This document shows, one piece after another, positions 1 to 39,040 of a DNA stretch of 39,040 nucleotides (position 1 is the first letter of the stretch; every line of letters starts with the position of its first letter). Under the pieces are notes generated by a model, which saw only the letters and a program-made list of their open reading frames with translations, did no database searches and was not told where the DNA came from. The stretch covers positions 1 to 39,040 of the forward strand of contig CAMKEX010000009.1 in assembly GCA_946411695.1 (NCBI GenBank). Reading direction: 5' to 3'. Made by a program: the position numbers and the translations under genes. This stretch comes from an uncultured Lachnospiraceae bacterium (GTDB taxonomy: Bacteria > Bacillota > Clostridia > Lachnospirales > Lachnospiraceae).

Positions 1-923
1 TCGTAGCGGATCCTTTCATGAATGAGAAGATGGAAGAGTGGGCAAAGAGCATCGGCATTGCCAGATGCACAAAGGACCCTGAAGATGTTTTCAAAGCTGA
101 CGATGTAGATGCAGTTTTCATCTGCTCCTCCACAAACACACATGCTGATTTCATGATCCGTGCAGCACAGGCCGGCAAGCATATCTTCTGCGAGAAGCCC
201 ATCGATCTGTCTGTTGCAAAGATCAACGAGGCTCTGGCAGAGGTCGCCAAGGCCGGTGTCAAGCTGCAGGTCGGTTTCGTCCGCCGTTTCGACAGAAGCC
301 ACAAGGCAGTCCGTGATGTAGTCGCTTCCGGCAAGCTGGGCAAGCCCTATGTCGTCAAGGTCTGCTCCCGCGATCCCGCTGGCCCGCCCATGTCTTATGT
401 AGCAGTCTCCGGCGGCATCTTCACCGACATGATGATCCATGACTTCGACATGGTCCGTTATCTGTCCGGCAGCGATGTTGTGGAAGTTTCCGCAACAGGC
501 GCAGTCCTGACCGATCCCGGCTATGCAGAGTATGATGATGTCGACACAGCGATCGTTACCCTGAAGTTCGAGAACGGCGCGATCGGCGTCATCGACAACT
601 GCCGCCAGGCTCCTTACGGCTATGACCAGCGCGTCGAAGTTCTCTGCGAGAAGGGTGCTGTCCAGGACAACAACCATCTTGAGAACGAAGCTTTCATCAG
701 CACTGCTGAGACAGTTGAGTCCGCTAAGCCCACATACTTCTTCCTTGAGCGCTACAATGACGCGTTCGTCGCAGAGGTGAAGGCATTCGTGGATGCAGTC
801 CTCAATGACAAGGAAGTTCCCGTAGGCGGCAAGGACGGACTTGAGCCCGTCCGTATCGCGATCGCGGCCAAGAAGTCCCTCAAGGAAGGCAGACCCGTCA
901 AGCTTTCCGAGATCGAGGCATAA
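1..923 (+). CDS. iolG: Inositol 2-dehydrogenase, copy 1 (5' truncated by window edge)
   Basis: This is the C-terminal part of a Gfo/Idh/MocA-family NAD-dependent oxidoreductase. The family enzyme oxidises myo-inositol to scyllo-inosose, the first step of inositol breakdown in the cytoplasm. The first complete codon is at position 3, and ATG 18 corresponds to residue 40 of the complete copy at 3158-4180, so about 34 residues including the Rossmann GxGxxG loop lie outside the window. The visible part contains the CEKP motif with its catalytic lysine and a D-x3-H-D segment (TDMMIHDFDM) typical of the family active site. The protein is identical to copy 2 over the shared length, and the DNA differs at only two synonymous positions (869 and 914). 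A strong terminator follows at 1008-1045, so this copy probably ends an upstream transcript. Identification is firm; exact substrate (myo- versus scyllo- or chiro-inositol) is inferred from the neighbours. Confidence 0.88.
   Translation, partial: VADPFMNEKMEEWAKSIGIARCTKDPEDVFKADDVDAVFICSSTNTHADFMIRAAQAGKHIFCEKPIDLSVAKINEALAEVAKAGVKLQVGFVRRFDRSHKAVRDVVASGKLGKPYVVKVCSRDPAGPPMSYVAVSGGIFTDMMIHDFDMVRYLSGSDVVEVSATGAVLTDPGYAEYDDVDTAIVTLKFENGAIGVIDNCRQAPYGYDQRVEVLCEKGAVQDNNHLENEAFISTAETVESAKPTYFFLERYNDAFVAEVKAFVDAVLNDKEVPVGGKDGLEPVRIAIAAKKSLKEGRPVKLSEIEA
1..923 (+). repeat. Long direct repeat, copy A (iolG)
   Basis: Bases 1-923 match 3258-4180 at a constant offset of 3257, with two differences seen (C869/T4126 and C914/T4171). 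Similarity stops immediately after the stop codon: copy A continues with GCAGGCAGATC, copy B with TGAGGCATAA. The left boundary lies outside the window. Confidence 0.95.
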
Positions 924-1007
924 GCAGGCAGATCATGCAAATGGAGGCAGTGAAAGCTGTCCTCTGATACATCATTAAGACAATACCATTAATTGTTACC
1001 CTCTTTA

Positions 1008-1045
1008 AAAAAGGCTGCACGAATCCCTGTACGTGCAGCCTTTTT
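1008..1045 (+). terminator. Intrinsic terminator after iolG copy 1
   Basis: A 14-bp perfect stem (1008-1021 pairs with 1032-1045, core GGCTGCACG/CGTGCAGCC) encloses a 10-nt loop and runs into five Ts. It lies 85 nt after the iolG stop and would also separate this transcript from the regulator gene that follows. Confidence 0.9.
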
Positions 1046-1177
1046 GCAGTCCAAAAAACTGCTCATGGATGCCGTGTCGGGATCTGATCTGCGTGATTTG
1101 AACTTCCGGATGATAGTTCGCAGCATGGAAATATCAAATATTTTTCAAGGATACCGGTACCGCTGATTTTCCGGTTC

Positions 1178-1206
1178 TTGTGCAATGCGTGCCAATCGTG
1201 TATAAT
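1178..1206 (+). promoter_or_regulatory. Promoter of the LacI-family regulator with operator-like half-sites
   Basis: A -35 TTGTGC (1178-1183), a 17-nt spacer and a perfect -10 TATAAT (1201-1206) give a start near 1213. The spacer contains TGCGTGC (1186-1192), and GCACGCA lies just downstream at 1226-1232. The same heptamer occurs at the other iol promoters, so autoregulation by the encoded repressor is inferred. Confidence 0.65.
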
Positions 1207-1322
1207 GAGCAAAAATAAGCAAAAAGCACGCAAAAATGTGTGCATGTACGGCGTGTGATAGGAGGGCTGTGCATGGACGCAAGACTCGCAGTTGAGCCTT
1301 GAACTTATAGGGGGGTGTAATA

Positions 1323-2345
1323 GTGGCAGTGACAGTTCAGCAGATTGCCGAGGCAACAGGCGTATCCAGGGGTACTGTGGATCGTGCTCTTAATAACAGG
1401 GGAAGAGTGGATCCGGAAGTTGCGGAGAAAATCCGCAGAACAGCTCTGGAAATGGGATATGTTAAAAAGCCGAGAAAGACAGGGAGCAGGAGAAAGACCT
1501 GCAGGATCGGTATTGTGACACAACTGGCAGGAGCATCATTCATGCTGGAAATCAACCGCGGAATCCATGAGGCTGCAGAGGAACTGCAGGACCGGGGCGT
1601 GGAAGTGATCCTGAAAGAAGGTATGGCTGTAGATGAGAAGGAACAGCTGGATGCGATCAACGATTTGATTAAAGAAGGGATTGACGGACTTGCCCTTATG
1701 CCTGTGGACTGTGAGGGGGTGCGCGAAAAAATCAACGACCTGATCGAACATGAGAATATTCCGGTGGTGACTTTCAACTCCGACATCGTAGGAACGAAGC
1801 GGAGCTGCTTTGTCGGCATGGACAATCACAAGAGCGGACGCACTGCGGCCGGACTGATGAAAATGATGACCGGCGGAAGCGGTAAAATTCTGGTGATCAC
1901 CGGGTATTTTACAAACCATGTTGCCAGTTCCCGTGTTGCCGGTTTCGTTGAAGAAATCAAAGTATCCTGTCCCGGGCTGGAAATCGTCGGCGTGCAGGGC
2001 AGCTTTGATGATGCTGCAGAGGTAGAGAAAATTGTAGTCAATGCAATGCGCACTGTTCCGGACCTGGACGGAATCCTTCTTGTCTCCGGCGGACAGGCCG
2101 GAATCCGAAAGGCGTTTGATGATCTGGGGCTCACAGACAGGCCGCATGTGGTCATATATGACCAGACACCCAAGAACGAACGGGCGCTCCGCGAAGATAC
2201 TGTGGATTTTCTCATCGACCAGCACGGATATGTCCAGGGCTACAGGCCGCCTCATATTCTTGCGGATCTTCTGCAGAAGAATCAGCAGCCGGAAGACGAA
2301 CGGATTCTGACAGATATTATTATCAAGACAAAATACAATCTTTGA
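1323..2345 (+). CDS. LacI-family transcriptional regulator, probable inositol-locus repressor
   Basis: This 340-residue protein has a typical LacI helix-turn-helix at residues 4-25 (VQQIAEATGVSRGTVDRALN) and a hinge region. From about residue 60 follows a periplasmic-binding-protein-like effector domain of the sugar-binding type, with features such as IYDQ and QHGYVQGY near the C-terminus. The GTG start at 1323 is chosen because a strong AGGGGGG ribosome site ends about 6 nt upstream. Family members bind a sugar or polyol and release a palindromic operator. Its place between two iolG copies and upstream of the iol operon argues for control by inositol or an early intermediate; this is inference. 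It has its own promoter (1178-1206). It is not the DeoR-type IolR of Bacillus. Confidence 0.88.
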   Translation: MAVTVQQIAEATGVSRGTVDRALNNRGRVDPEVAEKIRRTALEMGYVKKPRKTGSRRKTCRIGIVTQLAGASFMLEINRGIHEAAEELQDRGVEVILKEGMAVDEKEQLDAINDLIKEGIDGLALMPVDCEGVREKINDLIEHENIPVVTFNSDIVGTKRSCFVGMDNHKSGRTAAGLMKMMTGGSGKILVITGYFTNHVASSRVAGFVEEIKVSCPGLEIVGVQGSFDDAAEVEKIVVNAMRTVPDLDGILLVSGGQAGIRKAFDDLGLTDRPHVVIYDQTPKNERALREDTVDFLIDQHGYVQGYRPPHILADLLQKNQQPEDERILTDIIIKTKYNL

Positions 2346-2377
2346 TTGCCCGGTAAATATACAATTCGCGTGCAGGT

Positions 2378-2421
2378 GCACGCAAATATCGTTGCGTGCA
2401 AAGCGTGACTCGCTGTATAAT
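2378..2421 (+). promoter_or_regulatory. Promoter overlapped by a perfect inverted-repeat operator
   Basis: GCACGCA (2378-2384) and TGCGTGC (2393-2399) form a perfect inverted repeat with an 8-nt centre. It overlaps a -35 TTGCGT (2392-2397), followed by an 18-nt spacer and -10 TATAAT (2416-2421). Binding there would block RNA polymerase. The predicted transcript would start near 2428 and enter the gene-free stretch that ends at the terminator 2724-2781. Confidence 0.6.
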
Positions 2422-2527
2422 GATAAATGTCCGGGATGACAGATTGTGTGCCAATTGAAAATTGTGCAATTTGTATAAATGGGCACGCGGTTTAAAGAGA
2501 TTTTTCCGTGAAGTTGCACAGTTATCC

Positions 2528-2556
2528 TTGACACCCCGGCATTATTCCAGTAATAT
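2528..2556 (+). promoter_or_regulatory. Consensus promoter inside the regulator-iolG gap
   Basis: A perfect -35 TTGACA (2528-2533), 17-nt spacer and -10 TAATAT (2551-2556) predict a start near 2563. No plausible coding sequence follows before the intrinsic terminator at 2724-2781, so a short RNA of about 220 nt is expected. Confidence 0.65.
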
Positions 2557-2562
2557 GATAAG

Positions 2563-2781
2563 TGGCTTTATCCTCTGTTGTAATCATTGTCTGCAATATA
2601 TTTAATGTGCAGTGGATTGAGCCGGTCGAAAGGCGGAGTATTGATGATAACCACCTGATCCAGACGGACAGATATGAATATTAAGGGATGAGACAGCGGA
2701 TGACCGGATTATTCTAGTGAATCAACAGCTGCAATTACAGATCGACTTTGATGATGCGATTTGAATTGCAGCTGTTTTTTT
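2563..2781 (+). ncRNA. Candidate small RNA or attenuated leader upstream of iolG copy 2
   Basis: About 219 nt lie between a near-consensus promoter and a strong intrinsic terminator. An internal hairpin can form from CAGTGG near 2611 pairing with CCACCTG near 2653, enclosing a GCC/GGC helix with a GAAA-containing loop. I do not recognise a known RNA family: no tmRNA, SRP, RNase P or T-box signature was visible, and no strong 5'-3' end pairing of the 6S type. It could be a free small RNA, or a leader whose read-through adds to expression of iolG copy 2. Confidence 0.35.
2724..2781 (+). terminator. Intrinsic terminator of the gene-free transcript
   Basis: ACAGCTGCAATT (2725-2736) pairs perfectly with AATTGCAGCTGT (2764-2775), with an inner ATCG/CGAT extension, followed by seven Ts. 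It lies 376 nt upstream of iolG copy 2 and not after any gene on this strand within 380 nt. Confidence 0.88.
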
Positions 2782-2896
2782 GCCGGTACGCAGAAGAGGC
2801 AGAGAGCTTATTGTATACACCTTTGACATAGTGTGCGAAGTAATGGAAAAGCGGAAACGATTTATGGTTATCAATAATGTTTGTGCAAGACTATAG

Positions 2897-2938
2897 TTGA
2901 CGCGAAATACAAAAAAAGCCTATAATATATACTATAAT
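2897..2938 (+). promoter_or_regulatory. Promoter of iolG copy 2
   Basis: TTGACG (2897-2902), an 18-nt spacer and TATAAT (2921-2926), with a second TATAAT at 2933-2938. The predicted leader is about 220 nt and holds a 12-bp palindrome, GTTACCGGTAAC, near 2961-2972 followed by a short T-run, plus an A/T-rich block just before the gene. No GCACGCA heptamer is present here, unlike the other iol promoters. Confidence 0.6.
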
Positions 2939-3157
2939 ATAAGGAAGATGGGACAAAAGCGTTACCGGTAACTTTTTGATGGCCGGTCATTCTCAATTTT
3001 CCTTCCGGAGAAGAAGCATGCAGTCTGCAGATTCCGGTAGACGATATGGCTGCGGGGATGTAAAACAGGACAGAACGTAGTGTCGGACGAATGTCAGCAT
3101 TACGTATATAATATATATATAACTGTCATACACAATGTGTTTTAGAAGGAGGATAAT

Positions 3158-4180
3158 ATGGGTAAAAAATTAAGAATCGGTCTTCTTGGCGGCGGACGTA
3201 TCGGCAATCTGCACGGCACGAATATCCAGAACTTTATTCCGGATGCTGAGGTCGTGGTCGTAGCGGATCCTTTCATGAATGAGAAGATGGAAGAGTGGGC
3301 AAAGAGCATCGGCATTGCCAGATGCACAAAGGACCCTGAAGATGTTTTCAAAGCTGACGATGTAGATGCAGTTTTCATCTGCTCCTCCACAAACACACAT
3401 GCTGATTTCATGATCCGTGCAGCACAGGCCGGCAAGCATATCTTCTGCGAGAAGCCCATCGATCTGTCTGTTGCAAAGATCAACGAGGCTCTGGCAGAGG
3501 TCGCCAAGGCCGGTGTCAAGCTGCAGGTCGGTTTCGTCCGCCGTTTCGACAGAAGCCACAAGGCAGTCCGTGATGTAGTCGCTTCCGGCAAGCTGGGCAA
3601 GCCCTATGTCGTCAAGGTCTGCTCCCGCGATCCCGCTGGCCCGCCCATGTCTTATGTAGCAGTCTCCGGCGGCATCTTCACCGACATGATGATCCATGAC
3701 TTCGACATGGTCCGTTATCTGTCCGGCAGCGATGTTGTGGAAGTTTCCGCAACAGGCGCAGTCCTGACCGATCCCGGCTATGCAGAGTATGATGATGTCG
3801 ACACAGCGATCGTTACCCTGAAGTTCGAGAACGGCGCGATCGGCGTCATCGACAACTGCCGCCAGGCTCCTTACGGCTATGACCAGCGCGTCGAAGTTCT
3901 CTGCGAGAAGGGTGCTGTCCAGGACAACAACCATCTTGAGAACGAAGCTTTCATCAGCACTGCTGAGACAGTTGAGTCCGCTAAGCCCACATACTTCTTC
4001 CTTGAGCGCTACAATGACGCGTTCGTCGCAGAGGTGAAGGCATTCGTGGATGCAGTCCTCAATGACAAGGAAGTTCCCGTAGGCGGCAAGGACGGACTTG
4101 AGCCCGTCCGTATCGCGATCGCGGCTAAGAAGTCCCTCAAGGAAGGCAGACCCGTCAAGCTTTCCGAGATTGAGGCATAA
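3158..4180 (+). CDS. iolG: Inositol 2-dehydrogenase, copy 2 (complete)
   Basis: This is a 340-residue Gfo/Idh/MocA oxidoreductase, close to the usual length. The NAD-binding loop is at residues 9-16 (LGGGRIGN), the catalytic lysine lies in CEKP near residue 99, and the active-site segment TDMMIHDFDM follows in the C-terminal alpha/beta domain. It should oxidise myo-inositol to 2-keto-myo-inositol with NAD, feeding IolE. The ATG at 3158 follows AGAAGGAGG at ideal distance. Copy 1 at the window start encodes the same protein over the shared length. The stop codon is followed by a second TGAGGCATAA, a 10-bp tandem echo of the gene end (4171-4190). A terminator at 4327-4372 makes this a separate transcription unit from the operon starting at 4880. 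Confidence 0.93.
   Translation: MGKKLRIGLLGGGRIGNLHGTNIQNFIPDAEVVVVADPFMNEKMEEWAKSIGIARCTKDPEDVFKADDVDAVFICSSTNTHADFMIRAAQAGKHIFCEKPIDLSVAKINEALAEVAKAGVKLQVGFVRRFDRSHKAVRDVVASGKLGKPYVVKVCSRDPAGPPMSYVAVSGGIFTDMMIHDFDMVRYLSGSDVVEVSATGAVLTDPGYAEYDDVDTAIVTLKFENGAIGVIDNCRQAPYGYDQRVEVLCEKGAVQDNNHLENEAFISTAETVESAKPTYFFLERYNDAFVAEVKAFVDAVLNDKEVPVGGKDGLEPVRIAIAAKKSLKEGRPVKLSEIEA
3258..4180 (+). repeat. Long direct repeat, copy B (iolG)
   Basis: This is the partner of 1-923. Copy B includes the complete gene, so recombination between the copies would remove exactly the 3257 bp carrying the LacI-family regulator, the candidate small RNA and the iolG copy 2 promoter, leaving one iolG. Confidence 0.95.
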
Positions 4181-4326
4181 TGAGGCATAATGTGCCGGCC
4201 ATTGTAATTATACGGAAACACATATAATTACAGGCTAATAATTAAATAAGACCATAATCCGGTTGGGTTCAAACATGATTATTCACAGCATTTGGATCAG
4301 GTCTGTTTAATTCTTTTACAGCAGAT

Positions 4327-4372
4327 CACCCTCTGTTGTGGATGCCCGTCATTCACGGCAGGGGGTGTTTTT
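4327..4372 (+). terminator. Terminator after iolG copy 2
   Basis: CACCCTCTG (4327-4335) pairs with CAGGGGGTG (4359-4367) with one G-T wobble, followed by five Ts. It lies about 150 nt after the iolG stop. Confidence 0.75.
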
Positions 4373-4384
4373 GTCCTTTGAAAC

Positions 4385-4401
4385 GCGTGCAATGTGCGTG
4401 C
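4385..4401 (+). promoter_or_regulatory. Operator-like half-sites in direct orientation
   Basis: GCGTGC (4385-4390) and TGCGTGC (4395-4401) sit about 330 nt upstream of the main iol operon promoter. They resemble the half-sites at 2378-2399 and 4726-4746 and could serve as an upstream auxiliary operator. The rest of 4402-4723 shows only looser variants (for example TGCACGCG near 4474) and no gene. Confidence 0.35.
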
Positions 4402-4723
4402 AAAATAAAGCTGTTTTGCGCCGGAACGCATGCAAAATGCCTGCGAAAAACAACATGATTTCGGACTGCACGCGAAGACGGAAAAACAGAGCAGAAATAA
4501 TCGTTAAATAATGCTTCCGTTACCTGAAAAAATACTTCCGTACTATTCCATGAGAGGCTTTTAAAACCTGTATCTCAGCTACTTTTGGACGGAATCAGGG
4601 GATGACTGCAGATCCAATGACGGCAGCTGCCGGTACAAAGGATTTTTCTCTTGAAAAATGCACAAACAAGCACATGCCAAATTGTGCATTTTGGAGAAAG
4701 TAAAAAGAAAAGTGAAAAAGTGC

Positions 4724-4752
4724 TTGCACGCAACCGGTGTGCGTGCTATTCT
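4724..4752 (+). promoter_or_regulatory. Main iol operon promoter with palindromic operator in the spacer
   Basis: -35 TTGCAC (4724-4729), a 17-nt spacer and -10 TATTCT (4747-4752) predict a start near 4759. GCACGCA (4726-4732) and TGCGTGC (4740-4746) form a perfect inverted repeat that fills the space between the two hexamers, so a bound repressor would exclude polymerase. The promoter drives the transaldolase-like gene and probably iolD, iolB, iolE and the Fe-ADH. Confidence 0.7.
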
Positions 4753-4776
4753 AAAAGCACAAAGAGAGATGATTAA

Positions 4777-4807
4777 GCACGCAGAACGCACGCAACAGCA
4801 AGCGTGC
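4777..4807 (+). promoter_or_regulatory. Second operator cluster just downstream of the iol promoter
   Basis: GCACGCA occurs at 4777-4783 and again at 4788-4794, and GCACGC (4788-4793) pairs with GCGTGC (4802-4807) across 8 nt. The site lies at about +20 to +50 of the predicted transcript, a common place for a second LacI-family operator. Confidence 0.5.
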
Positions 4808-4879
4808 GGGGTGTGCATAATCCACAACATAAAATGTAAACACTATAAATTTTCTTTTCAAGAAAGAGAGGGGTAAAAG

Positions 4880-5938
4880 ATGTCTAAGTTAAACGAAATG
4901 GTTGCAACCTTCCCGCAGACCGAGTTCTGGAATGACTCCTGCAGCTGCAAAGAGCTGTCCTATGCGATCGAGAACGGCGGCTCCGGTGCAACAACCAACC
5001 CTGTTATCGTTGGTAACGTTCTGAAGAAAGAGCTTCCGGATTGGGAAGACACCATCAAGCAGGTAATCGCTGACAATCCTACATGGACAGAAGACGATGT
5101 TGCATGGGATATCATCGGCAAACTCGGTACAAAGGCTTCCAAACTCCTTCTTCCTATGTTCGAAGCTTCTCATGGTCAGAAGGGCCGCATTTCCTTCCAG
5201 ACCAATGCTAAGTATTACTGCAACAAAGACCTCATGGTCGAGCAGGCCTGCAAGCTTGCAGCTCTGGTTCCCAACAGCCAGATCAAGGCTCCTACCAGCA
5301 AAGCCGGCGTCGAGGCTTTCGAAGAGCTGACCTATCGCGGAATCTCCATCAATGCTACCGTTTCCTTCACCTGCGCACAGGCAGTCGCAGTCGGTGAGGC
5401 AGTTGAGCGCGGTCTCAAGAGAAGAGAGGCTGAAGGCCTTGATACTTCCTGGATGCACCCCGTCTGCACCATCATGATCGGCCGTACCGATGACTACCTC
5501 AAGAACGTTGTCAAGGCAAGTGATATGTGCATTCCCGCTGAGGCTCTTGATCTCGCAGGCGTAGCAGTTATGAAGAACGCTTACAAGGTTTACAAAGAGA
5601 GAGGCTTCCGCACAACTCTGCTGACCGCTGCTTACAGAAACTATCATCACTATGTTGATTTCCTCGGCGGCGACATCATTTTCACCATCACCTCTGACTG
5701 GCAGAGAAAGTTCGCTAACTGCGATTGGATGAAGATCGAGAACAACATGGACAAGCCCGTTGATGAGTTCTATCTCAACTGCCTCAAGCAGATCCCTGAG
5801 TTCATCCAGGCATATGAGCCCGACGGACTTAAGCCCGAAGAGTTCCAGCACTACGGTGCATTCCTTGCAACCATGAAGCAGTTCCTGGGCGGCTATGACA
5901 GCCTTGTCCAGCTGATCCGCGGCTACATGATCGTATAA
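4880..5938 (+). CDS. Transaldolase-family protein (class I aldolase fold) of the inositol operon
   Basis: This 352-residue protein has transaldolase hallmarks: an ATTNP motif at residues 37-41, the Schiff-base lysine K136 in QIKAPTSKAG, and ISINATVSFT at 155-164, matching the IN-x-T-x-x-FS region of transaldolases. It is the first gene of the operon behind the 4724-4752 promoter, with a GAGAGGGG ribosome site. The family either transfers dihydroxyacetone units or, in fructose-6-phosphate aldolase-like members, cleaves ketoses to free dihydroxyacetone. The exact reaction is unknown. Because no iolC kinase or iolJ aldolase is visible, I infer that it may cleave 5-dehydro-2-deoxygluconate or a related intermediate. 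An ordinary pentose-phosphate role is possible but would not explain its place in this operon. Confidence 0.8.
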   Translation: MSKLNEMVATFPQTEFWNDSCSCKELSYAIENGGSGATTNPVIVGNVLKKELPDWEDTIKQVIADNPTWTEDDVAWDIIGKLGTKASKLLLPMFEASHGQKGRISFQTNAKYYCNKDLMVEQACKLAALVPNSQIKAPTSKAGVEAFEELTYRGISINATVSFTCAQAVAVGEAVERGLKRREAEGLDTSWMHPVCTIMIGRTDDYLKNVVKASDMCIPAEALDLAGVAVMKNAYKVYKERGFRTTLLTAAYRNYHHYVDFLGGDIIFTITSDWQRKFANCDWMKIENNMDKPVDEFYLNCLKQIPEFIQAYEPDGLKPEEFQHYGAFLATMKQFLGGYDSLVQLIRGYMIV

Positions 5939-5977
5939 TCTTAAAACGGTGAAAATAACTACTATATAAAATGAACC

Positions 5978-6010
5978 GCAGCCTGCCGTGCAACCGGCAC
6001 GGCAGGCTGC
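5978..6010 (+). other. Intercistronic hairpin before iolD
   Basis: A perfect 14-bp stem, GCAGCCTGCCGTGC (5978-5991) with GCACGGCAGGCTGC (5997-6010), has a 5-nt loop and only TTTG after it. The short T-run suggests a processing or stability element, or a leaky terminator reducing expression downstream. Confidence 0.75.
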
Positions 6011-6041
6011 TTTGTAAAATCCAGGTATGGTGAGGTGTTAT

Positions 6042-7973
6042 ATGGAAAAAACTCTCAGACTGACAACTGCTCAGGCTATCGTCAAGTTCCTTGACAATCA
6101 GTATGTTCTTATGGATGGTGAAGAGACCAAGTTCGTCAATGACTTCTTCACAATCTTCGGACACGGAATCGCAGTCGGCCTCGGCGAGGCTCTTGACCGC
6201 AATCCCGGCAGCATTCACGTAATGCAGGGCCGTAATGAACAGGGTATGTGCCACGCTGCAACTGCTTTCGCAAAGCAGAGCGATCGTAAGAAGATCATCC
6301 CCTGCGCAGCTTCCGTAGGCCCCGGCTCCGCAAACATGGTTGTTGCATGCGCAACAGCTACCGTTAACAACATTCCTCTGCTGGTATTCCCTGCAGATAC
6401 ATTCGCTTCCAGACAGCCCGATCCCGTTCTGCAGCAGCTCGAGCAGTCCAACAGCCTTGCAACGACCACAAACGATGCTTTCAAGCCCGTAGTCAAATAC
6501 TGGGACCGCATCCAGAGGCCCGAGCAGCTCATGAGCGCTATGATCAATGCTATGCGCGTCCTCACAGATCCCGCCGAGACCGGTGCAGTTTCCATCGGCC
6601 TTCCTCAGGATGTTGAGGGTGAGTACTATGACTATCCCGAGAGCTTCTTCAAGAAGAGAGTTCACCGCATTACCCGTCCTGTAGCTGTACAGGAAGAGCT
6701 GGAAGATGTTGCGGCTGAAATCCTTGCTTCCAAGAAGCCCCTGGTCATTGTCGGCGGCGGCGTCCGCTACTCTCTGGCAGGTGAAGTGGTCGAGAACTTC
6801 TGCGAAGAGTTCGGCATCCCCTTCGGCGAGTCCCAGGGCGGAAAGAGCGCCTGCAAGTCCAGCCATCCTTACTGCCTCGGCGGTATCGGAGTCACCGGCA
6901 CATCCGCTTCCAACAAGCTGGCAAAGGATGCTGACTGCATCATCGCAATCGGCACCAGAATGAGTGACTTCACCACCAGCTCCAAGTGGCTCTTCCAGAA
7001 GGAAGGCGTCCGCTTTGTCTCCATCAACAACAGCCGTTATCATGCATATAAGTTCGACGCTGTCAAGGCTGTCGGCGATGCCAAGGTTACTGTCGCTGCT
7101 CTGGCTGAGATCCTTCGCGCTAAGGGTTACAAGAGTGCATACACTAACGAGATCGCTGATGCCAAGGCTGAGTGGGATGCAGAGCTTGAGCGCCTCGGCG
7201 GCATCATCTGCACAGGCGAGGACTTCGAGCCCATCATCAAGCCCAGAGATCCCAGGACTGTTCCGGAATTCGTCCGTATGTACGGCACATCCCTTACCCA
7301 GACCGCAGCGCTTGCTACCCTGCGTGCCTGCATGGGTCCCGATGACATCATCATCACTGCCGGCGGTTCCCTTCCCAGCTGCATGCAGCGTGTATGGAAG
7401 ACCGACAAGCGCGGCGGCTACCATGTAGAGTATGGCTACAGCTGCATGGGTTACGAAGTCGGCGCATCCCTCGGCGTAAAGATGGCTGAGCCCGATGTCG
7501 AAGAGTACACCTGCATCGGTGACTCCGGCTTCCAGATGCTCAACTCCGAGCTCGGCACCATCATGCAGGAGCGCCGCAAGACCAACATCCTGGTCTTCGA
7601 CAACTGCGGATTCGGCTGCATCAACAATCTGGAGATGACCCACGGTATCGGCTCCATCGCTACAGAGTTCCGTTACACCGACGGCAAGAAGCCTTGCGGA
7701 GATCTGGTTCCCACAGATTACACCAAGATCGGCGAAGCTTACGGCATGAAGACCTACTCCTGCAAGAGCGTCGAGGAGCTGCGCGATGCAATCATCGACT
7801 CCAGGAAGCAGACTGTTGCCTGCCTGTTTGACCTCAAGGTTGTTCCGAAGACCATGACTGACGGCTATGGCGCATGGTGGAACGTCGGTATGGCTATGGT
7901 CTCCGACAGCGAGAGCGTCCGTGAGGCAGCTCAGGAAGTTCTTGACCGCAGAGCTGAGGCAAGGAAGTATTGA
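6042..7973 (+). CDS. iolD: 3D-(3,5/4)-trihydroxycyclohexane-1,2-dione hydrolase
   Basis: This is a 643-residue thiamine-diphosphate enzyme of the acetolactate-synthase fold. It opens the ring of the diketo intermediate to give 5-deoxy-glucuronate, the third step of inositol catabolism. The catalytic glutamate is E66 in GRNEQGMCHAA. The C-terminal ThDP motif runs from GDSGFQML near residue 493 to CINN near 522; the usual GDG reads GDS here. The start at 6042 is chosen over the in-frame ATG at 6027 because GGTGAGG lies 6 nt upstream of 6042, whereas 6027 has no ribosome site. Length is normal for IolD. It is followed by iolB and iolE, whose products act directly after and before it. Confidence 0.95.
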   Translation: MEKTLRLTTAQAIVKFLDNQYVLMDGEETKFVNDFFTIFGHGIAVGLGEALDRNPGSIHVMQGRNEQGMCHAATAFAKQSDRKKIIPCAASVGPGSANMVVACATATVNNIPLLVFPADTFASRQPDPVLQQLEQSNSLATTTNDAFKPVVKYWDRIQRPEQLMSAMINAMRVLTDPAETGAVSIGLPQDVEGEYYDYPESFFKKRVHRITRPVAVQEELEDVAAEILASKKPLVIVGGGVRYSLAGEVVENFCEEFGIPFGESQGGKSACKSSHPYCLGGIGVTGTSASNKLAKDADCIIAIGTRMSDFTTSSKWLFQKEGVRFVSINNSRYHAYKFDAVKAVGDAKVTVAALAEILRAKGYKSAYTNEIADAKAEWDAELERLGGIICTGEDFEPIIKPRDPRTVPEFVRMYGTSLTQTAALATLRACMGPDDIIITAGGSLPSCMQRVWKTDKRGGYHVEYGYSCMGYEVGASLGVKMAEPDVEEYTCIGDSGFQMLNSELGTIMQERRKTNILVFDNCGFGCINNLEMTHGIGSIATEFRYTDGKKPCGDLVPTDYTKIGEAYGMKTYSCKSVEELRDAIIDSRKQTVACLFDLKVVPKTMTDGYGAWWNVGMAMVSDSESVREAAQEVLDRRAEARKY

Positions 7974-8013
7974 TATCCAGGGTTAAAACCCATGAATGAG
8001 TAATTAAATGGCA

Positions 8014-8056
8014 GACAGCGGAAGGGAATCTGGCAACAGGCTTACCTCCCGCTGTC
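8014..8056 (+). other. Intercistronic hairpin between iolD and iolB
   Basis: GACAGCGGAAGG (8014-8025) pairs with CCTCCCGCTGTC (8045-8056) with one mismatch and a 19-nt loop. No T-run follows, so it is not a normal terminator; mRNA processing or stability is the likelier role. Confidence 0.6.
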
Positions 8057-8124
8057 TCCAGACCGGTTATACAATATGACCGGCCTGAATAATGCCTATA
8101 TAAATGAAAGAGGTTAAACTCAAT

Positions 8125-8934
8125 ATGGTAGAAAAGAAATTATTCGGATATCCCACATTCGACGAGAATGGCGAGGAGATTCTTTCCACTTATGACAACG
8201 AATATCGCGACATGCTGATGGATGTCCGTCTCTATCGTATGGCTGCAGGCAGCACAAGAGAGTTCTGCAGAGAAGGCGAAGAAATCGCAGTCCTGCTTCT
8301 TTCCGGTGAGATCACCTTTAAGTGGGCGGAAGGCGAGAAGACTGTCTCCAGAAAAGACGTCTTCACAGAAGGCCCCTGGGCACTTCATGTCTCCGGCGGC
8401 AAGCAGATCACTGTCACAGCAGTGAAGGGTGCAGAGATCCTTGTTCAGTGCACACAGAACGAGAAGGATTTCGCTTCCCGTCTGTACGCTCCCGAGGATG
8501 CTCCCTGGGCATACTCCGGCGCAAAGGGCAAATTCGGCGACACCGCAAACCGTCAGGTCAACACCATCTTTGATCATGACATCTGCCCTGAGTCCAACAT
8601 GGTTCTCGGCGAAGTTATGAATGACCGCGGCAACTGGTCCGGATATCTTCCTCACAGACATCCTCAGCCCGAGCTCTACTACTTCAAATTTGACCGCCCT
8701 GAAGGCTTCGGCGCCAGCTTCGTCGGCGACGATGTTTTCAAGAGCGTTGACAACAGCTTCTCCGCTATTCCCGGCGGAAGGCTTCATCCTCAGTCAGCTG
8801 CACCCGGCTATCTGATGTATACCTGCTGGATGATCCGTCATCTGCCCGGAAATCCCTGGCTGCAGACTGACCGCTGCGAAGATGATGCTTATGTATGGCT
8901 GCACGACGCAAAGATTGTCAACCAGCCCTGGTAA
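8125..8934 (+). CDS. iolB: 5-deoxy-glucuronate isomerase
   Basis: This 269-residue bicupin protein isomerises 5-deoxy-glucuronate, the IolD product, to 2-deoxy-5-keto-gluconate. The metal-binding cupin signature is visible as LPHRHPQPELYYF around residues 175-187, with H177, H179 and E183 as likely ligands. A second region near GGRLHPQSAAPGYLMYTCW matches the conserved IolB C-terminal half. The start at 8125 is preferred over the in-frame ATG at 8104 because AAAGAGG lies upstream of 8125, although the 11-12 nt spacing is long; the 8104 start has no ribosome site. It lies in the operon between iolD and iolE. Confidence 0.92.
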   Translation: MVEKKLFGYPTFDENGEEILSTYDNEYRDMLMDVRLYRMAAGSTREFCREGEEIAVLLLSGEITFKWAEGEKTVSRKDVFTEGPWALHVSGGKQITVTAVKGAEILVQCTQNEKDFASRLYAPEDAPWAYSGAKGKFGDTANRQVNTIFDHDICPESNMVLGEVMNDRGNWSGYLPHRHPQPELYYFKFDRPEGFGASFVGDDVFKSVDNSFSAIPGGRLHPQSAAPGYLMYTCWMIRHLPGNPWLQTDRCEDDAYVWLHDAKIVNQPW

Positions 8935-8951
8935 AAATTTCATTCCGGCGG

Positions 8952-8980
8952 GCCGGATTAAACGGGGGTTTAAATCCGGC
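8952..8980 (+). other. Intercistronic hairpin between iolB and iolE
   Basis: GCCGGATTAAAC (8952-8963) pairs with GTTTAAATCCGGC (8968-8980) with one bulged base and a 4-nt G loop. There is no downstream T-run. It is one of four hairpins that separate consecutive iol genes. Confidence 0.65.
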
Positions 8981-9047
8981 ATACGTTAACAAATGACATG
9001 TACGATAATTAATGGGGAGGGTACTAAGACCCCGGAAAGGATAAAGC

Positions 9048-9947
9048 ATGGCAACTCTTAATAAAGATCTGGTAAAACTGGGAATCGCTCCGATCGGCTG
9101 GACAAACGACGATATGCCTGAGCTTGGCGCAGAGAATACCTTCCAGCAGACCATCAGTGAGATGGCTCTCGCAGGCTTCAAGGGCAGCGAAGTCGGCGGC
9201 CACTATCCCACAGACAAGTACGAGCTGAAGAAAGCTCTTGACCTTCGTGACATGGTCATCTGCAACCAGTGGTTCTCTTCCTTCCTGCTGACAAAGCCCT
9301 ATGAGGAAGTCGAGAAAGAGTTTGTCAAACAGTGTGATTTCCTGCACTATGTAGGCGCCCGCGTCATCGGCGCTTCCGAGCAGAGCTACAGCATCCAGGG
9401 CAAGCCCCAGCCCATCCTGGAAGGCAAGTATGTCATGAACGACGACGAGTGGGAGACTCTGACCACCGGTCTCAGCAAACTGGGTAAGGTTGCTAAGGAA
9501 ATGGATATGACTCTTACATTCCATCATCACATGGGCACTGTTGTCCAGACAGAGGAAGAGATCGACCGCTTCATGGATATGGTAGATCCCAACTATGTAT
9601 TCCTTCTCTTCGACAGCGGCCACTGCTCTTATGCAGACATCGACCCCATCAAGGTTCTGGGCAAATATATTGACCGCACACGCCACATCCACCTCAAGGA
9701 CCTTCGCCGCAGCGTCGTAGCTGAGGCTCGTGCAAACAAGTGGAGCTTCCTTGAAGGCGTCCGCAAGGGCACATTCACTGTTCCCGGCGACGGCGATGTC
9801 GACTTCGAGCCCATCTTCCAGATCATCCAGGATTCCGGCTACAAGGGCTGGGTTGTTGTCGAAGCTGAGCAGGATCCCGCTCTGGCGAATCCGTTCGAGT
9901 ATGCTCTGAAGGCAAGAAAGTACATCGCAGAGCACACAGGTCTTTAA
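9048..9947 (+). CDS. iolE: Inosose (2-keto-myo-inositol) dehydratase
   Basis: This is a 299-residue TIM-barrel protein of the xylose-isomerase-like fold and the expected IolE length. It dehydrates scyllo-inosose, the IolG product, to the diketone used by IolD. It opens with the IolE-typical LGIAPIGWTNDD (11-22). Metal-site segments follow as FHHHMGT (158-164), FDSGHC (188-193) and RHIHLKD, ending with WVVVEAEQD. The ATG at 9048 has GGAAAGGA upstream. The same CCCCGGAAAGGA string precedes the next gene. The operon order iolD-iolB-iolE-ADH indicates co-expression. Confidence 0.94.
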   Translation: MATLNKDLVKLGIAPIGWTNDDMPELGAENTFQQTISEMALAGFKGSEVGGHYPTDKYELKKALDLRDMVICNQWFSSFLLTKPYEEVEKEFVKQCDFLHYVGARVIGASEQSYSIQGKPQPILEGKYVMNDDEWETLTTGLSKLGKVAKEMDMTLTFHHHMGTVVQTEEEIDRFMDMVDPNYVFLLFDSGHCSYADIDPIKVLGKYIDRTRHIHLKDLRRSVVAEARANKWSFLEGVRKGTFTVPGDGDVDFEPIFQIIQDSGYKGWVVVEAEQDPALANPFEYALKARKYIAEHTGL

Positions 9948-9972
9948 TCTTTAATTTTAAAATATTGTTCAT

Positions 9973-10020
9973 GGCCCGTTGTACATGGACATGGCTGCAT
10001 GTCATCCATGACCGCGGGCC
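9973..10020 (+). other. Intercistronic hairpin between iolE and the Fe-ADH gene
   Basis: GGCCCG (9973-9978) pairs with CGGGCC (10015-10020), and an inner CATGGACATG/CATGTCATCCATG arm can form. No T-run follows. Confidence 0.55.
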
Positions 10021-10084
10021 TGAGCAAAAAGGGATATAGCAAGAAGTGAGGGGACGTTGCAGCTCCCCGGAAAGGACTTACAGA

Positions 10085-11239
10085 ATGGCAAACGTATTAT
10101 TGGTTCCTCATCAGATTTTCACCGGAGAAGGTGCTCTGACTAAGGCAGGCCCTTCCATCTGTGCGCTTGGCAAGAAGGCTCTCATCGTGACTGATCCCTT
10201 CATGATCAAGTTCGGCAACGTAGCAAAGGTTGAGGACATGCTCAAGAGCAACAATGCTCCTTACGCTGTTTTCTCCGATATCACCGGCGAGCCCACCGAC
10301 AAGATGGTTGAGGCTGCAGTGGAAATGTACAAGGCTGAAGGCTGCGATTACATGATCGCTCTCGGCGGCGGCAGCTGCATCGATACCATGAAGGCCTGCG
10401 CAGTCGTGGCTGCAGGCGGCGGCGCGATCACAGACTACATGGGCCGCAGCATTGAAGAGGACGTGGCTCCCATGGTCGCAATCCCCACAACAGCAGGCAC
10501 CGGCTCCGAGGCAACCAGAGTCACCATCATCGCTGACACTGTGAACAAGGTAAAGATGATGCTGTTCGGACCCAGCATTGTTCCTCCCGTAGCAGTCGTT
10601 GATCCTCAGTTCACCATGACTGCTCCGCCTTCTGTTACCGCCAACACCGGCCTTGACGCCCTCTGCCACTGCATGGAAGCTTATACCTCCAGACTGGCAC
10701 AGCCGCTGACAGATACCTTCGCACTTTCTGCTGTCAAGCGTATCGTTGCAAACCTTTCCACTTGCTATCATGATGGCAAGAACGTGGAAGCAAGGGCTCA
10801 GATGTCCATCGCTGCTCTCGAGGCAGGTATTGCGTTCACAAACGCTTCCGTTACCATCATCCACGGCATGAGCCGTCCCATCGGCGCTCTGTTCCATGTT
10901 CCTCACGGCACATCCAACGCTATGCTGATCAAGGTCTGCCTGCCCTTCATGATTACCGGCTGCTATCCTCGTTTCGCAGATCTGGGCAAGGCCATCGGCG
11001 TTGCAGCAGACACTGATGATGACAAGACCGCAGCTGAGAAGTTCATGGCTAAGGTTATGTCCATGGTCGACGAGATGGGTATCCCCACTCCCGAGCAGTT
11101 CGGCATCAACAAAGAGGAGTTCTTCGCAAACCTCGAGAAGATGGCAGACGATGCTCTGACCAGCGGCAGCCCTCAGAACACATGGCATCAGCCCACCAAG
11201 GAAGAGCTGATCGACCTGTACAAGAAGCTCTGGGACTAA
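10085..11239 (+). CDS. Iron-dependent alcohol dehydrogenase of the inositol operon
   Basis: This 384-residue group III Fe-ADH has an NAD-binding GGGSCID at residues 94-100 and PTTAGTGSE at 134-142. The metal ligands D191 and H195 (GLDALCHCMEAY), H260 and H274 (IIHGMSRPIGALFHVPHG) are all present. The start at 10085 has AAAGGA 8 nt upstream; the in-frame ATG at 10046 lacks a ribosome site. Relatives reduce lactaldehyde, 3-hydroxypropionaldehyde or dihydroxyacetone, or act on 3-hydroxypropionate/malonate semialdehyde. As last gene of the iol operon it may reduce malonate semialdehyde to 3-hydroxypropionate, disposing of electrons, in place of the oxidative IolA; this is inference. A bidirectional terminator follows at 11398-11434. 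Confidence 0.9.
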   Translation: MANVLLVPHQIFTGEGALTKAGPSICALGKKALIVTDPFMIKFGNVAKVEDMLKSNNAPYAVFSDITGEPTDKMVEAAVEMYKAEGCDYMIALGGGSCIDTMKACAVVAAGGGAITDYMGRSIEEDVAPMVAIPTTAGTGSEATRVTIIADTVNKVKMMLFGPSIVPPVAVVDPQFTMTAPPSVTANTGLDALCHCMEAYTSRLAQPLTDTFALSAVKRIVANLSTCYHDGKNVEARAQMSIAALEAGIAFTNASVTIIHGMSRPIGALFHVPHGTSNAMLIKVCLPFMITGCYPRFADLGKAIGVAADTDDDKTAAEKFMAKVMSMVDEMGIPTPEQFGINKEEFFANLEKMADDALTSGSPQNTWHQPTKEELIDLYKKLWD

Positions 11240-11267
11240 TTCTCCTGTGACATAATTATGAATTCAT

Positions 11268-11368
11268 AGATTATCTGCTGCAGCAGGGATGTTACTGTGA
11301 ATGTAAAAGCAGAAGCTGCCGTCGACTGTCAAAACGACCGCATCCGGCAGCAGCTAAGCAGATAATCT
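11268..11368. repeat. Long imperfect inverted repeat downstream of the iol operon
   Basis: AGATTATCTGCT (11268-11279) is perfectly complementary to AGCAGATAATCT (11357-11368), with further partial pairing of the GCAGCAG region inward. It lies between the Fe-ADH stop and the terminator at 11398. It could protect the 3' end of the operon mRNA or be a remnant palindromic element. Confidence 0.6.
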
Positions 11369-11397
11369 GTAAAAAACTCAAACTCATTCATATTATG

Positions 11398-11434
11398 AAA
11401 AAGACACCCGGCACTTGCTGCCGGGTGTCTTTTT
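11398..11434. terminator. Bidirectional terminator between Fe-ADH and the Rrf2 gene
   Basis: A 16-bp perfect stem (AAAAAGACACCCGGCA, 11398-11413, with 11419-11434) has a 5-nt loop and A and T tracts on opposite sides. It can therefore end the plus-strand iol operon and the minus-strand Rrf2 gene. Confidence 0.92.
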
Positions 11435-11462
11435 CATACAAACTGCAAAAACGGGCACCTGA

Positions 11463-11879
11463 TTATCCCTCTCCGTCAGTCCTGATCAGCATACTGAGCT
11501 TTTTCCCGTAAAAGAAGTCATGTGTCATTTTATCGTATTCCGCCCAGAGAGGAAGAGTCTGGCAGGCTGCCGCCCGGGGGCATTCCTGTGCACTCTCGGC
11601 AAGGCATGCAACTGTTGTCAGGGAGGCGCTCTCCGTAAGATTCAGGATTTCTCCCACGCTGTATTCCTCGGGTGTGCGGCACAGTCTGTACCCTCCGCCC
11701 TTGCCGCTGGCACCGCTGACAAGTCCGCCTTTCACCAGATCTTTAACAATAATTTCCAGGTATTTCTTTGAGATTCCCTGTCTCTGCGCCACGTCTTTTA
11801 AGGGAATATAATTCCCGTTATTGTGCTCTGCAAGATCAATCATGACACGTAGTGCATAGCGCCCTTTCGTTGAGATCAA
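11463..11879 (-). CDS. Rrf2-family regulator with cysteine triad (IscR/CymR-like)
   Basis: This is a 138-residue winged-helix Rrf2 protein. The N-terminus ISTKGRYALRVMIDLA and the HTH region IPLKDVAQRQGISKKYLEIIVKDL are classical, and a GKGGGYRL wing follows. Three cysteines spaced C-x7-C-x5-C (CLAESAQECPRAAAC) match the Fe-S-binding pattern of IscR-type members. The start is a TTG at 11879, chosen because AAGGAGG lies 8 nt upstream and the family N-terminus begins exactly there. It is divergent from iscS-iscU, which suggests that it senses Fe-S status or cysteine supply and controls that operon and perhaps its own gene. Choice between IscR-like and CymR-like function cannot be made from sequence alone, although the cysteines favour IscR-like. 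Confidence 0.9.
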   Translation of the reverse strand: MISTKGRYALRVMIDLAEHNNGNYIPLKDVAQRQGISKKYLEIIVKDLVKGGLVSGASGKGGGYRLCRTPEEYSVGEILNLTESASLTTVACLAESAQECPRAAACQTLPLWAEYDKMTHDFFYGKKLSMLIRTDGEG

Positions 11880-11953
11880 TGTGTCAGCCTCCTTTTTATA
11901 TTTTTATAGAATGATCCGGGTATATTGCTCAAAATATATACTATTATACGATA

Positions 11954-12070
11954 GGTAAATGGGTGATACAAGAGTTAAATAAGGGCCCGGGAGTATTTTT
12001 TTCCGGCAAAGAGAGGATTTGGTTTTTATAATATTAACCTATTGACACGGTGGGTAAATAGATTTATAAT
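11954..12070 (+). promoter_or_regulatory. iscS promoter and candidate Rrf2 operator repeats
   Basis: A near-perfect promoter, TTGACA (12042-12047), 17-nt spacer and TATAAT (12065-12070), predicts a start near 12077. GGTAAAT occurs at 11954-11960 and again at 12053-12059 within the promoter spacer. The second copy would be an ideal site for repression by the divergent Rrf2 protein; this link is inference. Confidence 0.65.
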
Positions 12071-12135
12071 CACACCAGTCAGTCAGGAAACAGGAGATAT
12101 ACAGAACGATTAACAGATTATCATGGAGAAAAATC

Positions 12136-13323
12136 ATGAAGATATATGCGGATAATGCGGCAACGACAAGAATGAGCAGGACAGCAATTGAAGCAATGAT
12201 TCCTTATATGGAGAACGTATACGGGAATCCATCCAGCCTTTATTCCATCGGGCAGGAAGCCAAAGAAGCGCTCGACCGTGCACGTGAGCAGGTCGCTGCA
12301 GTGATCAATGCAGATCCCGGGGAAATCCTCTTTACTTCCGGAGGAAGTGAGGCTGACAACCAGGCCCTGCGTTCAGCGGCGGCTATAGGGGCGAGAAAGG
12401 GCAAAAAGCACATCATTTCTTCTGCTTTTGAGCATCATGCCATACTCCATACGCTGAACCGTCTGGAAAAAGAAGGTTTTGAAGTTACCCTCCTGCCGGT
12501 TCATGAAGACGGCCTGATCGTACCTGCAGAGCTGGAGGCGGCGATCCGCGAGGACACCTGCCTGGTGACAATTATGACTGCCAACAATGAGATCGGTACA
12601 ATTCAGCCCATCAGAGAGATCGGGGAGATCTGCAAAAGGCATGGCGTGATTTTCCACACGGATGCAGTGCAGGCTGTAGGACACCTGCCGATCAATGTGA
12701 AAGAGATGCAGATCGATATGCTCTCTGCTTCGGCACATAAATTTCACGGTCCCAAAGGCGTCGGTTTTCTATATGCCAGGAAGGGGATCGCTCTCACGAA
12801 CCTGATCGAGGGCGGTGCACAGGAGAAGGGGAAGCGTGCCGGGACGGAGAATGTCCCCGGAATCATGTCAATGGCAGCTGCACTGAAAGAGGCGGCTGAT
12901 CATATGGGAGAGAACGCAGCACACCAGACAGCGCTGCGGGATCGTCTGATTCGGGGACTTCTCGAGATCCCTCACTCCGCCCTCAATGGTGATGCGCACA
13001 GGCGCCTGCCCGGAAACGCCAATTTCTGTTTCGAGGGGATCGAGGGAGAATCCCTCCTGCTCCTTCTGGACGACAAGGGGATCAGCGCTTCCTCCGGCAG
13101 TGCCTGTACTTCGGGATCACTTGACCCCAGCCACGTGCTTCTGGCCATCGGCCGCGTCCACGATGTGGCCCACGGATCGCTCCGCCTGAGTCTCGGTGAA
13201 GACATCACAGAGGAGGAAGTCGACTACATCATTCAATCGGTGAAGGAAGTAGTGGAATATCTGCGAAGCTTTTCACCTGTCTGGAGGGATCTGATGGCAG
13301 GTAAGACACCTTTCATTCTGTAA
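12136..13323 (+). CDS. iscS: Cysteine desulfurase (NifS/IscS type)
   Basis: This is a 395-residue PLP enzyme of aminotransferase class V. It removes sulfur from cysteine and passes it as a persulfide to the IscU scaffold. Visible motifs are YADNAATT near the N-terminus, TSGGSEADN, the PLP-lysine in SAHKFHGPKGVG (about residue 204), RAGTENV, and the catalytic cysteine in SSGSACTSGS. The long loop around that cysteine is typical of group I IscS/NifS enzymes. The ATG follows a GGAGAAAAATC ribosome site. It is transcribed with iscU 120 nt downstream and faces the Rrf2 regulator, a common Clostridia Fe-S arrangement. Confidence 0.94.
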   Translation: MKIYADNAATTRMSRTAIEAMIPYMENVYGNPSSLYSIGQEAKEALDRAREQVAAVINADPGEILFTSGGSEADNQALRSAAAIGARKGKKHIISSAFEHHAILHTLNRLEKEGFEVTLLPVHEDGLIVPAELEAAIREDTCLVTIMTANNEIGTIQPIREIGEICKRHGVIFHTDAVQAVGHLPINVKEMQIDMLSASAHKFHGPKGVGFLYARKGIALTNLIEGGAQEKGKRAGTENVPGIMSMAAALKEAADHMGENAAHQTALRDRLIRGLLEIPHSALNGDAHRRLPGNANFCFEGIEGESLLLLLDDKGISASSGSACTSGSLDPSHVLLAIGRVHDVAHGSLRLSLGEDITEEEVDYIIQSVKEVVEYLRSFSPVWRDLMAGKTPFIL

Positions 13324-13443
13324 TGTCTTATCTTGTAATATCTTAAGAAGAATCTTATCTCTGGAAAGAAGATAAGCCGCCTATGCAAAGGCTTTTGGAT
13401 GCCGGGACTGAAGAGGGCATTGAATATACGGAGGAAAAGCAAA

Positions 13444-13884
13444 ATGGCACTGTATAGTGAAAAAGTAATGGATCATTTCCGCAATCCGCGCAATGTAGGC
13501 GTGATCGAAGATGCGAACGCGATCGGCGAAGTCGGCAACGCAAAGTGCGGAGATATTATGAAGATGTACCTCAAGATTGAGGATGATATCGTAGAGGATG
13601 TGAAATTCGAGACTTTCGGCTGCGGCAGCGCAATCGCCTCAAGTTCGATGGCGACCGAGCTGATCAAGGGGAAGCCTTTAAGCGAGGCCATGAACCTGAC
13701 CAACAAGGCTGTGACCGAGGCACTCGACGGACTTCCTGCATACAAGCTGCACTGTTCCGTGCTGGCGGAGGAAGCCATCCAGTCGGCGCTGGAGGATTAC
13801 TATTCCAAATATCCGGAGAAGAGACCTGCGGATTTTGCGGCGAGGCCGGCGCATGATCCTCACGATCTTCCTGAAGAAGATTGA
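13444..13884 (+). CDS. iscU: Fe-S cluster scaffold protein (IscU/NifU N-terminal type)
   Basis: This 146-residue protein starts MALYSEKVMDHFRNPRNVG, the standard IscU/NifU opening. Its three cluster ligands lie in GNAKCGD, GCGSAIASSS and HCSVLAEEA. IscU accepts sulfur from IscS and iron to build 2Fe-2S or 4Fe-4S clusters. The ATG at 13444 has GGAGG 9-10 nt upstream; the longer frame from 13399 has no comparable site. The C-terminus (residues 120-146) is an extra charged tail. Co-transcription with iscS is likely. No HscA/HscB or ferredoxin gene follows, as usual for Clostridia. Confidence 0.93.
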   Translation: MALYSEKVMDHFRNPRNVGVIEDANAIGEVGNAKCGDIMKMYLKIEDDIVEDVKFETFGCGSAIASSSMATELIKGKPLSEAMNLTNKAVTEALDGLPAYKLHCSVLAEEAIQSALEDYYSKYPEKRPADFAARPAHDPHDLPEED

Positions 13885-14114
13885 AAAAAAGTCGATACAG
13901 CAGCCGGTAGATCTTCATGTCGGAGTCTGGCGATTGCAAGAGAAGGCCGCAGACATGACAATTGCGTTTCTGCACTGCTTCAATACCGGACCGGAAGGGA
14001 GACGGTCCTGTATGCAGGCATGAGACATATTAATATCCCCGGAGAACGTACATGTGTGATTTGATCAAAAATGTCAGAAATCCTGTTTCATATTTTCGAA
14101 TGCGATGGATCTGT

Positions 14115-14296
14115 AGTAAGGCGGACGGGCAGCAGTAATCAGCAGTAATCAGTGTTCCGCTCTTACGCCTTACTTTGCTCTTTCGCCGTACAGATGGATT
14201 CAAACCGCAGCTTCTTTCTGAACTGTTCCGATGCATGAACTTTCCCGGCTTTCGGGAACCGGTTTCAGGAACCGGGAGTGGGCAGAGAAAGCTGCG
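14115..14296 (+). other. Structured leader upstream of the OAH/OAS sulfhydrylase gene
   Basis: The 440-nt gap 13885-14324 holds no convincing gene. AGTAAGGCG (14115-14123) pairs with CGCCTTACT (14166-14174), enclosing two tandem AGCAGTAATC units (14131-14150). CGCAGCTT (14206-14213) pairs with AAGCTGCG (14289-14296), enclosing a G+C-rich CCGG hairpin. I could not match it to a SAM riboswitch or T-box. It may be a regulatory 5' leader or simply an old palindrome. Confidence 0.35.
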
Positions 14297-14324
14297 ATAG
14301 AAAAAATGAACAGGAGATCAAAAA

Positions 14325-15608
14325 ATGAGTAAATATAAATTTGAGACACTTCAGCTGCACGTAGGTCAGGAGCAGGCGGATCCCGCAACAGATTCAAGGG
14401 CCGTACCGATTTATCAGACAACCTCCTATGTGTTCCGCAACAGTCAGCATGCAGCGGACCGCTTCGGTCTCGCTGATCCCGGAAACATCTACGGAAGACT
14501 GACAAATTCCACTCAGGAGGTACTGGAAAAGAGACTTGCCGCCCTGGAAGGCGGAAGCGCAGCTCTGGCAGTGGCTTCGGGCGCGGCAGCTATCACATAT
14601 ACGATTGAGGCGCTTGCGGCAAACGGCGGTCATATTGTCGCACAGAAAACAATATACGGCGGCAGTTTTAACCTGCTTGCCCACACGCTTCCCCAGTACG
14701 GTGTCACGACAACTTTCGTGGATGCCCACAATCCGGAAGAGGTTGAGGCAGCCATTCAGGACAATACCAGGGCAGTCTATCTGGAGACCCTGGGCAATCC
14801 CAACAGTGATATCCCGGATATTGACGCCATCGCGGAAATCGCACACAGGCACGGACTTCCGTTGGTCATCGACAACACTTTCGGTACTCCCTATCTGATC
14901 AGGCCGATCGAGCATGGAGCCGACATCGTCGTCCACTCCGCCACCAAATTTATCGGCGGACACGGAACGACTCTGGGCGGAGTCATCGTGGAATCCGGAA
15001 AGTTCGACTGGAAGGCGGGCGGCAGGTATCCGCAGATCGCGGAATCCAACCCCAGCTACCACGGAATTTCTTTTTACGATGCAGTCGGACCCGCAGCCTT
15101 TGTGACCTATATTCGGGCTATTTTGCTGCGCGATACAGGTGCCGCAATTTCTCCCTTCAACGCGTTTCTTCTTCTGCAGGGGGTAGAGACCCTGTCCCTG
15201 AGGCTGGAGAGGCATGCAGAAAACACTGCCAAAGTCGTAGACTATTTACACAATCATCCGCTGGTGGAAAAGGTCAATCACCCTTCACTTCCTGACCATC
15301 CGGATCATGAATTATATCAAAAATATTTTCCGAATGGAGGAGCTTCCATTTTCACGTTTGAGATCAGGGGCGGAAAAGAAGCAGCCTGGAAATTTATCGA
15401 CAATCTCGAAATCTTTTCTCTTCTTGCCAATGTGGCAGATGTCAAGAGTCTGGTGATTCATCCGGCTTCTACGACACATTCGCAGCTCACCGAAGAGGAA
15501 CTTCTGGATCAGGGTATTACACCCGGCACGATCCGCCTTTCCATCGGCACGGAGCACATCGATGATATCATCGCGGACCTGGAAAAGGGGTTTGCTGCTG
15601 CGCAGTAA
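14325..15608 (+). CDS. O-acetylhomoserine/O-acetylserine sulfhydrylase
   Basis: This is a 427-residue Cys/Met-metabolism PLP enzyme. It matches the homocysteine synthase (MetY) branch, which joins sulfide to O-acetylhomoserine. Features are the N-terminal [29 protein letters not shown], substrate and PLP residues in YGRLTNST, and the PLP-lysine in [16 protein letters not shown]. The C-terminal motif [13 protein letters not shown] and a start-proximal CAGGAG ribosome site also support it. The length of about 425 residues favours MetY over the shorter cystathionine lyases. It follows the Fe-S genes and precedes cysteine synthase, forming a sulfur-assimilation group. Either acetylhomoserine or acetylserine could be the physiological acceptor. 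Confidence 0.9.
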
Positions 15609-15715
15609 TATTCAGTAATACTTTTCAGAATGAAAAGAACGTGTATAATAAAAAGAAGTGACAAAACGCTGAGGCGGCACAAGGAGTGGCGCAAAAATAT
15701 AAGAGAGGTGGAAAA

Positions 15716-16648
15716 ATGTCAAATATTTACAAGGGAATGCTGGGACTGATCGGAAATACTCCTCTGGTAGAGGTTGTGAATATTGAGAAGGAGCTGGGAC
15801 TGGAAGCCACCGTCCTGGTAAAACTGGAATATCTGAATCCTGCGGGCAGTGTCAAGGACAGAGTGGCCAAAGCCATGATCGAGGACGCAGAGGAGAAGGA
15901 ACTTCTGAAAGAGGGTTCTGTCATTATCGAACCCACTTCGGGAAATACCGGTATCGGCCTTGCAGCCATCGCTGCGGGCAAGGGCTATCGCACGATCCTG
16001 ACCATGCCGGAGACCATGAGCGTGGAGCGCAGGAATATTCTGAAAGCGTATGGTGCGGAAATCGTTCTGACTGAGGGCGCGAAGGGTATGACAGGCGCCA
16101 TCAAGAAGGCAGAGGAGCTGGCCAGGGAGATTCCCGGCGGTTTTATCCCCGGACAGTTTGTCAATCCCGCAAATCCCGCTATTCACAAGGCAACCACCGG
16201 CCCCGAGATCTGGAGGGATACAGACGGCAAGGTGGATATCCTGATCGCGGGTGTCGGCACGGGCGGCACACTGACAGGCACAGGTGAGTATCTCAAGGAG
16301 CAGAACCCGGATGTGAAGGTTGTCGCACTTGAGCCCGAGGATTCCCCGGTCCTGTCCGAAGGTAAGGCGGGTCCCCACAAGATTCAGGGTATCGGCGCAG
16401 GCTTTGTGCCGGAAGTTCTCAATACCGGAATCTACGATGAGGTTTTCAAGGCGGCCGGAGACGACGCTTTTGCGGCGGCAAAGCTCCTGGCAAAGAAGGA
16501 AGGTATTTCGGTCGGCATTTCCTCCGGTGCGGCCCTGCATGGTGCGATCGAGCTGGCCAAGCGCCCTGAGAACAAGGGCAAGGTAATCGTGGCAGTCCTG
16601 CCCGACAGCGGCGACAGGTATTATTCCACAGCCCTGTTTACAGAATAA
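15716..16648 (+). CDS. cysK: Cysteine synthase (O-acetylserine thiol-lyase)
   Basis: This 310-residue fold-type II PLP enzyme makes cysteine from O-acetylserine and sulfide. The PLP-lysine lies in NPAGSVKDRVA (about residue 45), the substrate loop is PTSGNTGIGLA, the phosphate loop is GVGTGGTLTGTG, and GISSGAAL binds the pyridine nitrogen. The start at 15716 has AGAGGTGG upstream; an earlier GTG at 15686 is in frame but the known family start, IYKGMLGLIGNTPLVE, fits 15716. It is likely transcribed with the sulfhydrylase 107 nt upstream and ends in the terminator at 16682-16715. Confidence 0.94.
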   Translation: MSNIYKGMLGLIGNTPLVEVVNIEKELGLEATVLVKLEYLNPAGSVKDRVAKAMIEDAEEKELLKEGSVIIEPTSGNTGIGLAAIAAGKGYRTILTMPETMSVERRNILKAYGAEIVLTEGAKGMTGAIKKAEELAREIPGGFIPGQFVNPANPAIHKATTGPEIWRDTDGKVDILIAGVGTGGTLTGTGEYLKEQNPDVKVVALEPEDSPVLSEGKAGPHKIQGIGAGFVPEVLNTGIYDEVFKAAGDDAFAAAKLLAKKEGISVGISSGAALHGAIELAKRPENKGKVIVAVLPDSGDRYYSTALFTE

Positions 16649-16681
16649 AATTTTACAGAATAAAATAAAGAAAGAGTCAAT

Positions 16682-16715
16682 AAACCGAGCGATGAAGAGT
16701 CATCGCTCGGTTTTT
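16682..16715 (+). terminator. Intrinsic terminator after cysK
   Basis: AAACCGAGCGATGA (16682-16695) pairs with the 14 bases from 16700, with loop AGAG, running into five Ts. Confidence 0.93.
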
Positions 16716-16841
16716 GCATATACAGAAATATGCGATTGTCTGATTGCAATAAGAAAGGGAAACACACTGCAGATTTGCTGTTTTTGATGGAAAGAAAACA
16801 AAATATAGTGAAAATACACAGGGTGAGAGGAAGACTATTAG

Positions 16842-16870
16842 TTGAATATGCCGAATCTTTGGTTTATAAT
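16842..16870 (+). promoter_or_regulatory. Probable promoter of the opp operon
   Basis: TTGAAT (16842-16847), 17-nt spacer and TATAAT (16865-16870) predict a start near 16877 and a 440-nt leader. The remaining gap 16716-17319 holds no gene; its notable content is the tandem repeat at 17190-17249. Confidence 0.6.
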
Positions 16871-17189
16871 AGATGAACGTCTATACATGTTTGATAATAA
16901 TAAGTCCGGTCTCTGACACAGTCTCTTTCGTGCTTTCGAGATTTACGAGGCTCGAGTTTCCGACATTTTTATCGTTGTAATGTTATAGATAGTACAATTC
17001 ATATATGCAGTGCGATCGGAGACCGGTGTGCAGAGCGTCACAGCGGTCCTGACGGAAAATGAATCACCACCCTGACCTTTTCGAACTGTCCTGTTCAGGC
17101 AAATGAAAAGCCGGGGAGAACTGTAGACGCGCCACCGCCTTTCGTAACATTCTTCCTGTAATCTCATCTTCAGGTTTGTCGCGGAATCC

Positions 17190-17249
17190 GATGTGATGAA
17201 GCATGATGTGATAAATCACGATGTGATGAATCACCATGTGAAGTATCAC
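17190..17249. repeat. Four tandem 15-bp near-palindromic repeats before oppB
   Basis: Units at 17190-17204, 17205-17219, 17220-17234 and 17235-17249 follow the consensus GATGTGATGAATCAC. The two central units contain GTGAT and ATCAC arms separated by 2-3 nt, so each is a small palindrome on its own. The array ends 70 nt before the oppB start, inside the predicted leader. Confidence 0.85.
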
Positions 17250-17319
17250 ATTGTGTACGCACGCATCATGGTTTTCCGTCCCACGCGCAGAACACGCTCT
17301 GGAACGGAGATTTTTTCTT

Positions 17320-18246
17320 ATGAATCCCAAAACAATCAGTTACATCATCAAACGTCTGATCCTGGCTGTCTTTACGGTCTGGGTCGTATTTACGCTGACC
17401 TTTTTTATCATGCATGCAGTCCCAGGCGGACCGTTTGTGGGAGAAAAGGCCATCTCGAAGGCTGCGCAGCAGGCGCTGGAGGCCAAGTACGGTCTTGACA
17501 AGCCTCTGAGCACACAGTATTTCACCTACCTCAACGATGTCGTCCATCTGCGCTTCGGGCCTTCGCTCAAACAGAGGGGCCGTATGGTTATTGACATCAT
17601 GGCCGACGGCCTGAAGACCAGCGCCAAGCTCGGCGTTGTGGCAGCAGTACTGGCCCTGATCATCGGTGTTGTTCTGGGCGCAGGTGCAGCCCTGCGGAGA
17701 AATACGATTCTGGACCGGATTATCATGGTCCTGACGACAGCCTTTGTCTCGATGCCCTCCTTTATCATGGGTTCGCTTCTTCTGGTCGTCTTTGCCATTA
17801 AGCTGAAGGTGCTGCCTGCAAACGGCGCGGCAGCGGGAGGCCTGATCCTTCCCATTATCACGCTGATGCTGTACCCGATGGCCTATATCACACGTCTGAC
17901 CCGTTCCTCCATGCTGGATGTACTGGGACAGGATTATATACGTACTGCGAAAGCAAAAGGTGTGCCCGCAGGTAAGATCATTTTCGGACATGCACTGAAA
18001 AATTCGCTGATCCCTGTTATTACCTATTTCGGCCCTATGCTGGCCTATATCGTTACAGGTTCCCTGGTCGTAGAGCAGATCTTTGCCGTGCCCGGCATCG
18101 GCAGGGCATTTGTCAGCAGCATCATCAATCGTGATTACATGATGATCATGGGGACGACGATCGTACTTGCAACGCTGATCGTAGTCATGAACCTTGTCAG
18201 CGATATCCTGTACAAGGTCGTAGATCCCCGCATTACGCTGGAATAA
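17320..18246 (+). CDS. oppB: Oligopeptide ABC transporter permease OppB
   Basis: This 308-residue membrane protein belongs to the BPD-transport permease family. One N-terminal membrane segment (residues 12-34) is followed by an extracytoplasmic part containing RFGPSLKQRGR, then five further segments. The cytoplasmic EAA loop reads YIRTAKAKGVPAGKIIFGHALKNSLIPV. The start at 17320 (MNPKTISYIIKR) fits the OppB/DppB N-terminus and has CGGAG about 10 nt upstream. It pairs with OppC as the channel of a peptide importer powered by OppD and OppF. It is the first gene of oppBCDF-oppA. Confidence 0.93.
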   Translation: MNPKTISYIIKRLILAVFTVWVVFTLTFFIMHAVPGGPFVGEKAISKAAQQALEAKYGLDKPLSTQYFTYLNDVVHLRFGPSLKQRGRMVIDIMADGLKTSAKLGVVAAVLALIIGVVLGAGAALRRNTILDRIIMVLTTAFVSMPSFIMGSLLLVVFAIKLKVLPANGAAAGGLILPIITLMLYPMAYITRLTRSSMLDVLGQDYIRTAKAKGVPAGKIIFGHALKNSLIPVITYFGPMLAYIVTGSLVVEQIFAVPGIGRAFVSSIINRDYMMIMGTTIVLATLIVVMNLVSDILYKVVDPRITLE

Positions 18247-18392
18247 AAGCTGCGTCTGGTACGGATTATGCCGGAGCCGTCAAGACGCCGGAGCACCCGC
18301 ATGATGATCATGAGAAGGGGATACAGCCCCGGCATCGATCTGGTGCGGAGAGCGGCGGACGGCGATGACATAGAGGAATAATTGGAGGAAAC

Positions 18393-19457
18393 ATGGACAG
18401 CAATTTAAAGAAACTGAGCATGCAGGTAAATCTCGACGACCTGATGCCTGCAAGTGAAAAAGAAAAGGAATACATGGTCAAGATGCGGCCTTCCACGACC
18501 GCTTTCCAGGATGGCGTGAAGCGTCTGAAGAAAAACAAGGTTGCGATGGTCAGTTTTGCAATCATCATCCTGATTACGCTGGCGTCGATCGTGGTTCCCA
18601 TGTTCTGGCCCTATAAATATGAAGCCATGCTGGGTGTCACCCCCGGCAAACCTGTTGACGCATCCTTTAATAATCTCAGGCCCTTCGAGTACTCGAAGTC
18701 GGAGGAGAAGAGGATCGAGGAAGGGGAGAAGGTCTTTCCCCATGTCTTCGGAACTGATTCCTCCGGACGAGATTATTTTATCCGAGTGATTTACGGAACA
18801 CGTATTTCGCTGGCAGTCGGCTTTTTTGCCAGTATCATCGTCCTGGTCATCGGTCTTGTTGTAGGATCGGTTGCCGGATACGCGGGAGGGATGGTGGATA
18901 TCATCATCATGCGTATCGTAGATGTCATATATTCGCTGCCGGATATGCTGATGGTCATCCTTCTGGCTTCGGTCCTGCGTGAACCGCTGGGCAAGGCCCT
19001 GGAGGGGACTGTGCTCGAGAAAATCGGCTCCAATATCATATCCCTGTTCATCATCTTCGCGCTTCTGTACTGGGTCTCCATGTCCCGTCTGATCCGCGGA
19101 CAGATTCTGTCCCTTCGTGAACAGGAATATGTTCTGGCGGCACAGGCAAGCGGCGCAAAGGGCAGCTGGGTCATCCGCAAGCACCTGATTCCCAACTCCA
19201 TTTCGGTCATTGTTATTTCGACAGCTTTACAGATTCCGAATGCCATTTTCACTGAGAGTTACCTCTCCTTCCTGGGTCTGGGTGTCAATGCCCCCATGCC
19301 CTCTCTCGGATCGCTGGCATCGGATGCCCTGAATGGACTGAAGTCCTATCCCTACCGACTGGTTATTCCGGCATTGGTGATCTCTCTGATCGTGCTTTCT
19401 CTGAACCTTTTCGGCGATGGTCTGCGCGATGCATTTGATCCGAAGCTGAACGGCTGA
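18393..19457 (+). CDS. oppC: Oligopeptide ABC transporter permease OppC
   Basis: This 354-residue permease has a cytoplasmic N-terminal tail of about 50 residues, one membrane segment (VAMVSFAIIILITLASIVVPMF) and a large extracytoplasmic insert. The core has five segments. The inserted loop carries FGTDSSGRDYF, typical of OppC/DppC, and the EAA loop is EYVLAAQASGAKGSWVIRKHLIPNS. GGAGGAAAC precedes the ATG. A 146-nt gap separates it from oppB without a terminator. It forms the heterodimeric channel with OppB. Confidence 0.93.
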   Translation: MDSNLKKLSMQVNLDDLMPASEKEKEYMVKMRPSTTAFQDGVKRLKKNKVAMVSFAIIILITLASIVVPMFWPYKYEAMLGVTPGKPVDASFNNLRPFEYSKSEEKRIEEGEKVFPHVFGTDSSGRDYFIRVIYGTRISLAVGFFASIIVLVIGLVVGSVAGYAGGMVDIIIMRIVDVIYSLPDMLMVILLASVLREPLGKALEGTVLEKIGSNIISLFIIFALLYWVSMSRLIRGQILSLREQEYVLAAQASGAKGSWVIRKHLIPNSISVIVISTALQIPNAIFTESYLSFLGLGVNAPMPSLGSLASDALNGLKSYPYRLVIPALVISLIVLSLNLFGDGLRDAFDPKLNG

Positions 19458-19593
19458 TGCAGATGTTGACAATGCGAGCATAGAAGGCTTTTCGCTGCGG
19501 AGACGGAATGTAAGACCGGCTGTACTGCAAGCCGGGGAATCACAGGCTGTTTCCGGACAGCCGGGAAGCGTGCATATAAAAAGAGGAAAAACA

Positions 19594-20574
19594 ATGGCAC
19601 TACTGGAAGTAAAAGACCTGCATACATCTTTTTTTACCGACGCCGGTGAGGTGCGTGCAGTCAATGGTGTTTCTTTTAATCTGGAACGCGGCAAGGTCCT
19701 GGGAATCGTTGGAGAATCCGGATCGGGCAAGTCGGTGACGGCTTATTCGATCATGCAGATCCTGGCCACAACAGGAAAGATTGTCTCCGGTTCGATCAAA
19801 TATGACGGACAGGAACTGGTCGGTGCGGATGAAAAAGTTATGAAAAATATCCGCGGCAACAAGATTTCAATCATTTTCCAGGATCCCATGACCAGTCTGA
19901 ACCCGACCTACACGATCGGAAAACAGCTCATGGAGGCAATCCTGCTCCACACCGACCGCAACAAACTGCAGGCGTGGGACCGCGCAGTGGAAATGCTCAA
20001 ACTGGTCAATGTGAACGAGCCGGAAAAACGTATGAAACAGTATCCCTACGAGTTCTCCGGGGGCATGCGGCAGAGAGTCATGATCGCAATGGCTCTGGCC
20101 TGCGAGCCGGACATACTGATCGCAGACGAACCTACGACCGCACTGGATGTCACGATCCAGGCGGGAATTCTGGAGCTGATGAAAGATATCCAGAAGGAAA
20201 TGGGCATGGCAATCATCATGATCACCCATGACCTGGGTGTTGTGGCCCAGCTCTGTGATGAAGTCGTCGTTATGTATGCCGGGTCCATCTGCGAACAGGG
20301 TACAGCAGACGAAATCTTCTATAATCCCTGTCACGAATATACCAAAGGACTTCTGCGCTCCATTCCCACCACCGGAAATGAGGGACAGAAGCTGCAGCCC
20401 ATCAGCGGTACGCCGATCGATCTGCTGAACATGCCCAAGGGGTGTGCATTTGCCCCCCGCTGTGACGCAGCTATGAAGATCTGTATCCGCGAGGCATGTC
20501 AGCGCTTTACGATCAATGAGAACCACATGGCGGCATGCTGGATGAACGTCAAAAAGGCAGCAGACAAGAACTGA
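19594..20574 (+). CDS. oppD: Oligopeptide ABC transporter ATP-binding protein OppD
   Basis: This 326-residue ATPase has Walker [10 protein letters not shown]-loop [11 protein letters not shown], signature [15 protein letters not shown], Walker [13 protein letters not shown] and the switch histidine in ITHDLG. The C-terminal OppD/DppD extension includes PLGCAF-like [18 protein letters not shown], whose cysteines probably hold a 4Fe-4S cluster, as in related Opp/Dpp ATPases. The start at 19594 follows AAGAGGAAAAAC; an earlier in-frame ATG at 19570 has no site. It works with OppF to drive peptide uptake. Confidence 0.94.
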
Positions 20575-20594
20575 GCGGCGTAAAGGAGAAAACA

Positions 20595-21587
20595 ATGAGT
20601 AATCAGAGTAATAACGGCGAGCCGCTCATCCGGGTCAGCCATTTAAAACAGTATTTCCCGATCAACACGGGTTTTTTCAAGACAAAGCCCCTCAAGGCAG
20701 TGGACGATATTTCCTTTGACATCATGGAAGGTGAGACACTGGGCCTGGTCGGTGAGTCGGGCTGCGGCAAGACGACAGCAGGACGTACCATTCTGCATCT
20801 CTACAAACCTACCGGCGGAGAAGTCATCTACCGGGGCAAGTCGATCAAGACCAAAAAGGATATTGAGGACTTCCGCCGGAAGGCCACCATGGTCTTCCAG
20901 GATCCCTATTCCTCACTGGATCCCCGTATGACAGTCGCCGATATCATCGGCGAGCCGCTGGATGTCCAGAATTTATACAAGACAAAAGAGGAGCGAAGGG
21001 AGAGGATCCTGGAGCTCATGGACCACGTCGGCCTCAACTCCGAACATGCGGCGCGCTACGCCCATGAGTTCTCCGGCGGACAGCGCCAGCGTGTCGGTAT
21101 TGCCAGATCCCTGGCTGTCAATCCGGACTTCATTGTCTGCGACGAGCCTGTATCGGCCCTCGATGTCTCGATTCAGGCGCAGGTCATCAATATGTTCGAT
21201 GAGCTGCAGGACGAGCTTGGCCTGACCTATCTCTTTATCGCCCATGATCTTCTGGTCGTGCGCCATATTTCCGACAGGATCGCGGTCATGTATCTGGGAC
21301 ATATGGTCGAGCTTGCGAACGCGAATGAAATCTACGAGCGTCCGCTGCATCCCTACACGCGCGCGCTGATCTCGGCTGTCCCTGTGCCGGATCCCATTGT
21401 CGCCCGTGCAAACCAGCGTATCGCCATGACCGGCGAGATCCCCAGTCCTCTGAATGCGCCTCCCGGATGCCCCTTCCATACCCGCTGCCCTTATGCGAAG
21501 GAATCCTGTAAGGAGGGCATGCCCGAGCTGCGCGAAATCGAAAAGGGACGCTTTGTTGCCTGCCACAGGATCGAGGACATCGGCTGA
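20595..21587 (+). CDS. oppF: Oligopeptide ABC transporter ATP-binding protein OppF
   Basis: This is a 330-residue ATPase. The N-terminal [10 protein letters not shown] and F[12 protein letters not shown] are OppF-typical. Walker A is GESGCGKT, the Q-loop is [15 protein letters not shown], the signature is [15 protein letters not shown], and Walker B is [12 protein letters not shown]. The C-terminal cysteine motif reads [17 protein letters not shown]. The start at 20595 lies 20 nt after the oppD stop with AAAGGAG at good distance, so the two are translated from one message. It forms the ATPase heterodimer with OppD. Confidence 0.94.
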
Positions 21588-21881
21588 TGTCGGGATCCCT
21601 GCTTCATCCACTGTATCTTCGGTGTATGGGAGTGTGTATTCTTCATCGCGGGATTGTGCCTGCAATGGAGCGTCTCTCCTTTATTGCGCGCGTATCTCAT
21701 GACGGAAGACACGTGGATTGAGCGATAAAGGATAAAAAACTGTGCAGATCCTTCTTTTCGAAGGTTTATGCAATATAGTGCAGGTGCTTCCATTTTTGTG
21801 ACTTTGAAAAGCATAAAGGATCACAGGATCGGAAAGGATCTGCGGGTAACTTTTTTTCACCGTATTATAGGGAGGAAAGAA

Positions 21882-23849
21882 ATGAAAAGATTAGTAGCAC
21901 TTGCGTTATGCGCCATGATGGCCATTGGTCTGTGCGCATGCGGCGATTCTGCTGCAAGCGGAACCGGAGCTGCAGATGATGCGGCAGCAGCTGTGACTGC
22001 CGAGGCTGAGGCTGCAGTTGACGATGCAGCTGCGGAAGAGGGAGAAGAGGCTGCTCCTGCAGAGGTTGACGAGTCTCTTATCGCTGCGGACGGTATCAAT
22101 GTCTGTATCGCTTCCGAGCCCGACAACATCGACCCCGCTCTCAACAGCGCAGTCGACGGCGCAACCCTGATCATCCACACTTTTGCAGGTATTGCAAAGT
22201 GGGAGCAGGCTGATGACGGTTCCTTTACCATCGCCCCTGACTGTGTCAAAGAGCTGGTAGAGGGCGAAGAGAATGAAGACGGATCAGTCAAGTACACCTA
22301 TACACTGCTCGATGACCTCAAGTGGTCCGACGGACAGCCTCTGACAGCAGGTGATTTCGAGTTTGCATGGAAGAGAGCGGCAGATCCCGATACAGCTTCC
22401 GATTATGGCTACATGTTCGACCAGATCGTCGGCTATGACGAAATGACCGAGACAAAAGAGACCGGGGAAGTGGATGAAGAAGGCGCACCTGTCGTAGAAT
22501 ATGTCAATCCTGATTCCGAACTCCTCCAGATCAAGGCTGTGGATGATAAGACCCTGGAAGTTACCACCAAGCAGAGAGTTCCTTATTGGAACGAGCTCCT
22601 TGCATTCCCGACCTACATGCCTGTCCGCAAGGACATCGTTGAGAATGAGGGATGGGCAACAGATCCTTCCACCTATATTGGCAACGGACCTTATACCATG
22701 ACTGCATGGCAGCACAACAGTGTCATCACCATGAAGAAGAACGAGAACTACCACGATGCGGCAAGTGTCACCATGCCCGCTATCAACTTCTACATGTCTG
22801 ACGATGCCAACAACATGCTCACAAACTTTGAGAACGGCGACTGGAAGCTGATCGATGATGTTCCGACCAACGAGATCGCTGCCCTCAAGGAAGAGTATCC
22901 CGATGAATTCGTAGTAGAAGGCCAGCTTGGTACTTATTATGTAGGCTGGAATGTCAACGAGGATATCCTCCCCGCTGATTCCGGACTGGAAGGCAAAGAG
23001 GCTGAGGATGCCCGTGCAGAGATCCGCAATGCCATCTCCCTGCTGTTCGACCGCAACTATATTGTCAATGATATCGCTCAGGGCGGACAGACCCCTGCTT
23101 CCTCCTTCGTCTCCAGCGGACTGACAGAAGCAGACGGCAAGACCGATTTCAGCTCCAAGGCAGGCCACAATGACGGTTTTGCCGGATATTACAATGTATC
23201 CGCGGATGCTCTGGAGAGCAACTATGCTGCAGCAATCGAAGTTCTCAAGAAATACTATGAGTTCGACGAAGCGACCCAGACAGTCAAGAACTTCCCCAGC
23301 CTGACTTACCTCTACAACACGAGTGAAGGCCACAAGGCGATCGGTGAGTACCTGCAGAGTGCACTTGCTTCTGTCGGTATCACTATGAATCTGGAGAACC
23401 AGGAGTGGAATACATTCCTGAATACCAGAAAGGCCGGCAATTACTCCATCGCCCGCAACGGCTGGCTCTGCGATTACAATGATCCGATCTCCATGCTCGA
23501 TATGTGGATCACCGATTCCGGCAACAACGACTGCCAGCTCGGCAAGGGTGCACACAAGGACGTCAAGGCTTACAGTCTTGATCTGACCGACCTCGGCTAT
23601 GATACCAAGGTTGAGAACGGCACATGGGCAGAGACCTATGATGTCATCATTGCAGATATCAAGTCCTGCTCCGATCCCGAGGTTCGCTATGAGCTGATGC
23701 ACAGAGCAGAGGATCTGCTCATGAGCACCGGTGCCATCTGCCCTCTGTATTACTACACTGATCTGTACATGATCGATTCCAGTGTCAAGGGCTTCTTCAG
23801 CACTCCTCTGGGCTTCAAGTACTTCATGTACTGCACAGTAGAAGAATAA
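21882..23849 (+). CDS. oppA: Oligopeptide-binding lipoprotein OppA
   Basis: This 655-residue SBP family 5 protein has a lipoprotein signal peptide (MKRLVALALCAMMAIGLCACG) with the likely modified cysteine at residue 20. An acidic, alanine-rich linker of about 45 residues follows, then the peptide-binding fold (INVCIASEPDNIDPALNS; WSDGQPLTAGDFEFAWKRAADP). It captures peptides outside the membrane for OppBCDF. The start at 21882 has AGGGAGGAAAG upstream. The 294-nt gap after oppF contains a weak hairpin (CCTTC/GAAGG near 21750) and a TATAGT -10-like box, so separate, stronger expression of the binding protein is possible. A terminator follows at 23964. Confidence 0.93.
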   Translation: MKRLVALALCAMMAIGLCACGDSAASGTGAADDAAAAVTAEAEAAVDDAAAEEGEEAAPAEVDESLIAADGINVCIASEPDNIDPALNSAVDGATLIIHTFAGIAKWEQADDGSFTIAPDCVKELVEGEENEDGSVKYTYTLLDDLKWSDGQPLTAGDFEFAWKRAADPDTASDYGYMFDQIVGYDEMTETKETGEVDEEGAPVVEYVNPDSELLQIKAVDDKTLEVTTKQRVPYWNELLAFPTYMPVRKDIVENEGWATDPSTYIGNGPYTMTAWQHNSVITMKKNENYHDAASVTMPAINFYMSDDANNMLTNFENGDWKLIDDVPTNEIAALKEEYPDEFVVEGQLGTYYVGWNVNEDILPADSGLEGKEAEDARAEIRNAISLLFDRNYIVNDIAQGGQTPASSFVSSGLTEADGKTDFSSKAGHNDGFAGYYNVSADALESNYAAAIEVLKKYYEFDEATQTVKNFPSLTYLYNTSEGHKAIGEYLQSALASVGITMNLENQEWNTFLNTRKAGNYSIARNGWLCDYNDPISMLDMWITDSGNNDCQLGKGAHKDVKAYSLDLTDLGYDTKVENGTWAETYDVIIADIKSCSDPEVRYELMHRAEDLLMSTGAICPLYYYTDLYMIDSSVKGFFSTPLGFKYFMYCTVEE

Positions 23850-23963
23850 GAAGGTCTGAGAGACTGCTTTCAGGGCTTTGCCCATGGGGCGGCTGAATAC
23901 CTGTATGTGATACATTAGGTTACCCGGTCCTGCCTCTGAACAGGCGGCAGACAGAATGAAATG

Positions 23964-24006
23964 AAAAAGGAACGGACACGCGTTTTCTGCGGTCCGTTCC
24001 TTTTTT
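23964..24006 (+). terminator. Intrinsic terminator of the opp operon
   Basis: AAAAAGGAACGGAC (23964-23977) pairs with GTCCGTTCCTTTTT (23992-24005), giving a 14-bp stem with six Ts. Confidence 0.92.
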
Positions 24007-24079
24007 ATGTGCTTGATATACTTATAGCAGGAAGATGCATGCTCAGCGGGAAGCATTCTCTCTTGAAAAAAGCTTCTGC

Positions 24080-24754
24080 TTATTTGCGGCGGCGTCTCTC
24101 ATAGTCCTCGCGGATCGGAGCCATGGCCTCGTCGCGGTCAAACATTGCGTTCATCTCCCTGGCGGAAGCGGCAGCGCGGGCGCCGCTGATCGCGCTGGAG
24201 AGGGTATCAAAGTTCAGGCGTGTGCCTTTACTGTCATGTACATAGTTTGCTGCGCGGCTGGGCTGAATGCCGATCCTGGAAGCCTCTGTGATGGCATCAA
24301 TGTTTGCCCCGATGAAAAGAAACTCCCAGTTGTATTTTTTCTGCTGGCGTCCGATCATGGACCGTAATTTTTCCGGGCCGTAGAGGCGGCTGGCGTTCTC
24401 CATTCCGTCTGTGATGATGACAAAAAGTGTCTTTTCGGGGACATCCTCATTGCGGGCGTATTTATGGATATTGCCGATATGGTGGATCGCAAGTCCGACC
24501 GCATCCCAATAGGCTGTGCAGCCGCGAACAAAGTACTGTTCCTCCGTCATGCGCTCCACCCTGCGGATCGGTGTCCGGTCGTAGAGGACCTCCCGTCTGT
24601 CGTCGAAAAGGACAGCAGAGACATATGCCTCCCCTTCTTCTTTTTTCTGTTTTTCCACCATGCTGTTGAAGCCGCCGATCGTGTCGGCCTCAAGTCCCTG
24701 CATGGAACCGCTTCTGTCCAGAATAAATACAAGCTCAGTCAATCCTTTTTTCAT
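24080..24754 (-). CDS. Small VWA-domain protein
   Basis: This 224-residue cytoplasmic protein is almost entirely a von Willebrand factor A domain. The metal-ion site is complete: D13-x-S15-x-S17 (LDRSGSM), T80 (RGCTAYWDA) and D116 (IITDGMEN). The C-terminus is arginine-rich. There is no signal peptide or membrane segment. The start at 24754 is set by GAGGAGG; a longer frame to 24808 is not supported. Such stand-alone VWA proteins resemble the TerY-like group, often linked to stress or signalling genes. It lies downstream of the macro-domain gene on the same strand with a 149-nt gap, and a functional link is inferred. No partner protein or substrate can be read from the sequence. Confidence 0.85.
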   Translation of the reverse strand: MKKGLTELVFILDRSGSMQGLEADTIGGFNSMVEKQKKEEGEAYVSAVLFDDRREVLYDRTPIRRVERMTEEQYFVRGCTAYWDAVGLAIHHIGNIHKYARNEDVPEKTLFVIITDGMENASRLYGPEKLRSMIGRQQKKYNWEFLFIGANIDAITEASRIGIQPSRAANYVHDSKGTRLNFDTLSSAISGARAAASAREMNAMFDRDEAMAPIREDYERRRRK

Positions 24755-24883
24755 CTTACTGCCTCCTCTTTCTTCAGAATATGTTTGATCAGAATGATTC
24801 CGGGGCACATGTCCCGGTTTTGCTCTGATTTACCGGTTTTGTGCTTCGATGAATAAAGGATAGCAGAGATAAAAACAGCAGTG

Positions 24884-24900
24884 GTCGCTTTTGAAGCGAC
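24884..24900 (-). terminator. Weak hairpin after the macro-domain gene
   Basis: GTCGCTT/AAGCGAC with a 3-nt loop lies just after the stop codon on the minus strand. The T-run on that strand is about 10 nt further on, so termination is probably partial and the VWA gene can be read through. Confidence 0.35.
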
Positions 24901-24903
24901 AAT

Positions 24904-26166
24904 TTACGCACCCAGCAGGGGCTGATCGTAGTCGAAGAGAATCGCGTTGATTCGCATGGTGTCGTAGATACGGTTTTCCACACAATAGCGGATGATCAGG
25001 TCGAATTTGCTGCCCGGGGAGAGCGCGATGCCTGCTTTTCGCAGAAGGTCCGTCATCTCGTCCAGGTTCAGTTCCAGGGCGACCGCCAGGGAGATGGCGG
25101 TTTTTCTGCTGGGCGTATAGTCTGCCTTGCAGCGGATCTTGGAGAAAAGCTTGCGGTCAATATTGGCCCGCTTGTATACCTGTGCGTCAGTCAGTCCGCG
25201 CTCGTCGATCATGCGCAGCAGACACTCCTGGAAATTTTCGCCCGTCTGGGACATGAGGTCCTGGAGGCTGCGGCGGGGGCGGGCAGCCTTGTCCGGGGAG
25301 GCGATGTCCGCAGAAGCCATAGCCGGGGAAGACGGCTTGGGGTATGGAGGGATAGTGTCTTTCAGGGAAGAGGCATAGGAGACAGGAGAGCTGTCGATGG
25401 GGCTCTCAGGTCCCGGGCTGTAAGGGGCCGATTCATCCATGAGATAATCGGGCGCCATCGGGCGGGGCATCCCGGATTCTCTCCTCCGGCCGGCCTTCTG
25501 CAAAAAGGATTCTCTTCGCCGGAATTCCTCCCGCCGTGAGGGGTCGTTCCGCCCTCCGCCGCCCCGGCCGGCGAAGGGACCGGACAACATCTCTTCGTCA
25601 GAATCTGTCCAGGTATATTCCGCTGCGCTCTGCGACCTGACATAATTTTCATCGATATACTGACTGATCTCTGCGGTCAGCGCGGCAGAGAGGTCAAAAG
25701 CCTTCCGGTCAAAGACAACAAGGATGACATCCATCTCTGCATCTTCGAGGAAATCGGAGATTTCCCTCAGCGCAATGTCTAGAGCCCTGTCTTTTGGAAA
25801 ACCATAGACACCGGTCGAGATCAGGGGAAAAGCGATGCTGCTGCAGCCGAGCTGATGCGCGATCAGGAGGGATTTGCGGTAACAGGATGCAAGCTGATCA
25901 TATTCTCCGTGACTGCCGTCCTGCCATACCGGTCCCACCGTATGTATGAGGTATTTTGCCCTCAGTCTGAAAGCGGAGGTGACGGCTACTTCGCCGGGCC
26001 TGATCCGGCCGATTTTTCTGCGTTCCGCAAGGAGCGGGCCTGCGCCGGCTGCTCTGTAGACTGCCGCGTCCGTTCCGGCGGCATAGACCGGCTCCGGATT
26101 CGCTGTGTTGACAATGGCGTCTGCGCGCACTTTTGTGATGTCATTTCTGATGATGTGAAAGGGCAT
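24904..26166 (-). CDS. Macro-domain protein with C-terminal helical (HTH-like) domain
   Basis: This 420-residue protein has three parts. Residues 1-175 form a macro domain (ADP-ribose or derivative binding): IVNTAN at 18-23, a D33-containing loop, and the phosphate loop ISTGVYGFP at 116-124. The usual GGGGVD loop is altered to VYAAGTD, so hydrolase activity is uncertain. Residues 185-300 are a low-complexity Pro/Ser/Arg-rich linker. Residues 300-420 are helical, with LTDAQVYKRANIDRKLFSKIRCKADYTPSRKTAISLAVALELNLDEMTDLL resembling a Cro/XRE-type fold. This suggests an ADP-ribose-type ligand controlling DNA or protein binding. It has a GGAGGAG site and its own promoter (26244-26272), and the VWA gene follows. 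Confidence 0.85.
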   Translation of the reverse strand: MPFHIIRNDITKVRADAIVNTANPEPVYAAGTDAAVYRAAGAGPLLAERRKIGRIRPGEVAVTSAFRLRAKYLIHTVGPVWQDGSHGEYDQLASCYRKSLLIAHQLGCSSIAFPLISTGVYGFPKDRALDIALREISDFLEDAEMDVILVVFDRKAFDLSAALTAEISQYIDENYVRSQSAAEYTWTDSDEEMLSGPFAGRGGGGRNDPSRREEFRRRESFLQKAGRRRESGMPRPMAPDYLMDESAPYSPGPESPIDSSPVSYASSLKDTIPPYPKPSSPAMASADIASPDKAARPRRSLQDLMSQTGENFQECLLRMIDERGLTDAQVYKRANIDRKLFSKIRCKADYTPSRKTAISLAVALELNLDEMTDLLRKAGIALSPGSKFDLIIRYCVENRIYDTMRINAILFDYDQPLLGA

Positions 26167-26243
26167 GGATTTTCTCCTCCGTACAGCTGCTCTGAAGGTA
26201 TCTGCTCACGCTCCGGAAGGGGCTGAACAGGTGCTTCTGCCTT

Positions 26244-26272
26244 ATCATACCAGATAATTTTGAGGACTCCAA
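26244..26272 (-). promoter_or_regulatory. Promoter of the macro-domain/VWA unit
   Basis: On the minus strand, TTGGAG (26272-26267), a 17-nt spacer and TATGAT (26249-26244) precede the gene by about 75 nt. Confidence 0.5.
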
Positions 26273-26299
26273 CAGCAGCGGCTTTGAGGGGATAAATCG

Positions 26300-26328
26300 T
26301 TGACAAGCGTCTGCCTTCCCCTTAAGAT
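26300..26328 (+). promoter_or_regulatory. Promoter upstream of the GH32 gene
   Basis: A perfect TTGACA (26300-26305), 17-nt spacer and TAAGAT (26323-26328) predict a leader of about 190 nt. The leader contains a direct repeat CCTGCGGG and a CAGGCA/TGCCTG hairpin (about 26394-26409). A second TATAAT occurs at about 26481 without a good -35. Confidence 0.55.
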
Positions 26329-26524
26329 TGAGAAAGAAAGCGGCCTGATTCTTTATTGCCCGGGGCCTGCGGGAAGGACCCGGACCTGCGGGCAGGCAAA
26401 AATGCCTGTGTCCGCATATCGGGTGCGATCTGGTGATTGCAGGGCCGGGACAGGCGGCACTTAAAAATAGATATAAATATATATAATGGAAGACAGCGCG
26501 CACTTTGCGCGAAGGGAGCAATTT

Positions 26525-28009
26525 ATGGATACAAAACTGCAGCAGGCGAGGAAGTATGAGGAGGTTTACGGAGACCGGATCCTGGAGAGGGATCGGCCTC
26601 TTTTTCATGTGGTGCCGCGTGTCGGCTGGATGAATGACCCCAACGGTTTTTCTGTCTATAAGGGTGAATACCATCTCTTTTATCAGTACTATCCCTACAA
26701 CACGATCTGGGGACCCATGCACTGGGGACATGTGAAGACAAAGGATCTGGTGCGCTGGGAGTGGCTGCCGGCTGCGATCGCCCCGGACGAGGAATATGAC
26801 AATGCGGGATGCTTCTCCGGAAGCGCAGTGGAGATGCCGGACGGCCGTCAGCTTCTGATGTATACCGGCGTGAAGGAACGTCAGCGCGAGGACGGATATA
26901 TTGAGAGCCGCCAGATGCAGTGTGTGGCCTTCGGCGACGGCACCGACTATGAAAAATATGAAAACAACCCGGTCCTGACTTCGGCGGATCTGCCGGAAGG
27001 CTGGAGCGCAGTGGATTTCCGCGATCCCAAGATCTGGAGGGACGAGAAGGACGACTGCTATTATGCCGTTGTCGCCAACCGCACCATGGACGGGAGCGGC
27101 GCCATCCTTCTCTACCGCAGCGCAGACGCCATGCACTGGGAGATGCTTTCGGTTCTGGACCGCAGCCGGAACGAATACGGCCGGATGTGGGAGTGTCCGG
27201 ATTTCTTTATGATGGACGATCACGCGATCCTGATCACATCCCCGCAGGAGATGCTCTCCCGCGGACGCGCCTACCACAACGGTTTCGGCAATATCTATCT
27301 GATCGGAAGCTTTGACCGCAAGAACTGGCAGTTTACCAGAAAGGCGGTCCACGCGATTGATTACGGCCTCGACTTCTATGCGCCGCAGACTCTGCTGGCG
27401 CCGGACGGCCGCAGGATCATGATCGCCTGGATGCAGTCCTGGGAGAGCAGCCATGACCACGTCGCCGTCGGCAGCTGGTTCGGCATGATGACCCTGCCCA
27501 GGGAGCTTTCCCTGAAGAAAGGACGCCTCATCCAGCAGCCGGTCAGAGAACTGGAGAAGTACCGCACAAACGCTGTGTTCTATACAGATGTCGATGTGCA
27601 GGAAAGGATCCAGCTTCCGTCTGTCCAGGGACGCTGCGTGGATCTGATCGTCACAGTACGTCCCTCCGGAGGCAAACTCTACGACAAATTCATCATCAAG
27701 GTTGCCAAGGATACCCGGTTCTATACTTCGATCATCTATTCGCCCGGTGAGAGTATCCTGACTTTTGACCGCAGCAATTCCGGTCTGCGCCGCGACATCG
27801 TCTCGACCAGGGAGGTCGTGACCCGCTTCCGCGACGGCAAGGTGCGGCTCAGGATCATCATGGACCGCTATTCGGTCGAGGTTTTTGTCAATAACGGTGA
27901 ACAGGCAATTTCCTCGACGATTTTCACAGAACAGAGTGCAGAGGGCATTTCCTTCGAGTGCGAGGGGATCGCCATCATTGACGTGGAAAAATATGACATT
28001 GTCCTGTAA
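26525..28009 (+). CDS. Glycoside hydrolase family 32 (beta-fructosidase/sucrose-6-phosphate hydrolase)
   Basis: This 494-residue enzyme has the three GH32 signatures. The nucleophile D38 is in WMNDPNG, the transition-state aspartate D167 in FRDPK, and the acid/base E223 in WECPDFF. A five-bladed propeller is followed by a C-terminal beta-sandwich (VRPSGGKLYDKF ... DRYSVEVFVNNGEQAISS). It lacks a signal peptide, so it should act inside the cell on sucrose, sucrose-6-phosphate or short fructans. The start at 26525 has AGGGAG 6 nt upstream; the in-frame ATG at 26486 does not. No PTS, sugar ABC transporter, fructokinase or ScrR-type regulator is adjacent, so substrate and regulation remain open. 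Confidence 0.92.
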   Translation: MDTKLQQARKYEEVYGDRILERDRPLFHVVPRVGWMNDPNGFSVYKGEYHLFYQYYPYNTIWGPMHWGHVKTKDLVRWEWLPAAIAPDEEYDNAGCFSGSAVEMPDGRQLLMYTGVKERQREDGYIESRQMQCVAFGDGTDYEKYENNPVLTSADLPEGWSAVDFRDPKIWRDEKDDCYYAVVANRTMDGSGAILLYRSADAMHWEMLSVLDRSRNEYGRMWECPDFFMMDDHAILITSPQEMLSRGRAYHNGFGNIYLIGSFDRKNWQFTRKAVHAIDYGLDFYAPQTLLAPDGRRIMIAWMQSWESSHDHVAVGSWFGMMTLPRELSLKKGRLIQQPVRELEKYRTNAVFYTDVDVQERIQLPSVQGRCVDLIVTVRPSGGKLYDKFIIKVAKDTRFYTSIIYSPGESILTFDRSNSGLRRDIVSTREVVTRFRDGKVRLRIIMDRYSVEVFVNNGEQAISSTIFTEQSAEGISFECEGIAIIDVEKYDIVL

Positions 28010-28051
28010 ACAGGGACAGGAAGAGCAAAGTGCTCCGAAACGGAGATGGAA

Positions 28052-28735
28052 ATGAATAAGAATACACAGAAAGACGGAATGGGAAAACTGTATGTGATCG
28101 AAGGGCTGGACGGCTCCGGAAAGGCCACACAGTCGGAACTTCTGTATGAGTCATTCGTACAGAGGGGGCTGCCTGTCAGAAAGGTCTCTTTTCCCAATTA
28201 TGAATCCGATTCTTCCGCGCTGGTGAGGATGTACCTGCGCGGGGACTTCGGGTCCGATCCCTCAGATGTCAATGCCTATGCAGCTTCCAGCTTTTATGCG
28301 GCAGACCGGTTTGCGGGCTGCAAGGCTGACTGGGGCGCCTTTTATAAGGACGGCGGCGTGATCATCGCCGACCGCTATACGACGTCCAATGCCGTGCACC
28401 AGTGCTCCAAGCTTCCCGCGGAGGAGTGGGACGGTTTTCTTGAGTGGCTTTTTCACTACGAATATGACCTTCTGGGGATCCCGGCGCCGGACGCCGTGAT
28501 CTACCTCGAAGTCGATCCCGCAGTCTCCCAGAAACTGATGGCGGGACGCTACAGCGGAGACGAAAGCAAAAAAGATATACATGAGAGAAATGTGCGATAT
28601 CTGGAACAGTCTGCAAAAGCCGCTGCCTACTGTGCCGAAAAACTGGGGTGGAAGGTCGTCCGCTGCAATAAAGGTGAAAAAATGCGCAGCATAGAGGAGA
28701 TCAGCTCTGAAATACAGAAGGTACTGGGCTGCTGA
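28052..28735 (+). CDS. tmk: Thymidylate kinase-like protein
   Basis: This is a protein of about 227 residues with a P-loop, GLDGSGKATQ (18-27), the DR-containing motif IIADRYTTSNAVHQ, and a lid-like region MAGRYSGDESKKDIHE. It should phosphorylate dTMP to dTDP. The P-loop carries alanine where GKS/GKT is usual, while the flanking residues are intact. The insert PAEEWDGFLEWLFHYEYDLLGIPAPD is characteristic of a Clostridia tmk-like group. The start is uncertain: 28052 has a GGAG at proper distance; 28046 is too close and 28079 (MGKLYVIEG) fits the family N-terminus but lacks a clear site. It follows GH32 by 42 nt and may be co-transcribed. Confidence 0.82.
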   Translation: MNKNTQKDGMGKLYVIEGLDGSGKATQSELLYESFVQRGLPVRKVSFPNYESDSSALVRMYLRGDFGSDPSDVNAYAASSFYAADRFAGCKADWGAFYKDGGVIIADRYTTSNAVHQCSKLPAEEWDGFLEWLFHYEYDLLGIPAPDAVIYLEVDPAVSQKLMAGRYSGDESKKDIHERNVRYLEQSAKAAAYCAEKLGWKVVRCNKGEKMRSIEEISSEIQKVLGC

Positions 28736-28784
28736 CGGCAGGGGATGAGTGTATATTTGTGCATAAACCAGCAAAATTGTTATC

Positions 28785-28813
28785 TTGACATTTTTTGCTT
28801 TTTGTAGTCTAAT
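28785..28813 (+). promoter_or_regulatory. Promoter of the surface-polymer cassette
   Basis: A perfect TTGACA (28785-28790), 17-nt spacer and TCTAAT (28808-28813) predict a start near 28820. It is followed by a leader of about 280 nt that contains a GGGATT/AATCCC hairpin (about 28839-28856) and an internal terminator. Confidence 0.65.
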
Positions 28814-28920
28814 AACAGCACTATATTACTTTGCAGATCATTGGGATTCATCAAAATCCCACCAGACGGAAATAACAGAAATGGCACGTAAAGGTATATT
28901 ATATGCAGGATTATTTCCCT

Positions 28921-28960
28921 ACAGCTGACAGAAGAGTGTATTTGACGGCAGCTGTTTTTT
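28921..28960 (+). terminator. Internal leader terminator (attenuator) before the wzz-like gene
   Basis: ACAGCTG (28921-28927) pairs with CAGCTGT (28949-28955), followed by six Ts, 100 nt after the predicted start and about 140 nt before the first gene. Transcription of the whole cassette would have to pass it. Confidence 0.65.
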
Positions 28961-29098
28961 GTGCGTCTTCATCTTTTTTTGCGGACGAGGCAGAATTTTC
29001 CCGTCTTCAGGGGCGGGAAGCGGGATGCAGTCAAGGATCAAGAACCTGTATATCAATGACGCTTCAACACTGACGATGACCAAGGAGAGAACCGAAAA

Positions 29099-29857
29099 AT
29101 GGAGTTAAATACTGCGAACAGGCCGATGGAAAATGAGGAGATCGAGATTGATCTGCTGCAGCTGTGGAATGCGGTCCGACACAGAATCTGGCTGGTACTT
29201 CTGGCCGGCTTTGTCGTGGCGGATATTGCGTTCGCGATCACGAAGTTCCTGATCACCCCGATGTATTCCTCTTCCGCAACCATGCTGGTCGTAACCAAGG
29301 AGACGACCCTCTCTTCACTGGCGGATCTGCAGCTCGGCTCGCAGCTGACCAATGACTATGAGATCCTGATTTCCAGCCGTCCTGTCCTTCAGGAGACGAT
29401 CGAGGAGCTGAATCTGGATACGGATTACAAGCATCTTCGGAATACGATCACCATTTCCAATCCCAATGACAGCCGCATGCTTATCATCTCCACACTGCAG
29501 GCGGATCCTGAACTCGCCAAGAGTGTAGTGGATACTGTCGCCGGGATCAGTTCCGAGTATATCGCCGAGAAAATGGAAGTGACCGCGCCCAAGATCATTG
29601 AGGAAGGCGAGGTTCCGCTGACCCAGTCTTCCCCCAGCCTTCTGCGCAACACAGCCATAGGAGGCCTTCTCGGCATTCTTGCAGCAGTCTTCCTGATCTG
29701 CGTCGCCGTGATCCTCAACGATTCGATCCAGACAGAGGACGACATTGAGCGCTACCTGCAGCTTCCTGTACTTGCCGTGATACCTGACAAGAGCGGAAGC
29801 ACCAGAAAATCCGCGGACAGAAAGAAAGCGGCAAAACAGAAACGGGCAGCAAGCTGA
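29099..29857 (+). CDS. Wzz/CapA-type chain-length determinant (BY-kinase activator)
   Basis: This 252-residue membrane protein has the Wzz layout. A cytoplasmic N-terminus (EIDLLQLWNAVRHRIW) precedes a first membrane segment at 31-53. An extracellular part carries the MYSSSATMLVV and DYEILISSRPVLQETI motifs, and a P-x2-P-x-like region (EVPLTQSSPS) leads into a second segment near 190-212. The basic C-terminal tail KKAAKQKRAAS fits kinase contact. It sets polysaccharide chain length and activates the tyrosine kinase encoded 47 nt downstream. Its ATG has AAGGAGAG upstream. Confidence 0.88.
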   Translation: MELNTANRPMENEEIEIDLLQLWNAVRHRIWLVLLAGFVVADIAFAITKFLITPMYSSSATMLVVTKETTLSSLADLQLGSQLTNDYEILISSRPVLQETIEELNLDTDYKHLRNTITISNPNDSRMLIISTLQADPELAKSVVDTVAGISSEYIAEKMEVTAPKIIEEGEVPLTQSSPSLLRNTAIGGLLGILAAVFLICVAVILNDSIQTEDDIERYLQLPVLAVIPDKSGSTRKSADRKKAAKQKRAAS

Positions 29858-29904
29858 GCAGTTGTTTTTCAGAAAACAGCGCGCATTGAGAGAGGATTAT
29901 ATAT

Positions 29905-30624
29905 ATGAACGAAAAACTGGAACTGCACATACAGGATGAAGGAGATTTCTTTTACCGCGAAGCGATCAAAAAGCTGCGTGCAAATATACAGTTCTCAGGT
30001 AAGAAAAACAAGATCATCATGATCACCAGCGTCTTCAGCGGAGAGGGAAAAAGCGAAGTCAGTTTTCATCTCGCACAGGAAATGGCGAACGCAGGGAAAA
30101 AGGTTCTCTATGTGGACGCAGATATCCGCAAATCCGTATTTCTGGAGAGATACGGCGTTGTCGGAGAAGTTGTGGGCCTTTCCGAGTTTCTGAGCGGACA
30201 GATCGACCGCGTCGATCAGATTATTTATCCGACTTATATTGAAAACCTTTCTGTTATTCTTGCGGGTCATTATGCCCCGAATCCGGCCGAGATGCTGGGC
30301 GATGAGCAGTTCAGCACCCTCCTGAAGATGGAATCGCAGAGATATGACTATGTATTCGTAGACACGCCGCCTCTGGGACAGGTCATTGACGCCGCCCTGG
30401 TCGGCCAGTATTGCGACGGTGCCGTCCTGATTCTGGAGAGCGGCGCAGCCAGCCGTCAGGCAGCACAGCGCGTCAAGGATCAGATTGAGAAGTCCGGATG
30501 CCGTATCCTCGGCGCAGTTCTCAACCGTGCCAGCCGTGAGGGAGAAGGCTATTACGGATCCAAGTACGGCAAGTACGGAAAATACGGCAAGTACGGAGAG
30601 TATTCCAAGTACGGGAACGAGTAA
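29905..30624 (+). CDS. CpsD/EpsB-type bacterial tyrosine kinase with (KYG)n tail
   Basis: This 239-residue BY-kinase has Walker A SGEGKSE (residues 45-51; E51 replaces the usual T/S), Walker A' VLYVDADIRKS (67-77) and Walker B YVFVDTPP (149-156). The N-terminal EAIKKLRANIQF carries the family's oligomer contact. The tail 215-239 contains eight tyrosines, five of them in K-Y-G units, and would be the autophosphorylation cluster. The kinase pairs with the Wzz-like protein to control polymer export. The tail is encoded by imperfect 9-bp repeats (30562-30615), so its length could vary. No polymerase, flippase or glycosyltransferase genes are adjacent. Confidence 0.92.
   Translation: MNEKLELHIQDEGDFFYREAIKKLRANIQFSGKKNKIIMITSVFSGEGKSEVSFHLAQEMANAGKKVLYVDADIRKSVFLERYGVVGEVVGLSEFLSGQIDRVDQIIYPTYIENLSVILAGHYAPNPAEMLGDEQFSTLLKMESQRYDYVFVDTPPLGQVIDAALVGQYCDGAVLILESGAASRQAAQRVKDQIEKSGCRILGAVLNRASREGEGYYGSKYGKYGKYGKYGEYSKYGNE
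30562..30615 (+). repeat. Six 9-bp units coding the kinase tyrosine tail
   Basis: Consecutive 9-mers follow the consensus AAGTACGGN (30562-30570, 30571-30579, 30580-30588, 30589-30597, diverged 30598-30606, 30607-30615). Each encodes Lys-Tyr-Gly or a variant. Slippage by one unit would stay in frame. Confidence 0.85.
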
Positions 30625-30673
30625 ACCGGGAAGACCCCCTGAGATTTCCTGAACCGGATCTGGAGTGAGCGGG

Positions 30674-31717
30674 ATGGATAATAGAAAACAAAATCGCAGA
30701 CAGCAGCAGCGAAGGAGAATGATGCTGATCATCGCTGCAGCGGTCATACTGCTGGCGGCTGCAGTTCTCTGCATCGCGCTGGGTGTTTTCAACAGGACCG
30801 GCATTTCCCATTCGGAGAAGACAGCAGCGGAGAGCGGCACGCAGGGATGGACTGCGGAGAAAGCAAACCCTGATGCCATCGTCTACGACGGAAAGACCTA
30901 TGTCTATAATGATCATCTGACGAATTATCTGCTCCTGGGTGTGGATACGGACGGGTCCATTCAGGAACCGAAGGAACCCGGTTCTGCAGGACAGAGTGAC
31001 TCCGTTTTCCTGATCAGCTACGACCGCGTCAAGGAGACGACGGTCGGCCTGGCGATCCCCCGGGATACTATTACGCAGATCGAGAAGTTTACGCCGGGCG
31101 GAGAGTCGCTGGGCTTCTATTCGGATCACTTGAATCTGCAGTACGCCTACGGCGACGGAAAGCGCAAAAGCTGTGAACTGACATCTGCGGCAGTATCCAG
31201 ACTATTGAGCGGCCTTCCTGTCGGCGGATATGCGGCTATCAATCTGGACAGCATTCCCAGGCTGACGCAGCTTCTGGGCGGAGTGGAGGTTACCGTGCCG
31301 GATGACTCTCTCTCCGGAAAAAATCCTGATTTTGTCAAGGGTAACAAAGTCGTTCTGGATGAGACGAACACGGAGACCTTTGTCCGGAGCAGGGACAGGC
31401 AGATAGAACAGAGCGCCATTACCCGCATGAATCGTCAGAAGGTGTTCCTGGAGGCTTTTGCCTCGAAACTTGCACAGGAACAGAAGAAGGACGCCTCCAC
31501 AGTCACTACCCTTTTTGAGACGATGAAAACGGAGATGGTCACGAATATGTCCAACGACCAGTTTGTGGACATTGCCGTTGCAGAGCGCAGCGGAGGTATT
31601 CAGACGATCCCGGGCGAAACAGGTCACGAAGAGGTATACGATGTGTACCGGGTTGACGACGCAGCTCTCTACAAGATGGTACTTGAGCTCTTTTACACAC
31701 AAACGGAAGACCGGTGA
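30674..31717 (+). CDS. LytR-CpsA-Psr (LCP) family protein
   Basis: This 347-residue membrane-anchored enzyme has an arginine-rich cytoplasmic N-terminus, one membrane segment (about residues 16-38) and an extracellular LCP domain. Motifs are NYLLLGVDTD, DSVFLISYDRVKETTVGLAIPRDT, YAYGDGKR, the region around GGYAAINLDSIPRLTQLLGGVEVTVP, and FVRSRDRQ...ITRMNRQK. LCP proteins transfer undecaprenyl-linked polymers to peptidoglycan. The ATG at 30674 has GGAG 8 nt upstream and is preferred to the GTG at 30665. Its place after the BY-kinase supports attachment of the polymer whose length that pair controls. Confidence 0.92.
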   Translation: MDNRKQNRRQQQRRRMMLIIAAAVILLAAAVLCIALGVFNRTGISHSEKTAAESGTQGWTAEKANPDAIVYDGKTYVYNDHLTNYLLLGVDTDGSIQEPKEPGSAGQSDSVFLISYDRVKETTVGLAIPRDTITQIEKFTPGGESLGFYSDHLNLQYAYGDGKRKSCELTSAAVSRLLSGLPVGGYAAINLDSIPRLTQLLGGVEVTVPDDSLSGKNPDFVKGNKVVLDETNTETFVRSRDRQIEQSAITRMNRQKVFLEAFASKLAQEQKKDASTVTTLFETMKTEMVTNMSNDQFVDIAVAERSGGIQTIPGETGHEEVYDVYRVDDAALYKMVLELFYTQTEDR

Positions 31718-31760
31718 GTCTGTCTGCCGCCATGCGCGGATGTGAGGATCAACTTATACT

Positions 31761-32669
31761 ATGAATAAAAAAAACAACAGGCTTTTGTTTAATATCCTGT
31801 CTTCTGCAGCAGTGATCTGTGTGCTGATCGGCGGACTGCTGTGGTATAAGACAAGAAGCGGAAGCGATGTCTATGCGGAAATACAGAAATCGACCATAGA
31901 GGAAACTGCGGAGCCCGCGGAGTCTCCCGCGTCTGCAGAGTCTCCCGTCGAGAAGGCCGCGGAGGTGGTCACGGCAGTTACCGCGGAGGCGGCACAGACG
32001 TCCGCGACATCTGCACCGCAGGAGGAAATCCCGATCGACTTTGCAACTTTGTGGGAGACCTGTCCCGATGCCTATGCATGGATCCGTATCCCCAATACGC
32101 AGGTGGATTATCCCGTCTGCCAGATGGTGGAGGGGGATCAGAGCTTTTATCTCAATCACCGGGCGGACAAAGTCGCCGAGTTTGCGGGTTCCATCTACTC
32201 GGAGAATTACAATAAGCGCGACTTTACAGATCCTGTCACTGTGCTCTACGGACATGATATGAGCAACGGATCCATGTTCCAGAATCTTCATCTTTACGAA
32301 GACAGGGCATTTTTTGAAAAAAACAAAGATGTTATTGTCTATCTTCCCGACAGGGTCTTGCATTATAAAATATTTGCTGCGTATAATTATGATGACAGGC
32401 ATCTTCTCCTGGCAAACGACAATTTTACAGACCCCTTTGTACTGGATAAATTCCAGCAGGAGATTCTGGCGCAGCAGTCGATGACAGGATTTGCGGATCA
32501 GAATACCGTGCTGAACAAAGACAGCCATATCCTGACACTCTCCACCTGTAATGCCTATGATGACCAGCGCTATCTGGTCCAGTGCCTGCTGATGAACCCT
32601 GAAGTACTTCCGAAAACGGACAGTGCGGCGCAGGGGGGAACGACGGAAGCGGCACAGACAGGGAGATAA
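31761..32669 (+). CDS. srtB: Class B sortase
   Basis: This 302-residue transpeptidase has an N-terminal membrane anchor (about residues 8-29) and an Ala/Glu/Pro/Ser-rich stalk (40-90). The sortase B domain carries catalytic H165 (VLYGHDMS), C263 (LTLSTCN) and R270 (DDQRYLVQ). It cuts a sorting signal and links the protein to the cell wall. A class B sortase of Clostridioides difficile is known to use (S/P)PxTG signals, and the next gene encodes exactly SPKTG, so the pair looks like enzyme and substrate. The ribosome site is weak (GAGGAT). It overlaps no neighbour and follows the LCP gene by 43 nt. Confidence 0.92.
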   Translation: MNKKNNRLLFNILSSAAVICVLIGGLLWYKTRSGSDVYAEIQKSTIEETAEPAESPASAESPVEKAAEVVTAVTAEAAQTSATSAPQEEIPIDFATLWETCPDAYAWIRIPNTQVDYPVCQMVEGDQSFYLNHRADKVAEFAGSIYSENYNKRDFTDPVTVLYGHDMSNGSMFQNLHLYEDRAFFEKNKDVIVYLPDRVLHYKIFAAYNYDDRHLLLANDNFTDPFVLDKFQQEILAQQSMTGFADQNTVLNKDSHILTLSTCNAYDDQRYLVQCLLMNPEVLPKTDSAAQGGTTEAAQTGR

Positions 32670-32745
32670 CCGATGCGCAGCATCGTTTATCTATATACTG
32701 ACCGGAATTACCCGGCAGAAAAACTTTATAGAAAGGAGTAAAACT

Positions 32746-33309
32746 ATGAAACTGTTAACGAAAAGGTTACTGGCCGTAGCAATGGTTATTGCTATGACAC
32801 TTGGCATGGCAATGAGCGCTATGGCCATCAAGAACATCGATGATGCCAAACTCAAAGCTGCAGGCCTCGATCCCGCTAAGTCTGAAATCGTCTACGGATG
32901 GATCAACATCGAAGACGCATCTGATGCAGACGGCGCTTCTGATCAGGCCGACACTGAGTATGTGACTGCGAATGGAGACGGCACATATACCGTTGACTTC
33001 TCCGCACATGCTTCTTCCAAGTATTCCAAGTTCGCTATGGTACACAACTATGCGGGCAATGGCCAGGAGATCGTTGCGGGAACCAAGATCACTGTCAGTT
33101 CTCTGTCTCCCTTCTGCCTCGTAGGTGAGAAGAAGTCTTCTGACGGCTCCAGCAGCTCCTCTTCTTCCAGCAAGAGCAAGAGCAGCAGCTCTTCTTCCGG
33201 CAAGAAGTCTCCCAAGACAGGTATGGACAACAGCTGGATGCTGTGGCTCATGGCTGCAGGCGTCTTCGCAGGCGCTTCTGTTGTTACCTACAGCAGGAAA
33301 AAAGGCTGA
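32746..33309 (+). CDS. Small secreted SPKTG cell-wall-anchored protein
   Basis: This 187-residue protein has a signal peptide (1-27, cleavage after AMA), a compact domain (28-130) with no family I recognise, and a Ser/Lys low-complexity linker (131-154). The sorting signal is SPKTG at 155-159, followed by a hydrophobic segment and a RKKG tail. This is a complete wall-anchoring module. The likely enzyme is the class B sortase 76 nt upstream. The start at 32746 has GAAAGGAG; longer frames read through the intergenic region and are not credible. Codon use is like highly expressed genes of the window. Function may be adhesion or a surface scaffold; not determined. Confidence 0.88.
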   Translation: MKLLTKRLLAVAMVIAMTLGMAMSAMAIKNIDDAKLKAAGLDPAKSEIVYGWINIEDASDADGASDQADTEYVTANGDGTYTVDFSAHASSKYSKFAMVHNYAGNGQEIVAGTKITVSSLSPFCLVGEKKSSDGSSSSSSSSKSKSSSSSSGKKSPKTGMDNSWMLWLMAAGVFAGASVVTYSRKKG

Positions 33310-33451
33310 AATGTCAAAGGACGAATAATGGCTGTTCCACCTGTTGATCAACAGCCATAAGAAGGAAGACGGCGAGCGATCGATCGCCATCCTCTTGATT
33401 CGGAATTACGGTTGTAAAACCTCTTGGTTTAACCAATAATGACATGTCCCG

Positions 33452-33492
33452 AAGGCCGGGGGTACGCACTGGGTGCGTATCTCCGGCCTTTT
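33452..33492 (+). terminator. Terminator after the surface cassette
   Basis: AAGGCCGG (33452-33459) pairs with CCGGCCTT (33483-33490), with an inner TACGCAC/GTGCGTA arm and four Ts. A separate T-less hairpin (ATGGCTGTT/AACAGCCAT, 33328-33358) lies nearer the gene. Confidence 0.7.
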
Positions 33493-33514
33493 GCGCGTTA
33501 GCAATGAGCCATGC

Positions 33515-33632
33515 GCATGCAAAAGAATACTGGCTCGGTGGGAGCTTGCTCACACAAGAGCCATTATTCTTTTGCATGCATACGGCGAATGCCGCGACAG
33601 CGAGCGAACGGAGTTCGCGAGCCTGTCGGCAT
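33515..33632. repeat. Two large adjacent extragenic palindromes
   Basis: GCATGCAAAAGAATA (33515-33529) pairs perfectly with 33565-33579, with TGGCTC/GAGCCA and GTGGGAGC/GCTCACAC (one mismatch) nested inside. Next to it ATGCCG...CGGCAT (33589-33632) encloses CGACAG/CTGTCG-like and GCGAAC/GTTCGC arms. The gap 33310-33798 has no credible gene. It resembles a miniature mobile element or REP-type cluster. Confidence 0.8.
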
Positions 33633-33798
33633 GGCGAATTGCCTGCCTCCTCTCGCGCCTGCCGGCACAGCCAACTGTTTTTCCCAATTTACACTTGTTT
33701 TGTCCATAATAGTTCAGTATAATAACACTGCGCTGTGATAAACTGTAAAACTGTGCGGCGTGAAAAAGACAGAAACTATAGGAACGGGAGGAAGTATT

Positions 33799-34722
33799 AT
33801 GAAAAAAATGATAGCACTGCTGCTGGCAGGAATTATGTGTGCCGGTCTTCTGACTGCCTGCGGAGGCAGCAGCTCTCCGGCAGCTACCGACACCAAGACA
33901 GAGGAAGCAGCCCCTGCTGAGACTGAGACGGCAGGCGATGAGGCAGCTGCTGTGGATACAGCTGCAGCATCTGAAGAGACTGCAGAGAGCATGACTTTTA
34001 CGGTGGGATTTGACGCTGAGTATCCGCCTTACGGATATAAAGATGAGACTACCGGTGATTATACCGGATTTGATCTTGAACTGGCTGAGGAAGTCTGCGC
34101 CCGCCGCGGCTGGACTCTGGTCAAACAGCCCATCGACTGGGATTCCAAGGATATGGAGATCAACTCCGGCGCCATCGACTGCCTGTGGAACGGTATGACC
34201 TATACAGGCCGCGAAGAGGACTACACCTGGACTGAGCCCTATGTCGACAATTCCATCGTTATCGCTGTAAATGCGGATTCCGATATCCAGACCAAGGCGG
34301 ATCTGGCAGGCAAGATGGTTGTTGCGCAGGCAGCTTCCTCTGCAGATACAGCCCTGACCAATGATCCCGGCGACGGCAGCAACGACGAGAACCTCAATCT
34401 CTGCGCAACCTTCTCCGGTTACGAGACCATCAAGGACTACAACGACGCATTTATGCAGATGTCTGCAGGCGTCTATGATGCCATTGCAGTAGATATCGGC
34501 GTAGCACAGTTCCAGCTGGCAGCCAACGAGGGCAAGTACAGGATTCTTGACGAGCCCCTGTCCAAGGAGCAGTATGCGATCGCTTTCGCAAAGGGCAACA
34601 CAGAGCTGCGTGACATGGTCCAGGAGACTCTCAACGAGATGGCTGCGGACGGCACGATTGACAAGATCGTTGCCAATTATGCTGATTTTAATCTTCCCGA
34701 AATGCTGATCATCGGCAAGTGA
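33799..34722 (+). CDS. Amino-acid ABC transporter substrate-binding lipoprotein
   Basis: This 307-residue SBP family 3 protein has a lipoprotein signal (MKKMIALLLAGIMCAGLLTACGG; modified cysteine at 21) and an acidic Ala/Thr/Glu linker to about residue 65. The polar amino-acid-binding fold follows: FTVGFDAEYPPYGY, DYTGFDLELAEEVCARRG, AIDCLWNGMTYTGREEDY. The start at 33799 has GGGAGGAAG upstream. It should deliver an amino acid, type not readable, to the permease at 34969 and the ATPase at 35631. A terminator at 34820-34858 lies between it and the permease, which would give excess binding protein over membrane components. Confidence 0.9.
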   Translation: MKKMIALLLAGIMCAGLLTACGGSSSPAATDTKTEEAAPAETETAGDEAAAVDTAAASEETAESMTFTVGFDAEYPPYGYKDETTGDYTGFDLELAEEVCARRGWTLVKQPIDWDSKDMEINSGAIDCLWNGMTYTGREEDYTWTEPYVDNSIVIAVNADSDIQTKADLAGKMVVAQAASSADTALTNDPGDGSNDENLNLCATFSGYETIKDYNDAFMQMSAGVYDAIAVDIGVAQFQLAANEGKYRILDEPLSKEQYAIAFAKGNTELRDMVQETLNEMAADGTIDKIVANYADFNLPEMLIIGK

Positions 34723-34819
34723 TGACTGTCGGGTAAAGATTCCGGTCCATGTGCCCGGCGGGAGACCGGGCTCAAAAGGAAGGGGAATCTGAAAGAGCAA
34801 TACAATAGACCGAAATGAA

Positions 34820-34858
34820 CGCCTGCAGGAAGGAGACCCTGCCTGCAGGCGGTTTTTT
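34820..34858 (+). terminator. Terminator inside the amino-acid importer operon
   Basis: A 10-bp perfect stem, CGCCTGCAGG (34820-34829) with CCTGCAGGCG (34842-34851), is followed by six Ts. No clear promoter was found between it and the permease, so leaky read-through is the simplest model. Confidence 0.85.
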
Positions 34859-34968
34859 GGTTAAAGCCCTGCAAGCGGCTGCACTGCCTGCACGAGCAGA
34901 TCTTTTCATATAGACCGTTCGGAGAGTATTTCTGAGTAAGTTTTTGAATGAAGTAAGGGGAAAACCAT

Positions 34969-35619
34969 ATGGGATTCATGTCAATAGTACAACAGATCAT
35001 AGGCGGATTCGGGACAACGCTGTTTATTTTCTTCTTCACACTGCTGTTTTCCATGCCTTTGGGAATTCTCTTCGCTCTGGCTAGAATGAGCAAGTTTAAA
35101 CCTCTGAATCTTTTTATGCAGGTCTGCATTTCCATCCTGCGCGGAACTCCGCTGATGCTGCAGCTGATCGTGGTCTTTTTCATGCCCTATTATGTGTTCG
35201 GCATTAAGCTCTCGACCGGCTGGCGTGTCTATGCGGCTCTCATCGGATTTTCCATCAACTATGCGGCATATTTCGGAGAAATCTTCCGTGCCGGTATTCA
35301 GGCGGTTCCCGTCGGACAGCACGAGGCCGCGGAGGTACTGGGCTTCACAAAGACACAGACCTTTTTTAAGATCGTGTTCCCGCAGATGGTCAAGCGGGTT
35401 GTCCCGCCTGTGACAAATGAAGTGATCACTCTTGTCAAGGATACCTCCATGGCATTTGCCATTGCCTATGCCGAGATGTTTACCATGGCCAAGCAGGTGG
35501 CTGCACAGCAGTCGAACATTATGCCCCTGTTTGTAGCAGGTCTTTTCTACTATATTTTTAACATAATCGTAGCCTGGGTCATGGGCAGAATCGAAAAGAA
35601 GCTGTCTTACTTTGAATAA
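34969..35619 (+). CDS. Amino-acid ABC transporter permease
   Basis: This 216-residue HisM/GlnP-type permease has about five membrane segments. It carries the RGTPLMLQL motif and the cytoplasmic EAA loop [31 protein letters not shown], then [14 protein letters not shown] single permease gene suggests a homodimeric channel. AAGGGGAAAACC precedes the ATG. It is followed after 11 nt by the ATPase gene. Confidence 0.93.
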
Positions 35620-35630
35620 GGAGGGAGAAC

Positions 35631-36410
35631 ATGAGCCTGTTTGAGATCAATAACGTTAAAAAGGCATTCGGCGATCTGACTGTTCTCCACGATATTTCTG
35701 TAAAGGTCGACGAGGGAGAAGTCGTCGCGATCATCGGACCGTCCGGAAGCGGTAAGTCAACCCTTCTTCGCTGCGCGACAATGCTGGAGACCATGGACAG
35801 CGGTGAGCTGATCTATCTGGATGAAAAGGCTGCCCACAATGATTCGTCAGGACATACTGTCTACGCATCCAATACCGATCTGAGGAGGATCAAGGGGTAT
35901 TTCGGACTGGTGTTCCAGAACTTCAATCTCTTCCCGCATTTTTCGGTCATGCGCAATCTGACGGAGGCGCCCATCCATGTGCAGAAGCGGGAGAGGGGAG
36001 AAGTGGAGGCGGAAGCCAGAGAACTGATCCGCAAGATGGGGCTTGAAGGGAAGGAAAACTATTATCCCCAGCAGCTTTCCGGCGGTCAGCAGCAGCGTGT
36101 CGCCATTGCCCGCGCTCTGGCCATGAATCCCAAGATGCTCTTCTTTGATGAGCCTACTTCGGCGCTGGACCCTGAGCTGACCGGTGAGATCCTCAAGGTC
36201 ATCCGCCAGCTGGCTCAGGAAAAGATGACTATGGTCATTGTCACTCACGAGATGGGATTTGCCAGGGATGTCGCAGACAGAGTCATCTTTATGGACGGCG
36301 GATACATCGTCGAAGAAGGACACCCCGAGAATGTTATCAGTAATCCGAGTGAGGAACGCACCAAACAGTTCCTCGCCAGATTCTCCGGCCAGGGTGCAAT
36401 CAACGAATAG
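35631..36410 (+). CDS. Amino-acid ABC transporter ATP-binding protein
   Basis: This 259-residue ATPase is of the GlnQ/HisP type. Walker A is GPSGSGKST, the Q-loop is [13 protein letters not shown], the signature is [15 protein letters not shown], Walker B is [14 protein letters not shown] and the switch is [15 protein letters not shown]. An insert of about 12 residues ([18 protein letters not shown]) lies before the Q-loop. The start has AAGGAGGGAG upstream. It completes the importer with the permease and the lipoprotein. Confidence 0.94.
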
Positions 36411-36509
36411 AGCATTTAAAACTTTTACTGTTTCTGCTCCATGGTGTTCACAGAGGTATTGTCCATGGACAATGCAGGAACGGTCCCTGTTCGAGAGGGC
36501 TTTCAATAT

Positions 36510-37289
36510 ATGAAACTCAGAATCATCATGGCGGATCCGGCGGGCAACCGGACCGCCATTGTACGTACTTCCGTACCTGCGGACCGGAGGGCGCAGATTG
36601 CGGCGAAACTGCTGCAGAGAAAAGACCTGCGGGCGGAGCAGGTTGGGTTTGAGACATCTCCTCTGATAGGAGGAGCCGGCAGGCTCCTGATGATGGGCGG
36701 TGAATTCTGCGGAAATGCAGCCCGGAGTTACGGATATCTCCTCTGGATGGAAAAACAGGAGGAGCAGAGGAAGGAGGCGGGAAACATTCTGATCGAAATC
36801 TCCGGAAGCCCGCGTCCGCTGTGTGTTTTCTGTGATCCTGCACAGGGCAGTTCCTACGCGGAGATGCCCATGCCGTCGGCAATTGAATACAGTCCGGAGG
36901 GATATCCCCTGGTTATCAGCGAAGGAATCACCCATATGATTCTGGAAGAACTGGAGCCCGGCGAAGACCTGGTCCGGCGGACGGTCGGCACCTATGGTCA
37001 AAGGTGGGATGCTTTCGGAATGATGTTTCTGAAAGGAGAGCAGCTGATCCCTGTCGTATACGTGGCGGCGGCGGACTCCCTGGTATACGAGTCCTCCTGC
37101 GGGAGCGGCTCTCTTGCCGCGGCCTGGTACCTGGCACAGAAAAATGCGCGGGACGGTCTGTCATCCTGCTGCTTCCGGGAGCCGGGAGGCACGATCCGGG
37201 TGGAAATCCTGCGGGAAAAAGACGGGACTGTTTCGGGACGTATGGGCGGTGCCCTGTTCCTGGAGAAAGAGACAGAGATTGAATTGTAA
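36510..37289 (+). CDS. DapF-fold amino-acid epimerase/racemase-like protein
   Basis: This 259-residue protein has the two-domain diaminopimelate epimerase fold. The two catalytic cysteines are in GGEFCGNAARSYGY (DapF: CGNGxR) and in YESSCGSGSLAAAWYL (DapF: CGTG). The usual DapF opening GLGNDF is replaced by MADPAGNRTAIV, and sequence around the second cysteine differs from DapF, so the substrate is probably not diaminopimelate. DapF-like histidine racemases (CntK type) show that the fold can handle other amino acids. The start at 36510 has GAGAGGG upstream. It follows the amino-acid importer by about 100 nt, suggesting that it acts on the imported amino acid; this is inference. Confidence 0.8.
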   Translation: MKLRIIMADPAGNRTAIVRTSVPADRRAQIAAKLLQRKDLRAEQVGFETSPLIGGAGRLLMMGGEFCGNAARSYGYLLWMEKQEEQRKEAGNILIEISGSPRPLCVFCDPAQGSSYAEMPMPSAIEYSPEGYPLVISEGITHMILEELEPGEDLVRRTVGTYGQRWDAFGMMFLKGEQLIPVVYVAAADSLVYESSCGSGSLAAAWYLAQKNARDGLSSCCFREPGGTIRVEILREKDGTVSGRMGGALFLEKETEIEL

Positions 37290-37300
37290 AAGAAGAGACG

Positions 37301-37346
37301 GGGGACGGTTTGGAGACACAGACCCGTCCCCTGTCTCCAAACTGTC
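37301..37346. repeat. REP-like extragenic palindrome
   Basis: GACGGTTTGGAGACA (37304-37318) pairs with TGTCTCCAAACTGTC (37332-37346) with one wobble. Alternatively GGGGACGG (37301-37308) pairs perfectly with CCGTCCCC (37324-37331). GTCTCC occurs three times in the block or just beyond. Competing stems of this type are common in REP-class elements. Confidence 0.65.
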
Positions 37347-37552
37347 TCCAAAATGTATCCTCCATGTTTTTGGGGGGTTACTATTGTGTGAATAATGTTT
37401 TATAATATACCCATAGATTCTGCGGCAATATTTGCATATACAGAAAGCGGTATACAGTTTTAACAAATTGTTAAAATAAATATTGAAATCATGTTGCAAT
37501 TTGTTGAAAATAATGGTATCCTTCTTGTAAATAAAGATTGTGCCTGGAGAGA

Positions 37553-37614
37553 AGAGTATATGGCCGCGTAAAGGTTCGAGAGGACCTGTGTTTGTGGCGT
37601 ATATTCTTTTTTTT
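37553..37614 (+). terminator. Structured leader terminator upstream of glpP
   Basis: AGAGTATATGGCCGC (37553-37567) pairs with GTGGCGTATATTCT (37594-37607) with wobbles and one bulge. It encloses a second hairpin AGGTTC-GAGA-GGACCT (37572-37587), and eight Ts follow. A TTGAAA and a T/A-rich -10-like region near 37504-37535 may be its promoter; TATAAT also occurs at 37401. The gap 37347-37790 has no credible gene. The element sits about 175 nt before glpP, so glpP itself may be controlled by antitermination. Confidence 0.75.
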
Positions 37615-37790
37615 GTGCCGTTTTTCCGGAAAATCTGTACAGCATCCCGCTTAAATTCCCGAAAGAGGGGAGACGTCCCGCTTGAAGGTAAGGGAACAAT
37701 TATCGGGTTTTCGGCGCATTCCGGCCTTCGCCAGAACATTTGATGTGCGGCCGACGTGTAAAATGTTTTTATTGGCAAAGGGGGACATGC

Positions 37791-38369
37791 ATGGGAAGAG
37801 AGTTTGTAGAAAAGATCGAAGCTTCACCAATCATTGCGGCGGTCAAGAATGACGAGGAACTTGAGAACTGCCTCAAGTCGGAGATCGATGTGGTTTTCAT
37901 CCTTTACGGGGATGTCGTCACGATTCCGGGGATCATAGACAGGATCAAGGACAGCGGCAGGACCGCCATGGTACATCTGGATCTGGTATCGGGACTGATG
38001 CAGAAGGAGATCTCACTTGATTTCATCCGCTGCAAGACGAGGGCGGACGGCATCATCACGACGCGGGCCAATCTGATCCACCATGCAAAAGAGATCGGTC
38101 TTTCAACAGTACTCAGGTTTTTCATTCTGGACAGTCTGGCACTCTCCAACATTGAAAAGCTGACCCGGGTCAACCGTGCGGCCATGCCGGATGTGATCGA
38201 GATCCTGCCCGGGATCATTGTTCCCAAGATCATGCGGAAGATCAGCGCCATGAGCTGCGTTCCGGTGATCGCAGGAGGCCTGATCAAGGACCGCGAGGAT
38301 GTGATGAATATGCTCAATAATGGCGCGGTGGCAATTTCCACCAGTGCCCAGGATGTCTGGTTTATGTGA
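37791..38369 (+). CDS. glpP: Glycerol-3-phosphate-responsive antiterminator GlpP
   Basis: This 192-residue GlpP-family protein with a TIM-barrel-like fold shows SPIIAAVKNDEELENCLKSEIDVVFILYGDV, MVHLDLVSGL, DGIITTRANLIHHAKEIGLSTVLRFFILDSLAL, EILPGIIVPKIM and VPVIAGGLIKDREDV. In Bacillus it binds glycerol-3-phosphate and leader mRNA to allow read-through of glp terminators. The start at 37791 has AAAGGGGG 6 nt upstream; the longer frame from 37740 is not supported. Glycerol kinase follows after 250 nt, the expected target. A structured terminator lies upstream as well. Confidence 0.93.
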   Translation: MGREFVEKIEASPIIAAVKNDEELENCLKSEIDVVFILYGDVVTIPGIIDRIKDSGRTAMVHLDLVSGLMQKEISLDFIRCKTRADGIITTRANLIHHAKEIGLSTVLRFFILDSLALSNIEKLTRVNRAAMPDVIEILPGIIVPKIMRKISAMSCVPVIAGGLIKDREDVMNMLNNGAVAISTSAQDVWFM

Positions 38370-38428
38370 AGCACAGGGCTGAGACCGGTATGCAGAGCCG
38401 GCAGGCCGCTGCAGGGGTATGGTTCTGC

Positions 38429-38464
38429 AGTTCATACAGGGCACATAGTTCATACAGGGCACAT
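38429..38464. repeat. Two tandem 18-bp repeats between glpP and glpK
   Basis: The 18-mer AGTTCATACAGGGCACAT occurs twice without spacing (38429-38446, 38447-38464). The 250-nt gap also holds a CTGCAG/CTGCAG hairpin and a GTGTAA/TTACAC pair (38511-38516 and 38552-38557) before a T-rich stretch, but no convincing intrinsic terminator. Confidence 0.85.
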
Positions 38465-38619
38465 ATTTCTTAACATCGTACACGAATGCTGTCCGTGTGG
38501 AGCGGAAGCAGTGTAAATACTCATTTCGACAGACAGGCTAAAGGGACGGAGTTACACGATACCTATTTTATTTTTTCAGGGGGCGGTTATTGGCTGCTCA
38601 AAGTAAAGGAGGATATCTT

Positions 38620-39040
38620 ATGGCGAAATATGTAATGGCACTCGACGCTGGTACGACCAGCAATCGCTGCATTCTCTTCAATGAGAAGGGAGAAATCTGC
38701 AGCATGGCGCAGAAGGAATTTACTCAGTATTTCCCTGCACCCGGCTGGGTTGAACACGATGCTAACGAGATCTGGCAGACGCAGCTTTCTGTCGCTCGTC
38801 AGGCTATGCAGAAGGTGGGTGCCACCTATGAGGACATCGCAGCGATCGGTATCACAAACCAGAGAGAAACTGTTATTGTGTGGGATCGTAAGACCGGCCA
38901 GCCTGTTTACCATGCCATCGTATGGCAGTGCCGCAGAACTGCGGACATGAAAGATGAGCTGATGGCAAAATATCCTGATATTGCCGACAGCGCATATCAC
39001 AAAACCGGCCTTGTATTTGACCCCTATTTCTCCGGCACCA
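38620..39040 (+). CDS. glpK: Glycerol kinase (3' truncated by window edge)
   Basis: The first 140 residues of a FGGY-family kinase are visible. The ATP-binding motif is [14 protein letters not shown], then come [45 protein letters not shown] and [10 protein letters not shown]. The R-E-T and W-x-D/Q-x-R residues contact glycerol in GlpK. The product phosphorylates glycerol to glycerol-3-phosphate, which is the GlpP effector. AAAGGAGG precedes the ATG at 38620. The remaining roughly 360 residues lie outside the window. Some glycerol kinases also phosphorylate dihydroxyacetone. Confidence 0.95.

Follow-up and report, generated by a model that had tools for sequence, protein, structure and literature searches.

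The window, i.e. the whole stretch of 39,040 nucleotides that was analysed, is the start of contig C9 from base 1, in an assembly of 301 contigs. The source bacterium is kin of rumen species. The operon consists of a promoter/operator region (4724-4807) followed by a transaldolase-family gene (TAL), iolD, iolB, iolE and an iron-containing alcohol dehydrogenase (Fe-ADH) gene. Upstream are a LacI gene and two near-identical iolG genes, and all features lie on the + strand. The first-pass annotation had proposed this combination of iolG, iolD, iolB and iolE with a transaldolase-like and an Fe-ADH gene, and the gene order is borne out by profile matches and same-genus comparison. A chance or miscalled operon is ruled out by 12 same-genus copies. 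The annotation was also correct that no iolC, iolJ or iolA lies beside the operon in the window, though the window begins at a contig edge.

In brief, iolG (3158..4180) encodes inositol 2-dehydrogenase (TIGR04380, 449 bits, cut-off 355) and iolE (9048..9947) inosose dehydratase (TIGR04379, 397 bits, cut-off 290); iolD (6042..7973) matches TIGR04377 at 858 bits (cut-off 715). The iolB gene (8104..8934) is divergent, matching Pfam KduI/IolB at 167 bits (cut-off 24) and staying under the NCBIfam equivalog cut-off (TIGR04378, 94 bits vs 205). The predicted IolG, IolE and IolD together with the IolB-type isomerase would suffice on paper to convert inositol to 2-deoxy-5-keto-D-gluconate (DKG). The second iolG copy (18..923) has lost its 5' end at the contig start and differs from the downstream iolG by 2 mismatches across window bases 1-923. 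The order iolG-LacI-iolG is also found in two relatives (G027 and G055). Reading the TAL-iolD gap (5939-6042) by eye revealed a strong inverted repeat (5978..6010) with no T-run.

The LacI-family regulator (1323..2345; Pfam LacI and Peripla_BP_4) has a periplasmic-binding-type sensor domain and is a probable iol repressor. A LacI relative lies upstream of TAL in the 8 same-genus loci with enough upstream DNA (the window, L081 and L084-L089). The promoter, TTGCAC-17-TATTCT, is at 4724..4752, and the feature start given by the annotation is its -35 box. By its sequence layout, a putative 21-bp operator, GCACGC-N9-GCGTGC (4726-4746), overlaps the -35 box and spacer, and a second operator-like site with N8 spacing is found at 4788..4807. 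This promoter/operator layout is kept upstream of TAL in 12/12 same-genus genomes of this operon type having upstream sequence, and also upstream of iolC in all nine genomes checked. When the remaining 70 named loci (L171-L240) were searched for the operator, same-genus contig L208 alone gave a match, and common regulation is thus shown within the genus only.

TAL (4880..5938) is a protein of 352 aa that matches Pfam PF00923 TAL_FSA (126.5 bits, cut-off 27) and reaches the cut-off of none of the nine NCBIfam models that it matched. Its AlphaFold2 model has a pLDDT of 97.4, with 3r5e as the best fold match (TM 0.85). The lysine named earlier as the Schiff-base residue, K136, does align with TalB K132, while R202 and R253 align with TalB R181 and R228, and Q107 is at the TalB E96 position. 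In 47/47 aligned TAL-family rows TalB D17, N35, K132, N154, T156, R181 and R228 are kept, Glu96 is replaced by Gln, and S226 by Ala. D17, N35, K132, N154 and T156 are catalytic positions of TalB, Glu96 acts there as acid/base residue, and R181, S226 and R228 form its phosphate site, of which both arginines are kept. Judged by the residue pattern shared by all aligned rows, TAL belongs to a distinct family. The genome holds a second, separate FSA-like TAL.

The Fe-ADH (10085..11239, 384 aa; Pfam Fe-ADH) is a proposed malonate semialdehyde reductase. D191, H195, H260 and H274, presumably the metal ligands, are present as the annotation had stated. The protein matched 17 NCBIfam models and reached the cut-off of none, so family models assign no substrate. 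Methylmalonate semialdehyde dehydrogenase (MMSDH/IolA) was searched for in the genome, which is 90.5% complete, and no match reached E <= 0.001. MMSDH is over the cut-off in 0/9 same-genus genomes where Fe-ADH is seen in the operon, and in all five TAL relatives lacking Fe-ADH beside TAL. In a sixth relative without MMSDH over the cut-off (G065), TAL is cut by the contig end and a distant Fe-ADH homologue lies upstream; the gene caller used there found few genes in this locus (L096). The alternation of Fe-ADH and MMSDH supports the earlier proposal that Fe-ADH consumes the aldehyde released by TAL, with its substrate being a prediction.

The view that the organism lacks both iolC and iolJ is rejected, given an IolC and an IolJ-like gene. 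IolC is encoded on another contig (G000:C2:24380-25339; 372 bits vs cut-off 300), and its start codon follows a TAL-type operator at a distance of 80 bp. An IolJ-like class II aldolase on contig C54 shares 60% identity with an aldolase whose gene neighbours iolC in G016, although family models do not tell IolJ from other class II aldolases. The IolJ-like search covered 62/99 relatives, leaving out G038, G047, G055, G056, G060 and G095. The operator was found upstream of the IolJ-like gene in 0/8 loci, and the IolJ-like gene of the source genome has none. The annotation had taken intact iolC and iolJ just outside the window, co-induced with the operon, as evidence against itself; since IolC is present behind the TAL operator, half of this was found, and the IolJ-like gene, also present, lacks that operator. 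The kinase-free pathway is not supported for this organism. IolC under a TAL-type operator suggests instead that a phosphorylated branch, IolC and an aldolase, probably runs in parallel. The operator shared by IolC and TAL in 9/9 genomes also counts against TAL as the only exit, being hard to explain if TAL alone suffices.

The annotation had further passed free dihydroxyacetone to a kinase. DhaK is indeed present in the genome, but a TAL-type operator was not found at its gene. DhaK, sought as the kinase that would take up free dihydroxyacetone, is encoded in 15 of the 25 genomes searched, and ten IolC-less TAL genomes lack it. Transfer to a sugar phosphate is thus an alternative to free release.

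The TAL family ranges over Bacillota and Spirochaetota, with one Fusobacteriota MAG and one Deinococcota MAG. IolC is over the cut-off in 12/29 genomes with both TAL and IolD (13 counting a truncated one; 16-17/29 are without), and in 17/18 TAL-negative genomes with IolD (Fisher p between 2e-4 and 5e-4, with no correction for kinship). The TAL profile search in the TAL-negative genomes was without a built-in positive control; the same profile recovered ORFs in 79/80 TAL loci at E < 1e-20, the weakest at 2.6e-72. Within the own genus and order, IolC is over the cut-off in 8/14 genomes with TAL and IolD, and in pieces in one more. An iolD gene is found in 36/80 TAL loci, and an aldehyde enzyme (Fe-ADH, MMSDH or SauS-like) within three co-directional genes of TAL in 41/80, leaving 18/80 with neither nearby. 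These ORF-based counts are lower bounds, because the gene caller used for the 80 loci missed TAL and iolC of L182. One IolC-less example is Petroclostridium sp. X23, titled a complete genome, with the order SauS-like-iolB-iolD-TAL-iolE-iolG and no kinase called there. Anaerotalea alkaliphila and Alkalispirochaeta alkalica are isolates that likewise lack IolC. Twelve Selenomonadaceae/Selenomonadales loci combine iolJ-like, TAL, iolC, iolB and iolD, indicating that in these loci TAL supplements the kinase route. IolD is missing in 20/49 TAL genomes, 12 of them Erysipelotrichaceae/Erysipelotrichia, and the TAL family therefore has another substrate somewhere.

We suggest that the operon serves fermentative inositol breakdown. 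DKG is a ketose that shares the C3/C4 configuration of fructose and carries a carboxylate at the place of the phosphate in fructose 6-phosphate. TAL would bind it unphosphorylated, K136 would form a Schiff base with the keto group, and the C3-C4 bond (ketose numbering) would be cut, releasing malonate semialdehyde. The bound dihydroxyacetone unit may be set free, or an aldose phosphate may accept it and become fructose 6-phosphate, a transfer like that of the sulfo-transaldolase pathway. Fe-ADH would reduce malonate semialdehyde to 3-hydroxypropionate; relatives carry MMSDH or a SauS-like acylating dehydrogenase in its place. On balance we lean towards this reading, in which unphosphorylated DKG loses its dihydroxyacetone unit to TAL, Fe-ADH forms 3-hydroxypropionate and a co-regulated IolC branch runs alongside. 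What chiefly speaks against it is the co-regulation of IolC, the joint presence of iolJ-like, TAL and iolC in Selenomonadales loci, and the TAL genomes without IolD. Residues, iol linkage and the lower frequency of IolC among TAL genomes favour the part of the earlier claim that makes TAL the ketose-cleaving enzyme, and not the part that dispenses with the kinase. TAL probably makes the C-C cut that normally follows the kinase step, in some bacteria without a found kinase and in the source bacterium with one. In TAL genomes without IolC, it would be TAL that leads onward from DKG. No published description of TAL cleaving DKG in inositol breakdown was found in the literature searched. More speculatively, and we would sooner expect this to fail than to hold, it may be a widespread, undescribed lower pathway for inositol in anaerobes, where a dedicated PF00923 family moves the dihydroxyacetone unit of unphosphorylated DKG to glyceraldehyde 3-phosphate without IolC, IolJ or dihydroxyacetone kinase. 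The products would be fructose 6-phosphate and malonate semialdehyde, parallel to sulfo-TAL, and the partner enzyme would set whether the semialdehyde becomes 3-hydroxypropionate, acetyl-CoA or malonyl-CoA.

TAL might instead replace IolJ and not IolC, splitting the 6-phosphate made by IolC into dihydroxyacetone phosphate and malonate semialdehyde. This would fit the operator common to IolC and TAL and missing at the IolJ-like gene, and the adjacency of iolC and TAL in G056 and Selenomonadales loci. However, transaldolases and FSA bind a free hydroxymethyl group at the carbon beside the ketone, which in this reading would bear the phosphate, more than half of the TAL genomes with IolD lack IolC over the cut-off, and in Selenomonadales loci and G012/G016 the operon includes an IolJ-like aldolase as well; we consider it unlikely. 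Somewhat less likely still, the substrate is another ketose with a C6 carboxylate, for example an isomer derived from another inositol, or fructuronate or a similar hexuronate ketose, with an indirect link to myo-inositol. Erysipelotrichaceae have TAL-ADH pairs without IolD beside PTS genes, some with an IolB-like cupin, and in L174 same-strand genes about 7 kb on carry Pfam domains of mannitol-dehydrogenase-type reductases and altronate hydrolase. Against this stand the tight iolD/iolB/iolE linkage in several lineages, the operator shared with iolC, and a tree in which some iol-linked rows fall among the Erysipelotrichaceae rows and others outside them. If TAL were an ordinary transaldolase of the pentose-phosphate pathway, co-expressed as inositol growth gives only C3 units, this would agree with the fold and most catalytic residues, but this reading is weakened by the Gln and Ala replacements at TalB E96 and S226 and by the separate FSA-like TAL, and with iol and aldehyde-enzyme linkage across phyla unexpected for a housekeeping gene we regard it as improbable.

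The aldolase step is an acknowledged gap in bacterial inositol breakdown; the available part of one study gives a known or proposed aldolase in 18/26 bacterial inositol users (PMC9007349). A published survey, as far as its available text goes, asks for three of iolB/C/D/E and, where the fourth gene is missing, names incomplete genomes, assembly errors or frameshifts among the possible causes (PMC9430895). If our reading is true, a TAL-type enzyme explains why IolC is missing from some anaerobes with IolD, and it changes which bacteria are predicted to ferment dietary inositol and phytate and what they are predicted to form from them (3-hydroxypropionate, acetate).

Compared with Bacillus subtilis iolABCDEFGHIJ, the source bacterium likewise has IolG, IolE and IolD and a divergent IolB-type protein, with IolC and an IolJ-like gene on other contigs, but TAL and Fe-ADH are in the operon and no MMSDH/IolA match is in the genome. 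FsaA has a Schiff-base lysine and Gln59 matched by Gln in TAL at the TalB E96 position, but is 220 aa long against 352 aa, and TAL has Arg for Lys168 and Met199 for Tyr131, the latter by hand alignment of the VGR/VNR motif, where the MAFFT row of FsaA is gapped. The DUF2090 alternative DKG-phosphate aldolase, in the available part of its description, is also a non-IolJ aldolase for the same pathway gap, but of another protein family, IolC-fused and proposed for the phosphorylated substrate (PMC9007349). In the sulfo-TAL pathway (SqvA/SftT), according to the accessible portion of PMC9594981, a PF00923 enzyme splits an unphosphorylated ketose with an anionic C6, and partner enzymes oxidise or reduce the resulting aldehyde. 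The substrate proposed here differs in having a carboxylate and being 5-deoxy in ketose numbering, the activity here is predicted, and the chain solved under the name BmSF-TAL is 226 aa long, against 352 aa here. Mitsuokella jalaludinii, which converts inositol to 3-hydroxypropionate, is alike in the reductive fate of malonate semialdehyde. In the available text of that work the reductase is assigned to 2-hydroxy-3-oxopropionate reductase MJ_1291, and its main text contains no word beginning with "aldolase". Other Selenomonadaceae MAGs carry a TAL cluster with Fe-ADH.

The operon is ordered promoter, TAL, iolD, iolB, iolE and Fe-ADH, and an inositol operon with TAL and Fe-ADH, as the first-pass annotation had described it, stands. 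In brief, TAL (window 4880-5938, 352 aa) is a transaldolase-family (PF00923) protein, and Fe-ADH an iron-containing alcohol dehydrogenase, the proposed malonate semialdehyde reductase. A LacI gene and two near-identical iolG genes lie 5' of the operon, and beyond Fe-ADH follow an Rrf2 regulator on the opposite strand and then a class-V aminotransferase. The iolG copies (window 18-923 and 3158-4180) lie on either side of LacI, with 2 mismatches between them across window bases 1-923; the same iolG-LacI-iolG arrangement was seen in genomes G027 and G055. The gap between TAL and iolD holds a strong inverted repeat without a T-run (window 5978-6010), which could give differing TAL and iolD transcript levels. 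The closest TAL loci come from uncultured Lachnospiraceae MAGs, whose names indicate rumen and gut isolates, and from Sarcina sp. DSM 11001.

We suggest that TAL would act on 2-deoxy-5-keto-gluconate (DKG). From pathway knowledge, DKG would read HOCH2-CO-CHOH-CHOH-CH2-COO- from the ketone end, with a D-threo arrangement at C3/C4 like that of fructose, and a transaldolase cut would yield a dihydroxyacetone unit and malonate semialdehyde (OHC-CH2-COO-). The carboxylate could be held by the two conserved arginines of TAL. In an alignment of 47 TALs with the reference transaldolase TalB and fructose-6-phosphate aldolase FsaA, residues D17, N35, K132, N154, T156, R181 and R228 (TalB numbering) are kept in all 47 TALs, and E96, F178 and S226 are replaced in all 47 by Gln, Met and Ala, respectively. 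FsaA has Gln59 at the position of E96. Aldolase and transaldolase activity have been interconverted by swapping catalytic-water residues (Stellmacher et al., as cited in PMC13259622). The AlphaFold2 model of TAL has a mean pLDDT of 97.4, and its best match among solved structures is the Corynebacterium glutamicum transaldolase 3r5e (TM 0.85).

The first-pass annotation had TAL cleave unphosphorylated DKG in a kinase-free pathway with no iolC, iolJ or iolA visible. This chemistry is plausible and gains support from the genome comparison, but the kinase-free part fails for the genome itself (G000; 3.71 Mb, 301 contigs, 90.5% complete; the window covers contig C9 from base 1 to base 39040), which encodes IolC at G000:C2:24380-25339 (372 bits, cut-off 300). 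An IolJ-like class II aldolase is also present, at G000:C54:15680-16507, and MMSDH/IolA gave no match at E <= 0.001 in this 90.5% complete genome. The aldolase is 60% identical to one encoded beside iolC and MMSDH in genome G016; the NCBIfam models leave its substrate open. DhaK is encoded on contig C133, and a second TAL fragment, FSA-like and 41% identical to FsaA, on C160. The DNA upstream of iolC (G000:C2, locus L098, 2447-6180 and 6456-8970) encodes an ABC transporter of the sugar type, with binding protein, ATPase and permease, as well as a LacI regulator and a kinase of the ribokinase type; these may belong to inositol uptake as well.

TAL is preceded by the promoter TTGCAC-17-TATTCT, whose -35 box and spacer are overlain by a palindrome, GCACGC-N9-GCGTGC. 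This motif was derived from the window. When 502 kb from same-genus loci were then scanned for GCACGC-N(7-11)-GCGTGC, 23 sites turned up, whereas base composition predicts 0.24; every one of the 23 is intergenic (17 near TAL, 4 near iolC and 2 between LacI and iolG). A site lies 5' of TAL in all 12 genomes that have this operon type and for which sequence 5' of it is available (G000, G008, G009, G010, G011, G014, G018, G027, G029, G038, G047, G055), and 5' of iolC in all nine of those with the iolC start and upstream sequence (G000, G008, G009, G010, G011, G027, G029, G038, G047). At all 12 TAL and all 9 iolC genes its first base is the third base of TTGCAC, and a -10-like hexamer comes directly after it (for TAL TATTCT or a variant, for iolC TAATAT or a variant). 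No operator was found at the IolJ-like gene in 8 loci (with 216 to 10130 bases of sequence 5' of the gene), at DhaK in 8 loci of 7 genomes (G018:C100 with just 4 upstream bases), or in the loci of G004, G012, G016 and G056 (G004 is TAL-less; G056 has only 29 bases before TAL). Since the predicted operator is found at TAL and iolC and not at the IolJ-like gene, IolC belongs with the TAL operon in the window's genome; judged by this operator, the IolJ-like gene stands outside.

A contig scan found 344 TAL relatives, of which the best 80 were taken with flanks; 50 of these loci, lying in 49 genomes, were surveyed for IolC and IolD. IolD was found at E <= 1e-120 in 29 of the 49 (27 over cut-off), and IolC over cut-off in 15. 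The 29 genomes with TAL and IolD comprise 12 with IolC over cut-off, one with IolC truncated beside iolD (G142) and 16 with none. In 11 of these 16, which include Petroclostridium sp. X23 (titled complete genome), Clostridium nigeriense, Anaerotalea alkaliphila and Alkalispirochaeta alkalica, iolD is inside the TAL locus (eight on the TAL strand, three opposite). Among 398 control genomes of the phylum, each at least 90% complete, 17 encode IolD, including the window's own; none of the other 16 has TAL at E <= 1e-20, and 15 have IolC over cut-off. Adding G073 and G097, with IolD and IolC and without TAL, gives IolC in 17 of 18 TAL-negative genomes with IolD (Fisher p 2.3e-4, or 5.4e-4 if the truncated IolC is counted; kinship unmatched, completeness of the 49 not given). 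The pattern is weaker in the own genus and order, where IolD passes the cut-off in 14 TAL genomes: 8 have IolC over cut-off, one (G010) has it in two pieces and five have none (G014, G018, G055, G077, G095). G018 (97% complete) has the operon, no IolC over cut-off, no MMSDH match and at best a generic-level class II aldolase match (3.9e-41).

The kinase-free route may hold in the IolC-less TAL genomes. By pathway inference, phosphorylation before the cut (by IolC), of dihydroxyacetone or of F6P costs the same ATP, and energy is therefore not decisive between routes. A search of 25 genomes found DhaK missing from 10, every one of them IolC-less; this argues there for transfer of the dihydroxyacetone unit over its release, or for another kinase.

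TAL matches occur in 23 of 99 relatives searched, 19 being close family members and four weak or 29% matches (G001, G041, G085, G097). MMSDH over cut-off is found in none of nine same-genus genomes with Fe-ADH seen in the operon (G000, G008, G010, G011, G014, G018, G029, G038, G060), in none of four where the contig ends before the Fe-ADH position (G009, G027, G047, G055), and in all five without Fe-ADH seen beside TAL (G012, G016, G056, G077, G095), near TAL in four and on another contig in G077. In G065, where a contig end cuts TAL, no MMSDH passes the cut-off, and a 31% Fe-ADH homologue lies upstream. The contig-end TAL of G056 (L097, 1-1081) matches as two pieces that overlap, one of them interrupted by stops, and an intact iolC follows; this reflects decay or assembly error.

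Within the best 80 of 344 loci, an iolD ORF is present in 36 and an iolC ORF in 16. An aldehyde enzyme lies within three co-directional genes in 41 (31 Fe-ADH, 5 MMSDH, 5 SauS-like); iolD or an aldehyde partner is found in 62, neither in 18. Sulfoacetaldehyde corresponds to malonate semialdehyde with a sulfonate in place of the carboxylate, and the SauS-like enzyme of locus L221 reaches 593.5 bits with the acylating sulfoacetaldehyde dehydrogenase model, whose cut-off is 600. In the Spirochaetota loci L225, L228, L239 and L240 a SauS-like acylating aldehyde dehydrogenase is directly 3' of TAL. On the other strand L228 encodes, by Pfam, a carboxyltransferase and the beta subunit of a sodium-pumping decarboxylase, which would suggest ion pumping coupled to malonyl-CoA decarboxylation.

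Several observations count against cleavage of DKG by TAL. Twelve Selenomonadaceae/Selenomonadales loci hold iolJ-like, TAL, iolC, iolB and iolD genes together (the ORF caller did not pick up TAL and iolC of L182). G012 and G016 have iolJ-like, iolC, MMSDH and TAL genes but no IolD over cut-off; in L173 and L172, respectively, these form one operon adjoining a DUF362 protein, which suggests a lower pathway with some other feed than the IolD route. Finally, IolD is missing at E <= 1e-120 from 20 of the 49 TAL genomes; 12 of these belong to Erysipelotrichaceae/Erysipelotrichia, and in many TAL-ADH adjoins PTS genes. Six TAL-ADH pairs from genomes without IolD (L174, L178, L194, L198, L202 and L206; Erysipelotrichaceae and one unclassified Firmicutes) lie beside PTS, class II aldolase and RpiB-like isomerase genes, and in some an IolB-like cupin, which would make a second context for the TAL family.

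We found no description of a transaldolase in inositol breakdown in the titles and abstract starts listed by our searches of open-licence PMC papers. Mitsuokella is described as converting inositol to 3-hydroxypropionate, and 3-hydroxypropionate as an inositol end product is therefore not new.
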